Source of the DNA: Pseudozobellia sp. WGM2
GTDB lineage: Bacteria > Bacteroidota > Bacteroidia > Flavobacteriales > Flavobacteriaceae
NCBI RefSeq assembly: GCF_017810075.1
Contig: NZ_JADNYK010000002.1
Coordinates: 62,001-126,000 of the forward strand
Direction of reading: 5' to 3'
DNA: 64,000 nucleotides
Shown here: positions 1 to 64,000 of the stretch, piece by piece
How the letters are laid out: each line of letters starts with the position of its first letter
How positions within the stretch are numbered: position 1 is the first letter of the stretch
Made by a program: the position numbers and the translations under genes
Notes under the pieces: generated by a model
What the model saw: only the letters and a program-made list of their open reading frames with translations
Databases searched by the model: none
What the model was told of the DNA's origin: nothing

Positions 1-252
1 GATTTTATGATTGTAACCGATTGGGAAGGGGAAGCTCAATGTCTTGTACGTACCAAATCAGTTCGGCTCAAACCTTTTTTCAGCATCGACGAGGCCTATG
101 CGCAACTTGAGGGAGAAGGCGACAAAAGTTTATCCTTTTGGAAAAAAGTGCATTGGGAATATTACAAAAAAGAACTGGAACCCTTTCATCGCAAGCCTAA
201 TGAAAGCATGATTGTGGTCTGTCAAGAATTTGAGAAAGTTTTTGAGCGATAA
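1..252 (+). CDS. ASCH domain-containing protein (C-terminal part)
   Basis: The reading frame is open from the first base of the window, so the gene begins upstream and only about 83 C-terminal residues are visible. The segment runs from a DFMIVTDWEG strand through a Lys/Arg-rich strand, then an FWKKVHWEYYKKEL helix. This matches the end of ASCH-domain proteins, which have a PUA-like beta-barrel fold linked to RNA or nucleotide binding. The family is typically about 140-150 residues, so roughly half is missing. The internal ATG at base 7 is unlikely to be the real start. The family is fairly sure; the substrate is unknown. Confidence 0.75.
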   Translation, partial: DFMIVTDWEGEAQCLVRTKSVRLKPFFSIDEAYAQLEGEGDKSLSFWKKVHWEYYKKELEPFHRKPNESMIVVCQEFEKVFER

Positions 253-267
253 AAACCTTACACAAAA

Positions 268-295
268 GATGACCCCGAAAATTTTCGGGGTCATC
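268..295. terminator. Perfect palindromic hairpin, convergent terminator candidate
   Basis: A 28-base perfect palindrome (core GACCCCGAAAATTTTCGGGGTC) lies between the ASCH gene, ending at 252, and the Gfo/Idh gene, ending at 325 on the other strand. The GC stem and convergent context suggest a bidirectional terminator. The following T-run is weak, so efficiency is uncertain. Confidence 0.65.
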
Positions 296-324
296 ATATC
301 AATTATAATAATTTAGGTAGATTG

Positions 325-1464
325 TTAATCTTCCATTTCTACCCATGTGTTGCCATTTTTATGAGATTCTACAGTGGCCTCAATAAAATTCATTCCCCTT
401 ACCCCATCTTTCATCGTAGGGTATGCGCCATCGCCTTGATCTTCACCTCGAATAGCTCGTGCAACCCCCAAATATATATTGGCCATAGAGTCAAAAATAC
501 CCTCAGGGTGGCCTGCCGGAAGCTTCGTGCCATCTAAAGAGAATTCGCTATTGTAGGCATGGCCTGGTTTGTAAATTTTAGTAGGTTCGGTATCGCTCAT
601 TACATACAGAAAGTTCGGTTTTTCTTGCTCCCATCTGAATGAGGCCTTCTCTCCATAAATTGCAATGGCCAAACCATTTTCTTCACCTGTAGCTACTTGA
701 CTGCCGCGAATAACCCCTTTAACATGGTCACCCATACGAATTAACACTGTACCATCAACATCCATTTGATTGTCTTCATACAGATAATTGAAATCACATA
801 AAAGCGATTTTACCTCAAGCCCAGTAGTGTACTCGACCATATTGAAAGCGTGCACCCCGATATCACCCATACAAGAACTTATACCTGCCTTTTTGGGGTC
901 TAACCTCCAAACACTTGATCTCTTTTCTTTATCATGAATAATTGGGTTGATCCAACCTTGGTAATATCTTGCATCGATTTTATGTATTTTGCCCAAAACC
1001 CCTTCTTTGATCATTTCACGCATTTGGCGTACCATCGGGTAACCCGTATACGTGTGACTAAGAGCAAACACGGTTCCAGCCTTTTTATGGGTCTCTTCCA
1101 ATATTTTAGCCTCTTCCAAGGTAGTGGTCATCGGCTTTTCACAGATTACGTGAAAACCGTTCTCCAATAACTTTTTGGCCATCGGAAAGTGAAGAAAATT
1201 AGGCGTAAGAATAGAGCACACTTGGATTCGCTCATCTTCCGGAAGTTTCATTTCTTCCTCGACCATTGTATCGAAATCGGTGTATATTCTATTCGTAGGC
1301 ACATCGATTTCCTCTGCAAATTTTATATTTTCTTTATAATCTGGGTTGAATACCGCACCTACGATTTCATAGTTGTCATTAATGTGTGAAGCCACTCGGT
1401 GAAGCACACCTATAAGTGAATCGCCTCCACCTCCTAAAATTCCTAATCTAATTTTCTTTGGCAT
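325..1464 (-). CDS. Gfo/Idh/MocA family oxidoreductase
   Basis: This is a 379-residue NAD(P)-dependent sugar or polyol dehydrogenase of the Gfo/Idh/MocA family. The N-terminal Rossmann fold starts at once (IRLGILGGGGDSLIG), and the family CEKPM motif (EKP lysine) lies near residue 109. The GDIGVHAFNMVEY segment carries the catalytic-type histidine of the C-terminal alpha/beta domain. There is no signal peptide, so the enzyme is cytoplasmic, unlike the exported paralogue at 28936. It sits downstream of DinB and TIM-barrel genes on the same strand. That context suggests reduction or oxidation of a keto-sugar or inositol-type intermediate. The substrate cannot be read from sequence. Confidence 0.9.
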   Translation of the reverse strand: MPKKIRLGILGGGGDSLIGVLHRVASHINDNYEIVGAVFNPDYKENIKFAEEIDVPTNRIYTDFDTMVEEEMKLPEDERIQVCSILTPNFLHFPMAKKLLENGFHVICEKPMTTTLEEAKILEETHKKAGTVFALSHTYTGYPMVRQMREMIKEGVLGKIHKIDARYYQGWINPIIHDKEKRSSVWRLDPKKAGISSCMGDIGVHAFNMVEYTTGLEVKSLLCDFNYLYEDNQMDVDGTVLIRMGDHVKGVIRGSQVATGEENGLAIAIYGEKASFRWEQEKPNFLYVMSDTEPTKIYKPGHAYNSEFSLDGTKLPAGHPEGIFDSMANIYLGVARAIRGEDQGDGAYPTMKDGVRGMNFIEATVESHKNGNTWVEMED

Positions 1465-1856
1465 TTGTAAATCCTATTTAATGAGTGAAAAGTTGTTTTT
1501 GATTTAAGGGTAACAATTTAATAAAATAGCTACGATTTATGGGCTATTTTTTCGTTTTTGAACAAAATGAAATATAAAACTAATACTATAAGTACAAAAG
1601 CCGAACAATAAGCTCGATAGAATAGTTTTTCCTATCTGCGTTGCCTCGGGCAATATATAATCGTCGCCGATTTTTCAATCACTACAAACCAACTGGTGTA
1701 GCACTACAGTTTAATAATCGGGTCTATTGCAAAGGGCGCTTCTAAAGCGCCCTGATATAATTATATTATTTAAGCTTATGTCGAACCAGAAGTTCAACAC
1801 ATAAATTTAAATTTGAGAGGTTTTATTTTAAAAGCTACCCTGTTGCTTTAAACCCA
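1465..1856. other. Intergenic region, 392 bp
   Basis: No convincing gene is seen. The only clear structure is a GC-rich hairpin at 1733-1753, listed separately. The rest is AT-rich and includes the presumed promoter of the Gfo/Idh gene, but I could not find a clean TAnnTTTG box on the minus strand. Confidence 0.6.
1733..1753 (-). terminator. Hairpin downstream of DinB gene
   Basis: AGGGCGCTT and AAGCGCCCT form a 9-bp stem with a 3-base loop, about 105 bases past the DinB stop codon. It separates the DinB/TIM-barrel pair from the Gfo/Idh gene. There is no strong T-run on the minus side, so it could instead be a processing or stability element. Confidence 0.5.
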
Positions 1857-2300
1857 CTATCTCTTATAAAATACATAATCAGTCACCAAGGGCTCAATGT
1901 CATTCATTCTAAAATTCGTGGCAATCTGACCTCTATGATGGGTAGAGTGGTTAATGATATGAAAGAGCATATCTTGAACAGTATTCGTGTACAGCCGACC
2001 TTTCGAGTTTTCGTAATCTAAACGTCTCTCAAAGTCATCTATGTTCGAGACAATATGAAAAGAACTTCGCTGATTCTCATAATGTATATCGTGCCAAGCA
2101 TTCAACTCATGAATTTGAAAAACCTCATATTCTGGTTGATCTTCAAGTAATCTTGCATTCCAAATATGATGCGAATTGAGCAAATGACTAAATAGCCAAA
2201 TACTTTTTTCGGGCACAGCATCGAGCGTTTCACAATACTCAATAATCTTCTTGTTACAAAAGAAATTGTAATCGAACAGTTGGTTGAAAAATGATTTCAC
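1857..2300 (-). CDS. DinB family protein
   Basis: This 147-residue protein has the four-helix DinB/YfiT-type fold. Family members often carry a three-histidine metal site and several are thiol-dependent S-transferases. Visible signatures are a histidine pair at 44-45 (LLNSHHIWNAR) and a second cluster at about 114-122 (HIINHSTHHRGQI), matching the metal-ligand pattern. Length is normal. It follows the exported TIM-barrel gene by about 33 bases on the same strand and is probably co-transcribed. The family is confident; no substrate can be assigned. Confidence 0.85.
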   Translation of the reverse strand: MKSFFNQLFDYNFFCNKKIIEYCETLDAVPEKSIWLFSHLLNSHHIWNARLLEDQPEYEVFQIHELNAWHDIHYENQRSSFHIVSNIDDFERRLDYENSKGRLYTNTVQDMLFHIINHSTHHRGQIATNFRMNDIEPLVTDYVFYKR

Positions 2301-2333
2301 TAGAGATTTTGGTCTTTGGTTTTGGTATAAATA

Positions 2334-3329
2334 TTAGTCCAGTTTCTTAGCCGCCTCGATCAAGAGCTCTTTGGTTGCGATTATACCGGCCTCTTCATCT
2401 AATGCGCTACCTTCATATTCTACCCCCACGTAGCCGGTATAACCGTGATCCTTGACGATTTCAAGCATTTTCACATAATCGATTTCTGTTTCATTGCCTT
2501 CTGCATCAAAATCATGTGATTTAGCACTTACCGCCTTGGCATAAGGCATCAGTTCTTCTACTCCTTTATAAATATCGTACATATCTTCACAGTCCCAAGT
2601 ACCTTCTTTTCTCTTGATACAGAAATTACCGAAATCAGGAAGTGTACCACAATTGTCCATATTAACGGCCTTCATTACTTCGGCATGAAGAGCTCCATTA
2701 GATGATAGTCCGCCGTGGTTTTCTACAAGTACGTTAATCCCCTTGGTCTTGGCATAGGTACTTAACTTGGTAAGACCATCGATAGAATTCTTTTTCCATT
2801 CTTCGGGATTATCGCTTCCGTTCAGGTTCACACGAATGGCATGGCATCCCATCGCCTGAGCAGCATCGACCCACTTTTTATGTTTTTCTACAGTTTCATT
2901 TCTCTCGTTCTCATCACTAACCGCAAGATTCCCCTGTCGATCGATCATGATCAGAACGTTCTGCATACCGTGCTTTTCAGCTTCCGCATTAGACTTTTCA
3001 ACAAAAGCGGCCATAGCTTCCGGTGAATAGTCATCGTTTTCTAAATCAGCAGGGTAAAGCTGACTCACATACTCGAGACCGGTAAAGCCCCAATTTTTCG
3101 CTTTTTCAGCGAATGTGTAAGGATCTACACCGTCTTCACGAATCATTTTATGAATTGACCACTGAGCTAAAGAGAGTTTGAAAAAAGGATCGGCAGCTTC
3201 CATTTCCGTCTCTGAACTTTCTGCGCTTTCACCTTCTTTCTTTTTAGTTTCCTTACAAGCGTAAACACCCATTATCGATAAGGCAACACCTGCTTTTGAA
3301 CTATTTTGAATAAACCTTCTTCTTTTCAT
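2334..3329 (-). CDS. Exported sugar phosphate isomerase/epimerase-like TIM barrel protein
   Basis: This 331-residue protein belongs to the xylose isomerase-like TIM-barrel family (AP endonuclease 2 fold). The N terminus MKRRRFIQ is a twin-arginine-type leader. It runs into a short hydrophobic stretch and Cys25 (GVYAC), so it may be Tat-exported and lipidated. Acidic and histidine metal ligands of the family are visible in VLVENHGG, GTLPDFGNF and YVGVEYEG. Such exported isomerases commonly sit beside GMC and Gfo/Idh enzymes in Bacteroidota. It is transcribed divergently from the GMC gene at 3470 across a 140-base region with an inverted repeat. The family is sure; sugar epimerase or isomerase activity is inferred. 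Confidence 0.85.
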   Translation of the reverse strand: MKRRRFIQNSSKAGVALSIMGVYACKETKKKEGESAESSETEMEAADPFFKLSLAQWSIHKMIREDGVDPYTFAEKAKNWGFTGLEYVSQLYPADLENDDYSPEAMAAFVEKSNAEAEKHGMQNVLIMIDRQGNLAVSDENERNETVEKHKKWVDAAQAMGCHAIRVNLNGSDNPEEWKKNSIDGLTKLSTYAKTKGINVLVENHGGLSSNGALHAEVMKAVNMDNCGTLPDFGNFCIKRKEGTWDCEDMYDIYKGVEELMPYAKAVSAKSHDFDAEGNETEIDYVKMLEIVKDHGYTGYVGVEYEGSALDEEAGIIATKELLIEAAKKLD

Positions 3330-3371
3330 TTGTTTTGATTAGTTAATTGTCTTTAAAGGATTTGGAGTCTC

Positions 3372-3391
3372 ATCGCATGCGAATATGCGAT
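3372..3391. promoter_or_regulatory. Inverted repeat, candidate operator
   Basis: ATCGCAT and ATGCGAT flank a 6-base spacer in the short divergent region between the TIM-barrel gene and the GMC operon. A shared operator controlling both directions is plausible, but no regulator gene lies next to it. The assignment rests on symmetry and position only. Confidence 0.3.
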
Positions 3392-3469
3392 ACTATTAAG
3401 GTATATGGCGAATAAATGTAGAAAATTAATTTAATATTTAATAAATTTATGGACTAAACAATCTTGTAA

Positions 3470-5179
3470 ATGAGCAAATTTTATTACAACGAAGAGCAAG
3501 AATCTTATGATGCTATCGTGGTCGGTACTGGAATTAGTGGCGGATGGGCCGCAAAGGAACTTTGTGAGAGCGGACTGAAAACCTTGGTATTGGAACGCGG
3601 AAGAATGGTAAAACATATCGATGATTACGAAACCGCGAATAAAGACCCGTGGGATTTTCCCAATGCAGGAGCCGCCACAAAAGAAATTATAGAAAAACAG
3701 CCCAAACAAAATAGAACAGGCTATACTACAAGCCAAGCTAGTCACATGTGGTTTGTAAACGATTTAGAACATCCGTACAATGAAACCAAACGTTTCGACT
3801 GGATGCGAGGTTACCATGTCGGCGGCCGTTCATTGCAATGGGGCCGACAAAGTTATCGGTGGAGCGATATAGACTTCGGTGCGAATGCCCGAGAAGGCAT
3901 CTCTATCGATTGGCCGGTTCGATATAAAGATATTGCACCTTGGTACGCCAAGGTTGAAAACTATATCGGCGTTAGTGGTGAGGCTTTAAATTTACCTCAA
4001 CTACCCGACAGTGACTTCTTGCCCCCTATGGAGCTCAACTGCCTTGAGCAACATTTTAGGGAAAAGGTTTCAGATAGTTTTGGAGGTCGTGTCGTAACTC
4101 CGGGTAGAACTGCTCATATTACAGGTACCAAAGAGTTTGATGGCAGAACTAAATGTCAATTTAGAAATAGATGTATCAGAGGGTGTCCTTTTGGGGCTTA
4201 CTTCAGCAGTCTATCTTCTACCTTGCCCGCTGCTGAAGCGACAGGTAATATGACTTTGCGACCAGATTCGATCGTTCACGAAATTATGTACGATGCCGAT
4301 ACAAAAAAGGCCGTTGGTGTAAAAGTGATCGACAGGGTCACCAAAGAACATTATGAATTCAAGGCCAAGGTCATTTTCCTTTGTGCCTCAGCTATAGCTT
4401 CGACGTCAATATTGATGCAATCGAAATCGGACCGTTTCCCAAACGGAATGGGTAACGACTCAGATCAGTTAGGCCGTAACATTATGGATCACCACTTAGG
4501 TGTAGGTGCACGTGGTAAATTCGATGGCTTTGAAGATAAATATTACAAAGGAAGAAAGCCAAGTGGTTTTTACATTCCAAGATTTAGAAACCTCGGAGGA
4601 GATTCTAATCGGGAGTACAAGCGTGGTTTCGGTTACCAAGGTGGGGCCTCTAGAGGCAACTGGGAAGAAACCGTTGCCGAACTTTCGTACGGTGCCGATC
4701 TTAAAGACGCGATTCTTAAACCAGGGGGCTGGTCGTTTGGTATGACCGGTTTTGGTGAAGTGTTGCCTTACGAAGAAAATAGGTTTACCCTTGATTATGA
4801 AAAATTAGACCAATGGGGTCTTCCTACCGCCACCTTTGATGCAGAGTTCAAAGAGAACGAATGGAAGATGCGTGAAGACATGAAAGAGTCTGCGGTTGAA
4901 ATGCTCGAAGCTGCCGGCATGAGAGATGTTACCCCTTATGATAACCCTGGTGCTCTTGGTCTGGGCATTCACGAAATGGGCACCGCCCGCATGGGTAGAA
5001 ACAGAAGAACATCTGTTCTAAACGCTAACAATCAGCTGCACGATGTACCTAACGTGTACGTTACAGACGGGTCTTTTATGACTTCGGCAAGTTGTGTGAA
5101 CCCATCATTGACCTATATGGCATTTACCGCTAGAGCAGCAGATCATGCGGTAAAAGAACTCAAAAAAGGAAATATATAA
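3470..5179 (+). CDS. GMC family oxidoreductase (FAD sugar/alcohol dehydrogenase large subunit)
   Basis: This 569-residue flavoenzyme has an N-terminal FAD-binding Rossmann motif (VVGTGISGGWAA) and the family active-site pair: His501 in HEMGTARMG and Asn544 in SCVNPSLTYM. Cys229, Cys235 and Cys239 form a C-x5-C-x3-C pattern. It resembles the iron-sulfur motif of membrane-bound gluconate, fructose and glucose dehydrogenases that work with a small subunit 3. The next gene, overlapping by one base in TAATG, is that subunit. There is no N-terminal signal, so export probably depends on the partner's RR leader. The likely role is oxidation of a sugar or glycoside hydroxyl in the periplasm. The electron acceptor subunit is not in this window. 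Confidence 0.93.
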   Translation: MSKFYYNEEQESYDAIVVGTGISGGWAAKELCESGLKTLVLERGRMVKHIDDYETANKDPWDFPNAGAATKEIIEKQPKQNRTGYTTSQASHMWFVNDLEHPYNETKRFDWMRGYHVGGRSLQWGRQSYRWSDIDFGANAREGISIDWPVRYKDIAPWYAKVENYIGVSGEALNLPQLPDSDFLPPMELNCLEQHFREKVSDSFGGRVVTPGRTAHITGTKEFDGRTKCQFRNRCIRGCPFGAYFSSLSSTLPAAEATGNMTLRPDSIVHEIMYDADTKKAVGVKVIDRVTKEHYEFKAKVIFLCASAIASTSILMQSKSDRFPNGMGNDSDQLGRNIMDHHLGVGARGKFDGFEDKYYKGRKPSGFYIPRFRNLGGDSNREYKRGFGYQGGASRGNWEETVAELSYGADLKDAILKPGGWSFGMTGFGEVLPYEENRFTLDYEKLDQWGLPTATFDAEFKENEWKMREDMKESAVEMLEAAGMRDVTPYDNPGALGLGIHEMGTARMGRNRRTSVLNANNQLHDVPNVYVTDGSFMTSASCVNPSLTYMAFTARAADHAVKELKKGNI

Positions 5180-5826
5180 TGGATAGAAGAAAAGCACTCA
5201 AAAATATGGGGCTGGCGCTCGGTTATACCGTTGCCACCCCCACTTTGATCAGTATCGTTCAAAGTTGTAAAGAGGAAACCGTTTTTGAATGGACCCCTGA
5301 TTTTTTCAGCAAAGATGAGGGAGCAGTTCTAACTAAGTTGGTAGATATTATTCTTCCTAAAACAGATACCCCTTCGGCTTCCGAGACGCAAGTACATCTT
5401 TTTATTGACCGTTTTGCGGATCAGGTGATGAAAGAAGACCAGCAAAATTTCGTGAAAATGTCAATGGGCAGATTTATGGAAAAGGCACTAAAGGATGCCG
5501 GAAAAGAAAAAGCCGGAGAACTGACCATTGAAGAGCTTGAACCAGTTTTAGCGGAAGCCTTAAAAATTTCAAAAGATAATGAAGCTCAAAATTTTGAGGC
5601 CATAAAGCAATACCACGAAGCGATTGCAGAAGGTAAAGAACCTCTTTTAGATGATGGTATTTCACGTTTTGCATTTGCGAATAACCTTAGAGGGTTGACC
5701 ATTTTGGGTTACAAGAGTTCAGAATATGTCGGCGAAGAAGTGTTGGCCTATTTACCTATACCTGGTGAATATATTGCATGTGCAGACCCACAAGAATTGA
5801 CGGGCGGCAAGGCATGGTCGCTTTAA
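5179..5826 (+). CDS. Gluconate 2-dehydrogenase subunit 3 family protein
   Basis: This is a 215-residue small subunit of a GMC-type dehydrogenase. The leader MDRRKALKNMGLALGY is Tat-like (RR) and is followed by VQSC, a possible lipobox. The family block LTKLVDIILPKTDTPSA lies soon after. Homologous small subunits chaperone export of the large flavoprotein and help anchor it. The start codon overlaps the GMC stop codon, so the two are translationally coupled and very likely form one complex. A strong terminator follows at 5851. No cytochrome c partner is encoded nearby. Confidence 0.9.
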   Translation: MDRRKALKNMGLALGYTVATPTLISIVQSCKEETVFEWTPDFFSKDEGAVLTKLVDIILPKTDTPSASETQVHLFIDRFADQVMKEDQQNFVKMSMGRFMEKALKDAGKEKAGELTIEELEPVLAEALKISKDNEAQNFEAIKQYHEAIAEGKEPLLDDGISRFAFANNLRGLTILGYKSSEYVGEEVLAYLPIPGEYIACADPQELTGGKAWSL

Positions 5827-5850
5827 AAAATTTTTCAACAATATATTAAA

Positions 5851-5893
5851 GAGTTGAGGGCTGTCGTTTAAAATGCCCTCAACTCTTTTTTTT
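5851..5893 (+). terminator. Rho-independent terminator of the GMC operon
   Basis: GAGTTGAGGGC (5851-5861) pairs with GCCCTCAACTC (5875-5885) and is followed directly by eight T residues. This is a textbook intrinsic terminator, placed 25 bases after the subunit 3 stop codon. Confidence 0.92.
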
Positions 5894-5930
5894 AACTTCA
5901 ACTTTAAACTATAACCAAACTTACATCAAG

Positions 5931-6848
5931 ATGAAAAGAAGAAATTTTATACAGAAATCAGCTCTTACCGGTGGAGCCCTATCGCTAGGCAGCTCGTTTG
6001 CCTTTGCCAACGGAACAGCTTCAAGTTCAGCACCTCATAAATTCAACTTGAAGTATGCCCCACATTTAGGCATGTTCAAAGAATTGGCTGGTGAAGATCC
6101 TATTGACCAAATCAATTTTATGGCCGACCAAGGTTTTACCGCCTTTGAGGATAATAGTATGATGAAGAGGGATGTTGCTATGCAAAACAAAATGGGCGAA
6201 ACTTTGGCCAAACGAGGTATGACCATGGGTGTTTTTGTCGTAGATAAAGGGGGTAATATGGCCAATACCCTAGCAGCGGGCAAGCAAGAATATATTGATA
6301 TTTTTTTAGATGGCTGCAAACGAGCCGTTGACGTTGCTAAGCGTTGTAACGCCAAATGGATGACCGTTGTACCTGGTGGATATGAAAGAAGATTACCTAT
6401 CGGTGTTCAAGATGCAAACGTTATCGAGGCCCTAAAACGAGGAGCTGAAATTTTAGAGCCCCACGGACTAGTTATGGTTTTAGAACCGTTATCTGACTCA
6501 CCCGATCTATATTTACAGAATTCAGATCAGACCTATATGATTTGTAAGGGTGTTGATAGCCCGTCATGTAAAATTTTGTACGATGTATATCACTTGCAAA
6601 AGACAGAAGGTCATTTGATTCATAATATGGGACTCACTTGGGATGAGATCGCCTATATTCAAATTGGTGACAACCCGGGACGTAAAGAACCGACAACAGG
6701 CGAAATCAATTACAAAAATGTCTTCAAATGGATTCACGAAAAAGGATTCGATGGAGTTTTAGGTATGGAACACGGTAATTCAAAAGAGGGTAAAGCCGGA
6801 GAGCAAGCTGTTATTGATGCCTACAAACAAGAAGATAGTTTTTTATAG
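5931..6848 (+). CDS. Exported hydroxypyruvate isomerase-like TIM barrel protein
   Basis: This 305-residue TIM-barrel protein of the xylose isomerase-like superfamily is closest in look to hydroxypyruvate isomerase family members. The leader MKRRNFIQKSALTGGALSLG is twin-arginine-like, with a cleavable end near SSFAFANG, so a periplasmic location is likely. Metal-ligand segments are visible: VLEPLSDSPD, ILYDVYHLQKTEG and LGMEHGNSKEG. The gene lies after the GMC operon terminator, so it is probably a separate transcript. Its content is functionally coherent with the neighbouring enzymes. The true substrate is likely a keto- or aldose sugar rather than hydroxypyruvate; this is inference from context. 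Confidence 0.85.
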   Translation: MKRRNFIQKSALTGGALSLGSSFAFANGTASSSAPHKFNLKYAPHLGMFKELAGEDPIDQINFMADQGFTAFEDNSMMKRDVAMQNKMGETLAKRGMTMGVFVVDKGGNMANTLAAGKQEYIDIFLDGCKRAVDVAKRCNAKWMTVVPGGYERRLPIGVQDANVIEALKRGAEILEPHGLVMVLEPLSDSPDLYLQNSDQTYMICKGVDSPSCKILYDVYHLQKTEGHLIHNMGLTWDEIAYIQIGDNPGRKEPTTGEINYKNVFKWIHEKGFDGVLGMEHGNSKEGKAGEQAVIDAYKQEDSFL

Positions 6849-6863
6849 GCTATAGAATTTATA

Positions 6864-6898
6864 AAAAAAAGCAGCCGTTTTTAAGCGGCTGCTTTTTT
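6864..6898. terminator. Bidirectional terminator
   Basis: GCAGCCG (6871-6877) pairs with CGGCTGC (6886-6892). The stem is flanked by an A-run on the left and a T-run on the right, so it can terminate both the isomerase gene and the convergent trpB2-type gene. Confidence 0.92.
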
Positions 6899-6915
6899 AA
6901 TTATCTACTCATCAT

Positions 6916-8280
6916 TTACGTTATCTCCGGAGTATCTAATTTGGCAATAGAAGCGTTTATTTCTTCTTGGGACAATTCATGACGAACAATTTTTCCGTCG
7001 AAATAATCATCATAGGCCTTCATATCGAAATTACCATGGCCGCAGAGGTTGAAAAGTATAGTTTTTGAAACATCTTCTTCTTTACATTTTTTTGCTTCAG
7101 CGACGACCGTAGCTATACCATGAGTAGCTTCAGGTGCAGGAATAATACCTTCTGTTTTGGCAAAGAGCACGCCAGCGTCAAAAACTTCAAGATTATCGTG
7201 GGCTACCGCTTCAATCAGATTATCTTTCAATAATTGGCTTACGATTACCCCGGCCCCATGATATCTTAAACCCCCGGCATGAATAGGTGCCGGCACAAAA
7301 TCATGACCTAGTGTGTACATAGGCAACAAGGGCGTCATACCGCCCGTATCACCAAAATCATATCGAAATACGCCTCGAGTCAATTTTGGGCATGAGGTGG
7401 GCTCACTGGCGATACAACGAATATTCTTCCCTTGCTCGAGATTCAAGCGTAAAAACGGAAATGTCAGCCCGGCGAAGTTAGAACCTCCACCAAAAGGTGC
7501 AATAACGATATCGGGCATATCACCCGCCTTTTCCATTTGTTTAATGGCCTCTTGACCAATAATGGTCTGGTGCAATTTTACATGGTTAAGAACACTACCT
7601 AAGGCGTATTTGGTGTCGTCTCGCTGTGCGGCCATTTCTACCGCCTCACTGATGGCAATACCCAAAGAACCTGGACTGTCAGGATTTTGAGCCAAAATCT
7701 TTCTTCCGGCTTCGGTCAAATTAGTGGGCGAAGCATAGACGTTGGCCCCCCATGCATTCATCATAGATTTTCTATAGGGCTTATGATGGTAAGACAGTTT
7801 TACCATATAGACATCGCAATCAATATCGAAATGTTGACAGGCAAAACTCAAAGCACTGCCCCATTGCCCAGCTCCGGTCTCGGTCGTAATGCGTTTTACG
7901 CCTTCCTTTTTATTATAGTAGGCCTGCGGAACGGCAGTATTCGGTTTGTGTGACCCGGACGGACTCACACCTTCATATTTGTAGTAAATTTTAGCTGGAG
8001 TATCCAATGCTTTTTCGAGTCCGTAAGCTCTATAAAGCGGAGTTGGCCGCCACATTGAATATATATGCCTTACCTCATCGGGAATCGTAATCCATTTTTC
8101 GGTGCTTACTTCTTGCTCGATCAATGCCATAGGAAACAAGGGAGCCAAGGCATCGGGCCCAATAGGTTCTAAAGTACCAGGGTTTAGGGGAGGAAGTGGT
8201 TTATTCGGCATGTCTGCCACGATGTTGTACCAATTTTCCGGAATCTCATTTTCTTCAAGTGTAAATTTTCGTTGTTTCAT
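6916..8280 (-). CDS. TrpB-like pyridoxal phosphate-dependent enzyme (TrpB2 type)
   Basis: This 454-residue protein matches the TrpB2 branch of tryptophan synthase beta chains. These are longer than TrpB1 at the N terminus and often lack a TrpA partner. The PLP lysine is Lys112 in GSHKPNTAVPQAYY. The phosphate-binding loop is FGGGSNFAG, and the ETGAGQWG catalytic-loop glutamate segment is present. No trp genes surround it. It may make tryptophan from indole and serine, or act in indole salvage. The family is very confident; the physiological role is open. Two 11-base direct repeats lie upstream. Confidence 0.92.
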   Translation of the reverse strand: MKQRKFTLEENEIPENWYNIVADMPNKPLPPLNPGTLEPIGPDALAPLFPMALIEQEVSTEKWITIPDEVRHIYSMWRPTPLYRAYGLEKALDTPAKIYYKYEGVSPSGSHKPNTAVPQAYYNKKEGVKRITTETGAGQWGSALSFACQHFDIDCDVYMVKLSYHHKPYRKSMMNAWGANVYASPTNLTEAGRKILAQNPDSPGSLGIAISEAVEMAAQRDDTKYALGSVLNHVKLHQTIIGQEAIKQMEKAGDMPDIVIAPFGGGSNFAGLTFPFLRLNLEQGKNIRCIASEPTSCPKLTRGVFRYDFGDTGGMTPLLPMYTLGHDFVPAPIHAGGLRYHGAGVIVSQLLKDNLIEAVAHDNLEVFDAGVLFAKTEGIIPAPEATHGIATVVAEAKKCKEEDVSKTILFNLCGHGNFDMKAYDDYFDGKIVRHELSQEEINASIAKLDTPEIT

Positions 8281-8346
8281 AAGGTTCTAACATTGATGTA
8301 TCACTAAATATAAGGAAAAGAACCTCTCTACCCGAGAATGAAATCG

Positions 8347-8376
8347 ACCCTTTATCGGACATTTAACCCTTTATCG
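8347..8376. repeat. Two direct repeats upstream of trpB2-type gene
   Basis: ACCCTTTATCG occurs at 8347-8357 and again at 8366-8376, a 19-base period of about two helical turns. It lies about 70-95 bases upstream of the start codon. Spacing on one DNA face fits a regulator-binding site, but chance cannot be excluded. Confidence 0.35.
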
Positions 8377-8707
8377 AAAATTTGTATGCTACTTGTCTAA
8401 ATATTGAAATTAAATGTAAGATATAGGCTACAAACTATGTTATTGAAGTATGATTTCTTATATCTACTTGCTCTTCACCTATATTTTACTTTTGGTTTTA
8501 TCAAAAGTGATATATCGCATGCATTTGAAGAAACAAAAGCGCTAATTTCTCATAGCATTTAAATTGCCCTATTTTTACTTTAGGCCTCCGTTAGATTATA
8601 AATGTTAGAATTTAAATGCTAAAATTATGTCAAAACAGTCATTTTTAAGTACTTGACGTAATCTTTATACTAACTTTACAACGTATGTAATAGACATTAT
8701 AAGGGCA

Positions 8708-8791
8708 ATGGATAAATATATCGCTATACTAATCTTATATATATTGGCTTATCTTTTTTCAGCCATAGCAAGACCTTATATCGAAAAATAG
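8708..8791 (+). CDS. Possible 27-residue hydrophobic microprotein
   Basis: This short ATG frame encodes a peptide with an acidic/basic start (MDKY), one hydrophobic segment long enough to span a membrane, and a charged tail (ARPYIEK). It lies alone in a 679-base gap. No promoter box or homologue can be shown from sequence, and a chance hydrophobic frame in AT-rich DNA is a real alternative. Confidence 0.2.
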   Translation: MDKYIAILILYILAYLFSAIARPYIEK

Positions 8792-8907
8792 GGCTGAATT
8801 GCCTTGCGCTATTCTTATTATTTTAAATTTCTTCTTTTTATTTTTTAAATTTTCACCCACGTAGAATATATAGGATAAAACTTACTTTTATGTTTTACCC
8901 AATAAAA

Positions 8908-8931
8908 AACCCCGGTCATTAGACCAGGGTT
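8908..8931. terminator. Terminator downstream of nrdA
   Basis: AACCCCGGTC (8908-8917) pairs with GACCAGGGTT (8922-8931) through a 10-bp stem with one G-U type position. A-runs lie on both sides on the plus strand. On the minus strand this gives a hairpin followed by Ts, about 30 bases after the nrdA stop codon. Confidence 0.85.
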
Positions 8932-8959
8932 CAAAAAAACACATCTTACAATCTTCTTA

Positions 8960-11455
8960 TTATGATCCGCACATTAGGCAATCGTCATCTGCTTGACCTT
9001 CTTTTGCCCTAGCTATCATCTCTTTCATTTCTTGAGGACTCATTGGTTGAATATCAATCTCTTGTTGAGTCGCTACCTGAGCTTCCTTAACCTCCATCGT
9101 CACCTCTGTTTCTACAGCTGGTGACTTCGCCATGGTAGCCTCGGCCTCTGCTTCGGCTGCTACACTGACCGGAGCTCCTTTCTTTTTACTATTATCCAAG
9201 GTGAACTTGATGGCATCGACTGCCGCCTTGGTGCGTAAGTAATACATTCCCGTTTTAAGTCCGCTCTTCCACGCATAAAAATGCATAGAGGTCAACTTAG
9301 AATAGTTCGCGTTCTCCATGAACAAGTTCAGAGATTGACTTTGATCAATGAAATACCCTCTTTGACGGCTCATGTCGATAATGTCTTTCATACTCAGTTC
9401 CCAGACCGTTTTGTATAAATCACGAATTTCTTGGGGTATCGTTTCAATATGCTGAATGGAACCATTGGCACGCATCAACTCTTGCTTCATATTTTCGTTC
9501 CACATTCCTAAAGCGACCAAGTCTTCTAAAAGGTGTTTGTTCACCACAATAAATTCACCTGACAACACCCTTCTGGTATAGATATTCGAGGTATAAGGCT
9601 CAAAACATTCGTTATTACCTAAAATCTGTGAAGTAGAGGCCGTTGGCATTGGGGCGACCAATAGCGAGTTACGAACCCCGTTTTTCTGAACTTCTTTACG
9701 AAGTTTTGCCCAATCCCATCTCCCGGAAAGTTCTTCGTCTTTAATACCCCATAAGTTATACTGAAAATCGCCCTGTGAGATTGGCGATCCTTCATAGGTC
9801 GAATATGCACCTTCCTCTTTGGCCATTTCCATAGAAGCAGTAACAGCGGCAAAATAAAGTGTTTCAAAAATTTCTTGGTTCAACTTTTTAGCCTCTTCGC
9901 TCGTAAAAGGTAAGCGCAACATAATAAAAGCATCTGCAAGCCCCTGTACCCCAAGACCGATTGGTCTGTGACGCATATTTGAATTCTCAGCTTCTTTTAC
10001 CGGATAGTAGTTTCTATCGATTACACGGTTCAAGTTTCTGGTCACCCTTTTGGTTACCCTAAACAATTCTTTATGATCAAAACTTCCGTTTTTAATGAAC
10101 ATGGGCAATGCAATCGACGCCAAGTTACATACCGCGACCTCATCAGGTGAGGTATACTCCATAATCTCGGTACATAAGTTGGAAGAACGAATCGTACCCA
10201 AATTCTTCTGGTTGCTCTTACGGTTCGCCGCATCTTTGTACAACATGTAAGGCGTACCGGTCTCTATTTGAGATTCTAATATTTTCTCCCAAAGGTCACG
10301 CGCTTTCACCGTTTTACGACCTTTACCTTCGGCTTCATACTTCGTATAGAGTTTTTCGAACTCTTCACTATGGCTGGTGAAAAGACCCGGGCACTCGTTA
10401 GGGCACATCAACGTCCACTCTTCGTTGGCCTCAACTCTTTTCATGAACAAATCGGAAATCCACATGGCATAGAATAAATCTCTAGCACGCATTTCTTCTT
10501 TACCATGGTTTTTCTTTAAATCTAGAAAGTCATAAATATCGGCATGCCAAGGCTCCATATAAATAGCAAAACTGCCTTTACGCTTACCGCCACCTTGATC
10601 TACGTACCGAGCTGTATCATTAAAGACCTTAAGCATCGGTACAATACCATTTGATGTACCGTTCGTACCTGCAATATAAGAGCCGGTAGCCCTAACATTG
10701 TGAATAGAGAGGCCTATACCCCCAGCCGACTGGGAAATTTTAGCAGTCTGCTTCAAAGTATCATAAATACCATCAATACTATCATCTTGCATAGCCAACA
10801 AGAAACACGACGACATTTGCGGTTTGGGAGTACCAGAATTGAATAGCGTCGGCGTAGCATGGGTAAAATACTTTTTAGACATCAATTCATAGGTCTCTAT
10901 AGCAGATTCGATATCGTTTAGGTGAATACCTACCGAAACACGCATTAACATGTGCTGAGGACGCTCGGCGATTTTACCGTTAATTTTCAACAAGTAAGAC
11001 CTCTCCAAAGTTTTAAATCCGAAATAATCATAGCCAAAATCACGATTATAAATGATGGTAGAGTCTAATCTATCTTTGTTCTCCTCTATCACCTTGTAAA
11101 CCTCATCGGAAAGCAAAGGAGCTTTTTTATTGGTTCTCGGGTTCTCGTATTCATAAAGGTCTTTCATCGTTTCAGAGAACGACTTCTTCGTGTTCTTATG
11201 CAAGTTCGAAACCGAAATACGAGCAGCCAATTTAGCATAATCTGGATGGGTAGTAGTCATCGTAGCGGCAATTTCCGCAGCTAGATTATCTAGCTCTGAT
11301 GTCGTAACTCCGTCATATAGCCCTTCAATTACTCGCATAGCAACCTTTAAAGGGTCGACCAGGCTGTTTAGCCCATAACACAATTTTCTTACTCTGGCCG
11401 TGATCTTATCGAACATGACCATTTCTTTTCTACCGTCTCTTTTAATTACAAACAT
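8960..11455 (-). CDS. nrdA: Ribonucleoside-diphosphate reductase, alpha subunit
   Basis: This 831-residue catalytic subunit of class I ribonucleotide reductase converts NDPs to dNDPs. An ATP-cone allosteric domain occupies about residues 1-90. The barrel follows with the active-site SSCFLL cysteine, the NLCTE motif and the second redox cysteine in VAVCNLASI. The C-terminal tail is Ala/Glu-rich and ends with Cys826 and Cys829 in CLMCGS, the pair that passes electrons from thioredoxin or glutaredoxin. It lies downstream of nrdB on the same strand. The intergenic hairpin at 11538-11560 may make nrdA expression partly independent. Confidence 0.97.
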
Positions 11456-11537
11456 TGGCTACTTTTTTTAAGATGATAATTATTTTGTGAATCGTGATAC
11501 TGTTAATTTTTTTAACAATTTAAATGTTGGGCGCAAA

Positions 11538-11560
11538 AACCCCTTTTGCGAAAAGGGGTT
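11538..11560 (-). terminator. Hairpin between nrdB and nrdA
   Basis: AACCCCTTTT and AAAAGGGGTT form a 10-bp stem with a GCG loop, 23 bases after the nrdB stop codon. On the minus strand it is followed by a short T-run. It may partly terminate or stabilise the nrdB message before nrdA. Confidence 0.75.
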
Positions 11561-11582
11561 CTGCCTATTTCAATAAAATCAC

Positions 11583-12569
11583 TTAAAAATCAGCGTCAAA
11601 ACTAATTTTTTGTGAATCTTCGTCTTTATCTTTATTCAACACCCCTGCTTTTTGATATTCAGACACCCTTTTTTCGAAGAAATTGGTTTTCCCCTGAAGA
11701 GAGATCATATCCATAAAATCAAACGGGTTCGTTGCATTATATACCTTATCACATTCAAGTTCGACCAATAACCTGTCAGTTACGAACTCTAAATACTGTG
11801 TCATCAGTTTAGCGTTCATTCCAATAAGACTTACTGGTAATGATTCTGTAATAAACTCTCTTTCAATATCCAACGCGTTCGTCAAAATTTCAGTGATTCG
11901 CTCTTTTGGCACTTTGTTCACTAGATGCTTGTTATGTAGATGTACAGCATAATCGCAGTGCATACCCTCATCTCTTGAAATCAGCTCATTTGAGAATGTA
12001 AGACCAGGCATCAAACCTCTTTTCTTTAACCAAAATATAGAACAGAATGCCCCTGAAAAGAAAATACCCTCTACGGCGGCAAATGCGATCAATCGCTCTG
12101 CAAAACTCGGTGACTCGATCCAGTTTAGTGCCCAATCGGCTTTCTTTTTAATAGCCGGAAAATTCTCCAAAGCCTTAAATAGAATGCCTTTCTCTTTTTC
12201 ATCTTTTACATAAGTATCGATAAGTAAAGAATAGGTTTCAGAATGGATGTTTTCCATCATAATCTGAAAACCATAAAAGAATTTGGCTTCGGCATATTGC
12301 ACCTCGCTCACAAAATTTTCGGCCAAATTCTCGTTGACAATACCATCGGAAGCAGCAAAAAATGCTAAAATATGTTTGATGAAATATTTCTCATCGTCGT
12401 TAAGTTTATTATTCCAATCGTTGAGGTCTTCATGCAGGTCTATTTCTTCGGCTGTCCAAAAACAAGCCTCACATTTTTTGTACCATTCCCATAAATCGTG
12501 ATGTTCAATAGGGAAAATTACAAAGCGGTCATCATTTTCTTCCAAAATAGGCTCTACAGCTGTGGACAT
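11583..12569 (-). CDS. nrdB: Ribonucleoside-diphosphate reductase, beta subunit
   Basis: This 328-residue diiron small subunit generates and stores the radical for NrdA. Ligand motifs are visible: [12 protein letters not shown] (Asp44), ENIHSETY (Glu106, His109) and [11 protein letters not shown] for the second Glu/His set. Tyr113 sits four residues after His109, as the radical tyrosine does in class Ia enzymes. This is therefore a tyrosyl-radical enzyme, not the tyrosine-less Ic type. It is upstream of nrdA, with a hairpin between them. A near-match -7 box is seen upstream (CATCTTTG on the minus strand). Identification is certain. Confidence 0.97.
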
Positions 12570-12781
12570 ATCTATATTTTTAAATAAATTCTTGTGAGGG
12601 GATGAAAAACTTCCCTAGTGACAGGTTAACAAAGATGTATAAAAAAGTGGCGGTTTCATAAGACTACACCATCTTTTCAACTACAAAGTTTTTAACACCA
12701 ATTGTTGAAATCTAGGTTGAGTAGTGATGTACATTGCCCTAAGGGAAATTGGGCTTAAACGAAGGAAAATCTACAAAAGAA

Positions 12782-12825
12782 TTTAAACCAAAAAGTATGT
12801 TTTTTAATATACTTTTTGGTTTAAA
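12782..12825. terminator. Long AT-rich stem-loop after the fibre-like gene
   Basis: TTTAAACCAAAAAGTAT (12782-12798) pairs perfectly with ATACTTTTTGGTTTAAA (12809-12825) around a 10-base loop. It lies about 45-85 bases past the stop of the 709-residue gene. The 17-bp stem is a strong candidate terminator despite low GC. Confidence 0.75.
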
Positions 12826-12868
12826 CTATTCAGAGCCATTTTGGTAGGCCTTACCAATAAATCGCCTA

Positions 12869-14998
12869 TTATTTTTTATAAACAACGAAGGAAAAGCTGA
12901 AATCACTACGGGTAGAATTAAGTGACCAAGTATTTACAATGAACTTTTTTGCTCCTGAAGCGAAATGTGAAACTGATGCAACCGCTGGCACAGTATGGTT
13001 AATAGTCGTTAAAACCGTCCAGTTTTCAGGATCTTCTTCATTTGGTATTGTAATGGTATAGAGCCCTGTTCCGGAATTTGTTACAGTAAAATTTCCACTT
13101 CCTGAGAGTATGTCAGCGTTATCATCAACATAGCCATAGGCAATAGGCAACATATCTGTAGTACCTGTATTTTCTCTTCTCATTTCCCCCGAAATCTTAA
13201 TATCTCCATTCACATCTAATTTTGCAGTGGGATTTATCGTTCCAACACCTACATTACCATTACTTTTAATTGTCATCCTTTCTTTTAAAGATCGACTTGC
13301 GAAAGCATCTCCTTCCTGTGTAGAAAAGGCAAGGTCACCCCGAAACTGTGCACCACTACTTGTACGTGACTCAATTCGCCCAATCGCCGAATTACCAGGT
13401 GCAGAGTTAGAAATGAAATCCAATCTTCCAACAGGTCGATTTTGTGTTCCTTGACCTCCTTGAATCTCTATAGAGGCAAAACTGTTGTCGGCGGGGCTTG
13501 TACCAGTAGCTACTGTAAGATATTTTCCGGCACCAGTTTCGGTACCCGGGTTTAAGTTTCCAATACCAATATTACCACTGTCAAAATAAATATCATCTCC
13601 ATTTTCTTCCCATAAAGAACTTCCTCCACCACCAACTTCATCGGTGCCGGCAACCCAATTGCCTAGTGCTGCATCCCATTTGGCCACTTGACCGTCAGCT
13701 GTTCCAACAAGGCCATCGACTATTCCGTCATCACCTACAAGAAGACCGTGCCTGGTAGTTCTATTAAAATAATCGCTTAGGTCAACACTTCCGACACCAT
13801 TTTCGATAGAAAGTACATCACCTGTTAGAACCAAACCTTGATTATCGGTATCTACTAATCCACCAGCTGCTAATTCTTCGATAGCTGTCTGTGTATCTGT
13901 AGCCGCAAGACCTGTTCCCGTATTGTCAAAAGGTACTTCGGAAGCCTCTTGGTCATCGGTCCCTCCCGGTGGAATTATTGTAGAAAAATCTACACTTGCG
14001 CCATCTGTAATTTGTAGTGTGGTACCCGAAAGCGATAAATCTTGATCGTCTGTGTCTACTAACCCAGCAGCAGCCAATTCTTCAATTGCCGCTTGGGCGT
14101 CACTAGCTGCAAGGCCCGTTCCCGTATTGTCAAAAGGCACTTCAGAAGCATTCTGGTCGTCTGTACCCCCAGGTGGTAAAATTGCGGATAAATCTATAGT
14201 TGACCCATCTGTAATACTTAAATCGGTTCCCGACAGGCTAATATCTTGAATTTCGTTGGCCGGATCGGCATCAGCATCGGCACCCCCAGTTCCAGCGGCC
14301 AGCTCATCGATGGCTTCTTGGGTATTATTAGCTACCAAACCAGAGGCCGTATTGTCGTAGGGAACCTCGGCAGCTGTCTGTTCTATACCACCTCCACTAA
14401 AAAAACGGTTATCGACATAAGTCTTGACCGCTCTTTGAGTCGGAAGTATACCATTACTATTTTCCGATAGTGTACCATTGTCGGAAATCTCGTTGACCTG
14501 ATTACCCGCGCTAAGGTTAAACCCGCCATTGACTTTAAAATCATTTTGCACCAAAACATTTCCTTCGTTGACATTTTCGATATCAGACCCGTTCAATTCC
14601 CATTGTTTATCACCGGATGATATGGCATAAGGCACGGCCATCAACTCAGTAGTGCCAACTTCAATACCATTCAACCAAACGGTCATAAATGTTGCCCCAT
14701 CCCAAAGCAGGGTAGCGTAATTACCGTTAACCAAATTACCTTCGCCAATTCTCAGGCTAAAAACACCATTTGCATCGGTCGTTACATTATGTGATTCTTC
14801 ATATAAAATGGTAGCCGTAGCACTGCCAAATCGAAGCCCTATACCTATAGTTAATTCTTCTTGCTCCATCAAATTGCTTTCCGCATCACGGGCCACGCCT
14901 TGATAATTGATGAAATTTTTCTGTTTGGCTTGTCCAAAACAGCAGACACTACTAATCATTGCAGCGGTACATAAAATAAAAAAGTAATTTCTTTTCAT
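12869..14998 (-). CDS. Secreted repeat-containing fibre-like protein
   Basis: This 709-residue exported protein has a Sec signal peptide ending near CCFGQA. An N-terminal region (about 25-135) begins NFINYQGVARDAES and is common in Bacteroidota surface proteins. Three related blocks follow, each with an E-VP(Y/F)DNT-(A/G)-SGL/TGL core and AI(D/E)ELAA. Then comes a region with NVGVGTINPTAKLDVNGDI, of the type seen in phage tail-fibre and trimeric surface fibres, and a beta-rich C-terminal head ending in FSFSFVVYKK. It has no T9SS C-terminal domain, but its operon partner does. A surface fibre or adhesin is likely; partners are unknown. Confidence 0.75.
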   Translation of the reverse strand: MKRNYFFILCTAAMISSVCCFGQAKQKNFINYQGVARDAESNLMEQEELTIGIGLRFGSATATILYEESHNVTTDANGVFSLRIGEGNLVNGNYATLLWDGATFMTVWLNGIEVGTTELMAVPYAISSGDKQWELNGSDIENVNEGNVLVQNDFKVNGGFNLSAGNQVNEISDNGTLSENSNGILPTQRAVKTYVDNRFFSGGGIEQTAAEVPYDNTASGLVANNTQEAIDELAAGTGGADADADPANEIQDISLSGTDLSITDGSTIDLSAILPPGGTDDQNASEVPFDNTGTGLAASDAQAAIEELAAAGLVDTDDQDLSLSGTTLQITDGASVDFSTIIPPGGTDDQEASEVPFDNTGTGLAATDTQTAIEELAAGGLVDTDNQGLVLTGDVLSIENGVGSVDLSDYFNRTTRHGLLVGDDGIVDGLVGTADGQVAKWDAALGNWVAGTDEVGGGGSSLWEENGDDIYFDSGNIGIGNLNPGTETGAGKYLTVATGTSPADNSFASIEIQGGQGTQNRPVGRLDFISNSAPGNSAIGRIESRTSSGAQFRGDLAFSTQEGDAFASRSLKERMTIKSNGNVGVGTINPTAKLDVNGDIKISGEMRRENTGTTDMLPIAYGYVDDNADILSGSGNFTVTNSGTGLYTITIPNEEDPENWTVLTTINHTVPAVASVSHFASGAKKFIVNTWSLNSTRSDFSFSFVVYKK
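13861..14368 (-). repeat. Three imperfect coding repeats
   Basis: Three copies of a block encoding E-VP-(Y/F)-DNT followed by a (T/D)Q-x-AI-(E/D)-ELAA core lie at roughly 13861-13942, 14061-14142 and 14294-14368, spaced about 200 and 226 bases apart. The middle and left copies share long stretches of nearly identical DNA, which suggests recent tandem duplication inside the gene. Confidence 0.75.
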
Positions 14999-15003
14999 AA
15001 TTT

Positions 15004-15483
15004 CTAGTTCTTAATGATCTTGTATTCTTTCAATTCACCTTTTCCTTTTATCAAAAGCTGAAGAATGTAAACCCCTTTTGTCAAGTAGCTCATGTCAATT
15101 ATATGTTCTACCTCAGAAGCATTTGAAGTTTGTATAAAAACCCTTTGAGCATTGACCGAAAAGAGTTGTATGGCCAAGACCTCACTATTGCCAGAAAAAA
15201 CGGTCAACTCTTCTACTACCGGGTTTGGATACACCACAATATCGATATGTTCTTCTTCTATACTCAAGGGAATAACCAAAATTCCCTTTCCGGCCCAAAA
15301 ACCTTGATCGACCGAGTTGTTGTTTAGAAGGTAGCCGACAGCCGACTCCCCAATGGTGAAGCCCATACTTATATCTGCACTTACCAATAAACCTCCGGCA
15401 CTTGATATAATACTCTTGTCGATAGATTGAGCGAACAGGCAATGAGAAAAAATCAGAAACAAACCATGAAAGACCGATTTCAT
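15004..15483 (-). CDS. T9SS type A sorting domain-containing protein
   Basis: This 159-residue protein has a signal peptide (about residues 1-18, ending LFAQS). A small central domain carries SAGGLLVSADISMGFTIGE. A type A sorting domain runs from IDIVVYPNPVVEELTV to the C terminus (KGVYILQL and KIIKN), which directs export and cell-surface attachment through the type IX system. It is five bases upstream of the 709-residue fibre-like gene and surely co-transcribed. The small size implies an accessory surface component rather than an enzyme. The sorting domain is confident; function beyond secretion is unknown. Confidence 0.88.
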   Translation of the reverse strand: MKSVFHGLFLIFSHCLFAQSIDKSIISSAGGLLVSADISMGFTIGESAVGYLLNNNSVDQGFWAGKGILVIPLSIEEEHIDIVVYPNPVVEELTVFSGNSEVLAIQLFSVNAQRVFIQTSNASEVEHIIDMSYLTKGVYILQLLIKGKGELKEYKIIKN

Positions 15484-15705
15484 AAATGGTGGTTTTATCA
15501 GTTAATGAAGTTGTTGAAAGAAGGTTAACATCGAAGATGAGCCTATAGGCCATAATACCATATCAGCCTAAAACTATAGAGCTGTTTTTTCTATCTATAC
15601 ACAAACACTACTATATTTTCAAAGCTTATTTCTACCGCTTCCGAAAAAGCGTCCAAAAATCTCTTAATAGCGTAACCTCCTAGCAGAACTGCCTTGAGAA
15701 TTATC

Positions 15706-15731
15706 AAAAAAAAAAGAGCTTTTCCCAAAAG
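15706..15731 (-). terminator. Weak AT-rich hairpin with T-run
   Basis: On the minus strand CTTTT-GGG-AAAAG forms a 5-bp stem followed shortly by ten Ts (A-run at about 15706-15715 on the plus strand). It lies just past the stop of the small membrane protein gene. The stem is short, so this is tentative. Confidence 0.35.
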
Positions 15732-15764
15732 AAGAACCCTTATTATTTGAAATCAAATTTTCTA

Positions 15765-16124
15765 TTAGATGCCCTTAAACCACTCTTCATACTTCTTGCC
15801 TAAAATCGGGGCTGGCGTTTCTTTTCCATTAACAGCGTTCATAAAGGCCATTATCCACATATAAAGAAGTACAAAAATACCTGCTATGTTAATCAACCAA
15901 CCTATTATCGGCACTATTCCAACAATTCCTAATGCAAAGCCGGTAATGCAAAGACCTATAGACTGGCGAATGTGGTAACTTGCAAACCCAAGTTTTTTAT
16001 CGTTGTTCATTACAAAAGCGATGACCATTCCAATAATGGTGATATAGCTAATTACAGCTATTCGCTTAGCCTCTTCGCCAACTAACTGTTCCGTTCTTTC
16101 GTGCTTAATTTCTGTACTCATCAC
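15765..16124 (-). CDS. DUF4870-like small membrane protein
   Basis: This 119-residue protein has about three hydrophobic segments and the conserved FASYHIRQSIGL block. GWLINIAGIFVLLYMWIMAF and a C-terminal cytoplasmic-type tail follow. This is typical of DUF4870/Tic20-like small membrane proteins common in Bacteroidota. An alternative start at the second Met (16121) is equally likely. The gene stands alone, with a weak terminator downstream. No biochemical role is established for the family. Confidence 0.75.
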   Translation of the reverse strand: MMSTEIKHERTEQLVGEEAKRIAVISYITIIGMVIAFVMNNDKKLGFASYHIRQSIGLCITGFALGIVGIVPIIGWLINIAGIFVLLYMWIMAFMNAVNGKETPAPILGKKYEEWFKGI

Positions 16125-16236
16125 TTCCTTTTTTTCTTATAATATTTATTCTCTTTTCTCCTCTACCTTTCACTTGAACATGGTAATTTTATTCTTGCAA
16201 CCTACCCAGTACCATTGAGTAAATGTTTACTATTTC

Positions 16237-16584
16237 TTAACCACAACTTTCGCTATCTATTTCTGTCTTTGCTTCTTTGATAGCCTGGTCAATTTCTGCC
16301 CTATTCGTAGTGGGCACGCAATCATAGATGTTATCAAGCGCGTCTAAATAGCCCTTGGCGGCATTCTTATATTCTGCACAATTCTTAGAACTGGGGTTTT
16401 CAGAATAAGCGGTAGCGGCATTTGACCATGCTTGTAACTCATCTGCATACCCTTGCGCCCAATTACCGCCAAAACAGTTTCCTGCCGGGCTCAATGGATT
16501 GTCTTTTTGACAGCCCTGCGTTAATAAGCCGATACCGGCAACGTATACGAAAAAAAATAGCTTTATTTTTTTAATAGTTCTCAT
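16237..16584 (-). CDS. Putative lipoprotein of unknown function
   Basis: This 115-residue protein has a lipoprotein signal ending LLTQGC (Cys at about 25). The mature domain is helical, rich in Ala, Asn and Tyr, with four further cysteines (NCFGGNW, KNCAEY, YDCVPTT, DSESCG) that could form two disulfides. It looks like a small periplasmic helical bundle. I do not recognise a family. It is isolated between the DUF4870-like gene and an 860-base gene-poor stretch. Confidence 0.7.
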   Translation of the reverse strand: MRTIKKIKLFFFVYVAGIGLLTQGCQKDNPLSPAGNCFGGNWAQGYADELQAWSNAATAYSENPSSKNCAEYKNAAKGYLDALDNIYDCVPTTNRAEIDQAIKEAKTEIDSESCG

Positions 16585-17447
16585 GATGATTTTATTGGTT
16601 AATCAATTAGTTTTCTTACCGTTATCGATTGGAAATGCTCCTAGTTTAAAACGGACTATGCCCTTTAATGGCATTCGTTTTAAAAGGTTAACAGTAAAAT
16701 TTGAACAATCTCTTTTGAAAGGCGATGAGCACATTGTTTTCAATCTAAATGGTATGGTTAAATCGATTGAGAACAGAAGGAGAGGTAGGCAACCTCGTTT
16801 GTAGAAGTCAGACCAATTATCTGAACGGTAAAGATGGGTTTATGAAGTCTGATATAAATCGACGAGATTCTTAAAAAACCAAGAATTTTCTTAAATCTCA
16901 GTTTTGCGGAATATGATGAAGAAAGTGTTCATTTCAGAAATTAATCATTGAGTCTTGATGTGTACAAGAATATTAATTCATCAGTCACTTAATCAATGAT
17001 CCTATAAATATGTAATGATACCGCCAAACCGTACGACCCCACTGATGTATCAAAATCGATATTACCAAGGGTGCTGATTCAGGTAGTTCCCCCGAAACCT
17101 ATAATCGAGCATATCACTCGTTCCAATAGATTGGTGAAGTGTCCTCAAGGCTACTTCAGATTTACAAAATTACCATTAAAATGGCATTTTTGATTAGAGC
17201 CGCACCTTATGGATTGGCAGTTTCATTACATTTTTTGCTTGTTCCCCATGTATGGTTTTTGTACTCGTATTGAACAAAAATTATCAGTAGTCAAGTTTAC
17301 TTGTATTTCGGATGAACCGATCGGGGAAGGTAAAAATAAATATTTTCCTGAAAACCATCACTATAAAGACATTATAATAATGTAACCTAACCCCATCAAA
17401 AATAGTGCGTTACACCTCTTTTAAATCACCCTGTTTAATTAATCGAT
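16585..17447. other. Gene-poor region, 863 bp
   Basis: No gene with convincing codon use is visible on either strand. Short open frames exist, including a hydrophobic 30-codon frame at 17180-17272 and a 73-codon frame starting at 16583. None has a promoter box, recognisable motif or sensible neighbour. It may hold decayed sequence or an unannotated RNA, but nothing here can be supported. Confidence 0.5.
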
Positions 17448-18002
17448 TTAGTCTATAATATTTTCTTTCTTAGCAATAAAATGACCTGACACGTTAATTA
17501 TCTTACCCTTAAAATTTCTTAGGCTAAAATCAATAAGACCATAAACCTGGCTCCCGTTCATTCGTATTATTTCGACAGCACCTTTTTCAGTATAGAAAGG
17601 TAGCTCTCCCAACTCATTGATATCAACAAAACCAAAGACACCCTCCTTAGTGTAAATACCCAAGGCCTCTTGACTAACCTCATAAGAACCGACCCAATTA
17701 CCCTTTTCTTTATCTACTTTTGTAAGTACCAGACGTACACCGTGGCTATTGTCACTAGGCTTGAAAATGAGTTCAGTACTTGAGTATTTTTGATTGGCAT
17801 TATAAGCAGGCGGCATTGATTTGAAAACGGCACAACCTTCAATGCTATCGGCCGAAATATCTTCTGAATTAAAATTGTAACTACCAATTTCGACATAGTT
17901 ATCAACTAAAAGCATTTTGTCGATTGGAGCCGTATTTGATATAAAGACCATCGACAGAAAGAGCCAAAACATATTCTTGGTAGTTCGCATAAAAATCTTC
18001 AT
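17448..18002 (-). CDS. Putative secreted protein of unknown function
   Basis: This 184-residue protein has an N-terminal hydrophobic segment (FWLFLSMVFISNTA) and a beta-rich mature part. Visible strands include STELIFKPSDNSHGVRLVLTK, GNWVGSYEVSQEA and VYGLIDFSLRNFKGKI. It is probably periplasmic or surface-exposed. The 18019 small gene precedes it by 16 bases on the same strand, so the two are likely one transcript. Its position just upstream of, and divergent from, a LytTR regulator/kinase pair hints at shared control. No family is recognised. Confidence 0.65.
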   Translation of the reverse strand: MKIFMRTTKNMFWLFLSMVFISNTAPIDKMLLVDNYVEIGSYNFNSEDISADSIEGCAVFKSMPPAYNANQKYSSTELIFKPSDNSHGVRLVLTKVDKEKGNWVGSYEVSQEALGIYTKEGVFGFVDINELGELPFYTEKGAVEIIRMNGSQVYGLIDFSLRNFKGKIINVSGHFIAKKENIID

Positions 18003-18018
18003 TGCTACTAAAATTATT

Positions 18019-18201
18019 TCAGTCAGGACTATAACCTCTTAAATTTTCATTTTTTGATTCTCCATAAACGATATTTTCTTCTTCCCTTTCAATAATGGCC
18101 AATTCATCTACTGTAGAGAACTCTTCTTTGTTATCGGTAATTACCGCTAGGGCTAAAACAACAATCAATATGCAGAACATAATCGCGCACTTTTTCATCA
18201 T
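18019..18201 (-). CDS. Small membrane-anchored or secreted peptide
   Basis: This 60-residue frame has a clean N-terminal hydrophobic segment after two lysines' worth of charge (MMKKCAIMFCILIVVLALAV) and a strongly acidic tail (KEEFSTVDELAI, REEEN). This arrangement looks selected rather than random. It lies 16 bases before the 17448 gene and reads divergently from the LytTR regulator gene. It could be a small signal-like or accessory peptide for its neighbour. Function is unknown and reality is likely but not proven. Confidence 0.5.
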   Translation of the reverse strand: MMKKCAIMFCILIVVLALAVITDNKEEFSTVDELAIIEREEENIVYGESKNENLRGYSPD

Positions 18202-18557
18202 AATAAGAATTAGTTTACTACAAGAGTTTTAATTGTTTAATGATGGAGAAACTTTTCTATGCTATTCTAACTACGAATTAAAAGTAATCTGAGAACCCCA
18301 CATTTGATGGTCGTTATGTGTAGATGGTCTTTTTTCATGTATAGTTTGCCAAACCCTTTTCTAAGGTGATTAAATAACCGATATCAATATAATTTTTGTA
18401 GCTTTTTTCTTTTACATATTGTAGTATTTAAATTTCAATTTCCAAAATATCATCATTTCTTACCATTTATACGGTTAACCTCACAATCGGCACATGTTTC
18501 TTTCGTAATCTGAACCATACAATTAAATTTGATTAATTTACCATAAAGCAATGTATT
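18202..18557. promoter_or_regulatory. Divergent intergenic region, 356 bp
   Basis: This AT-rich region separates the small peptide operon from the LytTR gene. It contains the TAAATTTG box for the plus-strand gene (18524-18531). No clean box or further gene is seen for the minus-strand pair. Confidence 0.5.
18524..18531 (+). promoter_or_regulatory. -7 box TAAATTTG for the LytTR regulator gene
   Basis: This is an exact match to the Bacteroidota TAnnTTTG consensus. It predicts a transcript start near 18536 and a leader of about 22 bases before the ATG at 18558. Confidence 0.6.
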
Positions 18558-19292
18558 ATGTTAGATGCAGTAATCGTAGACGACGAAATCAAGGCCTTAC
18601 AGAGCCTCACTTGGGAACTCACCAACTTTAGTGATGAAATTAATGTGAATGCTTCGTTTACAGATCCCTTTGAAGCTCTGACTTATTTAGAGAAAAATAC
18701 GCCCGATTGTCTTTTTTTAGATATTGAAATGCCTACTATGGACGGTTTTCAATTTATTCAAAAATTGACCAATAAAAATTTTCCCGTAGTTATCACAACT
18801 GCCTATAATCAATATGCCATCAAGGCTTTAAAAAATGAGGCCATAGATTATCTCTTAAAACCGATCGACACCGATGACCTCAAAGACACTATTGTAAAAA
18901 TCAGAAAGTTCAATGCGAAGAATTATACCGCTGAACGTTTAGAAAAAATATTGCTCAGTTTCAATGCTAACCCCAAGCACAAGAAGATAACACTTAATAC
19001 CGATGGAAAATTGGTTTTTCTAAATAGTGATGATATTTTATATGCCGAATCTGATGGCAACTACAGCACGGTTTTTTTAAATGATGGACATAAAATCGTT
19101 CTCACCAAAAAACTTAAAGAGGTAAATGAACTTCTTCCAGAAAGTTCCTTCTTTAGAATTCATAATTCTTATATAATCAACTTAAACAAGATAAAAGAAT
19201 TTCTAAAAACTGATGGATACGTAATTTTAGAGTCGAACCATAAAATACCTGTATCACGACAGAAAAAATCTGACTTTCTGGATATGCTCTAA
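18558..19292 (+). CDS. LytTR family response regulator
   Basis: This 244-residue response regulator has a receiver domain (about 1-120) with phospho-acceptor Asp55 in DCLFLDIEMPTMDG, the conserved TAYNQYAIKAL and the lysine in DYLLKPID. A LytTR DNA-binding domain follows (about 140-244), with ILYAESDGNYSTVFL, FFRIHNSYIINLNKI and the closing PVSRQKK motif. It pairs with the histidine kinase gene six bases downstream. Targets are unknown. The divergent small secreted-protein operon is an obvious candidate. Confidence 0.95.
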   Translation: MLDAVIVDDEIKALQSLTWELTNFSDEINVNASFTDPFEALTYLEKNTPDCLFLDIEMPTMDGFQFIQKLTNKNFPVVITTAYNQYAIKALKNEAIDYLLKPIDTDDLKDTIVKIRKFNAKNYTAERLEKILLSFNANPKHKKITLNTDGKLVFLNSDDILYAESDGNYSTVFLNDGHKIVLTKKLKEVNELLPESSFFRIHNSYIINLNKIKEFLKTDGYVILESNHKIPVSRQKKSDFLDML

Positions 19293-19298
19293 CCTTAA

Positions 19299-21242
19299 AT
19301 GCAATTCCAAATTACATACACTCCAAGTTCCCCATTTGCGTGTGCCCTACGCTTAATGTGTCTCGTCACGTTTTTTTTGGCTCTATCACTACATTCAGTA
19401 AATGCTCAAGAACTTGAAGAAAATTTCAAAAATACGGTCGATAGCTTAATTAATCATGCGCCAAAGACGTACCACGAAATACACACCGCTATCGGCAATT
19501 ATAGTTCCGACACCATTAAAATGTCTTATTTGGCAAAAACAGCTGCCGTTCAAAACTACAAAGACGGCCAAGTTTATGCCTTGAACCATATCGGGCAACG
19601 ACTTCGCTTTCTTTCCCATTTCAACCAAGCCCTTGAGAAACATACAAAAGCTTTAGAAATAGCGAAAACCACATCGAACATCGAGCTCGAAATATTGAGC
19701 TTAAATATGCTAGGCATTCTCTATAGAAGAATCGATGCCATTACCGCAGCTCTTGACCACACTTATCAAGCTTTAGATATAGCTGAAAAAGTCGAAAACC
19801 CAAACTTTGCAATTAAAAGTGCCATAAGCACATCTTTAAATAATATTGGTCAAATCTACAGGGTTTTGGGGCAGTATGATTTAGCTATAGAGCAATTCAA
19901 AAAAGCAATGGAATTCGAAGAAGCTTTAGACAATAGGTTGGGGCTTGCCAGTAACTACCAAAATATAGGCGAATGTCTCGAAGCCCAAGGTAAGCTAAAA
20001 ACAGCCTTAGAAAATTATAATATTGCCTTGGAATATAATAAAGAGCTAAAAAACAAACGCGGTCGAATATTATGTGAAAATGGCATTGCACATATCTATG
20101 TTCACGATAAAAAAGTTAATGAAGCCATACTCATACTAGACGAGGCCCTCATTCAAGCCACGGACCTAGGTGAGCCTGGTCCTATCTCATCAGTTCATCT
20201 TACATTAGGCTGGGCCTTAACCGACCTTGAGAAGTTTGAGGAAGCAGAAAAACACCTTTTTAAAGGACTTGAATTAGCTAAAAAATATAACCTTCTACAC
20301 ACTAGGGCAGAAGCCTATTCTTATCTCTCTGATCTTTCAATCGCTAAAGGGGACTATGAAAAGGCCCTTAAATATTTTAAGACATCTCTTGATGTTGAAT
20401 CGCAAATACGAAACAATAAGAATGTTCGCTATGTATACAGTTCGATAATAAAAAAAGATAATGAGGCCCGTGTCACGACGATCAATCAACAATTGAGAAA
20501 AAATAATACCAGACTTCTGGTGTCAGGTATAGCGATAGCGTTGCTCGCCGGTATATTCTATATTCTATATCGTCAATATCAATTGAAAAATGACAAGAAG
20601 CTGTTGACGCTCGAACAGAGTATGCTGAGAAGTCAAATGAATCCTCATTTTTTATTCAACTCTCTAAATTCTATCAAGTTATATATTATAAATAATGAGC
20701 AGAAAAATGCAGTTCATTATCTGAACAAATTCTCTAAACTGGTACGAAAAATATTGGAATCTTCATCAATGAGAGAAATTCCATTAGCAGAAGAATTGGA
20801 GACGGTGGAACTCTACATGAATATAGAAAATATTCGATTTTCGAATGAAATAGATTTCAAAATAAATATCGATAAAAATATAGACCCCCATACCATTCGT
20901 ATACCTTCATTGATTCTACAGCCCTTTCTTGAAAATGCCTTGTGGCACGGACTCTCTCCCAAACTGGGTGAAAAGAGAATTGAGCTCAACATCACGAAGA
21001 AAGTCAAAGACTTTATCGACATATCTATTATCGACAACGGTATTGGGCGAGCAGCTGCTGAAAGAATCAAGCAGAATAAAGTATTAAAACGAAAATCGGT
21101 AGGTATTGAAATAACCAAAGAACGATTGGCCAATTTCTCTAAAGATTATTTGAACTCGTTCGACGTAGAAATTGTTGACCTTTATGATTCGAATGATAAT
21201 GCTTCTGGAACACAAGTGATCCTGCACATACCTACTGCCTAA
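19299..21242 (+). CDS. TPR-repeat sensor histidine kinase (LytS/YehU-like catalytic core)
   Basis: This 647-residue membrane sensor has a signal peptide ending HSVNAQ and a periplasmic array of tetratricopeptide repeats (about residues 60-380). One transmembrane segment lies near 405-425 (RLLVSGIAIALLAGIFYIL), followed by a short coiled linker. The His_kinase core has QMNPHFLFNSLNSIKL, with His450, and then the ATPase N-box FLENALWHG and the DNGIG glycine box. This is the standard partner of LytTR regulators. The TPRs suggest sensing through protein or peptide contacts. The 3' end overlaps the convergent DUF3109 gene by 11 bases. Confidence 0.93.
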   Translation: MQFQITYTPSSPFACALRLMCLVTFFLALSLHSVNAQELEENFKNTVDSLINHAPKTYHEIHTAIGNYSSDTIKMSYLAKTAAVQNYKDGQVYALNHIGQRLRFLSHFNQALEKHTKALEIAKTTSNIELEILSLNMLGILYRRIDAITAALDHTYQALDIAEKVENPNFAIKSAISTSLNNIGQIYRVLGQYDLAIEQFKKAMEFEEALDNRLGLASNYQNIGECLEAQGKLKTALENYNIALEYNKELKNKRGRILCENGIAHIYVHDKKVNEAILILDEALIQATDLGEPGPISSVHLTLGWALTDLEKFEEAEKHLFKGLELAKKYNLLHTRAEAYSYLSDLSIAKGDYEKALKYFKTSLDVESQIRNNKNVRYVYSSIIKKDNEARVTTINQQLRKNNTRLLVSGIAIALLAGIFYILYRQYQLKNDKKLLTLEQSMLRSQMNPHFLFNSLNSIKLYIINNEQKNAVHYLNKFSKLVRKILESSSMREIPLAEELETVELYMNIENIRFSNEIDFKINIDKNIDPHTIRIPSLILQPFLENALWHGLSPKLGEKRIELNITKKVKDFIDISIIDNGIGRAAAERIKQNKVLKRKSVGIEITKERLANFSKDYLNSFDVEIVDLYDSNDNASGTQVILHIPTA

Positions 21243-21804
21243 GATGCTCTTTGGCCACTACTTCTAACTGTTCGTACCACGCTGTGCCAAATTTTCTGAT
21301 TAAGGCCTCTTTCACAAACTTATAGATTGGCACTTGCAATTCTTCGCCCAATGCACAGGCTGCATCACAAATCTCCCATCTGTGGTAATTGACAGCCGTC
21401 AATTCGGTATATTCTCGAACTCGAACGGGATACATATGGCACGAAACAGGTTTTTTCCAGTTGATGGCTCCTTCATTATACGCTTCCTCTATTCCACACT
21501 TAGCAGTTCCGTTATTTGAAAAAGTAGCGTAGGCACATTCACTACCATTCACCAGCGGGGTCTCCCACTCTCCATCTTCACCCTTTATAAATGTACCCTG
21601 ATCTTCTATAGCCGCTATACCCTCAGCGCGAAGAAACGGTTTTACCCTTTCATAAATATCATTTAAAATGGTTGTTTCATTATCTTCTAGCGGCGCACCG
21701 GCATTACCATCGACACAGCAAGCGCCCTTACAGGCACTGAGGTTGCATACAAAATCATTCTCTATGATCTCTTCGGATACTATGGTTTTTCCTAATTGAA
21801 ACAT
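21232..21804 (-). CDS. DUF3109 family protein
   Basis: This 190-residue cysteine-rich protein starts with FVCNLSACKGACCVDGNAGAPL, the DUF3109 signature cluster. Further Cys/His segments are PVSCHMYPVR, WEICDAACALG and SECAYA. The pattern suggests a metal or iron-sulfur site like that of the YkgJ zinc/iron-chelating family. No reaction is known. It is expressed from its own TATCTTTG box 19 bases upstream and ends inside the 3' end of the sensor kinase gene. Confidence 0.88.
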   Translation of the reverse strand: MFQLGKTIVSEEIIENDFVCNLSACKGACCVDGNAGAPLEDNETTILNDIYERVKPFLRAEGIAAIEDQGTFIKGEDGEWETPLVNGSECAYATFSNNGTAKCGIEEAYNEGAINWKKPVSCHMYPVRVREYTELTAVNYHRWEICDAACALGEELQVPIYKFVKEALIRKFGTAWYEQLEVVAKEHLRQ

Positions 21805-21822
21805 GACTACGTTTTACCCTTA

Positions 21823-21830
21823 CAAAGATA
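21823..21830 (-). promoter_or_regulatory. -7 box TATCTTTG for the DUF3109 gene
   Basis: The plus strand reads CAAAGATA, an exact TAnnTTTG box on the minus strand. It gives a predicted leader of about 15 bases to the ATG at 21804. Confidence 0.65.
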
Positions 21831-21899
21831 CTTTTAAATAGTATTTATTTAACAGTAATTTATCGGAAGCTCTATGCCAAAAACCTCTTCGAATAAATG

Positions 21900-21907
21900 T
21901 ACTTTTG
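21900..21907 (+). promoter_or_regulatory. -7 box TACTTTTG for the MarC gene
   Basis: This exact TAnnTTTG box overlaps the upstream in-frame ATG at 21897 and predicts transcription starting near 21912. The MarC start must therefore be the ATG at 21924. Confidence 0.65.
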
Positions 21908-21923
21908 CCGAAAATTTGAAGAC

Positions 21924-22502
21924 ATGGAATTCCATTTTGATTTTCGTGAAGTAGCGACTGCTACAATGGTTCTTTTTGCCGTAATTGACATTTTGGGCAG
22001 TGTACCTATTATTATAGGTTTACGTAAAAAAGTAGGGCACATTGAATCTGAAAAGGCCTCTTTCGTTTCATCGATAATAATGGTCGCATTTTTGTTCGTC
22101 GGTGAAGAAATTTTAAACCTGATCGGTATCGATGTTTATTCATTCGCCGTGGCCGGTTCGTTTATAATTTTCTTTTTGGCGATTGAAATGATTTTGGGCA
22201 TAACACTTTACAAAGAAGACGAACCCGAAAGTGCTTCGATCGTACCTATTGCGTTTCCTTTAATTGCTGGTGCAGGAACGTTGACCGCTCTTTTATCACT
22301 TAGGGCCGAATACCACGTGGAAAATATCATAATCGCTATCTTTGTCAATACAATTTTCGTCTACCTTGTACTTAAATCCTCAAAAAAGATTGAAAAAGTG
22401 CTTGGTAAGAACGGACTCAACATTATTAGAAAAGTATTTGGCGTAATTCTATTGGCGATAGCTGTAAAACTGTTCGCTGCCAACATAAATGAACTCTTCT
22501 AA
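21924..22502 (+). CDS. MarC family integral membrane protein
   Basis: This is a MarC/UPF0056 protein of about 192 residues with six hydrophobic segments. The family blocks AVIDILGSVPIIIGLR, SIVPIAFPLIAGAGTLTALLSL and GLNIIRKVFGVILLAIAVKLFAANI are present. The start was moved from an upstream ATG at 21897 because a perfect promoter box covers that codon. Proteins of this family were once thought to be drug transporters, and no transported substrate is established. A small two-helix membrane protein follows 18 bases downstream, probably in the same transcript. Confidence 0.92.
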   Translation: MEFHFDFREVATATMVLFAVIDILGSVPIIIGLRKKVGHIESEKASFVSSIIMVAFLFVGEEILNLIGIDVYSFAVAGSFIIFFLAIEMILGITLYKEDEPESASIVPIAFPLIAGAGTLTALLSLRAEYHVENIIIAIFVNTIFVYLVLKSSKKIEKVLGKNGLNIIRKVFGVILLAIAVKLFAANINELF

Positions 22503-22520
22503 GAAAAAAATAGAGAAAAA

Positions 22521-22724
22521 ATGAGCAAAACACTCACTATTATTTTAGTCGTATTGTCCATAGCATTGATGGCTTACAACACTACTAAAATCGATTTTGA
22601 AAACCCTTTAGTGGGAGATAGCAGCGTTGCCATCATCGGAATACTAGCCCCGCTCTGTGCCATACTATTGCTTCTGATCTATAGAACTAGCAGAAAGATC
22701 CAAGATAAAATAAGTCGAAATTAA
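22521..22724 (+). CDS. Small two-helix membrane protein
   Basis: This 67-residue protein has two hydrophobic segments (LTIILVVLSIALMAYNT and SVAIIGILAPLCAILLLLIY) and a short basic tail. The layout looks like a real small inner-membrane protein. It follows the MarC gene closely and probably shares its promoter. Its end overlaps the convergent S41 peptidase gene by four bases. No function is known. Confidence 0.75.
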   Translation: MSKTLTIILVVLSIALMAYNTTKIDFENPLVGDSSVAIIGILAPLCAILLLLIYRTSRKIQDKISRN

Positions 22725-24346
22725 TTATTGGCATCGATGCCGCTGGCTTCCGTTTGTTTAACGATTGGGTCGTCTAGCTCGAGTACTTCACGAAGCATGG
22801 CGTCTTCGCTACTCTTTATTTTGGCATGCACATTCGCTCCGAAGAGTTGTTCGGCAAGTGCAGCCTTTAGATACACCTTTATACTTTTTTCATGTGCATA
22901 GAAATCCATTTTTAGATTTCTGTTGAGTGAATACTCCACAAACTCTTGAAAAAGAATATCGTCAACGGTATAATTCTCTACAAAATCAGTCTCTGTGTAG
23001 TCTTGATACTTAGTACGTTCACCATCTAAATGTTCGAAAATGAAGTAAGACAACCATCCATAGCTATCCATACTTTCAACTGCCTCTTCTTCGTTGGTTC
23101 CAATAGGTACAAAAATATCGGGTATGATGCCACCTCCTCCGTAAACCACCTTTCCTTTAGGCGTGGTGAATTTTAAAGAATCGGCTACCTTGATACTGTC
23201 TACCGATACCAGCTCACCATTATGATAGCGTTCAGTAAATCTTTTGTAATAGTCTTTAGTACCATTTTCATAAGTTTTTTGAATGCTTCTTCCGGTAGGC
23301 GTATAATACCTAGAAACTGTCAACCGAACTGCGGAACCATCACCCAGCTCCATTTCGCGTTGTACCAGACCTTTTCCAAAAGAGCGACGGCCAACTATAG
23401 TACCAATATCATTGTCTTGTAAGGCGCCAGCTATTATTTCGCTGGCAGAAGCTGACCGTTCATTGATCAACACATAAATAGGCTTATCTTCAAATGTACC
23501 CTTATCCGTTGCGTAAATGTTATCTATTTTTCCCTTTTTGTTCTTTGTAAACAGTATAAGCTTACCCTCTTCTAAAAACTCATCGGCCATTTTTTCCGCA
23601 ACGCCTAAATATCCGCCAGGGTTATCCCTTAAATCTAAAGTCAATTTTTGCGCACCCTGTTTTCTTAATTCCCGTAAAGCCTTTTTAAATTCTTTATAGG
23701 TTGATTCGGCAAAGCGGTTCACTTTTATATAGCCCATATCATCGGTCAACATATAATATGACTCAACGCTTTTAATAGGCACTACCCCACGTTTTACGTT
23801 CACCGAAAAAGTTTCATTATCTTCTTTGCGATATACCTTGAGCTTGACTGAACTGCCCTTCTCACCTTTCAGCTTTTGAACGATAGCATCACTTTTTAGG
23901 TTCTTGCCATAAAGTGTATCTACACCGGCCATTAAAATACGATCCCCAGCTTTAATACCTTTACTCTCGCTGGGCCCGTTGGGTATGGTTCGTATAACCG
24001 CAATGGTATCGTTGTATGCGTAAAAATTGATGCCGATACCTACGAAATCGCCCTTCATATTTTCGGCGACCCGTTTCATTTCGTTTTTAGGAATGTATAC
24101 CGAATGTGGATCTAATTTTTCTAAAATCTGATTAACGGTCACATCGACGATGCTATCTGTATTGATTTCATCTACGTATTCGTAATCGATATAATCGATA
24201 AGCCTATTCAACTTATCTTTTTTTGAATTGGTAGAGAACAGTTTTTCTGGCGTGTCGTTAAAATGCAGTTTTCCACCAACAAAAATACCCAAGGCGAGTG
24301 CCGCAGCAATTATTGTAGGCCATATGTAACTGAATTTACCCTTCAT
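22721..24346 (-). CDS. S41 family carboxy-terminal processing peptidase
   Basis: This 541-residue CtpA/Prc-like serine protease has an N-terminal membrane anchor or signal (WPTIIAAALALGIFVGG). A PDZ domain lies at about 90-175 (GIGINFYAYND, GDRILMAGVD). The S41 core has Ser300 in NERSASASEI and Lys325 in RSFGKG, 25 residues apart, as in the Ser/Lys dyad of the family. A C-terminal helical region follows. It processes C-terminal tails of periplasmic or outer-membrane proteins. The dCMP deaminase gene lies ten bases upstream and is probably co-transcribed. Confidence 0.94.
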   Translation of the reverse strand: MKGKFSYIWPTIIAAALALGIFVGGKLHFNDTPEKLFSTNSKKDKLNRLIDYIDYEYVDEINTDSIVDVTVNQILEKLDPHSVYIPKNEMKRVAENMKGDFVGIGINFYAYNDTIAVIRTIPNGPSESKGIKAGDRILMAGVDTLYGKNLKSDAIVQKLKGEKGSSVKLKVYRKEDNETFSVNVKRGVVPIKSVESYYMLTDDMGYIKVNRFAESTYKEFKKALRELRKQGAQKLTLDLRDNPGGYLGVAEKMADEFLEEGKLILFTKNKKGKIDNIYATDKGTFEDKPIYVLINERSASASEIIAGALQDNDIGTIVGRRSFGKGLVQREMELGDGSAVRLTVSRYYTPTGRSIQKTYENGTKDYYKRFTERYHNGELVSVDSIKVADSLKFTTPKGKVVYGGGGIIPDIFVPIGTNEEEAVESMDSYGWLSYFIFEHLDGERTKYQDYTETDFVENYTVDDILFQEFVEYSLNRNLKMDFYAHEKSIKVYLKAALAEQLFGANVHAKIKSSEDAMLREVLELDDPIVKQTEASGIDANN

Positions 24347-24356
24347 TTATTGAATT

Positions 24357-24794
24357 TTAAACCAAAGCTTCGATTTCTGGCATATGAACCAGTTCGATAC
24401 CGGCTTTTTTCAGAAACGTCAAGCCCGAATTATCTTTGTAAGCCGTCTGATATACTACACGTTTGATGCCAGACTGGTGAATAAGCTTACTACATTCTCT
24501 GCATGGCGATAATGTAATGTAAAGCGTGGCATTTTCACAAGACTGTGTTGAAGAAGCTACTTTACTGATTGCGTTGGCTTCAGCGTGTAAAACATACCAT
24601 TTTGTGTAGCCCTCATCATCTTCACAAATATTCTCAAAGCCCGTAGGTGTACCATTATATCCATCGGAAATAATCATTCTATCTTTTACGATTATAGCAC
24701 CTACCTGTTTACGTTTACAATACGAAAGTTTGCCCCATTCTTGGGCCATTCTCAAATAAGCCCTATCATATTTCTCTTGTTTGCTGTCTTTCAT
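24357..24794 (-). CDS. dCMP deaminase family protein
   Basis: This 145-residue zinc-dependent cytidine/deoxycytidylate deaminase carries the complete signature: the HAEANAIS histidine and catalytic glutamate, then TLSPCRECSKLI with two zinc cysteines. The LSYCKRKQVGAIIVKD and DGYNGTP segments are typical of the ComEB/dCMP deaminase group. The expected role is dCMP to dUMP for thymidylate supply, though related members act on other cytosine nucleotides. It precedes the S41 protease gene in one likely operon. Confidence 0.93.
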   Translation of the reverse strand: MKDSKQEKYDRAYLRMAQEWGKLSYCKRKQVGAIIVKDRMIISDGYNGTPTGFENICEDDEGYTKWYVLHAEANAISKVASSTQSCENATLYITLSPCRECSKLIHQSGIKRVVYQTAYKDNSGLTFLKKAGIELVHMPEIEALV

Positions 24795-24878
24795 TCGTTT
24801 AGAAAAGTACTAAGATACCTGCTTTAAAAAAGCCCAACAATTATTTTGAAGTTAATATTAAGCAAAAACAAGGGCTTG

Positions 24879-25463
24879 CTATAAAGGAAACGTACGAACT
24901 AGCATAGGTATTGTAAGCAGCAGTATTAAAGTAGAGATGATAATTACATAGCGTTTCTTTTCAAATTTAATCATAGAAACAAAGATGTATGATATGGTTA
25001 AAACCAGAAGAACTATCAACACTTGAGAAAACTCGATGCCTGTGGCGAAACCCAGTAAGGGAACCACCTTATTCTCTTCCTCTGCCATTAAAATTTTAAA
25101 GTAGTTACTAAAGCCAAAGCCATGTATGAGACCAAAAAAAGCCGTTGCTATCAGGTGCAGTCCAATGTTTTTCTTATCAGTGGGCAGCTTAATAAACAAT
25201 AAATTAAATATGGCGGTCATTGCTATGGTAACCGGAATCAAAAACTCGATCAATCCAACATCCATAAGAACTAATTCGTATGTGCTTAGCGCCAATGAAA
25301 GGCAGTGGGTAAGTGTAAAAACTGTGGCCAGCATCAGCACACTCTTCCAGCTTTTAAACGTGAAAGGCAGAGCCAATGCTGCTAAAAACAGAACATGGTC
25401 ATAAGCATTGATGTCGAGCACGTGCCCTAGCCCAAGCTGTAAATAGAACCAAAAATCTTGCAT
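24879..25463 (-). CDS. HupE/UreJ family membrane protein
   Basis: This 194-residue protein has about six hydrophobic helices with family histidine motifs: GLGHVLDINAYDHVLFLAAL, TVFTLTHCLSLAL and FFGLIHGFGFSNYF. HupE/UreJ proteins are linked to nickel or other metal transport. No hydrogenase or urease gene lies nearby, so nickel is not supported by context here. Flavobacteria widely carry this stand-alone form. The gene appears monocistronic. Confidence 0.87.
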   Translation of the reverse strand: MQDFWFYLQLGLGHVLDINAYDHVLFLAALALPFTFKSWKSVLMLATVFTLTHCLSLALSTYELVLMDVGLIEFLIPVTIAMTAIFNLLFIKLPTDKKNIGLHLIATAFFGLIHGFGFSNYFKILMAEEENKVVPLLGFATGIEFSQVLIVLLVLTISYIFVSMIKFEKKRYVIIISTLILLLTIPMLVRTFPL

Positions 25464-25525
25464 TTCATCAGTTAATTATTATCATAAACCTTCTTAAATA
25501 GCGATATGCAGACCAGCAACATATT

Positions 25526-26263
25526 TTATCCAATACCTCTCTCTGACTGAATTTCTTCGTAAGCCTTTTGTACTTCTTTAAACTTCTCTTCGGCACCCTT
25601 TTTAATGGCCTCGTTCTCTGTATTTACTCGATCAGGATGATACTTTTTAGCCATAGAACGATACGCCTTTTTCACCTCATCGTCGGTAGCCGATTTTTCA
25701 ATCTCTAGAATTTTATACGCGTTATTGGCCGATTTAATGAACATGGCCATGATACTTTCAAAATCACGGAGATTCACCCTTAGATAGCCGGATATTTCTT
25801 TAATTTTATTGACCTCAGGGCCACTCACCGAACCATCGGCCTGGGCTATACCGAAAAGAAAATGCAACAACTGCAAGCGCACCTCGTATCGTGTGCGTTG
25901 GTTCAAATAAGTGCAAATACGCTGGGCAGAAATTTCGTGTTTCTTATTAACCTCATTAAACGTACGAAAAATAGCATTCGCTCTATCTTTACCATAGGTG
26001 CTGACAAAATATTGTCGAACATAATCCATCTCACGCTGGCTCACCTTACCATCGGCCTTGATCACAATGGAACAGAGCGAAAGAAGGTTCAACTCGAAAT
26101 CGGCAGGCGAAACATTCTGCCGGGTCATGTCTTGAAAAATGGTCTGGGCGTTTCTACCGCCCCCACTTAGGTTATCTACAAAACTGCCAACTAAAAATCC
26201 TAAGATAGCCCCCGGAAACCGAAAGAGATAATACCCAAGAATGGCCGCGAACCATTTAATCAT
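25526..26263 (-). CDS. TerB-DnaJ domain protein (DjlA-like)
   Basis: This 245-residue protein has an N-terminal hydrophobic segment ([24 protein letters not shown]) and a central TerB-like helical domain (about 50-165; [18 protein letters not shown] and [14 protein letters not shown]). A C-terminal J domain carries the HPD tripeptide in KKYHPDRVN. The arrangement matches DjlA-like co-chaperones that recruit DnaK to the membrane. It has its own TATCTTTG promoter box 20 bases upstream. Client proteins are unknown. Confidence 0.9.
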
Positions 26264-26282
26264 ATCGTGTAAAAAATTTTGG

Positions 26283-26290
26283 CAAAGATA
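26283..26290 (-). promoter_or_regulatory. -7 box TATCTTTG for the TerB-DnaJ gene
   Basis: The plus strand reads CAAAGATA, an exact minus-strand TAnnTTTG box. Its spacing predicts a leader of about 16 bases. Confidence 0.65.
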
Positions 26291-26343
26291 TTAAAAGCAC
26301 TTAGAATGACGGGGTTTGCAAAAACAGGTTTACGCGGCTAAAA

Positions 26344-26700
26344 TCAAATCTTAAGACCTACAACTATTCTAAAGGTGGCAAATGACTTAAACCTGTTTAA
26401 GTTTTGCGCGATATATTCTGTTATTTCTAGGTCTGAAAAATCAGAGAGCACCATTTTATTTGGGTTGGATTGAAGTGAGGTTTCACTTTTTAACATATTA
26501 CCTTCCCCTATTAACAGCCATGTTGGATCTATGTCTGGATAAGCATGAAGAATACTGTTCAACGTCTCATCCTTAACACTTGTTTTCCTTCTTATTACAG
26601 CTCCAATACTATTATTGCTAAGGCCAACCTTCTTTTCAAAAGAGCTAATATTAGTTTTGTAATGAGTGATTATTAACTCAATTCTCTTAATAGGTTTCAT
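26344..26700 (-). CDS. HTH (XRE/phage repressor-like) DNA-binding protein
   Basis: This 118-residue protein has an N-terminal helix-turn-helix (about 15-70; NISSFEKKVGLSNNSIGAVIRRK) followed by YPDIDPTWLLIGEGNML. That block is the hallmark of Bacteroidota phage-repressor-type XRE proteins. The C-terminal part is short and ends in a hydrophobic tail (FATFRIVVGLKI), so it lacks a peptidase domain and may be a trimmed or divergent member. No phage genes are adjacent. Targets are unknown. Confidence 0.75.
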   Translation of the reverse strand: MKPIKRIELIITHYKTNISSFEKKVGLSNNSIGAVIRRKTSVKDETLNSILHAYPDIDPTWLLIGEGNMLKSETSLQSNPNKMVLSDFSDLEITEYIAQNLNRFKSFATFRIVVGLKI

Positions 26701-26839
26701 GATATTAAAATGAATGTTTACACAAGAAATTTAATTCTTTTTCTAACCATATCCTTTTCATATAGTAATTTTCAAGTAACCTCCTACAACCTATCCATAA
26801 GGTAATGTTAAGTGCACCAATAAAATGCGACAAATTAAG

Positions 26840-26847
26840 TATCTTTG
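26840..26847 (+). promoter_or_regulatory. -7 box TATCTTTG for the bacilliredoxin gene
   Basis: This exact TAnnTTTG box places the transcript start near 26852 and supports the ATG at 26872 rather than the upstream in-frame TTG at 26863. Confidence 0.65.
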
Positions 26848-26871
26848 TTATCCTAAATTAAATTGATATTT

Positions 26872-27285
26872 ATGTATCCGGAAGAATTGGTAAAACCTAT
26901 GAGACAAGACTTGGCATCAGCCGGGTTTGAAGAATTATATACGGCCGAAGCGGTCGAAAATGCAATCAACAAAGAAGGTACCACTTTGGTTGTGGTCAAT
27001 TCGGTTTGTGGCTGTGCCGCTGCCAATGCTCGACCTGCTGCTAAATTGAGTCTTCAGAACGCTAAAAGACCGGACCATGCCGTAACGGTTTTTGCGGGTG
27101 TCGATACCGAAGCGGTGAACAAGGCAAGAAACCTAATGGTTCCTTTTCCTCCTTCTTCACCTAGTATGGCCCTTTTTAAAGATGGGGAGTTGGTTCATAT
27201 GATCGAACGTCATCATATTGAAGGCAGACCTGCAGAATTGATTGCAGAGAACTTGATTGGTGCTTACGAAGAGTTCTGTACTTAG
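26872..27285 (+). CDS. BrxA/BrxB family bacilliredoxin
   Basis: This 137-residue thioredoxin-fold protein of the YphP/YqiW family has the Cys46-Gly-Cys48 redox motif in NSVCGCAAANARP and the typical opening MYPEELVKPMR. In Firmicutes these enzymes remove bacillithiol from S-bacillithiolated proteins. Flavobacteria have the same family and are thought to use bacillithiol or a similar thiol. The ATG at 26872 was preferred over the upstream TTG on promoter and family grounds. An intrinsic terminator follows. Confidence 0.93.
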   Translation: MYPEELVKPMRQDLASAGFEELYTAEAVENAINKEGTTLVVVNSVCGCAAANARPAAKLSLQNAKRPDHAVTVFAGVDTEAVNKARNLMVPFPPSSPSMALFKDGELVHMIERHHIEGRPAELIAENLIGAYEEFCT

Positions 27286-27311
27286 TACCGATTACGATTG
27301 CAAAATTATAC

Positions 27312-27341
27312 AACGGACTTCCCAGAAATAGGAAGTCCGTT
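27312..27341 (+). terminator. Terminator of the bacilliredoxin gene
   Basis: AACGGACTTCC pairs with GGAAGTCCGTT in an 11-bp stem followed by a T-run. It lies 27 bases after the stop codon. Confidence 0.9.
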
Positions 27342-27427
27342 TTTGGTTTATGTACTTCCTCCCACTAAAATCAACTCTCTAGCCTATTAAAATACAGTCT
27401 TGTTTTTAACAAAATTGTGAATAGTCT

Positions 27428-27435
27428 TATTTTTG
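27428..27435 (+). promoter_or_regulatory. -7 box TATTTTTG immediately before plsC-like gene
   Basis: This exact TAnnTTTG box ends four bases before the ATG at 27440. With the usual spacing, transcription would start at or next to the A of the start codon, which predicts a leaderless mRNA. Confidence 0.6.
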
Positions 27436-27439
27436 CCCT

Positions 27440-28186
27440 ATGCAAAAACTCTTAGCTTACCCACTGACCTTGCTCTACCAGATTTTTTTCGGGTTAACGC
27501 TGTTGGTTTTTCACCCCATTCAGTGGGTCTGCTACAATGTTTTTGGTTACCACGCCCATAAGGCGAGTGTTAGCCTATTGAATCTTAGCTTGATGCGGTG
27601 TACCCATATTTTGGGCACTACTTATACATTTAAAAATCCTCATCACATACCTATAGAACGCCCATTAATTATCGTTGCCAACCATCAAAGCATGCACGAT
27701 ATACCACCTATTATTTGGAATATGCGTGACCATCATCCAAAGTTTGTGAGCAAAAAAGAGTTGGGCAAGGGTATACCGAGCGTTTCCTACAACCTCCGAA
27801 AGGGTGGTTCTGCCCTGATCGATAGAAAAAATACCAAACAGGCTCTTGTTGAAATTGCCAAACTAGGCAGGTATATAGAAGAACACAATCGCTGCGCCGT
27901 AATTTTTCCCGAAGGTACCCGTAGTAGAACTGGGCATACAAAACCTTTTAAAACAATGGGTCTTAAAATACTAGTGAAAAATGCACCATCGGCACTTATA
28001 GTACCCATTACTATTGATAATTCTTGGAAAATGCTGCGCTATGGTAAATTTCCAAGTGGTATAGGCAACCATCTCACATTTACCGTACATGAGCCGATCG
28101 AAGTCAAACAAAATTTAGATGAAGTTATAGCACAAACTGAAAAAGCCATAGTTTCTGAGCTAACCTCTTTTCGAACACCCCTATGA
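27440..28186 (+). CDS. plsC: 1-acyl-sn-glycerol-3-phosphate acyltransferase
   Basis: This 248-residue membrane acyltransferase makes phosphatidic acid from lysophosphatidic acid. An N-terminal hydrophobic anchor is followed by the motifs NHQSMHDIPP (the HX4D catalytic box; VANHQSMHD), KKELGKGIPSV, and VIFPEGTRSRTG with the EGTR block. PlsC motif IV (VPITIDNSW) is also present. The stop codon overlaps the next ATG in ATGA, coupling it to the HD hydrolase gene. The promoter box sits so close that the transcript may be leaderless. Confidence 0.93.
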   Translation: MQKLLAYPLTLLYQIFFGLTLLVFHPIQWVCYNVFGYHAHKASVSLLNLSLMRCTHILGTTYTFKNPHHIPIERPLIIVANHQSMHDIPPIIWNMRDHHPKFVSKKELGKGIPSVSYNLRKGGSALIDRKNTKQALVEIAKLGRYIEEHNRCAVIFPEGTRSRTGHTKPFKTMGLKILVKNAPSALIVPITIDNSWKMLRYGKFPSGIGNHLTFTVHEPIEVKQNLDEVIAQTEKAIVSELTSFRTPL

Positions 28187-28863
28187 ACGACGCAGAAATA
28201 GTAGAACAGACCATAGCTTTCGTTAAAGAAACTCTGCAAGGTGCAGAGGGTGGCCATGATTGGTTTCATATTCAAAGGGTTTTCAAGAATACGCTTTTGA
28301 TCGCAAAAGAAGAAAAGGTAGATATTCTCACAGTGAGTCTAGCCGCTCTTCTACACGATATAGCCGATGCCAAATTCAACGATGGAGACGAAACAATCGG
28401 CCCCCAATTGGCCCAAACCTTTTTGAATGAACTCAAGGTAAAAAAGAAAACTATTGCACATGTAGTGAAAATTATCGAGAATATTTCTTTTAAGAACTCT
28501 CTCAAAAAAAAACCTGGTCGACCTTTTAATTCAAAAGAACTTCAAGTCGTACAAGATGCCGACAGGTTAGATGCCTTGGGTGCCATTGGTATTGCCCGTG
28601 CCTTTAACTATGGTGGGTTTAAGAATAGAGAACTCTATAACCCAGAAGTACCACCCAATCTTAGAATGAGTAAAGAAGAGTATAAAAATTCGAGCGCACC
28701 TACACTCAATCATTTTTATGAAAAATTGCTTCTTCTTAAAGATAAAATGAACACCACGACGGGAAAAAAAATAGCGGAAAAACGGCATAAATATATGTTA
28801 GACTATCTTGAGCAATTTTACAGAGAGTGGAATCCATTAGCCATCTCTACAACGATTGAATAG
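28183..28863 (+). CDS. HD domain-containing phosphohydrolase
   Basis: This 226-residue metal-dependent hydrolase of the YedJ-like HD family has the pattern DWFHIQRVFKN, then ALLHDIADAKF (the HD pair), then VQDADRLDALGAIGIARAF, together giving the H...HD...D ligand set. Length and the RAFNYGG segment are typical. The substrate is probably a nucleotide or phosphorylated metabolite. It is translationally coupled to plsC by a 4-base overlap, but the functional link is unclear. Confidence 0.88.
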   Translation: MNDAEIVEQTIAFVKETLQGAEGGHDWFHIQRVFKNTLLIAKEEKVDILTVSLAALLHDIADAKFNDGDETIGPQLAQTFLNELKVKKKTIAHVVKIIENISFKNSLKKKPGRPFNSKELQVVQDADRLDALGAIGIARAFNYGGFKNRELYNPEVPPNLRMSKEEYKNSSAPTLNHFYEKLLLLKDKMNTTTGKKIAEKRHKYMLDYLEQFYREWNPLAISTTIE

Positions 28864-28935
28864 TAAGCGGGCGAGCCCAACAAAATTTATATTTTTTGTA
28901 CCTTCCTAGGCTCATACTAAACTCACTTAAATACT

Positions 28936-30360
28936 ATGCAAAGACGAAAATTTATTAAAAACGCCGCTGCAGCATCTACCGCATTTTCAATCGTACCCAG
29001 TTATGTTATGGGCAAAACTCATGTACCCCCTAGTGACACCTTGTACATGGGAGCTTTTGGTGTCGGGGGAAGAGGTTCTAGCGTTATGAACGGTCTGAAC
29101 GAAACCGGCAAGGTCAAATTCGTAACCTTATGTGATGTAGATGACCGTAGAGCGGCAGATTCTTACAAGAAATATCCGAAGGCAAAGCAATACAAAGACT
29201 TTAGAAAAGTCTATAATAAGCATATCAAAGATATCGACGCTATTATGGTGGCCACGCCTGACCATATGCATGCTTCTATCGCCTTACCTTTTATGAAGGC
29301 CAAAAAACATGCTTATGTAGAAAAGCCATTAACACACAATATCAATGAAGCACGTCTAATGACCTCGGTAGCCCGACAAAACGGCATTGTTACCCAAATG
29401 GGAAACCAAGGTGCGTCAAGTGATGGTAGTCGCCAGGCCAAAGAATGGATTCAATCAGGTATTATCGGCAAGGTTTATAAGGTTGATTGCTGGACGAACA
29501 GACCCGTATGGCCACAAGGCGTGCCCTTACCTACAGAAAAACAACCCGTACCTAAGGGGTTGGATTGGGACTTATGGCTCGGTGTCGCCAAAATGCGCGA
29601 TTATAACGCCGCATACCTACCTTTCAAATGGAGGGGCTTTTGGGATTTTGGAACCGGTGCTTTAGGTGATATGGGTTGCCATATTATGGAAACTCCGTTC
29701 GGTGTTCTTGATTTAGGCTACCCTACCGAGGCCGAGGCCAGTTGTACGACCAATTGGATAGGCGATTTCGTCGAAGCCGATTATAGTGAATCTTGCCCCG
29801 CTTCATCGATTGTTCGCTTAAAATTCAACACCGAAGAACACGGTGACATAGCTTTAAACTGGTATGATGGCGGCTTAATGCCCGATTTACCTGATGAACT
29901 TGCCGATGGAGAAGCCATTGGCGATAGTGGTGGGGGATCTGTATTCTACGGAACCAAAGGTATTTTAGTAGCGGATACCTATTCTAGAAATGCTAGATTG
30001 CTACCGAGCAAGAATATGGATATGTTCAAAGCTCCAGCTCCATATTTGAAAAGAATTGATGGTGATGTAGGCGGACATCAAGCGAATTTTGTTGAAGGCT
30101 GTTTAAACGGTGTAGAAACCTCATCTGATTTCAAACGTTCAGGGCCTCTTACGGAAGCCGTTCTTATGGGCAATTTGGCTATAAAAGCCTTTCAATATAA
30201 AAAGTTGAAAGAAGGAAAAAAATTGGGAGATTGGGATCCTTTTGAATATCCGGGACGAAGAAAAATTCTTTGGGATGGTGAAAATATGAAAGTCACCAAT
30301 TGGGACATGGCCAATGAATGGGTCAAAGGAAGTTACCGAAAGGGCTGGGAGCTATCTTAA
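28936..30360 (+). CDS. Exported Gfo/Idh/MocA family oxidoreductase
   Basis: This 474-residue NAD(P)-binding oxidoreductase of the long, exported Gfo/Idh type is frequent in Bacteroidota. The leader MQRRKFIKNAAAASTAFS is twin-arginine-like. The Rossmann motif GAFGVGGRGS, CEKP-equivalent YVEKPLTH and GDMGCHIMETPF follow. A cofactor-carrying enzyme exported by Tat is plausible. It probably oxidises or reduces a sugar or keto-sugar. It is far from the 3-7 kb cluster but of the same functional kind. A 12-bp terminator stem follows. Confidence 0.9.
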   Translation: MQRRKFIKNAAAASTAFSIVPSYVMGKTHVPPSDTLYMGAFGVGGRGSSVMNGLNETGKVKFVTLCDVDDRRAADSYKKYPKAKQYKDFRKVYNKHIKDIDAIMVATPDHMHASIALPFMKAKKHAYVEKPLTHNINEARLMTSVARQNGIVTQMGNQGASSDGSRQAKEWIQSGIIGKVYKVDCWTNRPVWPQGVPLPTEKQPVPKGLDWDLWLGVAKMRDYNAAYLPFKWRGFWDFGTGALGDMGCHIMETPFGVLDLGYPTEAEASCTTNWIGDFVEADYSESCPASSIVRLKFNTEEHGDIALNWYDGGLMPDLPDELADGEAIGDSGGGSVFYGTKGILVADTYSRNARLLPSKNMDMFKAPAPYLKRIDGDVGGHQANFVEGCLNGVETSSDFKRSGPLTEAVLMGNLAIKAFQYKKLKEGKKLGDWDPFEYPGRRKILWDGENMKVTNWDMANEWVKGSYRKGWELS

Positions 30361-30367
30361 CAAATAT

Positions 30368-30421
30368 AAAACTGAAGGCGTCGACAAAAAATATTTCCTA
30401 TTTTTCTATGCCTTCAGTTTT
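30368..30421. terminator. Convergent terminator
   Basis: AAAACTGAAGGC (30368-30379) pairs with GCCTTCAGTTTT (30410-30421) across a 30-base AT-rich loop. It lies between the Gfo/Idh gene and the convergent porin-like gene and can serve both strands. Confidence 0.8.
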
Positions 30422-30440
30422 CAACCAACACTAACAATCG

Positions 30441-30995
30441 TTAAAAGGCATACCCTGCCGAAATCTGCACTACGTTGTTCTGGCTACTGCCACCAACATC
30501 ATCTGTATTGATGTTCGATATTCCCTTGTTGTACCTAAGACTGAAAAAAATGTTCTCATTCAGTTTGTAAGACGCTCCTATGGCAAAAGCAAGATCAAGA
30601 CTTTTAAATAGGTCGTCATCAGCGTTCGTAGATACCAAAAACCCGACCAATGGCCCTGCTTCGGCACTAAGCCCTTCTATGAAATAATATTTCGCTAGCA
30701 CGGGCAGGTTCACATAATCAAGTTTCAGGTTATCACCATTGGTACCAAAGCTCCAATTTGAACCTTGTGAAGAATACAGCAATTCGGGCTGTACTGCCAT
30801 TTTATCTGAAATGGGCACTTCAGCCACCGCGCCAAGATGAAAACTTACTTTAGACCCTAGGCTGCCTAAACCGCCATAATTGTAACCGCCTACGTTGGCG
30901 ATATTAATACCTGCTTTTGCACCAAAACTAAATTCTTGGCCATTCATTTGATAAACGGTCAGTACCAACGTAAAAATGCATACTAATTTTTTCAT
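30441..30995 (-). CDS. Outer membrane beta-barrel (porin-like) family protein
   Basis: This protein has about 184 residues, a signal peptide (MKKLVCIFTLVLTVYQMNGQ) and an 8-stranded-type barrel. It opens with FSFGAKAGINIANVGGYNYGG and ends with the aromatic strand NNVVQISAGYAF, typical of PorT/OMP_b-brl_2 proteins. I chose the Met before KKLVC over an in-frame ATG 12 bases upstream because it gives a standard signal peptide. Such barrels are usually outer-membrane proteins of unknown ligand. Confidence 0.85.
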   Translation of the reverse strand: MKKLVCIFTLVLTVYQMNGQEFSFGAKAGINIANVGGYNYGGLGSLGSKVSFHLGAVAEVPISDKMAVQPELLYSSQGSNWSFGTNGDNLKLDYVNLPVLAKYYFIEGLSAEAGPLVGFLVSTNADDDLFKSLDLAFAIGASYKLNENIFFSLRYNKGISNINTDDVGGSSQNNVVQISAGYAF

Positions 30996-31077
30996 ACTAT
31001 AATTCATTGGATTGTTTCACCTATTGATACCGGAAGAACAAAAAGGTTAACAAGGGGTATGAAAAAATTATTTTCTA

Positions 31078-32151
31078 TCAAAATAGACTAAGCTGCCCCT
31101 CTTTATATTCGGCATGCATATCGTGGTTCAAGACTGGAAAAGTTTTTTCTTTAAAATAAGTTTGTTTGGCTAATTTGACCAAATCATGAATTTGAGCGGC
31201 AATCTTGCCTTCCCCACGGTTTCTCACCCCGAAGCGACTATCGTTCAAGCTACCACCATGACATTCTTCAATCTGATGCAATACCTTATCGGCTCTATCT
31301 GGCAATGCTTTTCTAATCCAATCAGAAAAAACCTGACCAATGGCACCATTGAGCCGCACCACTGTAAAACCAAAAGAAAGCGCTCCATTTTCTGAGACCG
31401 CTTTGGCCAGATTCAAAATTTCATGACTGTTAATACCGGGTATTATAGGAGCGAGCATTGCATTTACAGGAATGCCGTTTTCAGACAAAATGCGAATAGT
31501 TTCCAATCTCTTTTTTATGGTCGTTGTTCGAGGTTCTAGAATTCTGCGTGTTTCTTCATACAAAGAAGTTACCGATACGTTAACCCCTATAAGCCCATAT
31601 TTTCCCAATTCTTTTAGAATATCAAGGTCACGAAGCACTAGGGCATTTTTTGTTATGATACCTACGGGATGTCTATATTTCAGAAATACCTCAAGACACG
31701 CCCGCGTAATTTTGAACCTCTTTTCTGCAGGTTGATAGCAATCGGTATTTCCTGAAAGTACAATTGTTCGGGCTTGCCACCTTTTGCTTTTTAATTTTTC
31801 TTCGAGAAGTTGTGGAGCTGATTTTTTCACTAAAATTTTCCGTTCGAAGTCAAGACCGGCACCGTAACCCCAAAATTCATGAGTGTTGCGAGCATAACAA
31901 TAAATACACCCATGTTCACACCCCTGATAGGGATTCATTGAAAACGTCATTTCCACATCTGGGCTTGTGACCTTGTTTACAATCGTTTTCGGGAAAATAG
32001 AAATGTATTGCGTCTTGTTCTTATCGGCCTCTTCCCCCTCTATTCGACAAAACTCCAAAAAGTCATCTCGAGTTTCATAGCTATGCTCTAGAAACTTGTT
32101 CGGTACATTTTGCTGCGCACCACGACCTTTGATAAAATTATCATCATTCAC
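31078..32151 (-). CDS. PA0069-type radical SAM protein
   Basis: This 357-residue radical SAM enzyme of the SPL-like PA0069 family carries the CX3CX2C cluster motif at Cys78, Cys82 and Cys85 (QGCEHGCIYCYARNTHEF). LSGNTDCYQPAEK and GVNVSVTSLYEETRRILEPR are family blocks. It resembles spore photoproduct lyase relatives but lacks clear substrate assignment. A TAAATTTG promoter box precedes it. Family membership is strong; function is open. Confidence 0.88.
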   Translation of the reverse strand: MNDDNFIKGRGAQQNVPNKFLEHSYETRDDFLEFCRIEGEEADKNKTQYISIFPKTIVNKVTSPDVEMTFSMNPYQGCEHGCIYCYARNTHEFWGYGAGLDFERKILVKKSAPQLLEEKLKSKRWQARTIVLSGNTDCYQPAEKRFKITRACLEVFLKYRHPVGIITKNALVLRDLDILKELGKYGLIGVNVSVTSLYEETRRILEPRTTTIKKRLETIRILSENGIPVNAMLAPIIPGINSHEILNLAKAVSENGALSFGFTVVRLNGAIGQVFSDWIRKALPDRADKVLHQIEECHGGSLNDSRFGVRNRGEGKIAAQIHDLVKLAKQTYFKEKTFPVLNHDMHAEYKEGQLSLF

Positions 32152-32168
32152 AAATATTGGATTTTATC

Positions 32169-32176
32169 CAAATTTA
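32169..32176 (-). promoter_or_regulatory. -7 box TAAATTTG for the radical SAM gene
   Basis: The plus strand reads CAAATTTA, an exact minus-strand TAnnTTTG box. It predicts a leader of about 14 bases to the ATG at 32151. Confidence 0.6.
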
Positions 32177-32209
32177 TGGATTAATTCCAATAATATGAAC
32201 TAAGAAATC

Positions 32210-33760
32210 TTAATTAACAGTCACCTGAAGCATTTGTTTTTTCGTCCCCCTTTTAGCATAGAACAATAGCTTATCGCCCGTATTATCAATCAATGGTCGA
32301 GAGACCATGACCGGCAAGCGTAATTCTTTATCGTCGACCAATTTTTTATAAGAGAGGTCTCCTGAAGCATCAACCTTGATTACGAACATGTTGGGGTTTC
32401 TGCTAAAGCCCTGTTTGAACAGTATACGTTCGTTGCTCAATTTCTGTGGGTTTTCACCTGAATTAATGAAAAAATACATGTTTTCGCCATGCCCGTAAGC
32501 CGTATAAGAGGCGTAAGAAGCATCGCCTTGGGTAACTTCGGTCTTATTGATATTGCGGGCCCAAGCCATATTACCGAGTGCATCGAGTTTAGCCAAGACA
32601 ATATCATTATAGTGATAACGATCAGTGATTTGTGTACCCCCAGAGCTAATATCTTCACCCTTGGTCACAAAATACTCTTCGGCACTGAAGAGAATATTCT
32701 CATCAGGAGTTATATGTACACTTTTAAAAATCAAGTTCTTGATTTCCGCATCGACCTCACGCCCAAATTTGTCTAGCATGAACTGGTCTGAAAAAGGATT
32801 GTACTTTTTTGAGCGTACATCCAAAGAATTTGCATCTAAGTTAAAATAGACGAGTCCGTTATAACGATTATCCTTTCTATCCGCATAAAAACCCACTACC
32901 TTCAGGTTATTGTTGACCAATATAGGTTTAAGTGATTCTGGAAATCTTCCGGCATCGACGAATTCCTGTGTTTTATGGCCCGAAGCAGAAATCTTTACCA
33001 ATTCATACTGAAATCTACGTTCTTTAAGGTCAGACCTCCGCTTTTTAAAATAAGCTTTGCCCATTAAGTACAGTGATGATAAATCTCTGGAAACCTCAAT
33101 ATTTTCAAATGCATAATTCTTTTCCTCGATTGCCTCGGTGAAATTGTATTCCAACCGTTTTTTTAAATCCGTTCCAAAGAGAAAGACCCTATATTTTTGC
33201 TCCCGACCCTCTCGATGATGAACGGTAATCGCAAAAGCCGAACGCTCATCGTTAAAATGTGTAGCAGTCGAAAAGCCGTTACCGAAATTGCGACTGTACT
33301 TATTTACCGCCAGTGGATTGATTACTTCTTTGGAAGGAATGGACAATAGTCGACGTTCGGTAAAGTTGAACTCACTGATCGGACTCTGATGTACGATATA
33401 CGAATAAGCTTCACTGTTGATATCGTATCTTAATTCTAACAGGTACAACTGACCATTTTTCACAAAACCATCGACCATGTGGTCACCCGCTTGCTTGTAG
33501 TTAAAATCAGCCCTTAGGTTTAAATCGGCATCGTAAACTTCAATAAAATGCCCTTTTGGCCGTAACGGAAAACCACCATAATACGTACGTATTAACACGG
33601 TTTCCCCTTTGGTAGCACTCTCTATCGAAAGTACGGTTGAATATTTATGTCTATCGGAATAGTTTTCGCCCAAGCTATAATCAACAGGAATTTCCTGAGC
33701 ACAAACACTGGTCAGGGAAGCCCAAAAGACAAGGGCTACCACGCTTCTTCGAATTCGCAT
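32210..33760 (-). CDS. Secreted protein of unknown function (WD40/beta-propeller-like)
   Basis: This 516-residue protein has a Sec signal (SVVALVFWASLTSVCAQ) and a mature domain built of repeated beta segments rich in aromatic and charged residues. Examples are HFIEVYDADLNLRADF, RYNGLVYFNLD and ITDRYHYNDIVLAKLDALG. The repetition suggests a beta-propeller. Similar long secreted hypotheticals occur in flavobacteria. It follows the enoyl-CoA hydratase gene by 22 bases on the same strand and may be co-transcribed. No function is recognised. Confidence 0.6.
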   Translation of the reverse strand: MRIRRSVVALVFWASLTSVCAQEIPVDYSLGENYSDRHKYSTVLSIESATKGETVLIRTYYGGFPLRPKGHFIEVYDADLNLRADFNYKQAGDHMVDGFVKNGQLYLLELRYDINSEAYSYIVHQSPISEFNFTERRLLSIPSKEVINPLAVNKYSRNFGNGFSTATHFNDERSAFAITVHHREGREQKYRVFLFGTDLKKRLEYNFTEAIEEKNYAFENIEVSRDLSSLYLMGKAYFKKRRSDLKERRFQYELVKISASGHKTQEFVDAGRFPESLKPILVNNNLKVVGFYADRKDNRYNGLVYFNLDANSLDVRSKKYNPFSDQFMLDKFGREVDAEIKNLIFKSVHITPDENILFSAEEYFVTKGEDISSGGTQITDRYHYNDIVLAKLDALGNMAWARNINKTEVTQGDASYASYTAYGHGENMYFFINSGENPQKLSNERILFKQGFSRNPNMFVIKVDASGDLSYKKLVDDKELRLPVMVSRPLIDNTGDKLLFYAKRGTKKQMLQVTVN

Positions 33761-33782
33761 AAGTAGGTATTTTGCGAGTATG

Positions 33783-34562
33783 CTACTTGCCCGGAAAATT
33801 GGCTTTCCGCTTTTCTAAAAAAGCGGTCGTTCCTTCCTCAAAATCCGCAGTACCAAAACAGGCACCGAATGCGGAAATCTCTGCAGCATATCCATTACTA
33901 TTCTTAAAACCAGCATTTACCGCTTTTATTGCATAGCTAATCGCTACCGGTGAATTATTCGATATCTTACCTGCCAGCTGTTCGCAAAACCCTAAAAGAT
34001 CTTCTTGAGAAACTACATGGTTCACCAAACCATAACTCAAAGCCTTATCGGCATCGATCATACCAGCGGTCATGATCAACTCCAAAGCTCGACCCTTGCC
34101 AATCAATTGCGGCAGACGCTGTGTGCCTCCGTAGCCGGGTATTACACCTAATGATACTTCGGGCAAACCCATTCTAGCGTTGTCGCTGGCCACTCTAAAA
34201 TGGCATGCCATTGCTAATTCGAGTCCGCCCCCTAAGGCAAATCCGTTAACAGCTGCGATAACAGGTTTTGACAGGTTTTCAACGAGATTAAAAACAAGTT
34301 CTTGGCCCTCCGCTGCCAATTGCCCTCCTTCTTCTTCAGAAAAATCGGCGAATTCAGAGATATCTGCACCAGCGACAAAGGCCTTTTCACCGCTACCGGT
34401 AAGTATGATTACCTGAACCTCAGTATTAGTTTCCAAATCGGTAAATGCCTCATGAAGTTCTTGAAGGGTATCTCGGTTTAAAGCATTTAATTTCTTGGGT
34501 CGGGCAATGGTGACCTGTGCAATATTGTTTTTGGTAGTGACAAGAATATTAGTGTAGCTCAT
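33783..34562 (-). CDS. Enoyl-CoA hydratase/isomerase family protein
   Basis: This 259-residue crotonase-family enzyme has the oxyanion-hole segments GSGEKAFVAGADISEFA and NGFALGGGLELAMACHFRVAS. The catalytic-type glutamate lies in GLPEVSLGVIPGYGGTQRLPQLIG. It probably hydrates a short-chain enoyl-CoA in beta-oxidation or amino-acid breakdown. No fatty-acid operon is adjacent. It lies downstream of the NtrY-like kinase gene with a 45-base gap. Confidence in the family is high; chain-length specificity is unknown. Confidence 0.92.
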   Translation of the reverse strand: MSYTNILVTTKNNIAQVTIARPKKLNALNRDTLQELHEAFTDLETNTEVQVIILTGSGEKAFVAGADISEFADFSEEEGGQLAAEGQELVFNLVENLSKPVIAAVNGFALGGGLELAMACHFRVASDNARMGLPEVSLGVIPGYGGTQRLPQLIGKGRALELIMTAGMIDADKALSYGLVNHVVSQEDLLGFCEQLAGKISNNSPVAISYAIKAVNAGFKNSNGYAAEISAFGACFGTADFEEGTTAFLEKRKANFPGK

Positions 34563-34607
34563 TTGTTATCGGACTAAGGGATTAAAATAATATTTAGGCT
34601 TAAATAA

Positions 34608-36062
34608 TTAGTTGTTTTCTTTGGGCAACTTCACCGAAAAGACAGTGCCTTTACCAGGTTGTGAGGTAAAATCGATGCTGCCTTTGTATGTTTCGACAAT
34701 ATTCTTGACCATTCCCAACCCAAGGCCCATACCGCTTGATTTGGTAGTAAATTTAGGTTCAAAAATCTTCTCTCGGAATTCATCTTCGATACCGATTCCA
34801 TTGTCGGCAACACAAATTTTCACAAAATCTTTATCTGTGGCAACGGACACTAAAATTCGGGGCGAGTCTACTTCGGGTACCGCCTGAATCGCATTTTTCA
34901 CCAAATTGGTAACTATACGTATAAGTTGTGTACGGTCCATTTTGGCAATGACCTCATCTTCTTCAGAAAGAAAATGAATATAATCTTCATTAAAAATATC
35001 AAGGGCCAATTTTACAATTTTGACCACGTTCAAGGTCTCGTTCTGCTGCGCAGGCATTTCTGCAAAATTTGAAAATGCAGAAGCGATACTGCTCATGGTA
35101 TCGATTTGTTGTATTAATGTTTTCGAATATTCATGAACCTTTCTCACAATATCAGGGTCTTGAGGGTCGAACTTGCGTTCAAAACTTTGAATACTCAGTC
35201 GCATTGGTGTCAGCGGGTTTTTTATTTCATGGGCTACCTGCTTGGCCATTTCACGCCAAGCCTGTTCCCGTTCGCTTCTAGCCAGTTTTACTGCACTTTG
35301 TTCAAGCTCATCGATCATGGCATTGTAAGAAGTGACCAATTTTTTTATCTCTTCACTGGGGTTTTGAATCAAAATTTTCTCGTTTCGCCTAGTAAGATGC
35401 GTTCTACCCAACATATCTGAAATCGTCTGTAAAGAACGCGTTATGTAAGTAGAAATAAAATAGGCCAAACTAATGGCGATAAGCAACATCAGCAGATAGA
35501 CACCTGCCAAACGTGTCAAAAGTTCTCGAAGCTCCATATTACTAAAAGAATCATCTTCGTAATAAGGCAAATTCAATATACCAATGGGTTTGAATTTATT
35601 ATCGTTGATATAAGTGTAAGATGCCCTATAATTATCACCTGCAACCGCCTTTTCGTCGACAAAACGTTTGGTCGGGCTTGCTTCAAGTTGATTGAGAATA
35701 TAAGGGCGAAGGCAATTTGATACGGAATCGACCTCGAATTTCGGTCTAGAACTTTTAAGTAACTGCCCTTCTAGGTCATAAATGTTCAATCGCTGATTTT
35801 GCACATTCGCTATACGGTATATTTCCATATGAAAAATATTGTGCAAATTCTCAGTGGTTACCGGGTAGGTAGTTTCTCTAAGCACATATTCTACACTCTG
35901 CCTTACCTGTTCTTCTTTACGCTCTAAACGGCCCTTATGATAATCTTTTGATTGCTCGTGATATTGAAAGACAAGAACCCCCGCTATCAATATAGACGCA
36001 ATGACCACTAAAAGTATCATTGACACGAATATTCGAGACCTAAGCGATAATTTGGTAAGCAA
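34608..36062 (-). CDS. NtrY-like membrane sensor histidine kinase
   Basis: This histidine kinase of about 484 residues has two transmembrane segments flanking a periplasmic domain. The second (LAGVYLLMLLIAISLAYFIS) leads into a HAMP-like region. The H-box is AHEIKNPLTPMRLSIQSFE, followed by the N-box VTNLVKNAIQAV, DNGIGIEDEF and GLGLGMVKN ATP-lid motifs. The minus-strand TACCTTTG box at 36081-36088 lies downstream of the longest possible TTG start. I therefore favour the in-frame TTG at 36062 (LLTKLSLRSRIF). No response regulator gene is adjacent. Confidence 0.85.
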   Translation of the reverse strand: MLTKLSLRSRIFVSMILLVVIASILIAGVLVFQYHEQSKDYHKGRLERKEEQVRQSVEYVLRETTYPVTTENLHNIFHMEIYRIANVQNQRLNIYDLEGQLLKSSRPKFEVDSVSNCLRPYILNQLEASPTKRFVDEKAVAGDNYRASYTYINDNKFKPIGILNLPYYEDDSFSNMELRELLTRLAGVYLLMLLIAISLAYFISTYITRSLQTISDMLGRTHLTRRNEKILIQNPSEEIKKLVTSYNAMIDELEQSAVKLARSEREQAWREMAKQVAHEIKNPLTPMRLSIQSFERKFDPQDPDIVRKVHEYSKTLIQQIDTMSSIASAFSNFAEMPAQQNETLNVVKIVKLALDIFNEDYIHFLSEEDEVIAKMDRTQLIRIVTNLVKNAIQAVPEVDSPRILVSVATDKDFVKICVADNGIGIEDEFREKIFEPKFTTKSSGMGLGLGMVKNIVETYKGSIDFTSQPGKGTVFSVKLPKENN

Positions 36063-36080
36063 TGGAAATAGGTTTGCTAT

Positions 36081-36088
36081 CAAAGGTA
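36081..36088 (-). promoter_or_regulatory. -7 box TACCTTTG for the NtrY-like kinase
   Basis: The plus strand reads CAAAGGTA, an exact minus-strand TAnnTTTG box. It excludes the longest frame's start and points to the TTG at 36062. Confidence 0.55.
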
Positions 36089-36167
36089 GCAAATATCACA
36101 CCAAAACTTTTGGGCGGTTTGTAATCAAAAATTAGGGTTACTATGTGATTGTTCGGACAGCAATTCG

Positions 36168-36719
36168 TCAAGCTTTCGGGTTTTTGTTTCTGATACGTTT
36201 ATACAGCTTAATGCCAAGCATGAGCAGAATACCCAATACAATAATACCCACGACTCCGAAAATCCAATTAAAAGCACTTTTCAAGATAACTAAGAAAACA
36301 ATAGCAAATAGAATTATGGTGGCTCCCTCGTTCCAAATACGCATATAATTTGAGGTGTATTTTACCTCATTGCGCTGTAGTTGATTGAATATCTGATGGT
36401 TTTTAAGATGGTAGGCTATCAAAAGCGCTACAAAACCGAGCTTGACATGCATCCATGGTTGTTGCAGAAAATGCGGGGCCAAAATTAATAACCATACTGC
36501 AAACAGCACAGCAAGCACGGCAGAGGGCCATGTGATGATGTACCACAAACGTTTGGTCATCAGTTGTAGTTGATTGGTAAGGATTTCCTTTTCGGGAGAT
36601 GGCTTTTGAGAAGCCTCAATGTGGTAAATAAATAAACGGGGAATATAAAAAAGGCCGGCAAACCAAGTAATCACGAAAATGAGATGAAGAGCCTTGATAT
36701 AATTGTAGTATTCTGACAC
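36168..36719 (-). CDS. hemJ: HemJ/CopD-like protoporphyrinogen oxidase
   Basis: This 183-residue, four-to-five-helix membrane protein matches HemJ (UPF0093). It has the N-terminal YIKALHLIFVITWFAGLFYIPRL heme-ligand histidine region, MTKRLWYIITWPSA and MHVKLGFVALLIAYH. RIWNEGATIILFAIVFLV, with the conserved RxxNE-type motif, completes the set. HemJ oxidises protoporphyrinogen IX in many bacteria that lack HemG/HemY. Heme genes hemH and hemA-B follow within 25 kb. The start is GTG, supported by a TAACTTTG box 18 bases upstream. Confidence 0.9.
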   Translation of the reverse strand: MSEYYNYIKALHLIFVITWFAGLFYIPRLFIYHIEASQKPSPEKEILTNQLQLMTKRLWYIITWPSAVLAVLFAVWLLILAPHFLQQPWMHVKLGFVALLIAYHLKNHQIFNQLQRNEVKYTSNYMRIWNEGATIILFAIVFLVILKSAFNWIFGVVGIIVLGILLMLGIKLYKRIRNKNPKA

Positions 36720-36736
36720 CCGTTTTTATTTAAGTT

Positions 36737-36744
36737 CAAAGTTA
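36737..36744 (-). promoter_or_regulatory. -7 box TAACTTTG for hemJ
   Basis: The plus strand reads CAAAGTTA, an exact minus-strand TAnnTTTG box. It predicts a 14-base leader to the GTG start at 36719. Confidence 0.65.
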
Positions 36745-36878
36745 GTCAAAAGGTCAAACTAGAAAAATAAGCTGTTCAGCAAATCTATACCTACCCAATC
36801 GAGTTAAAAAAATTATGTTGAGCATTTTTTCGTAACAAAATGCTCCCCTATCTTACTTATCAACAAATAAAAGTTGTT

Positions 36879-37685
36879 ATGGTCAGTAATACCTTCACAG
36901 AGAAACTTAGTGTAGAAGACGAATTAGTGCTTCAAAACGCAAAAATAAAAATGGAAGAAATCGGTTGGGCTATGCAGGGCCTTAACCAGGTAGGTAATAT
37001 TATCGATAAGCGAATAGATTTACTACCTCAGAAACAGCAAAAGTGGCTGCAACAAATTTCTTATAACGTTTTACACACCGTGGTAAAGTCCAATCTAATA
37101 TCAATGAAAAATAAGCAGCCTAAAGTACCTTCGAACTTGCTTTATAAAGCGATGGTCACCTCTTCGGGCGCTATTGGAGGTGCCTTTGGGGCCACCGCTT
37201 TCGCAGTAGATTTGGGGCTTACCACCAAATTAATGATGCGCTCAATTATGGACATCGGTCGAAGCGAAGGGGAAGATTTAAACGAATTAGATACTCAATT
37301 GGCCTGTTTGCAGGTATTTGCTCTTGGCGGTAAAACCAAACATGACGATAGCTTAGATACTGGGTATTTTGCCACAAGAATAGCTCTTAATGCTGCTGTC
37401 AAAGGGTCGTCGAGCAAGCTAATCGAGGGGCTTCTAGTGACCTCTGCTAACCCCCTTTTAAGATTGGTTTCCATCGTAGCTTCACGGTTCAGCGTTCAAG
37501 TATCGGAAAAATTTGTTGCCCAAGCTATTCCGGTGGTGGGTGCCGTTGGTGGGGCATCTATCAATCTTGCCTTTATTCAGCATTTTCAGAATATGGCCCA
37601 AGCCCATTTTAGTATCAGAAGATTGGAACGCAAATATGGAGAAGCATTGGTCAGGGACAGTTATGAAGGTTTATCCGTGCGTTAG
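36879..37685 (+). CDS. EcsC family protein
   Basis: This is an EcsC-family protein of about 268 residues. It is helical, with the characteristic Gly/Ala-rich stretch AMVTSSGAIGGAFGATAFAVDLGLTTKLMM, the LQVFALGG motif and PVVGAVGGASINLAFI near the end. The ATG at 36879 gives MVSNTFTEKLSVEDE, which matches the usual family opening. A longer in-frame ATG at 36840 is possible. EcsC proteins are associated with ABC-transporter and membrane-stress contexts, but their activity is unknown. No ABC genes are adjacent. Confidence 0.87.
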   Translation: MVSNTFTEKLSVEDELVLQNAKIKMEEIGWAMQGLNQVGNIIDKRIDLLPQKQQKWLQQISYNVLHTVVKSNLISMKNKQPKVPSNLLYKAMVTSSGAIGGAFGATAFAVDLGLTTKLMMRSIMDIGRSEGEDLNELDTQLACLQVFALGGKTKHDDSLDTGYFATRIALNAAVKGSSSKLIEGLLVTSANPLLRLVSIVASRFSVQVSEKFVAQAIPVVGAVGGASINLAFIQHFQNMAQAHFSIRRLERKYGEALVRDSYEGLSVR

Positions 37686-37732
37686 ATTGACTTTAATAAA
37701 TAATTAGGCCTCAAAGATCGATTGATTCTTTC

Positions 37733-37740
37733 TATTTTTA
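37733..37740 (+). promoter_or_regulatory. -7-like box TATTTTTA before the AraC gene
   Basis: One mismatch from TAnnTTTG. It ends four bases before the ATG at 37745, the same geometry as the plsC box, and so also predicts a leaderless transcript. Confidence 0.4.
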
Positions 37741-37744
37741 ATTC

Positions 37745-38758
37745 ATGGAAGGAAATGCCGTGATACTGGTAATAAGTTCTTTGGGTATCGCCCAAGCATT
37801 ATTTCTTTGCTTTTATCTTTTCACTCTTAGAAAAGGAAACCGAAGGGCCAATATTTTCTTGGCTCTTTTACTTCTAGGCTTGACTATTCGTATCGGAAAA
37901 TCGATTCTCAATGTATATTTAGATTTATCGCCTTGGCAACGTAATCTTGGTATCTCAGGGGTGTTGCTCGCCGGGCCTTGCCTATGGTTTTATGGGAAAG
38001 CACTATTGCAAAAACCAAAAACATTCAATACTATTACCTACATTCACCTTCTCCCTTTTCTTCTCTTTGCCACCTTGTGTGCTTTTGTTCCCAATGACGG
38101 TAGTAATTGGGCGTATTTTATTTACTTGGGTGTATTTTTTCATTTGAGTATCTACATCTTCCTTTCAATACAGGTGCTCTCAAAAACTAGAGATCAAATT
38201 CACCACCGCATCTCAAAATGGTACCGAAATCTAATTTTTGGCACAAGTCTCATCTGGTTATTCTATATCGGGAATATCACGGGTATAATTCCCCTTTACA
38301 TCGGCGGAGCAATTTTCTTTTCTTTTTTAGTATATACTTTTTCATTTCTTCTATTACAACGACACGATTTTAGCCTCGAAAAATATAGTACCTCTAATAT
38401 TGACGTAGCCACATCTAAAAAACTGTTTATTACCTTAAAACAATTATTCAAAGTAGAAGAACTATATCTCGATTCTACCATTTCTTTATCAAAAGTGGCC
38501 AAAAGAATTGAATGTTCTCCTCGTGATGTTTCTAGAGCTATAAATGAAAACCAAGGGAAAAACTTCTCAGAATTTGTTAATGCCTACCGAATTCAAAAGG
38601 CAAAGGCCCTGTTAGCAGATACCGCTTATCTTAAAGAGAAAATAGCTACGATTGCCTATGATTGTGGTTTCGGTAATGTTACCTCGTTCAATCTCGCTTT
38701 TAAGGCAGAAACCCAGCTAACCCCTTCACAATATAGAAATCAATTCAAACCTGTTTAG
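37745..38758 (+). CDS. Membrane-linked AraC family transcriptional regulator
   Basis: This 337-residue protein has about seven hydrophobic helices in its first 215 residues (LGIAQALFLCFYLF through ILFFSFLVYTFSFLLL-type segments). A cytoplasmic AraC-type double HTH follows at about 230-337: ISLSKVAKRIECSPRDVSRAINENQGKNF and KIATIAYDCGFGNVTSFNLAFKAETQLTPSQYR. Such 7TM-AraC proteins are common regulators in Bacteroidota and probably sense membrane-soluble or periplasmic signals. The putative target is unknown; the following sugar dehydrogenase/hydrolase genes are candidates. Confidence 0.9.
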   Translation: MEGNAVILVISSLGIAQALFLCFYLFTLRKGNRRANIFLALLLLGLTIRIGKSILNVYLDLSPWQRNLGISGVLLAGPCLWFYGKALLQKPKTFNTITYIHLLPFLLFATLCAFVPNDGSNWAYFIYLGVFFHLSIYIFLSIQVLSKTRDQIHHRISKWYRNLIFGTSLIWLFYIGNITGIIPLYIGGAIFFSFLVYTFSFLLLQRHDFSLEKYSTSNIDVATSKKLFITLKQLFKVEELYLDSTISLSKVAKRIECSPRDVSRAINENQGKNFSEFVNAYRIQKAKALLADTAYLKEKIATIAYDCGFGNVTSFNLAFKAETQLTPSQYRNQFKPV

Positions 38759-38844
38759 AAAACTTTCGTTTTAAGAAACGTGATTTTTAAAGGATTTTGA
38801 GTTATTTCTTGGGAATTTGTCCTCAGAAATAAAAAAACCCTTTC

Positions 38845-40068
38845 ATGAAAATCTTAATCTTCTTGGTAATTGCGTCTATCGTCGGATGCACTCCCACAAA
38901 ACCGAAAAGTGAAGAAAACCGCGCTTCCATAACTCTTCCTCAAAAAGAAACCATAATAGATAGCTTGGCCCGCCCTTGGAGTATGGCCTTTATTTCTGAA
39001 AACGAAGTATTGCTTTCTGAAAAGGATGGTGACCTTTTACGAATAAACCTCAGCACCAAAACGAAGCACATTATCAAAGGTTTTCCTAACGATAGGTTAG
39101 ATAGTCTTCTGTACCGTAAGTCCGATTATAGATTGGGCACATTCCCGAGCCGTATAACCGACAATAAAAAATACACTTTCAACGCAGGTATTTTTGAAAT
39201 ACTTCTAGATCCCAAATTTGAAAAAAACCATCATGTATATATTTCTTATGTCAGCAAAGCCCCACAAGGTTCGACGACCAAAGTTATACGTGCCGAACTT
39301 CAAAACGATTCGCTACAAAATATCAAGCCGTTACTATTAGCTCTACCCTATTCACATGGTCTTTATCATTACGGGGGCGGAATGACTTTCGGTAGCGATG
39401 GTAAACTATACATCACTGTTGGAGAAAGACTCTTTAACGAAGATAATCAACCCGAAACGCCTATTGCCCAAGATAAGACGGACAAACGAGGAAAAATTTA
39501 TCGTATAAATTCAGATGGTACGATACCTGATGATAACCCTGACTTTGGTCCTGAAGCTGTCGAAGGACTTTATGCAATCGGCATACGCGCCGCACAAGGC
39601 ATAAAAATGGAACCCAAAACAGGTAAGATTTGGTTTAGCGAACATGGCACTCACCAAGGTGACGAAATCAATATCTTACGCCCCGGAGCCAACTATGGTT
39701 GGCCCATAATAACAACGGGTAAATACAGGGGAGTTAATTTTTTTCCTAAAAAAAACCTAGATGATAATTATACTGATCCGGCCTGGTCTTGGCCTCAAAC
39801 CGTTGCCCCTACCGGACTTACATTTTACACGGGCAACGAGTTTCCCGATTGGAAAGGCAATCTTATAGTACCAGGACTTTCGCGTGGAAGTCTCTGGAGA
39901 ATTCGCTTAGATGGAGAGACCGTAAAAAGCATGGAAGAGCTTTTCATCGACGAACGTCACCGCTCCCGCAAAGCGATAATGAGTCCTGAGGGTAAACTAT
40001 ATCTATTAACCGAAAATCTTGAACACCCAAAAAACGGCAAAATCATTAGGATAAAACCACAATTATAA
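38845..40068 (+). CDS. PQQ-dependent sugar dehydrogenase-like lipoprotein
   Basis: This 407-residue lipoprotein (lipobox IASIVGC, Cys15) has the glucose/sorbosone dehydrogenase six-bladed propeller fold. Typical pieces are LARPWSMAFISENEVLLSEKDGDLLRI, YHYGGGMTFGSDGKLYITVGER, GKIWFSEHGTHQGDEIN and GLSRGSLWRIRL. PQQ-binding residues would lie in the GxGxH-like and R/K segments, but cofactor use cannot be confirmed. It may oxidise aldoses on the periplasmic face. A small lipid-exported protein follows 20 bases downstream. Confidence 0.88.
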   Translation: MKILIFLVIASIVGCTPTKPKSEENRASITLPQKETIIDSLARPWSMAFISENEVLLSEKDGDLLRINLSTKTKHIIKGFPNDRLDSLLYRKSDYRLGTFPSRITDNKKYTFNAGIFEILLDPKFEKNHHVYISYVSKAPQGSTTKVIRAELQNDSLQNIKPLLLALPYSHGLYHYGGGMTFGSDGKLYITVGERLFNEDNQPETPIAQDKTDKRGKIYRINSDGTIPDDNPDFGPEAVEGLYAIGIRAAQGIKMEPKTGKIWFSEHGTHQGDEINILRPGANYGWPIITTGKYRGVNFFPKKNLDDNYTDPAWSWPQTVAPTGLTFYTGNEFPDWKGNLIVPGLSRGSLWRIRLDGETVKSMEELFIDERHRSRKAIMSPEGKLYLLTENLEHPKNGKIIRIKPQL

Positions 40069-40088
40069 ATTAGTAAATATCAAGTCTT

Positions 40089-40514
40089 ATGAAAATCATC
40101 TATCTTACTTTAGTATCATTATTCTTAGTTGGTGCCTGTCATGCACAAAATGAGGAAGATGATATTCGAAAAAATCTTCAAATGTATATCGATGGCACCA
40201 CATATAGTGAACCAAATAAAATTATTGCTCCGTTCTATGAAGACGCCCGTATGTTTCTGTCAAAAAAGGGGCAGCCTATATATATGCTTTCAGCAAAAGA
40301 ATACGCCCAGCTATTCGAGAAAAGAGAAAAAGGAAAGTTCAATGGGCGTAAAGGTTCGATATTGTCAATTGATATTGCCAATGATATAGCTACGGCCAAG
40401 GTAGAAATCTTGATTAAAGATCAAAACCTACGATTCATAGACCTGTTTCTTTTAAAAAAGCTAGAAGGCAATTGGAAAATAATCAGCAAGGCAGCTACCC
40501 TAATGCCTAATTAA
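40089..40514 (+). CDS. NTF2-like / lumazine-binding-like secreted protein
   Basis: This 141-residue protein has a lipoprotein-like signal (LFLVGAC at Cys17) and a small alpha+beta domain. The blocks IRKNLQMYIDGTTYSEPNKI, FYEDARMFLSKKGQPI, DIANDIATAKVEIL and FLLKKLEGNWKIISK are typical of NTF2-like DUF4440/lumazine-binding-like proteins. It is probably exported with the upstream dehydrogenase, given the 20-base gap. The role, perhaps ligand binding, is unproven. Confidence 0.8.
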   Translation: MKIIYLTLVSLFLVGACHAQNEEDDIRKNLQMYIDGTTYSEPNKIIAPFYEDARMFLSKKGQPIYMLSAKEYAQLFEKREKGKFNGRKGSILSIDIANDIATAKVEILIKDQNLRFIDLFLLKKLEGNWKIISKAATLMPN

Positions 40515-40567
40515 TAAGGTCAAAGGAGGTTGGTCAAAAGTTACGGCGGTCATTAGTTTTTATTATG

Positions 40568-40575
40568 TACATTTA
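40568..40575 (+). promoter_or_regulatory. -7-like box TACATTTA before the hydrolase gene
   Basis: One mismatch from TAnnTTTG, with a predicted leader of about 19 bases to the ATG at 40599. Tentative. Confidence 0.35.
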
Positions 40576-40598
40576 AAATCAACTCAATTCTACCGCTT

Positions 40599-41909
40599 AT
40601 GAAAATCAAAGTTCCAATAAACCCCGGTCGGGTTAGTTCATTTTTAGTTTTCTTATCTTTTCTAACTACACTTCACGTAAGTAGTCAAGAATTTCTTTAT
40701 GGAGACCCATTACCCGACGCCCCTGTTCTATCCGCTCGAGGTGAATTTAAGGTTGGCGTACGAACGTTGCAACTTGTGAACCCGAACCAAATAGACATAC
40801 TTAATTCAAAAGATGGTAAAGAAGTAAGATATGACCGACCGTTGAGCGTAGAAGTCTGGTATCCGGCGGATGATTCATCAAGTACTACAGCCGATATTAC
40901 TTATGAAGAGGTTATGGGTACCCGTGGTGATTCTTTGCGCCCTATCATTCCTTTTCAGTTTAAAGGAAGGGCTTTTAGGGATGCAGAACCCACCAAAACT
41001 TCTCAACCTTATCCATTAATTGTCGTTTCGCATGGTTATGTCGGGTCTAGATACTTAATGACCTATTTGACCGAAAATTTAGCCTCGAAAGGCTACATAG
41101 TGGTCGCTATCGACCACACCGACTCTACTTTCAGAGATGCAAATGCTTTTTACAGTACACTACTGAACAGAGCTAAAGACATCAAATTCGTAATCAATGA
41201 AATGGCAGCTTTGAAGAAGAAAAAGCCAAATGAAGCTTGGGCCAAAAACATAGACAGCAATACTATTGGCATTGTAGGATATTCTATGGGCGGTTACGGT
41301 GTACTCAACGTGGCCGGAGCTGGGTATAGTGACGGACTTACCGCATTTTTTGCCCAAATGACAGGAGGTAGTAAAGCTATAACTGATTTGGTTGCCAGCA
41401 ACCCAGAATACAAGAGTCAAAAAGATGAAAGAATCAAGGCCGTAGTGGCTTTTGCACCTTGGGGCATGGAGCGTGGGGTTTGGGATTTAGATGGGTTAAA
41501 AGGGTTACAAACACCCACATTCTTTGTAGCAGGGGACCAAGATGACATTTCGGGTTATGAAAAAGGAATAAAGGCAATATATGAAGGAAGTGTAAATACA
41601 GACCGTTATCTGCTGACCTATAAAAATGCCAGGCATAATGTAGCGCCCAATCCACCACCCGCCGAAGCGCTGCAGCCCGGTCTAAGTCTTGATGAATATT
41701 ATCGGTATGCAGAACCTTCTTGGGATCAACGTAAAATCAATAATATCAACCAACATTTTGTAACCGCATTTTTGGGTACCTATTTAAAAGGAAAGGATTA
41801 TACTGAATATTTGAATATTTCGAAAAACTCCAATGAAAAAGACTGGCCGGGCTTTAAGCCGAGGTCATCTACGGGAATGGAATTAATATATGCCGAGAAA
41901 GCAAATTAA
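40599..41909 (+). CDS. Secreted alpha/beta hydrolase (PAF acetylhydrolase/dienelactone hydrolase-like)
   Basis: This 436-residue exported alpha/beta hydrolase has a signal peptide ending LHVSSQ. The nucleophile Ser229 is in GIVGYSMGGYGVLN. The acidic segment AGDQDDISGYE and the catalytic-type histidine in NARHNVAP complete a triad. VVSHGYVGSRYLMTYLTENLA supplies the oxyanion-hole strand. The substrate could be a lipid, ester or peptide-like ester. It converges on the MATE exporter gene, which ends one base away. Confidence 0.85.
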   Translation: MKIKVPINPGRVSSFLVFLSFLTTLHVSSQEFLYGDPLPDAPVLSARGEFKVGVRTLQLVNPNQIDILNSKDGKEVRYDRPLSVEVWYPADDSSSTTADITYEEVMGTRGDSLRPIIPFQFKGRAFRDAEPTKTSQPYPLIVVSHGYVGSRYLMTYLTENLASKGYIVVAIDHTDSTFRDANAFYSTLLNRAKDIKFVINEMAALKKKKPNEAWAKNIDSNTIGIVGYSMGGYGVLNVAGAGYSDGLTAFFAQMTGGSKAITDLVASNPEYKSQKDERIKAVVAFAPWGMERGVWDLDGLKGLQTPTFFVAGDQDDISGYEKGIKAIYEGSVNTDRYLLTYKNARHNVAPNPPPAEALQPGLSLDEYYRYAEPSWDQRKINNINQHFVTAFLGTYLKGKDYTEYLNISKNSNEKDWPGFKPRSSTGMELIYAEKAN

Positions 41910-43295
41910 TTAAGATTTAGGCACGAGGGTTCTTCTCACTTCCCTCCATAAGTAAATACCGGTAACAATGGTGGCAAGAGCATCGGCAATCGGGAAAGAA
42001 AGCCAAACCCCAAGTTCATCGAAATAGTTGGGCAAAATCAATATCAAAGGAATAAAAAAGAAGCCTTGTCGTGTTAGGGTTAGAAGAAACGCAGGTACTG
42101 CCTTTCCGATGGCCTGAAAATAAGCAGACCCTATTAATTGTAAAGCTATAATTGGTACGGCGGCGAAAACCAACCGCATGGCCGTTGGAATATTTTCGAG
42201 CACGAAAGTATTCATGGCCAGATCGGCTGCAGACTGGTCTGCCCTGTCACTTAAAAAAAGAGACGCTATCTCTTGTGGAAAAACCATTAGTAGAATAAAT
42301 ACAATGGCAGCCAACAGTGAAGCATATTTTATTGCCGTATTAATCGATTTTCGTACTCTTTGGTATTTTTTAGCGCCATAATTAAACCCTGCAATAGGTA
42401 AAAAACCCTGGGTCACCCCAAACACGGGAAATAGTGCGAACATCTGCATACGACCGATAATACCGTACACTGCGACCAACGACTCTCCTCCAAAGCCAAA
42501 AAGAATATTGTTCATTAAGAGATAAACCACACTAGTTGTGGCCTGTCGGGCCAAGGTCACAAAACCTAAAGACCCAATTTCTTTAATAATCGGTAGGTCA
42601 AGCCTTAAACTTTGAGCGGTGAACTTAAGTTCTGATTTTTTAGAGAAAAAGAAGTAAGCGATATACGCAAAGCACAATATATATCCGCCCGTGGTTGCCC
42701 AAGCTGCCCCATGCATTCCCCAATCGAAAATGTATATAAATACATAGTCTAAAATTAGATTGCCCACCGAAGGAATGATCATGGCGATCATGGCGAATTT
42801 AGGTTTGCCCTCCGCACGAATCACGGTGTTTCCCATCATGCTAAAAGCTAAAAACGGAATGCCATATAGTACGATAGTATAATATATCTTGGCCAGGTCA
42901 AAAATCGACCCCTTACCACCAAAAGCAGGAATCAAATTATCGGTAAAATAGAGTCCGAGTGCCGCCATCGTGATCGTAATCAAAAAGGTCAGCGTAATTT
43001 GATTACCAAACGTTTTGACGGCCTTTGCATGATTGTTCGAACCTAAGGCCCTTGAAATAATACTAGACCCACCAATACCGATGGCCATGCCCAAGGCCCC
43101 AATAAAAAAAGAAACGGGCAGAACTACGTTGATGGCAGCAATGGCAATGGCACCGATCCAATTACCTACAAAAATAGAATCGACCAAAATATTGAGCGAC
43201 ATCACCAAAATACCGATAGAGGCAGGTACGGCCTGCTTAACCAGAAGTTTACCTATAGGTTCAGACCCGAGTTGTTCTGCAGAAACTTTTGCCAT
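41910..43295 (-). CDS. MATE family efflux transporter
   Basis: This 461-residue MATE transporter has twelve predicted membrane segments in two related halves (about 15-225 and 240-455). Typical motifs are LVMSLNILVDSIFVGN and GALGMAIGIGGSSIISRALG near the N terminus and FPVFGVTQGFLPIAGFNYGA in the middle. It exports cationic compounds by Na+ or H+ antiport. It lies 78 bases after ferrochelatase on the same strand, but a functional link is uncertain. Substrate is unknown. Confidence 0.93.
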   Translation of the reverse strand: MAKVSAEQLGSEPIGKLLVKQAVPASIGILVMSLNILVDSIFVGNWIGAIAIAAINVVLPVSFFIGALGMAIGIGGSSIISRALGSNNHAKAVKTFGNQITLTFLITITMAALGLYFTDNLIPAFGGKGSIFDLAKIYYTIVLYGIPFLAFSMMGNTVIRAEGKPKFAMIAMIIPSVGNLILDYVFIYIFDWGMHGAAWATTGGYILCFAYIAYFFFSKKSELKFTAQSLRLDLPIIKEIGSLGFVTLARQATTSVVYLLMNNILFGFGGESLVAVYGIIGRMQMFALFPVFGVTQGFLPIAGFNYGAKKYQRVRKSINTAIKYASLLAAIVFILLMVFPQEIASLFLSDRADQSAADLAMNTFVLENIPTAMRLVFAAVPIIALQLIGSAYFQAIGKAVPAFLLTLTRQGFFFIPLILILPNYFDELGVWLSFPIADALATIVTGIYLWREVRRTLVPKS

Positions 43296-43373
43296 CTATA
43301 TCTTGAATCGTACTTAATGCTTGGTTTTCATAAAAAGACTATGACTTTATTTTACTTTACAAAAAAGTTTACA

Positions 43374-44405
43374 CTAGCTGGGCAACGCACCGGTTTCTTG
43401 CCAATTATTGACCCATTTACCCATAAGTTCTACCCATGCGTCGTTATCGTTCAAACATGGAATATGCTTATAATCGGTACCACCAGCTTCTAGAAACTGT
43501 TCTTTTCCTTCCATAGCTATCTCCTCCAAAGTCTCTAAGCAATCGGAGACAAAAGCGGGAGTTATGACCGCCAATCGTTTTTTTCCTTCCTTCGGAAAAC
43601 GCTCGAACTCATAATCGGTATAGGGCTTTAACCATGGATCGCCTGCCAATCTTGATTGAAATGAAGAACTCACCTTTTCTTCAGATAGGCCAAGTTCAGC
43701 CTTGACCAATTCTGTGGTGTCATAAACTTGGTGTCGATAGCATGTGTTATGTGCCACGGAGTTCGTACTACAACAACTACCATCGATTTTACAGTGAAAA
43801 TTGGTCGGGTCAGACTTGCGCACGTGCCGCTCGGGAATACCGTGATAAGAAAACAGAATATGATCGTATTCAAAGTCTTTGAGTTCTTCGGCAATCAGTT
43901 GCGATAGCACTTTGATGTAATCTGGATTTTTATAAAATGCCTGTAAGGTGGTCAGTTTAATATGAGGGAAAAACTGTTTTTGTTCTTCCATCGCTTTGAC
44001 CACTACCGTTTCAAAAGATGACATAGCGTAATGCGGGTACAAAGGTACCAATAGCACATCATCTACACCTTTATCATGTAACTCTTGAAGCGCTTTTTTT
44101 ATAGTCATAGAGCCATAGCGCATACCCAATGCAACTGGCATCTCGGTTTGGGTTTTCAGTTTTTCTGTAAATCGTTCAGATATAACGATTAGTGGAGAAC
44201 CTTCATCCCACCAAATTTTAGCATATGCTTCGGCCGATTTCTTTGGTCTGGACTGCAAAATAATGCCTCTGACCAATATATTTCGCCAAACCTTGTTTAC
44301 ATCGATCACACGCTCATCCATCAAGAATTCGTCGAGATACGGCTTAACATCTTTTGGCGTTGGGCTATCAGGGGAACCCAAATTAACGAGTAAAACTCCT
44401 TTCAT
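43374..44405 (-). CDS. hemH: Ferrochelatase
   Basis: This 343-residue ferrochelatase inserts Fe2+ into protoporphyrin IX. It has the catalytic histidine in FSYHGIPERHVRKSD (His188) and the conserved LVPLYPHYAMSS and FVSDCLETLEEI motifs. Between His188 and residue 225 there are four cysteines, Cys205, Cys211, Cys212 and Cys222. Such a cluster can hold a [2Fe-2S] centre in some microbial ferrochelatases. It stands apart from the main hem run but clusters with hemJ and hemA-B. No promoter box was identified. Confidence 0.95.
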   Translation of the reverse strand: MKGVLLVNLGSPDSPTPKDVKPYLDEFLMDERVIDVNKVWRNILVRGIILQSRPKKSAEAYAKIWWDEGSPLIVISERFTEKLKTQTEMPVALGMRYGSMTIKKALQELHDKGVDDVLLVPLYPHYAMSSFETVVVKAMEEQKQFFPHIKLTTLQAFYKNPDYIKVLSQLIAEELKDFEYDHILFSYHGIPERHVRKSDPTNFHCKIDGSCCSTNSVAHNTCYRHQVYDTTELVKAELGLSEEKVSSSFQSRLAGDPWLKPYTDYEFERFPKEGKKRLAVITPAFVSDCLETLEEIAMEGKEQFLEAGGTDYKHIPCLNDNDAWVELMGKWVNNWQETGALPS

Positions 44406-44625
44406 CTTTTGAATTATACTGCACTTCCTTTTACATCAAACCCTTTCTATACGAACAAACGAAGAAAATGCTGTTTCCAACTGCAAAAATAATGGTTGAT
44501 TGTCAATCATATTGACAGAATAAGGAAATACTTTTTGATGATACCATAGTTAACATCAATTTTAAGATAAATGTGGTACACAAACGCAAGATTTTTAGTA
44601 TTCTTTAGGCACAAAAGAAAACAAT

Positions 44626-45696
44626 ATGTTGAATGAATATATCGATATAAACAGCAACTCATTCTTGTATTTGTTAAGTACCCTTGCTGTACTTTTTATC
44701 GCATATTTTGTGCTCCTGCGAGTAATTAAACGATTAGGCAAGAATCCTAAATACCTGATTCCCTTAGAAACAGTAAAAACGGTCAGTGCCCCAATAGCAC
44801 TTATTTTGTTTTCTATTTTTATTCGGTTAGAATCACTTCGCAACCTTCTTGGGCTACAAGATTATATGTACTGGTTTCGAAAATCGAGTACGCTACTGTT
44901 CATTTTTGCTTTCACATGGTTAATCTTAAGTGCCATTAAAGTAATTAAGCATCATGTTGTTGGTAAATACGATTTACAATCAAGCGATAATTTTAAGGCC
45001 CGAAAAGTCACTACGCAATTCAATATTCTAGAGCGCATCATAATTTTTATAGTTATTATTCTTGCAATAGGTATCGCCTTAATGAGCTTTGAGGGTATCA
45101 GGGAAATCGGCGTGAGCATATTTGCCTCGGCAGGGGTTGCAGGTATCATTATCGGTTTTTCCGCCCAAAAATTGATAGGCACCATATTGGCAGGTATTCA
45201 AATTGCCATTGCCCAACCCATCAAAATCGATGATGTCGTGATAGTGGAGGGTGAGTGGGGCCGCATCGAAAAAATAATGCTTACCTACGTTGTGGTTAAG
45301 ATATGGGACAAGAGAAGGTTAATAGTACCCACCACTTATTTTATCGAAAAACCCTTTCAAAACTGGACCAAATCATCTGCCGATATACTCGGAACGGTCT
45401 TTCTCTACACCGATTATAATGTTCCGTTCGATGCTCTGCGTAAAGAGCTGACTCGAATTTTAGAGTCAACAGACCTATGGGATAAAGAGGTGAATGTTTT
45501 ACAGGTAACCGATACAAAAGCCAACTATGTAGAAACTAGGGCGCTTGTTAGTGCCAAAGATTCATCTACTGCCTGGGATCTTAGGGTACATGTGCGAGAA
45601 AAATTAATCACTTTTTTGCAGCAAAATTACCCCCAGAGTTTAGCTCGTACCCGAGTCAGTTTTGAAAGCTCTTTGGCTGTGGAAAAAGAAAAATAA
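44626..45696 (+). CDS. mscS: Small-conductance mechanosensitive channel (MscS family)
   Basis: This 356-residue channel has about four N-terminal helices (20-165). The pore helix and beta-domain motif GIIIGFSAQKLIGTILAGIQIAIAQPIKIDD follow. WGRIEKIMLTYVVVKIWDKRRLIVPTTYFIEKPFQNWT is typical of the MscS core. A C-terminal alpha/beta vestibule follows. It releases solutes on hypo-osmotic shock. It appears monocistronic, with unrelated genes on both sides. Confidence 0.93.
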   Translation: MLNEYIDINSNSFLYLLSTLAVLFIAYFVLLRVIKRLGKNPKYLIPLETVKTVSAPIALILFSIFIRLESLRNLLGLQDYMYWFRKSSTLLFIFAFTWLILSAIKVIKHHVVGKYDLQSSDNFKARKVTTQFNILERIIIFIVIILAIGIALMSFEGIREIGVSIFASAGVAGIIIGFSAQKLIGTILAGIQIAIAQPIKIDDVVIVEGEWGRIEKIMLTYVVVKIWDKRRLIVPTTYFIEKPFQNWTKSSADILGTVFLYTDYNVPFDALRKELTRILESTDLWDKEVNVLQVTDTKANYVETRALVSAKDSSTAWDLRVHVREKLITFLQQNYPQSLARTRVSFESSLAVEKEK

Positions 45697-45785
45697 ATTG
45701 ATAGCGTATTGAAGAAGCGATAATCCATACTAACGGAATTCAGTCTGTTTTAAAAACCATATAAAACTTTCGTTGTGGAATTGCT

Positions 45786-45793
45786 TATTTTTA
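45786..45793 (+). promoter_or_regulatory. -7-like box TATTTTTA before the DUF1460 gene
   Basis: One mismatch from TAnnTTTG, giving a predicted leader of about 12 bases to the ATG at 45810. Tentative but consistent with other boxes. Confidence 0.4.
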
Positions 45794-45809
45794 CGCAAAC
45801 ATCCAATCA

Positions 45810-46646
45810 ATGAGGATAGCCACCTTTTTATTGCTTCTTGTTATTCAATTATCGAGCGCCCAACAAATTACCTGTTCACCAGCTGATAAGAAGGCCGTAG
45901 AGGAAAAAATGAAAGAAATCGATGGGCTTCTGAAAGATGATTTTGGCAAGACGTTAATCACCATTGGCAAAACCTTTCTTAAAACCCCCTATGTTGCCAA
46001 AACTCTTGAAATTGGCGATACCGAAACCTTGGTCGTAAATCTACAGGGACTGGACTGCACCACTTATGTAGAAAACGTATTGGCCTTTGGAACACTTTTG
46101 AGGCAAGGTAAAACCAACTTTGATGACTTTGTTGGAACTCTTGAAACCATTCGATATAAAGATGGGGAATTGGTAGGATATGCCTCCCGACTACATTACT
46201 TTTCAGAATGGATTGCCAACAACGAAAAGAAAGGTCTGATAAAAGACATTACCTCTGAAATCGGAGGCAAAGAAATTAAAAAGGATATCAACTTTATGAG
46301 CACTCATAGAGGTTTATATCCTTTCCTTTCGGAGGATGAGAACTTTGAAAAAATTAAAGCATCCGAAGCTTACCTGAACGATCAAAGTATTTGTATTCTA
46401 CCTCAGGACCAAATTGTCGCTAACGAACATCTTATTAAAAGTGGAGATATTATTGCTTTGACAACATCCATTAACGGATTGGATATCACCCATACCGGGT
46501 TTGCTACCAGAGAAAAAGATGGCCGGATTCATTTGCTGCATGCCTCTACAGGACCCATGGAAGTAGAAGTATCTAAAAAGCCCCTAGCAGAATACCTAAA
46601 AGGCATCAAAAAGAATACCGGCATTATGGTTGCCCGGCCATTGTAA
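45810..46646 (+). CDS. DUF1460 domain-containing protein
   Basis: This 278-residue exported protein has a signal peptide ending IQLSSAQ. It contains the DUF1460 core: catalytic-type cysteine in LQGLDCTTYVENVLAFG, TIRYKDGELVGYASRLHYFSEWI and a histidine in NGLDITHTGFATREKDG. The fold relates to NlpC/P60-like cysteine peptidases, with amidase-like roles suggested in the cell wall. The enzyme is predicted to be periplasmic. A bidirectional terminator follows at 46778. Confidence 0.88.
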   Translation: MRIATFLLLLVIQLSSAQQITCSPADKKAVEEKMKEIDGLLKDDFGKTLITIGKTFLKTPYVAKTLEIGDTETLVVNLQGLDCTTYVENVLAFGTLLRQGKTNFDDFVGTLETIRYKDGELVGYASRLHYFSEWIANNEKKGLIKDITSEIGGKEIKKDINFMSTHRGLYPFLSEDENFEKIKASEAYLNDQSICILPQDQIVANEHLIKSGDIIALTTSINGLDITHTGFATREKDGRIHLLHASTGPMEVEVSKKPLAEYLKGIKKNTGIMVARPL

Positions 46647-46777
46647 GTCCACTTTATTAAACCAAGTAGTCTATTCGTAGATTAGATAATCCATCAAAAC
46701 CAATAAATTTCACCATATACCGAAAGAATGGGTAATCTCATCCATCAGTAATTCAAAAAGATGGATTATTCAGATTT

Positions 46778-46805
46778 AAAAAACCGACTCACAAGTCGGT
46801 TTTTT
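46778..46805. terminator. Bidirectional terminator
   Basis: AAAAAACCGACT pairs with AGTCGGTTTTTT across a CACA loop. It lies between convergent DUF1460 and FN3-ThuA genes. Confidence 0.9.
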
Positions 46806-46821
46806 ACTTTTGCACTGAGTT

Positions 46822-49623
46822 TTATCGACCCAAACAATAGAAGAGCCCGCCTAAGAGGTGCTGCCTAAATTCAGGCTCGTCATAAGACGAATTAGAATGC
46901 CCTCCGCCCGTATAAAATGATTTTCCACCATCGAATTCATGATACCATGAAAAAGGATGGTTTTCTCCATTAGTACCACCATTATAACTGCTTTCATCAA
47001 GCATGATTAATGGAATAATACCTGAATAGATATCTTTAAAATTATACCATTCTTCACTTCGATTCCATATGCTTGGTAAATGGGTAGTAGATTTGTGATT
47101 TTGGTCGACCACATTCAAAGTGGCTTCTTGAATACTTGGGTGCCCGTTGAAGTAGGCACCGACCAATTCTCCGTACCAAGGCCAATCGTATTCGGTATCA
47201 GTAGCGGCATGCACTCCCATAAAACTCCCTCCTGATTGAATATAATTTTCAAAGGCTGCTTGCTGGGTAATGTTTAGTACATCTCCTGTTGTATTTAAAA
47301 AGACCACTACTTTATATTGAGAAAGGTTAGTTATGTTGAAATCTCCACTATTTTCCGTCTGTACCACTTCAAAATCATTGGTTTGACCCAAAGCTTGAAA
47401 AGTAGCCACGCCTTTTTCAATAGAGCCGTGCCTAAATGCTGCTGTTTTGGTAAATACCAAAATTTTATCTGATGTTTCTTGAGGTTCTTCTTTTAGGGTC
47501 AAGGCCGATACGCCCAAACTTTGGCCAGACTCATTATTTTCTCCATCAAATGCCGAAACTTTGTACCGATAGGTAGTTTGAGGAGTCAATCCAGTGACCT
47601 GATATGCTGTAGATGTCGTGGTCAAAATGCTTTCACCATCTTGATAGACAATATAGCCTGAGACCCCAAAATCGTCAGAAGCCGGCTCCCAAACCAAACT
47701 TACGGTAGTTTGGGTAGTTTCTTGCACACTTAAATTTTGAGGTACAGAAGGCGGCGTGTCATCTACCACAACTTCTTTACGTGTAGAAGCAATCAACGCT
47801 TCACTAAGTTGAGATTCATTCTCTGCAGCGTCAAAAGCCGAAACCGAAAAAGAATATTCAGTGCTACTTGCGAGGCCATCAACCCCGTAATTAACTTCTT
47901 TGACGGAAGCTATAAAACTTCCGTTCTGATAGATTTTATAACCGGTAACGCCTACACTATCCGTTGAAGGGCTCCAGCTTAAATCGATTGAAGTTTCAGT
48001 AACCTCTCCCGCTACCAAATCTCGGGGCACGCTAGGGGCGGTTGTGTCGATTGCGGGTTTGTCTTCTTCCTTTGTTGATACGGTCAGTGGATTACTTCTC
48101 TCCGATTCATTGTTATTTTCATCTATCGTAGAAACTGAAAAACTATATTCGGAGTTCGGTGACAACCCTGAAACCTCAATTCGAGATTCAGAAACTGTTG
48201 CGAAAAATGTTCCATCTTGATAGACCTTAAATTCAATAGAACTTATCGAGTCTTGGTCTATTTCCCAACTTAGCTCTAGAGAGGTAGGTGAGATATCAGA
48301 AGTAGACAAATTCTTGGGAACCGTAAGAGGTGCGGGGCGTTCTTCATTAGCATCCGTAGTTACTACTAAGGCTTCGCTAAGAATTGACTCTTGGTCTTTC
48401 TCATCTACCGTGGTCACGGCAAAGTGATACTCTGTGTTGGCAATCAATTCAGATACTTGAAATTTCGTTTCGGTAGTATTGCCAACAAGTACTTCATCTT
48501 GATAAATTCGATATTCATCAACCTTCATGCTATCCGAAGGGCTTTCCCACTCAAAGTGCACTATGTCGCTTGTGACCTCGATAATTTTTAAATTTATGGG
48601 AGGGCCGGGCGATAACGAATCGTTGTCCATCTCATCTTCCTTTTCAGTCGTAACCGTTAAAATATCGGAAGGTTTAGATTCATTTTCAGCTTCGTCCCAA
48701 GCGGTAACACTAAAATTATATTCAGTATTAGGCTCCAAATCTTGAATTTGAAAAGCGTTTTCTTCAGTGGTGGTCAGCAGCAGCGTATCATTATAAATGC
48801 CATAGGCTACAACCTCTAAACTATCTGCCGAAGGCTGCCACGATAAATCTATCGTATGAGTCGTAATCTCATCAAATTTTAATCCCGTAGGCGCAGGAGG
48901 TGCAATCGTATCTTTCTGTTCTTCCGCCAAGGTCAAAACATCTATAACATTACTTGGTTTTGTTTCCTTTCCTTCCGCATCAACAGCCACAACCCAAAAA
49001 GAGTAGGCTTTTTCAGGAGTTAAATTTTCAACGGAATAATTGTTCTTGACCAAAGAAACCGAGTGGGTGCTGTCTTGGTAGATTCGATACTCTTCGATTG
49101 CCGAGGTACTTGATTGCGATTTCCAGCTCAGATAAACAGATGTAGAAGAAACACTATCCAGTTCTAGTTTCGGTCTTAACAATATCAAACTATAAGGGTT
49201 TAAACTATCAATGTCAATAGTGTCCGCCGCCTTAGTTACTATCTCGACCGCTTCGCTGAAATCAGAGATGTTACCGGCATCATCGGTAGCACGAACTGAA
49301 AACATGTATGACGTCTCAGGCTCTAATTTATTAGCTAGATAAGTAGTAACCGTATCACGGAAAACTTCGGTGCTATCGCGGAAAACTACGTAATCTTTTA
49401 CCTTGATATTGTCTTTTGCCCTTTGCCATGATACGACTGCCGAAGAATCGGTAATATCTGTGGCTATCAATTTTCTTGGAGGCTCAGGGGCAACCCTATC
49501 GGGCTTGACTACCGACTCAGGAACTACCTCTTCGTCTTTTTCGCATGCGGCAAAAAAAAGTATGGACAATAAAATAAGTGTTAGGGAAAGCAGGCCAAAG
49601 AAAGGTCTTTCTTTCATTCTCAA
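46822..49623 (-). CDS. Lipoprotein with seven FN3 domains and a C-terminal ThuA-like domain
   Basis: This 933-residue lipoprotein has a signal ending FFAAC (Cys27). Seven fibronectin type III domains follow (about residues 45-710, each about 85-95 residues). Each has an SW or W-near-start core and a Y-x-F/Y-x-V motif near its end, for example SLELSWEIDQDSISS and YSFSVSTIDENNNES. The C-terminal part (about 716-933) matches a ThuA-like domain: SDKILVFTKTAAFRHGS, GGSFMGVHAATDTEYDW and FYTGGGHSNSSY. ThuA proteins are linked to trehalose/3-keto-sugar metabolism. FN3 domains would hold the catalytic unit away from the membrane at the surface or periplasm. Function is inferred. Confidence 0.85.
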   Translation of the reverse strand: MRMKERPFFGLLSLTLILLSILFFAACEKDEEVVPESVVKPDRVAPEPPRKLIATDITDSSAVVSWQRAKDNIKVKDYVVFRDSTEVFRDTVTTYLANKLEPETSYMFSVRATDDAGNISDFSEAVEIVTKAADTIDIDSLNPYSLILLRPKLELDSVSSTSVYLSWKSQSSTSAIEEYRIYQDSTHSVSLVKNNYSVENLTPEKAYSFWVVAVDAEGKETKPSNVIDVLTLAEEQKDTIAPPAPTGLKFDEITTHTIDLSWQPSADSLEVVAYGIYNDTLLLTTTEENAFQIQDLEPNTEYNFSVTAWDEAENESKPSDILTVTTEKEDEMDNDSLSPGPPINLKIIEVTSDIVHFEWESPSDSMKVDEYRIYQDEVLVGNTTETKFQVSELIANTEYHFAVTTVDEKDQESILSEALVVTTDANEERPAPLTVPKNLSTSDISPTSLELSWEIDQDSISSIEFKVYQDGTFFATVSESRIEVSGLSPNSEYSFSVSTIDENNNESERSNPLTVSTKEEDKPAIDTTAPSVPRDLVAGEVTETSIDLSWSPSTDSVGVTGYKIYQNGSFIASVKEVNYGVDGLASSTEYSFSVSAFDAAENESQLSEALIASTRKEVVVDDTPPSVPQNLSVQETTQTTVSLVWEPASDDFGVSGYIVYQDGESILTTTSTAYQVTGLTPQTTYRYKVSAFDGENNESGQSLGVSALTLKEEPQETSDKILVFTKTAAFRHGSIEKGVATFQALGQTNDFEVVQTENSGDFNITNLSQYKVVVFLNTTGDVLNITQQAAFENYIQSGGSFMGVHAATDTEYDWPWYGELVGAYFNGHPSIQEATLNVVDQNHKSTTHLPSIWNRSEEWYNFKDIYSGIIPLIMLDESSYNGGTNGENHPFSWYHEFDGGKSFYTGGGHSNSSYDEPEFRQHLLGGLFYCLGR

Positions 49624-49804
49624 GTGGAGGGTTTAGGGGATAAATACCAAGCTATAGTTTCTCGGAATACGAAGGTCTGAATTTCATCGATAAAAATGAA
49701 CCTTATAGCGAATTTTTTTGACGAAAAAATAATTTGGCGCTGAAATAATTGAAAATCAGCAACTAATCATCAAAAAAAGTGAACATATAACTTTTTTTCA
49801 AGAT

Positions 49805-50695
49805 TTAGCCATTCGCCAGCGCCATTAAATATTTCTTGGGTGTAGTACCATACTTCTTTTTAAAAGCCGAAATAAAATGGCTCGCCGTACTATACCCCAC
49901 TTTTAGTCCCACTTCATTAACATTATGCTGACCAGTTTCCAGCATTTTTCGGGCATACTCCATTTTATAATCAAAAAGAAAACTAAAGACCGAATCACCG
50001 TAAATCTGTTTAAAGCCCTCTTTTAGTTTTTTGAGCGACAGCCCTATTTCTTCCGATAGTTCGCTAAGTGTTGGTGGTTCTGCCATTCTCGAAATAATAA
50101 TTTCTTTTGCTTTGCGGATACGTCTTACATTATCTTCGTCCACAAGAAAAGGGCACTGTTCTATATCGGCATCGTCACTTTTATTAAAATAAAGAGCGAT
50201 AAGTTCGTACACTTTGCCCTTAATGTATAGTTCTTTTATAGATGGATGCAGGTTGTAATTCATCACCTGACTTAAGATCACTGCAATAGCAGGGCTCACA
50301 CCCTCTTGAGAATAGTATTTCTTGTCTTTATTATCTGCACTAAGAAAAGGGATATAATCGGCTTCTTTTGAGAAAAGCGAATGGAATTTACGTATGGTCA
50401 TCACCACTGAAACCAACCATGAATTGGGATTAAGTTCTAGGTTCATCGGTAAATCCATTTGAGTATTATACAGCAAAAGTGAATTCTCTTCCGACACGTC
50501 TAGAGCATAACGCCCATCATTGAAAATAAATTTGGCACTGCCCTTTAGACAAAAATGAAATTGAATGAACGAACTATTGATATCTCGTACTACCTTCTGT
50601 ATCTGCGCCCCATCGTTTTGAATCTTCAGCACAAAAAAACCATCTTCGATTAAAACTTCTTGAAACGAACCTTCAGCGACATTTTTATCAGCCAT
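49805..50695 (-). CDS. AraC family regulator (PchR-like), divergent from hemA
   Basis: This 296-residue regulator has an N-terminal sensory/dimerisation domain (about 1-190) with FCLKGSAKFIFNDG. Its C-terminal AraC double HTH is LSELSEEIGLSLKKLKEGFKQIYG and NEVGLKVGYSTASHFISAFKKKYGTTP. The HTH resembles the PchR iron/siderophore group. It is divergent from the hem run, with a 204-base gap holding the hemA promoter. It is a strong candidate regulator of heme synthesis; the effector is unknown. Confidence 0.9.
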   Translation of the reverse strand: MADKNVAEGSFQEVLIEDGFFVLKIQNDGAQIQKVVRDINSSFIQFHFCLKGSAKFIFNDGRYALDVSEENSLLLYNTQMDLPMNLELNPNSWLVSVVMTIRKFHSLFSKEADYIPFLSADNKDKKYYSQEGVSPAIAVILSQVMNYNLHPSIKELYIKGKVYELIALYFNKSDDADIEQCPFLVDEDNVRRIRKAKEIIISRMAEPPTLSELSEEIGLSLKKLKEGFKQIYGDSVFSFLFDYKMEYARKMLETGQHNVNEVGLKVGYSTASHFISAFKKKYGTTPKKYLMALANG

Positions 50696-50871
50696 AAGCC
50701 AAACAATTTAAGATCAATTTATTTAGAACGCTTCTAAATAGATAATTCGTGAAGCGTAGTATTTACTACAAAAATATTGGTTTTCAGCGGATTTACATCT
50801 TAATACATCTAAAAAAACCCGAAACGACATTAATTGTACCGCTAACGTTATTTTTATAGGCAATAGCCCTT

Positions 50872-50879
50872 TATTTTTG
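50872..50879 (+). promoter_or_regulatory. -7 box TATTTTTG for hemA
   Basis: This exact TAnnTTTG box predicts initiation near 50884 and supports the ATG at 50900 over the in-frame TTG at 50888, giving a 16-base leader. Confidence 0.7.
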
Positions 50880-50899
50880 TTCCCGCTTTGAAGGCTTTC

Positions 50900-52156
50900 A
50901 TGAAAGATTACCACATTTCAAAACATAACTCGTTCTACACCATTGGTCTAAGTTACCAAAAGGCCGATGCCGAAGTCCGCGGCAAATTTAGCCTAGACCC
51001 TACCGCTATAGATCAGGTTTTAATGCAGGCCAAGGCCCAAGGCATTGATGGTCTTTTAGTTACATCTACTTGTAATCGTACCGAACTACACGGTTTTGCC
51101 CAGCACCCATTTCAATTGATTAAGCTTCTTTGTGACAATGCCATTGGCTCTGTTGAAGAATTTCAAGAGGTAGCGTATGTTTTCAAGAACAAAGATGCCA
51201 TTAGCCACCTATTTAGAGTTGGCACAGGGCTAGACAGTCAAATCTTAGGTGATTTTGAAATTATCAGCCAACTAAAACAAAGTTTCGCACGTTCTAAAAA
51301 ATTCGGCATTGCCAATCCTTTTATAGAAAGACTGTGCAATTCGGTGATACAGGCCAGTAAGCGCATTAAGAATGAAACCGAAATATCATCGGGTGCCACC
51401 TCTGTCGCTTTTGCTTCGGTAAGGTATATTATGGAAAACGTTCCTGAGGTATCAGAAAAGAATATTTTACTATTCGGCACTGGTAAAATTGGGCGTAATA
51501 CTTGTGAAAACCTCATCAAGCATACTAAAAACAATCACATTACCCTGATTAACCGCACCAAGAACAAAGCGGAAAAAATTGCGGGCAAGTTCAATCTTAT
51601 CGTCAAAGATTATGGCGATCTTCAAACGGAAATAAGAAATACCGATGTACTGATCGTGGCCACCAGTGCCCAGTCACCTACTATATCAAAAGAACTCATT
51701 TACACCAAAAAACCACTTTTGATCCTAGACCTTTCCATTCCTAAAAATGTGGCGGACAATGTTTCGGAAAAGGAAAATGTAACCTTGGTTCATTTAGATC
51801 ATCTTTCACAGATTACCGATGACACTTTAGAGCGTAGAAAGCGTTTTATACCCGAAGCTGAGGAAATTATCGAAGAGGTAAAGCATGATTTTATCCAATG
51901 GCTCGAAACCCGAAAGTTCGCACCCGTCATTAAGGCCCTCAACAAGAAGCTAAGGACGATGAAAGACGAAGAGATGGATTATCAATCTAAAAAATTATCT
52001 GACTTTAACGAACAACATGCCGAGGTAATCTCTACCCGCATCATTCAAAAAATTACCAAACAATTTGCCAATCACCTCAAAGACGGTGATGTCGATGCAG
52101 ACACCAGTCTTGAACTTATTCAAAAAGTTTTTCAACTCGAAATAGAAACTCCATGA
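50900..52156 (+). CDS. hemA: Glutamyl-tRNA reductase
   Basis: This 418-residue enzyme makes glutamate-1-semialdehyde from glutamyl-tRNA, the first C5 heme step. The catalytic cysteine is Cys58 in VTSTCNRTELHGF, and QILGDFEIISQLKQSF follows. The NADPH domain has LLFGTGKIGRNTCENL, and the C-terminal dimerisation helix closes the protein. The ATG at 50900 (MKDYHISKHNS) is chosen because a perfect promoter box lies 21 bases before it. Its stop overlaps hemC in ATGA. Confidence 0.96.
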   Translation: MKDYHISKHNSFYTIGLSYQKADAEVRGKFSLDPTAIDQVLMQAKAQGIDGLLVTSTCNRTELHGFAQHPFQLIKLLCDNAIGSVEEFQEVAYVFKNKDAISHLFRVGTGLDSQILGDFEIISQLKQSFARSKKFGIANPFIERLCNSVIQASKRIKNETEISSGATSVAFASVRYIMENVPEVSEKNILLFGTGKIGRNTCENLIKHTKNNHITLINRTKNKAEKIAGKFNLIVKDYGDLQTEIRNTDVLIVATSAQSPTISKELIYTKKPLLILDLSIPKNVADNVSEKENVTLVHLDHLSQITDDTLERRKRFIPEAEEIIEEVKHDFIQWLETRKFAPVIKALNKKLRTMKDEEMDYQSKKLSDFNEQHAEVISTRIIQKITKQFANHLKDGDVDADTSLELIQKVFQLEIETP

Positions 52157-53727
52157 GCAAAGTCATCCGAATCGGTACCCGCGATAGCGAATTAGCGTTA
52201 TGGCAGGCCAATACCGTAAAGGACAAGCTTGAAGCCTTAGGTTTTAGCACTACACTTGTACCCGTAAAATCAACTGGCGACCTTATTCTTGACAAGCCTT
52301 TGTACGAATTGGGCATTACTGGCATATTCACCAAAACGCTAGATGTCGCCATGCTAAAGGGCGAAATTGACATCGCCGTGCACAGCATGAAAGATGTGCC
52401 TACCGCCTTACCAAAAGGTATCGTTCAAGCTGCTGTTCTTGAGCGCGGAAATCATTTCGATATTCTAGCTTATAAGAACAACGAAGAATTTCTTGCTGAA
52501 CGTGAAGGCATAATTGCCACGGGAAGTTTGCGAAGAAAAGCTCAGTGGCTCAACCGCTACCCGACCCATACCGTTGTGGATTTACGTGGTAACGTCAACA
52601 GTCGTTACGAAAAACTTCAAAACAACGAATGGAACGGTGCTATCTTTGCCGCTGCAGGCATCGAGCGCATCGGGCTAGAACCTGAAAATACGATCGGACT
52701 TACCTGGATGGTACCCGCACCGGCACAAGGTGCAGTAATGGTCGTAGCTCTAGAAAATGATGATTTTGTTCTTGATGCCTGTGCCACCTTAAATCATGAA
52801 ACAACCGATGTTTGTACAAAATTAGAGCGTGAATTCTTGCGTGTTCTAGAGGGCGGTTGCTCCGCCCCTATAGGTGCTCACGCTACTATCGACGAAGATA
52901 ACAAGGTTACCCTCAAAGGTGTCTTGCTCTCTGTGGATGGAAAGAAAAAATTGGAAGCAGAATTCTCCGCTCCACTTGGTAAGCATGAACAATTGGGTAG
53001 AGATTGTGCCAACAGTATTCTCGCCCGTGGCGGAAAACTATTGGTAAGCCAAACTCATGAAGGCACACTTCGAACCCATATATTCTCTACCAAGAACCTG
53101 ACTCCCAACCAAATGCAATTGTTCAAAAATGATATAAAGGTCAAGGGTGAAGATTTTATCAAGGTGTCTCCGAACCGGATTTCCAAAAAGATTTTGAAAA
53201 ATAAACACCAGAATGTAATTCTGACCAGTAAGAATGCTGTAGAATCACTTTTGACGCAAGTGTCTATCGATGAACTTCAATTTGAAAACATATATTGCGT
53301 AGGCCGAAAAACCAAGCGTCTTATTGAACGTAGAATAGGCCCCGTGAAACATCAAGAAAAGAGTGCCAAAAAACTAGCGGAGCACTTGGTAGAATTTATC
53401 GACGGTACAGAGGTCACTTATTTTTGTAGCAATTTGCGACTAGATGACCTTCCAGATGTGTTGGAAGAAAATAATATCGCGGTCAATGAAGTGGAAGCCT
53501 ATACGACAAAACATGCACCTGCAGAAGTAGATGAAGATGTAGAGGGCATCCTGTTTTTTAGTCCGTCTACCGTTGAAAGTTACTTATTGAAAAACACATC
53601 TGATAAGGTAGCATACTGTATAGGGGAAACTACGGCAACTGAAGCACGAAAGCACTTTGCCGATGTACGTGTGGCCAAGATTCCAACGGTCGAAAGTGTG
53701 GTTGAGTTGGTAAACTCTGCCTACTAA
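52153..53727 (+). CDS. hemC: Fused hydroxymethylbilane synthase and uroporphyrinogen-III synthase
   Basis: This 524-residue protein fuses two heme enzymes. Residues 1 to about 300 are hydroxymethylbilane synthase, with IRIGTRDSELALWQA, HSMKDVPTALP, TGSLRRKAQWLNRYP and the dipyrromethane cofactor Cys236 in EGGCSAPIGAHA. Residues from about 305 to 524 match HemD, with VILTSKNAVESLL, FSPSTVESYLL and YCIGETTATEA. The product of both is uroporphyrinogen III, made from porphobilinogen. The fusion is known in some Bacteroidota. It overlaps hemA by four bases. Confidence 0.93.
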   Translation: MSKVIRIGTRDSELALWQANTVKDKLEALGFSTTLVPVKSTGDLILDKPLYELGITGIFTKTLDVAMLKGEIDIAVHSMKDVPTALPKGIVQAAVLERGNHFDILAYKNNEEFLAEREGIIATGSLRRKAQWLNRYPTHTVVDLRGNVNSRYEKLQNNEWNGAIFAAAGIERIGLEPENTIGLTWMVPAPAQGAVMVVALENDDFVLDACATLNHETTDVCTKLEREFLRVLEGGCSAPIGAHATIDEDNKVTLKGVLLSVDGKKKLEAEFSAPLGKHEQLGRDCANSILARGGKLLVSQTHEGTLRTHIFSTKNLTPNQMQLFKNDIKVKGEDFIKVSPNRISKKILKNKHQNVILTSKNAVESLLTQVSIDELQFENIYCVGRKTKRLIERRIGPVKHQEKSAKKLAEHLVEFIDGTEVTYFCSNLRLDDLPDVLEENNIAVNEVEAYTTKHAPAEVDEDVEGILFFSPSTVESYLLKNTSDKVAYCIGETTATEARKHFADVRVAKIPTVESVVELVNSAY

Positions 53728-53833
53728 CGAGGGTTTAGCAGAGTAAACAGCGTATTGATGGGTATGAGAAACAGCACTTTGCTACCAACTTAAAACTATT
53801 GACTTCTAACTAAGCACTAGTAACTAAAGAACC

Positions 53834-54859
53834 ATGATAAAAAATGATTTATTCCTGAGGGCGTTAAAAGGGGAAACTGTTGAACGACCACCCGTTTGGA
53901 TGATGCGTCAAGCAGGTCGTTATCTTCCGGAGTTTATGGAAATCAAAAAAAAATATGATTTCTTTACGCGCTGTCAAACCCCCGAACTGGCTTCTGAAAT
54001 TACCGTTCAGCCCATTAGACGTTATGGTATGGATGCCGCCATATTATTCTCCGATATTTTGGTGATTCCACAAGCAATGAATATCGAAGTACAGATGAAA
54101 CTCAACTTCGGGCCCTACCTTCCAAATCCTATCCGGTCGCAGAAAGATGTAGATAATGTTATAGTTCCCGATGTAGATGAAGCCTTAGATTATGTGTTGC
54201 AGGCCATAAAGGCTACCAAAGAAAAGTTGAACGATGATATTCCTTTAATCGGGTTTGCGGGCTCACCGTGGACCATTCTGTGCTACTGTGTACAAGGCCA
54301 AGGCAGCAAAACCTTTGATAAAGCTAAAGAATTCTGCTTTACCGATCCCGTAGCCGCGCATGCCCTACTTCAGAAAATTACCGATACTACAATCGCCTAT
54401 TTAAAAGCTAAAGTAAAGGCCGGTGTGAATGCCGTTCAGGTTTTTGATTCTTGGGGCGGCATGTTATCACCCGTTGACTATCAAGAATTTTCATGGCAAT
54501 ATATTCAGCAGATTATTGATGCCTTGAAAGATGATGCTCCCGTTATCGTATTCGGAAAAGGCTGTTGGTTCGCCTTGGGTGATATGGCCAAATCAGGAGC
54601 GTCGGCACTCGGTGTAGATTGGACCTGTTCAGCAAAAAATGCCCGTTACCTTAGCGGTGGCAACATCACGTTACAAGGTAATTTTGACCCCTCACGACTA
54701 CTCTCGCCTCCGTCAGAAATCAAAAAAATGGTCACCCAAATGATCAATGAGTTCGGGAAAGACAAATACGTAGTCAATTTGGGTCATGGTATATTGCCCA
54801 ACATTCCAGTAGAAAATGCAAAGGCCTTTGTTGATGCTGTTAAAGAATACCATCAATAA
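53834..54859 (+). CDS. hemE: Uroporphyrinogen decarboxylase
   Basis: This 341-residue cytosolic decarboxylase converts uroporphyrinogen III to coproporphyrinogen III. The family motif [16 protein letters not shown] is near the N terminus, with [12 protein letters not shown] and [12 protein letters not shown] downstream. It lies 107 bases after hemC-D, so it may share the transcript or have a local promoter. Identification is certain. The trkH gene follows by 9 bases. Confidence 0.97.
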
Positions 54860-54868
54860 GCTCAGCAT

Positions 54869-56221
54869 ATGAGCCTTTATAGTGTTATCTCAGGAAAGTA
54901 TCTACGGTTCAAACTGGGCCTGACGCCTCAGCAGAATCTTTTCTACGGTTTCTTAACCTATGTGTTGATCGGTAGCTTACTATTATGCATACCATGGTTT
55001 CATAAAAACTCGGTTGCCTTTTTAGACAATCTTTTTATAGCTACCTCAGCCGTTTCAACAACTGGGCTAGCTACCGTTTCTGTTATTGATTCTTATAACT
55101 TCTTTGGGCAATTGATCATATTAGTGCTTATTCAATTGGGAGGTATCGGCTACCTTACCTTTACCACTTTCATGATTCTTTCTACCACAAGAAAAATGAC
55201 CCATTGGCATCAAAATTTACTCAAAACTGAGTTTACATTGCCCAAAACGATTGAAATTAAAGATTTTCTTAAGGCGGTGGTTTTTTTCACCTTGGCTATG
55301 GAGGCATTGGGCACTGTTCTCTATTTTTTCGCGTTCAAAAATCTAAATCTCGGTTCGTTTGAAACACTCTGGTTTGCAATCTTTCATAGTGTTAGCGCAT
55401 TTTGTACGGCAGGCTTCAGTCTTTTTGAAAACGGATTTGCCAACTTCACGGGCAATGGACTTATCAATACCACAACCTCGGTATTGGCCATTGCCGGTTC
55501 TATGGGTTTTATTGTAGTAACCGATTTTGCACTGTTCTTAAAGAAAAGAACGCATCAACTAAGTTTTACCACGAAAATTATTCTAATGGGCTCTTTGGTT
55601 TTGCTGACATCGGGCTTCGTTTTTTTCTATGTTTACGAGCCTACAATCAGTTCTTTGAAAGGTACTGACCGCATTTGGGCCGCCTTTTTTCAAGGCATGT
55701 CGGCCATGACCACCGTTGGTTTCAACACTGTCGACTACGGGAATTTCATTATGCCCATGCTTCTCGTTACCATTTTTCTAATGTATGTCGGCGCATCACC
55801 ATCAGGTACGGCCGGGGGAATGAAGATTACGACACTAACCGCTATAATCGCCATAATGAAAAGTCGTTTAAGAAACCATTCCCGTATTACGTTTTTCGGT
55901 AGAATTATTCCTTATGAAAGGCTGTTTGTGGCTACCTCATCTTTTATATTCTATACCAGTTTAATTGCCCTAGGAACTTTTGTTCTTTCTTTTCTTGAAG
56001 ATTTTCATTTAGAAGATTTGCTTTTCGAAGTAGCCTCTGCCTTGGGCACAGTCGGACTCAGTACCGGAATTACTGGAAATTTGGGAGATTGGGGTAAGTT
56101 GGTTATCATTATACTTATGTTCATTGGCCGTTTGGGTGTACTTACTTTCGGGCTGGCCATTTGGGCAAAACACCGACACTCACCCGAAAACAAGCCTCTC
56201 AAAGAAGATATTGCCGTTTAA
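54869..56221 (+). CDS. TrkH/KtrB family potassium uptake protein
   Basis: This 450-residue K+ channel-like transporter subunit has repeated membrane-pore-membrane units. Selectivity-filter segments are visible as AVSTTGLATVSV, SAFCTAGFSLF, SAMTTVGFNTVD and ALGTVGLSTGITG. It needs a cytosolic TrkA/KtrA regulatory subunit, which is not in this window. It lies inside the heme run, nine bases after hemE, and is co-oriented. The context link to heme is unclear. Confidence 0.93.
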   Translation: MSLYSVISGKYLRFKLGLTPQQNLFYGFLTYVLIGSLLLCIPWFHKNSVAFLDNLFIATSAVSTTGLATVSVIDSYNFFGQLIILVLIQLGGIGYLTFTTFMILSTTRKMTHWHQNLLKTEFTLPKTIEIKDFLKAVVFFTLAMEALGTVLYFFAFKNLNLGSFETLWFAIFHSVSAFCTAGFSLFENGFANFTGNGLINTTTSVLAIAGSMGFIVVTDFALFLKKRTHQLSFTTKIILMGSLVLLTSGFVFFYVYEPTISSLKGTDRIWAAFFQGMSAMTTVGFNTVDYGNFIMPMLLVTIFLMYVGASPSGTAGGMKITTLTAIIAIMKSRLRNHSRITFFGRIIPYERLFVATSSFIFYTSLIALGTFVLSFLEDFHLEDLLFEVASALGTVGLSTGITGNLGDWGKLVIIILMFIGRLGVLTFGLAIWAKHRHSPENKPLKEDIAV

Positions 56222-56224
56222 CCC

Positions 56225-56761
56225 ATGACTCAAGACAAGTTATTTCTTCTAAATCAGCTTACTGCTGAAGATGCCCAAACACTTTCACGGCTAATGGTCG
56301 ATAATCAAGAGCGATTTGCTCGCTTTTTTCCCATGACCTTGGCGCAGAATCAGTCCGAAGAAGCTTCGAAAGCCTTCATCCTTCTAAAAAATATAGAGTT
56401 CGAGTACAAATCTGAATTCACGTTTGCCCTACGAAAAAGTGTTGATAGCATAGTTTGCGGACTTATCATTATAAAAAATATTGACCGAGAAAAGAGTCGG
56501 GCCGAGATTGCCTACTGCATAGGAGAGAAATACACTGGCCGAGGTTGGACCAGTCGGGCCGTAACCCAAATTTCACAATTTGCCTTCGAGGAATTACAGC
56601 TAAAAACACTTGAGATTTTGGTCCATGAAAGCAATTATGCCAGTATACGAGTAGCCGAAAAATGTGGATTTACCCATACAAAAGTTTTAAAAGCTGAGCA
56701 TACACCCCCTAATGAAAAACCGTTAGATATGCAGTTGTATGAACTTTCAAGAGAAGAGTAA
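56225..56761 (+). CDS. GNAT family N-acetyltransferase (RimJ/RimL-like)
   Basis: This 178-residue GNAT acetyltransferase has the acetyl-CoA loop region CIGEKYTGRGWTSRAVTQI and ending VHESNYASIRVAEKCGFTHT, matching RimJ/RimL-type family members. It may acetylate a ribosomal or other protein N terminus or a small molecule. It is tightly packed between trkH (3-base gap) and a small membrane protein (overlapping TAATG), so it is in the same transcript. Confidence 0.9.
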   Translation: MTQDKLFLLNQLTAEDAQTLSRLMVDNQERFARFFPMTLAQNQSEEASKAFILLKNIEFEYKSEFTFALRKSVDSIVCGLIIIKNIDREKSRAEIAYCIGEKYTGRGWTSRAVTQISQFAFEELQLKTLEILVHESNYASIRVAEKCGFTHTKVLKAEHTPPNEKPLDMQLYELSREE

Positions 56762-57387
56762 TGCGTATTATTGAAAAATTCAACAGGCAATTTGAATATG
56801 CTGGTTTACTGATAACCATCATCATTGCCTTTCAGTTTTATCGACTTTGGCAATACCCCCAAATTGATGATGGTTCAAAAATAGCTACAATGAGTCTTTT
56901 AATGGCTTTTGAATTCATTATGGTTCACTCCGGAGTATTTATGGCCGTAATGCCAAAAAAGATTTCATTGTATTTTCTTTTTCCCTTTTACCTTCTGTTT
57001 GCCCTAGCTTTTAATTTTGCTACGGAAGACAATAGCATATTGATTCTATATTTAGTGGCTATTTTTAATAGAATGCGTTTTGCTTTTGCCGATGTATCAA
57101 AAAAAATAAAGGAACAGAACATTTTTAAATCGGTATTGGCGGCATTAGCTTATTTTGTTCTTATTTTTCCCTTTGCATTCGGTGCAGAATATGTCCCAGT
57201 TGGAGGTATGCAATCAGAAAAGATGAACGCTATCGGTTATCCTGGTGATACAGGGGCATCGGGTCTTTTTGTTGAAATGCCCCATGTTGCTATTTCTTTC
57301 GGTTTTGCCTACCATTGCATATTGGCGATTATCGAGGCCTTTGCCATGCGGGCCAATTTCGGCGCTCCATTTATTAAGCACAATTAA
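56761..57387 (+). CDS. Membrane protein of unknown function
   Basis: This 208-residue protein has five or six hydrophobic segments, such as YAGLLITIIIAFQFYRLW, LMAFEFIMVHSGVFMAV, LFPFYLLFALAFNF and ALAYFVLIFPFAFGAEYV. The start overlaps the GNAT stop and the stop is directly next to hemF. It is conserved in position within the heme run here. I do not recognise a family. It could be a heme-linked membrane helper, but nothing shows this. Confidence 0.7.
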   Translation: MRIIEKFNRQFEYAGLLITIIIAFQFYRLWQYPQIDDGSKIATMSLLMAFEFIMVHSGVFMAVMPKKISLYFLFPFYLLFALAFNFATEDNSILILYLVAIFNRMRFAFADVSKKIKEQNIFKSVLAALAYFVLIFPFAFGAEYVPVGGMQSEKMNAIGYPGDTGASGLFVEMPHVAISFGFAYHCILAIIEAFAMRANFGAPFIKHN

Positions 57388-58290
57388 ATGAAAGATAAAT
57401 TCTTCAATTATATTCAAAAACTACAAGATACCATTACTTCCAAAGTTGAAGAAGTTGACGGAAAGGCCACATTTCATGAAGATCAATGGACCAGGCCCGA
57501 AGGTGGGGGTGGAAGAACCCGAGTGATTGAAAACGGTGCCGTATTTGAAAAAGGAGGCGTAAATATTTCAGGCGTTCATGGCGAACTACCCAAAAGCATG
57601 CAGCAGTATTTCGGGGTTGATGATGCCGATTTTTTTGCATGTGGGCTTAGCTTGGTACTGCATCCGAAGAACCCCATGGTGCCGACCGTACATGCCAATT
57701 GGCGTTACTTTGAAATGTACGATAAGCAAGGTAAACTCGTTGATCAATGGTTCGGTGGCGGTCAAGATTTAACGCCGTATTATTTGTTCGATGAAGATGC
57801 AACGCACTTTCATTCAACCTGCAAAAATGTTTGCGACGAGCATCATCCTGATTTTTATTCCACTTACAAGAAAAAGTGCGATGAATATTTTTGGAATGCC
57901 CACAGAAATGAGGCTAGAGGAATAGGCGGCCTCTTCTTCGATTATTGTAAAATTACCGATACCATGTCTATCGAAGACTGGTATAATTTTGTCACAGGTG
58001 TAGGCAATAGTTTTCTCGATAGTTATGTTCCGATTGTCTTAAAAAGAAAGGATACCGATTTCACGCAAAAGCAGAGAGATTGGCAAGAAATTCGTCGTGG
58101 TCGTTACGTCGAGTTCAACCTTGTACATGACAAGGGCACTTTATTCGGTCTAAAAACCAAGGGTCGTATCGAAAGCATTTTGATGAGTCTTCCCCCTCAT
58201 GTGCAATGGCGTTACGACCACCAAGCGGAAAAAGGCAGTGAAGAAGAGCGCATAATAGAGATATTAAAAAACCCGAAGGCGTGGGTGTAA
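57388..58290 (+). CDS. hemF: Oxygen-dependent coproporphyrinogen III oxidase
   Basis: This 300-residue enzyme makes protoporphyrinogen IX from coproporphyrinogen III using O2. The signature DQWTRPEGGGGRTRVIENG is at about 31-50, HANWRYFEMYDKQG at mid-sequence, and the GGQDLTPYY and LPPHVQWRYDH blocks are present. The oxygen-dependent type indicates an aerobic lifestyle. The ATG directly follows the upstream stop codon. The next lipoprotein gene overlaps its end by 10 bases. Confidence 0.97.
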   Translation: MKDKFFNYIQKLQDTITSKVEEVDGKATFHEDQWTRPEGGGGRTRVIENGAVFEKGGVNISGVHGELPKSMQQYFGVDDADFFACGLSLVLHPKNPMVPTVHANWRYFEMYDKQGKLVDQWFGGGQDLTPYYLFDEDATHFHSTCKNVCDEHHPDFYSTYKKKCDEYFWNAHRNEARGIGGLFFDYCKITDTMSIEDWYNFVTGVGNSFLDSYVPIVLKRKDTDFTQKQRDWQEIRRGRYVEFNLVHDKGTLFGLKTKGRIESILMSLPPHVQWRYDHQAEKGSEEERIIEILKNPKAWV

Positions 58291-58883
58291 GATTTCTGTT
58301 GCTATCATTTCTCTTTGGATGTCTATGCCTTACCGCTTGTAAAAATCCGAAATCGAATACCGATATAGATATCGAATTTACCCAAGATACGCTTCAAGTA
58401 CCCTTTACATACTGGTGGGAAGAATCAGGCCCCTTTATCGGGTATTGCGGAGAAAATTACAGCCTAGTCTTTGTAGGCACAATTACTGACCTAGAAATTG
58501 AAAATAAAGATGCAGGCCCTTTGTACCATTCTAAACGAGGTACCATTGCCGTAGAAAAAGTATTGAAAATCGACAATCCGAACGCTCAAAAATATATCAG
58601 TCAAGGTTACGTAACTACCGATTGCTTTTACGGTCTTGATTTAACCGTAGGTGATAAAGTGCTAGTATTTTGCTACGAGTACGAAGGCGGCTTCAGTATT
58701 GCGGGGGGCTCCTCCATTCTTGACATTGGCGGTCTAGAACACCCCTTGGTCAAATCGATTAAAACCTACATTCACGAAAACCAAGACCCGTTAGCCATAG
58801 AAAAAGACAGCACGCTTTGGGAGGCTTATGGTTTTGGCGAAAAGTTAGCTCAACATATTCGGTGTAGAGAAAATCCACTTTAA
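58281..58883 (+). CDS. Lipoprotein of unknown function (TIMP/netrin-like fold candidate)
   Basis: This 200-residue protein starts at a GTG inside the end of hemF. It has a signal of the form VRFLLLSFLFGCLCLTAC, with a lipobox at Cys20. The mature part has an FVGTITDLEIE strand, TTDCFYGLDLTVGDKVLVFCYEYEGG and a disulfide-like cysteine set. This layout recalls netrin/TIMP-like OB-fold domains, but I offer that as a guess. The 10-base overlap shows co-translation with hemF. Function is unknown. Confidence 0.65.
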   Translation: MGVRFLLLSFLFGCLCLTACKNPKSNTDIDIEFTQDTLQVPFTYWWEESGPFIGYCGENYSLVFVGTITDLEIENKDAGPLYHSKRGTIAVEKVLKIDNPNAQKYISQGYVTTDCFYGLDLTVGDKVLVFCYEYEGGFSIAGGSSILDIGGLEHPLVKSIKTYIHENQDPLAIEKDSTLWEAYGFGEKLAQHIRCRENPL

Positions 58884-58939
58884 CTAAAACTAGTATTACT
58901 TTTAAGTATTCAAACTTTGATATTACGGTCATTGACGGT

Positions 58940-58959
58940 AATTTTCAACATTGAAAATT
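58940..58959. promoter_or_regulatory. Perfect inverted repeat before hemB
   Basis: AATTTTCAA and TTGAAAATT are separated by two bases, 37-56 bases upstream of the hemB start codon. This could be a regulator-binding operator or a short stem-loop. No T-run follows. Confidence 0.35.
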
Positions 58960-58995
58960 TTGAGATAATTAATTGATAAATTGAACAGGTAATTT

Positions 58996-59985
58996 ATGTA
59001 TCCACTTCGAAGAAACCGACGTCTGAGAACTTCTCACAGTATGCGCAAATTGGTGCAAGAAACTTTCTTGACCCCTAACGATTTTTTGATCCCACTTTTT
59101 GTGGTGGAAGGGAAGGCTGTTAAGGAAGAGATTGCATCTATGCCCGATTACTTTCGTCTGAGCCTTGATAATTTAAAGAAAGAAGTAAAAGAACTCTGGA
59201 AAATGGGCCTAAAATCGGTGTTGCTTTTTGTGAAAGTCGATGACAGTTTGAAGGACAATAAAGGCAGCGAAGCTCTCAACCCGAACGGCCTCATGCAACG
59301 GGCCATTAAAACCGTGAAAGATGCATGCCCCGAAATGTTAGTGATGACCGATGTGGCCTTAGACCCGTTTTCTTCATACGGTCATGACGGTATTATCGAA
59401 AACGGACAAATAGTAAACGACGAAACAGCCGATGTTCTTGCAGCAATGAGTGTATCACATGCCCATGCGGGTGCGGACGTGGTAGCGCCCAGTGATATGA
59501 TGGACGGCCGTATACTTACCATTCGCGAGGCACTCGAAGATGAGGGTCATTTGAATACCGCCATTATGAGCTATAGCGCCAAATATGCCAGTGCTTTTTA
59601 CGGCCCGTTTAGAGATGCCCTCGATTCAGCACCCGTAGATATACAGAACATTCCTAAGGATAAAAAAACCTATCAAATGGATTATGCCAATCGGTTTGAG
59701 GCCATTAAGGAGACCGAGATGGATATAGATGAAGGAGCCGATATCGTCATGGTCAAACCGGGGCTGTGCTACCTAGATATCGTACGGGAGATAAAAAATG
59801 AGGTCGATGTGCCCGTTGCTGTTTACCAAGTTTCTGGTGAATACGCCATGGTCAAAGCTGCAGCCGAAAAAGGATGGCTTGAGCATGATGCGGTCGTGAT
59901 GGAACAATTAACGGCAATTAAAAGAGCAGGCGCCAATATCATCGCCACTTATTTTGCCAAAGATGCAGTCAAGTTGCTAGGCTAA
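58996..59985 (+). CDS. hemB: Delta-aminolevulinic acid dehydratase (porphobilinogen synthase)
   Basis: This 329-residue enzyme condenses two 5-aminolevulinate to porphobilinogen. Active-site Schiff-base lysines are Lys196 (SYSAKYASAFYGPFRDA) and Lys254 (VMVKPGLCYLD). The metal-site block reads TDVALDPFSSYGHDGI, with Asp123 where zinc enzymes have cysteine. This indicates a Mg2+-type rather than a Zn-type enzyme. It lies 112 bases after the lipoprotein gene and may have its own promoter near the inverted repeat. Confidence 0.97.
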   Translation: MYPLRRNRRLRTSHSMRKLVQETFLTPNDFLIPLFVVEGKAVKEEIASMPDYFRLSLDNLKKEVKELWKMGLKSVLLFVKVDDSLKDNKGSEALNPNGLMQRAIKTVKDACPEMLVMTDVALDPFSSYGHDGIIENGQIVNDETADVLAAMSVSHAHAGADVVAPSDMMDGRILTIREALEDEGHLNTAIMSYSAKYASAFYGPFRDALDSAPVDIQNIPKDKKTYQMDYANRFEAIKETEMDIDEGADIVMVKPGLCYLDIVREIKNEVDVPVAVYQVSGEYAMVKAAAEKGWLEHDAVVMEQLTAIKRAGANIIATYFAKDAVKLLG

Positions 59986-60016
59986 AAATAAAATAACCAA
60001 CCCATACCGATTACCA

Positions 60017-61348
60017 ATGAGATTATACTTATTTATAATATTCGCGTTTACAGTTATCACTCCCTATGCACAGGAAGACTCACCTGTAGATTTAAATTTC
60101 GGCAAAACAGATGCTTTGTCGTACGGCGAGCCCGAGGAAGTGGGGCTAGACTCAGAAGCTATTGATAGAAAAGTAGGCGATATTATAACTAATGGTATAA
60201 AAAAAGAAGCCTTCCCGGGGGCACAGGTGCTGGTAGCCAAAAACGGCAAAATAATATTTCACAAAGCTTACGGTTTTCACACCTATGATAGTATTCAACC
60301 GGTCGCTCTGGATGACATCTATGATCTAGCTTCCGTAACAAAAATTACAGCCGCCCTTCCCGCAGTAATGAAACTGGTCGATGAGGGGCAACTTCATCTT
60401 GATGAACCTTTCAGTAAGTACTGGACCAGATGGCAGAACATTGACGACAAGAAAGATTTGACGTTGAGAGAGATTTTAGCACATCAGGCAGGGCTGGTAC
60501 CCTATATCATTTTTCTTAATGAGGTTATGAAAAAAAATGGTAAGGTTAAAAAACGATTTGTCAAACCTTCTGCAAAACGCCGATTTTCAAATCAGGCTTA
60601 CGATGGTCTGTACATTAAAAACAAGTTCAACAAAAAAATGTATAGACTGATTGACCGCTCTGAAGTATCTAAAGAAAAAAAATATAAGTATTCTGGGCTT
60701 ACTTTTTTGATTTTTCCCGAATTGGTAGAACAATTGACGGGTGATTCTTATGATTATTATCTAGAAAAAAACTTTTACCTGCCTTTGGGAACACCTACCA
60801 TGGGGTTTAAACCTAAAGCTAAGGAGTTCGCCAATAAAATTGTTCCTACAGAAATAGATACTCTTTTTCGCCATACACTCACCCACGGTTGGGTACATGA
60901 TGAGAATGCATCGTTGCTTGGTGGTGTTTCGGGTAATGCGGGTCTTTTTGCTACGGCAACCGATTTAGCAAAGTTGATGCAAATGTATATGCAGTTTGGT
61001 GTTTACGACGGCAAACGTTACCTATCTGAAGAAACCGTAAAAGAATTTACTAAAGTTCAGTTTCCTGAAAACGAAAACCGAAGAGGTCTAGGGTTCGATA
61101 AGCCCTTGCTCAATAATTCAGAATTAAGTTTAGAAGATAGCTACCCTGCACCTGAGGTAAGCGCCGATAGTTTTGGTCATGCTGGTTTTACGGGCACTTT
61201 TATTTGGGCAAACCCAAAAAACCAAATGGTATATATATTTTTATCCAATCGTGTTAACCCTACTAGAGACCACCGAAACCTATACCGTCTGAATATTCGC
61301 TCAGCGGTACAACAAGTATTCTATCAAGCCACTTTGCCTAGCGAATAA
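60017..61348 (+). CDS. Serine hydrolase (beta-lactamase class C-like)
   Basis: This 443-residue exported protein has a signal ending TPYAQ. The S-x-x-K motif is at Ser106-Val-Thr-Lys109 in LASVTKITAALPAV, with Tyr225 in KYSGLTFLIFPELV. A HAGFTGTF segment near the end resembles the third motif. This is the class C beta-lactamase/D-aminopeptidase fold, but the true activity could be esterase, peptidase or lactamase. It lies 31 bases after hemB and may be read from the same transcript. Confidence 0.9.
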   Translation: MRLYLFIIFAFTVITPYAQEDSPVDLNFGKTDALSYGEPEEVGLDSEAIDRKVGDIITNGIKKEAFPGAQVLVAKNGKIIFHKAYGFHTYDSIQPVALDDIYDLASVTKITAALPAVMKLVDEGQLHLDEPFSKYWTRWQNIDDKKDLTLREILAHQAGLVPYIIFLNEVMKKNGKVKKRFVKPSAKRRFSNQAYDGLYIKNKFNKKMYRLIDRSEVSKEKKYKYSGLTFLIFPELVEQLTGDSYDYYLEKNFYLPLGTPTMGFKPKAKEFANKIVPTEIDTLFRHTLTHGWVHDENASLLGGVSGNAGLFATATDLAKLMQMYMQFGVYDGKRYLSEETVKEFTKVQFPENENRRGLGFDKPLLNNSELSLEDSYPAPEVSADSFGHAGFTGTFIWANPKNQMVYIFLSNRVNPTRDHRNLYRLNIRSAVQQVFYQATLPSE

Positions 61349-61373
61349 GATCAAAAGGTTGTTCAATTATTGG

Positions 61374-61381
61374 TATATTCG
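61374..61381 (+). promoter_or_regulatory. -7-like box TATATTCG for the CNNM-family gene
   Basis: One mismatch from TAnnTTTG. It covers the codons after the longest-frame start and predicts a 14-base leader to the ATG at 61400. Confidence 0.5.
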
Positions 61382-61399
61382 TGCGTAAACAACCAATAT

Positions 61400-62521
61400 A
61401 TGGGTCTGCTTATTTTTTACGCCGTAATATCCATTTTTTTCTCCTTTCTGTGTTCTGTATTGGAGGCCGTTCTATTAAGTATTACACCAACCTTCATCAA
61501 TGTAAAAAAGAAGGAAGGAAAGGCTTATGCCATTGTTCTTGAAGAATTAAAAAAAGACGTAGACAAGCCGTTAATAGCTATTCTAACACTGAATACTGTT
61601 GCCCATACTGTAGGGGCTATTTTAGTCGGGGTTCAGGCAAAAGCGGCATATGCCCAAATCTATGGTACGACCGAAAGAACAGTGCTTGGTATTCAGTTCA
61701 CTGAAGACTTAATGGTGGGGCTAGTTTCTACCGTAATGACCATTTTAATTTTGGTTGCCTCTGAAATCATACCTAAGACCATTGGTGCGACCTATTGGAG
61801 ATCGTTGGCGAACTTTACTTCTAAAACTTTAAGAATTATGGTGCTTGCCCTCAAATACACAGGGCTACTTTGGCTTTTACAGCTGTTCACGAAACTGGTA
61901 GGTGGCAAAGGGCACGAAGGCAGTGTATTAAGTCGTGAAGATTTTACCGCCATGACCGATATTGCACATGAAGAGGGAGTTTTCGAAAAATCAGAATCTA
62001 CCATCATCAAAAATCTGCTCCGTTTTGATGAGGTCTTGGTAAAAGACATTATGACCCCAAGGGCCGTGATGAAAATTGCTTCGGAAAAGAAGACCATCAG
62101 TGAATTTTTTGAAGCGAATCCGAAAATGCGCTTTTCGCGGATACCAGTACATGGCGAAAAAATGGACCATATTGACGGCTTTGTTCTAAAAGACAATATA
62201 CTTGAAGAAATGGTCAATGAAAATGGCCAAGTGCCACTTTCTGAAATCAAGCGTGATATATTGGTGACCGAAAGAAATACTCCCATACCCAAATTATTCG
62301 AAACCTTGATTGCAAAACGCGAGCATATCGCCTTGGTAGTCGATGAATACGGTTCGGTTAGTGGACTTGTTACTATGGAAGATGTTATCGAAACCTTGTT
62401 AGGCCTAGAAATTATGGACGAAAGCGATAGTGTTGCCGATTTGCAAGATCTGGCCCGGAAAAATTGGGAAAACCGGGCACAGCGAGTAGGTATTCTTGAC
62501 CAAAAAATAAAGAAGAAGTAA
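61400..62521 (+). CDS. CNNM/CorC-like (HlyC/CorC family) membrane protein
   Basis: This protein of about 373 residues has an N-terminal DUF21 membrane domain (FYAVISIFFSFLCSVLEAVLLS, ILTLNTVAHTVGAILVG). Cytoplasmic CBS domains follow, opening VKDIMTPRAVMKI, with HIALVVDEYGSVSGLVTMEDVIETLLG. Proteins of this type act in Mg2+/Co2+ export or ion homeostasis. The ATG at 61400 is chosen over the upstream TTG at 61370 because a promoter box lies at 61374-61381. The MGMT gene begins right after its stop codon. Confidence 0.9.
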   Translation: MGLLIFYAVISIFFSFLCSVLEAVLLSITPTFINVKKKEGKAYAIVLEELKKDVDKPLIAILTLNTVAHTVGAILVGVQAKAAYAQIYGTTERTVLGIQFTEDLMVGLVSTVMTILILVASEIIPKTIGATYWRSLANFTSKTLRIMVLALKYTGLLWLLQLFTKLVGGKGHEGSVLSREDFTAMTDIAHEEGVFEKSESTIIKNLLRFDEVLVKDIMTPRAVMKIASEKKTISEFFEANPKMRFSRIPVHGEKMDHIDGFVLKDNILEEMVNENGQVPLSEIKRDILVTERNTPIPKLFETLIAKREHIALVVDEYGSVSGLVTMEDVIETLLGLEIMDESDSVADLQDLARKNWENRAQRVGILDQKIKKK

Positions 62522-62998
62522 GTGGACATCGCTTATATACAAACGCCATTAGGCGTGGCCAAATTAGAAGGAGATTCTGATGGTATATCGTCGATAACTG
62601 TTTTAGATGATACCGATATTTTACCTTCACAGCAGGTGCCCGATACACTTAAAAATGCCGTTGGTCAATTGATTGAATATTTTAATGGCGGGCGTACAGA
62701 ATTTACTCTGAAATTAAATCCACTGGGTACAGATTTTCAAAAACGGGTGTGGAATGCTCTATCGAAAATTCCTTTTGGTAAAACGGTATCTTACTTAGAC
62801 CTTTCAAAAACCCTGGGTGATGTGAAGGCCATTCGTGCCGTAGCATCGGCAAACGGAAAGAATCCACTTTGGATTATTGTACCCTGTCACAGAGTTATCG
62901 GCAGCGACGGTTCGCTAACAGGTTATGCGGGAGGCCTACCCCGTAAAAAATGGTTGTTAGAGCATGAAAATCCCGTAAAACAACAAAGCCTGTTTTAG
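62522..62998 (+). CDS. ogt: Methylated-DNA--protein-cysteine methyltransferase
   Basis: This 158-residue suicide DNA-repair protein removes alkyl groups from O6-methylguanine. The active-site cysteine is Cys122 in IIVPCHRVIGSDG, and FGKTVSYLDLSK and RAVASANGKNP are the helical DNA-binding segments. The start is GTG, one base after the upstream TAA, so the gene is coupled to the CNNM gene. Ada-type regulatory domains are absent. Confidence 0.93.
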   Translation: MDIAYIQTPLGVAKLEGDSDGISSITVLDDTDILPSQQVPDTLKNAVGQLIEYFNGGRTEFTLKLNPLGTDFQKRVWNALSKIPFGKTVSYLDLSKTLGDVKAIRAVASANGKNPLWIIVPCHRVIGSDGSLTGYAGGLPRKKWLLEHENPVKQQSLF

Positions 62999-63119
62999 CC
63001 ATTTACAGACTGTTCGGTCTGTAGCAACAATATTATTGCATAAAAAATGTTTCCTTTTTACATCTTATAGAACAATTAAGCATTTCATAATGGGGTGAAA
63101 GATAGAAGCCAACTACTAG

Positions 63120-63137
63120 ACCGACTGCGCAGTCGGT
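63120..63137. terminator. Perfect palindrome, terminator candidate
   Basis: ACCGACT pairs with AGTCGGT around a GCGC centre, 122 bases after the MGMT stop codon. No strong T-run follows, so termination efficiency is uncertain. The same stem occurs in the 46778 terminator. Confidence 0.5.
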
Positions 63138-63214
63138 TTCAGCGTTTGTGGATATCAGAATAAGATTGAATCAATTTCCCTGTTTTCAGTGATGCATTCG
63201 ATAAACCATCCGCC

Positions 63215-63222
63215 TAGTTTTG
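63215..63222 (+). promoter_or_regulatory. -7 box TAGTTTTG for the last gene
   Basis: This exact TAnnTTTG box gives a predicted leader of about 14 bases before the ATG at 63241. Confidence 0.65.
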
Positions 63223-63240
63223 TAAAGAAAATAAAGCATT

Positions 63241-64000
63241 ATGCAGTTACCCTCACTTAGAGAAATTACAAGTAAGGCTGAAAATGCCTTTAAGCGTTTT
63301 CCAGTAACTCTTATATGGGCCATATTAGGCAGCTTCTATATAATGCACGTAATAGGTCTCGATTCTTCCCAAGAATTTGAGAAAAACCTTGATATAATTC
63401 TTACCCTAGTTTTAGGAATTAGTTGGTTTATTGGTGCTCAATTCTTTATCGAGCAGCAGACAAAAGCAAACAAATGGGTATGGATAAAGGGCTTGATCGT
63501 CTTGCTTCTTTTCATCTTCTTTTGGCACCTACCCGATTCAAAAGAATTGGATCAAAACCCTATATATCTCGCACGCTTTTTTCTTTATCTAATTGCGGGC
63601 CACTTATTTTTATTATTCGCACCATTTATCAAGAAATGGAGTAAAATAGCCTACTGGAATTACTTAAAATCAGTCGGTGTTTCCATTACCAGAAGTATTC
63701 TCTTTTCAGGGTTTCTATACTTGGGTTTGGTACTCGCTCTTGTAGCTATTAGCGCTCTTTTTGATGTTAAAATTAAAGGTGAGCGCTACGGACAATTGTT
63801 TATATTCTGTTTGGGCATTGTTAACACTTGGATTTATTTATCTGACTTTCCAAGCAAAATTCATGGCCAAACCCAAATCTACTTCGACAAGGCCCTAGAG
63901 GTTTTCGTAAAGTTCATTTTGATTCCGTTGGTCATTCTATATATCATTATTCTGTATGCATATGGCACCAAGATTCTCATTGAATGGCAACTACCAAAAG
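63241..64000 (+). CDS. DUF4153-like membrane protein, truncated at window end
   Basis: The frame starts at ATG 63241 and stays open to the last base, so at least 253 residues are visible and the C terminus lies outside. The N terminus (LPSLREITSKAENAFKRFPVTLIWAILGSFY) and successive hydrophobic helices match the DUF4153 family of multi-pass membrane proteins. A perfect promoter box precedes it, confirming the start. Function of the family is unknown. Confidence 0.8.
   Translation, partial: MQLPSLREITSKAENAFKRFPVTLIWAILGSFYIMHVIGLDSSQEFEKNLDIILTLVLGISWFIGAQFFIEQQTKANKWVWIKGLIVLLLFIFFWHLPDSKELDQNPIYLARFFLYLIAGHLFLLFAPFIKKWSKIAYWNYLKSVGVSITRSILFSGFLYLGLVLALVAISALFDVKIKGERYGQLFIFCLGIVNTWIYLSDFPSKIHGQTQIYFDKALEVFVKFILIPLVILYIIILYAYGTKILIEWQLPK

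Follow-up and report, generated by a model that had tools for sequence, protein, structure and literature searches.

A rare lipoprotein of Pseudozobellia sp. WGM2 carrying a C-terminal ThuA domain on seven FN3 domains, with probable display on the cell surface

ThuA domains are widespread, and most of them have no assigned role. A described protein of comparable layout is the levan surface glycan-binding protein BT1761, which is reported, in the passages of PMC7618045 that deal with it, to consist of a lipidated Ig domain, a second Ig domain and, at the C-terminus, a domain that binds levan and resembles the ThuA-like structure 1T0B, with W297 and W359 important for levan binding. A secreted ThuA-GSDH-PKD-CBM6-PKD protein of Cellulosimicrobium, purified in a C-terminally truncated form, showed beta-xylosidase/beta-glucosidase activity that its description does not assign to a domain (PMC4562250). 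The ThuA of rhizobia and Agrobacterium shares the ThuA name and is set beside our protein by description; its gene belongs, together with thuB, to the ABC-transporter operon thuEFGKAB (PMC6683767), unlike the locus described below. As to 3-keto sugars, BT2157, a DUF1080 protein, is described as a 3-ketotrehalose hydrolase, and the same source proposes a periplasmic hydrolysis of 3'-ketolactose (PMC9007349).

We analysed a stretch of 64,000 nucleotides (the window) from the genome of Pseudozobellia sp. WGM2, in which one gene encodes a predicted lipoprotein with seven FN3 domains followed by a ThuA domain. The gene, its parts and its upstream region are as follows.

46822..49617, minus strand: FN3-ThuA lipoprotein gene, 931 aa plus stop (orthologue 93% identical in the same genus)
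49546..49617, minus strand: predicted signal peptide, residues 1-24, with FFAA before Cys25 (from the sequence; residues 1-42 identical in two genomes of the genus)
49528..49545, minus strand: Cys25 and surface-export-like motif CEKDEE, of the form C-X-K-(D/E)2-X (sequence compared with PMC5080379)
49228..49491, minus strand: FN3 domain 1, aa 43-130 (PF00041; boundaries by eye, as for all seven)
48934..49197, minus strand: FN3 domain 2, aa 141-228 (PF00041)
48643..48906, minus strand: FN3 domain 3, aa 238-325 (PF00041)
48355..48615, minus strand: FN3 domain 4, aa 335-421 (PF00041)
48067..48330, minus strand: FN3 domain 5, aa 430-517 (PF00041)
47776..48042, minus strand: FN3 domain 6, aa 526-614 (PF00041)
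47494..47763, minus strand: FN3 domain 7, aa 619-708 (PF00041)
46825..47472, minus strand: ThuA domain, aa 716-931 (PF06283; conservation in 114 rows, model, solved structures)
49652..49712, minus strand: upstream block, TATAAGG..TTTTTATCGATGAAATTC..GAGAAACTATAG (read by eye)
49805..50695, minus strand: AraC-type regulator directly upstream (PF12833)

There are two candidate start codons, an ATG at 49617 (MKERP...) and, two codons earlier, the TTG at 49623 at which the initial annotation began the protein. The ATG is the better start, because MKERP is common to the homologues of genomes G393, G011 and G001 and of two Zobellia species. The upstream block is recognisable in six of seven aligned upstream regions; a similar block precedes the genes of G393, G011, G001 and both Zobellia, that of Z. 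barbeyronii looks partly palindromic by eye, and in G026 the block is not clearly present. It is possibly a promoter or operator.

The composition given in the initial annotation, seven FN3 domains and a ThuA domain on a lipoprotein, was confirmed. Each of the seven FN3 stretches passed the PF00041 model separately (E 2.3e-76 over the whole protein), and seven of the ten FN3 matches in the WGM2 genome fall in this one gene. An NCBIfam match to CbhB was discarded, as it was far under the cut-off and sat on the FN3 repeats. The model of the full-length protein was weak (pLDDT 67.5, from a three-row alignment), with a strand pattern corresponding to seven beta-sandwich units. Seven FN3 domains in a row would span some 20-25 nm.

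The explanation that we favour, with moderate confidence, is that the gene encodes an outer-membrane lipoprotein which holds an intact ThuA domain outside the cell on a seven-FN3 stalk and processes a glycoside before its uptake, a 3-keto-glycoside being the most likely substrate. The lipobox cysteine, Cys25, would anchor the protein in the outer membrane, and the CEKDEE signal, judging from the published motif, would bring it to the cell surface. The stalk would serve as a spacer with ThuA at its tip, as its looser selection and its copy number of 1, 7 or 8 suggest. The ThuA domain, if catalytically intact as it appears, would then process a glycoside outside the cell, before uptake, and domain fusions and gene co-occurrence point to a C3-oxidised (3-keto) glycoside as the most likely substrate. 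The directly seen features that support this explanation are the domains, the lipobox, the conserved residues, the purifying selection and the grouping of the FN3-bearing proteins, whose locus is occupied in other genomes by orthologues that lack the stalk.

The ThuA domain is complete: the PF06283 match (E 3.5e-71; 240.2 bits against a curated cut-off of 33.4) covers residues 718-927 and profile positions 1-208 of 209. Its predicted structure, computed from 36 sequences, had a pLDDT of 93.9 and, when compared with solved ThuA-like proteins, aligned best with 4jqs (Z 24.4), 4e5v (Z 22.9) and 1t0b (Z 21.3), in agreement with the ThuA fold initially proposed for the C-terminus. This search used the ThuA-domain model only, because the full-length model was too weak in its ThuA part. 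By sequence, too, the closest solved relative was 4jqs (E 1.8e-12; E 2.2e-26 with a profile), which is a ThuA-like protein from Bacteroides uniformis.

The conserved residues of the family, which include H730, H803, D807, E809, H826, E856, Y858, E875, H887, W891 and H907, are retained. At each of the 21 conserved positions examined across 114 rows, its residue is that of the majority, these positions having been picked from alignments that include the protein itself; eight of them (H730, H803, H826, E856, Y858, W891, T903 and H907) are kept in two divergent WGM2 paralogues as well. None of the invariant or near-invariant columns of 36 sequences holds a cysteine, which is evidence against the mechanism of a class I glutamine amidotransferase; our ThuA domain contains a single cysteine, C928, the fourth residue from the C-terminus. 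In another genome of the genus, the protein is 93% identical, and the comparison gave Nei-Gojobori dN/dS values of 0.057 for ThuA, 0.268 for the FN3 stalk and between 0.18 and 0.68 for its individual FN3 domains. Purifying selection is thus strongest on ThuA, the most constrained part of the protein apart from the short N-terminus.

The main rival is binding without catalysis, because the ThuA-like fold of BT1761 is a glycan binder on an Ig stalk. The ThuA-fold tip would in that case bind a polysaccharide, with the FN3 stalk giving reach. The precedent is close in plan: BT1761 (PDB 8aa2 chain G) is likewise a surface lipoprotein with a beta-sandwich stalk and a C-terminal ThuA-like fold, although it is shorter, has two Ig-like domains rather than seven FN3 domains, and is a binding protein belonging to a SusCD utilisome. 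Residues 179-438 of this chain aligned with our ThuA model at Z 15.0 over 194 residues with 11% identity. However, glutamine amidotransferases and GH42 enzymes aligned comparably (Z 14-17), so the likeness to BT1761 is one of fold only, and the C-terminal domain of BT1761 was not matched by our ThuA profile (A2) at E<=10. The Pseudozobellia domain, moreover, retains the conserved polar residues of its family. Nor does the surrounding DNA resemble a utilisation locus of the SusCD kind: the window contains no other ORF of SusC length (the longest other encodes an 831-aa ribonucleotide reductase), and no SusC or SusD match appeared among the 39 of 50 listed window ORFs that were scanned with Pfam. 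We consider a pure binder rather unlikely.

The favoured reading, a surface enzyme, depends on export beyond the outer membrane. The signal peptide ends in a lipobox, FFAA^C, and the mature N-terminus would be CEKDEE. In Capnocytophaga, the surface-export signal is reported to be minimally K-(D/E)2 or Q-A-(D/E)2 and optimally C-X-K-(D/E)2-X, while SusD homologues of Flavobacterium johnsoniae have the consensus SDDFE (PMC5080379). CEKDEE fits the optimal form, with the reservation that this form was established in Capnocytophaga. It occurs in 2 of 22 heuristic lipoprotein candidates (this protein included) from the window and eight further WGM2 loci (L055-L062). In relatives the motif is imperfect: CQKDGE in G011, CEKDKSD in G001 and Z. 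amurskyensis, CDKDKSD in Z. barbeyronii and CGGSSGDD in G026. The match to the published signal makes outward display of the lipoprotein likely, and the initial suggestion of an outward-facing protein is to this extent upheld on the N-terminal sequence.

Alternatively, the lipoprotein might sit in the outer membrane facing the periplasm, its post-cysteine motif not being an export signal, with ThuA working alongside oxidoreductases of the GMC/Gluconate_2-dh3 type. Single-domain orthologues at the same locus start with segments that look by eye like signal peptides, so the ancestral protein was probably exported at least to the periplasm, and it is in the periplasm that the hydrolysis of 3'-ketolactose is proposed to take place. 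Against this stand the fit of CEKDEE to the optimal surface signal and the seven FN3 domains, whose purpose in so thin a periplasm would be hard to see. We regard the periplasmic arrangement as unlikely.

Surface location leaves the substrate to be considered. A 3-keto-sugar enzyme role for the ThuA domain is plausible, on the basis of fusions and co-occurrence. ThuA was fused to PF06439 (3keto-disac_hyd, DUF1080) in all three scanned proteins of fusion length; a fourth protein of that length is found at locus L086. Among 100 Flavobacteriaceae genomes, at least two PF06439 matches were present in 28 of the 28 with a close ThuA against 21 of the other 72 (Fisher p 8e-12, kinship ignored), and in 15 of 15 genomes with a hem-locus ThuA against 34 of 85 (kinship likewise ignored). 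Some of these DUF1080 matches are probably the ThuA-PF06439 fusions themselves (three shown, one by length). Gluconate_2-dh3 occurred in 23 of 28 close-ThuA genomes against 22 of 72 (permutation within genome-size bins, p 0.002) and in 13 of 15 hem-locus genomes against 32 of 85 (p 0.012), both again ignoring kinship. Genome size and relatedness both confound co-occurrence of this sort, and in a regression that included DUF1080, run without standard errors, the Gluconate_2-dh3 term was small and differed in sign between the two ThuA sets. The WGM2 genome itself has 8 ThuA places; for DUF1080 it has 16, of which one is under the cut-off.

Other ThuA proteins of this genome have different partners. 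The ThuA-GSDH-PKD-cytochrome c fusion (e.g., at L055) also has an exported ThuA domain, but it is N-terminal, is joined to different domains and lacks FN3. At L058 (7502-10591, minus strand), ThuA shares one protein with DUF7133 and with HEAT-like and cupredoxin domains. In the window, a GSDH gene and the small ORF that follows it (38845-40514) each have a lipobox-like start; a second AraC gene (37745-38758) is their neighbour.

A link between the lipoprotein and a GMC/Gfo-Idh cluster, which had been read as a hint of its function, was not supported. These genes lie at 325-6848 of the window, some 40-46 kb away; the GMC gene ends at 5179, and even the nearest Gfo/Idh gene (28936-30360) ends at 30360. 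A common operon is rejected on this distance and on the synteny, which is with hem genes. We found no dehydrogenase or oxidase of a 3-keto route in the conserved neighbourhood of the lipoprotein gene. The genes at 325-6848, taken with G000:C22:59565-60182 (in L062), look by their content like a 3-keto-glycoside cluster: one finds Gfo/Idh, GMC and Gluconate_2-dh3 genes, two genes for TIM-barrel proteins (AP_endonuc_2) and, some 2 kb ahead of the window, a DUF1080 gene.

The domain-architecture search showed that the combination of FN3 and ThuA is not common. In the sample of 100 family genomes (WGM2, G000, included), a close ThuA (E<=1e-40) was present in 28 genomes at 40 places, namely the window gene plus 27 and 12 loci. 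The 27 come from 29 ThuA ORFs in 32 loci, two of which are distant WGM2 paralogues (L057, L058). FN3 accompanied ThuA in 4 of the 40 genes, those of G000, G011 and G001 (seven domains each) and of G026 (one). Among the best 80 of 592 confirmed relatives it did so in two, from Zobellia amurskyensis (seven) and Z. barbeyronii (eight). Across 296 genomes of the phylum, a very close match was found in 25 (27 places), with FN3 in G000 and G001 only, both strands considered; the phylum loci are short and end before the C-terminal ends of long fusions, which bounds this count. FN3 was counted throughout with an HMM built on the protein's own seven domains, which a very divergent FN3 may escape. In G346 the match started at query residue 60 and so seemed to extend into FN3; this proved to be an alignment artefact, the ORF having no FN3.

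The Zobellia proteins (L087, L088) are 53% and 51% identical to ours over the whole protein and, like those of G393, G011 and G001, share the common N-terminus, the FN3 stalk with ThuA, and the adjoining AraC and hemA. FN3-ThuA is a rare, clade-limited architecture assembled from known parts. The initial remark that no published architecture of this length was known stands insofar as we found no description of an FN3-ThuA protein among the listed titles and abstract openings from the open-licence literature; it has to be tempered for the general plan, for which BT1761, with its shorter Ig-Ig-ThuA-like arrangement, is a precedent. An assay of a close ThuA homologue was likewise not found in the literature examined, which had little to offer on the enzymology of ThuA.

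The gene lies in a conserved neighbourhood, with AraC, hemA, hemC and hemE on one side and DUF1460, MscS and hemH on the other. This setting might point to a function connected with heme or iron, since the position beside AraC and the hem genes is conserved in many genera, and in several genomes the gap between AraC and ThuA, counted to the first possible start codon, is 2 to 10 bases, which suggests that the two are co-transcribed there. In the window, however, the gap is 187 bases, and AraC is found in 95 of the 100 family genomes (E<=1e-50) against 28 for close ThuA. A dedicated regulator of ThuA is thereby ruled out, and AraC, being near-universal in the family, is part of the hem locus. 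In 20 of the best 30 AraC loci, moreover, AraC has no ThuA neighbour, and 14 of the 20 have hemH or DUF1460 directly next instead. ThuA thus looks like an accessory gene within a core hem locus. A heme or iron role is accordingly very improbable. The AraC regulator beside hemA is itself, by presence, a conserved hem-locus regulator. In G001, a 1174-aa TraB/PrgY/GumN protein with two matched stretches (L068, 4792-8316, plus strand) lies between MscS and DUF1460.

ThuA genes without FN3 occupy the same position. They adjoin AraC and hemA in 30 of 37 selected loci (a few genomes counted twice), in genera that include Arenibacter, Maribacter, Muricauda, Eudoraea, Galbibacter and Sinomicrobium. The single-domain exported proteins of Arenibacter, Maribacter, Muricauda, Galbibacter and others resemble the Pseudozobellia protein in their AraC-hemA position and are 52-63% identical in the ThuA domain, but no FN3 stalk was found in them. 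In a tree of 115 rows (matches at E 1e-40 or stronger; the labels 'GSDHfus', >900 aa, and 'DUF1080fus', 500-560 aa, denote length only), the FN3-bearing proteins clustered (7 rows, 97/77, below the tree's own star level), and the six long-stalk proteins did so at 100/99. The single-FN3 ThuA of G026 joined this FN3-bearing cluster, and the unstalked ThuA of the same genome fell elsewhere. All seven FN3 domains had their best matches in G011 in identical order, whereas against G001 and Z. amurskyensis only some matched best in order (1, 2 and 6 in both). Most simply, the FN3 stalk was added once to a hem-locus ThuA. G026 has two hem-locus ThuA genes (L069, 8267-10776, minus strand), of which one carries a single FN3 domain and the other none; this is possibly an intermediate state. 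That the protein is an adhesin with a vestigial ThuA tip, as a variable FN3 number (1, 7 or 8) and a faster-evolving stalk might suggest, is hardly credible given the constraint on ThuA.

If the favoured explanation of a surface enzyme is correct, the Zobellia group may have moved one step of 3-keto-glycoside processing to the outside of the cell, where a surface ThuA on an FN3 arm would cleave or otherwise process oxidised algal glycosides, an extracellular start to the oxidation and cleavage of glycans that would lie outside any SusCD utilisome; we offer this wider proposal tentatively and think it doubtful as yet. The occurrence of a stalked ThuA and of unstalked orthologues at the same locus provides a natural comparison for the role and the place of action of ThuA. 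Moreover, since the ThuA-like fold is both an enzyme candidate and, in BT1761, a surface glycan binder, the Pseudozobellia protein is well suited to deciding between the two roles.
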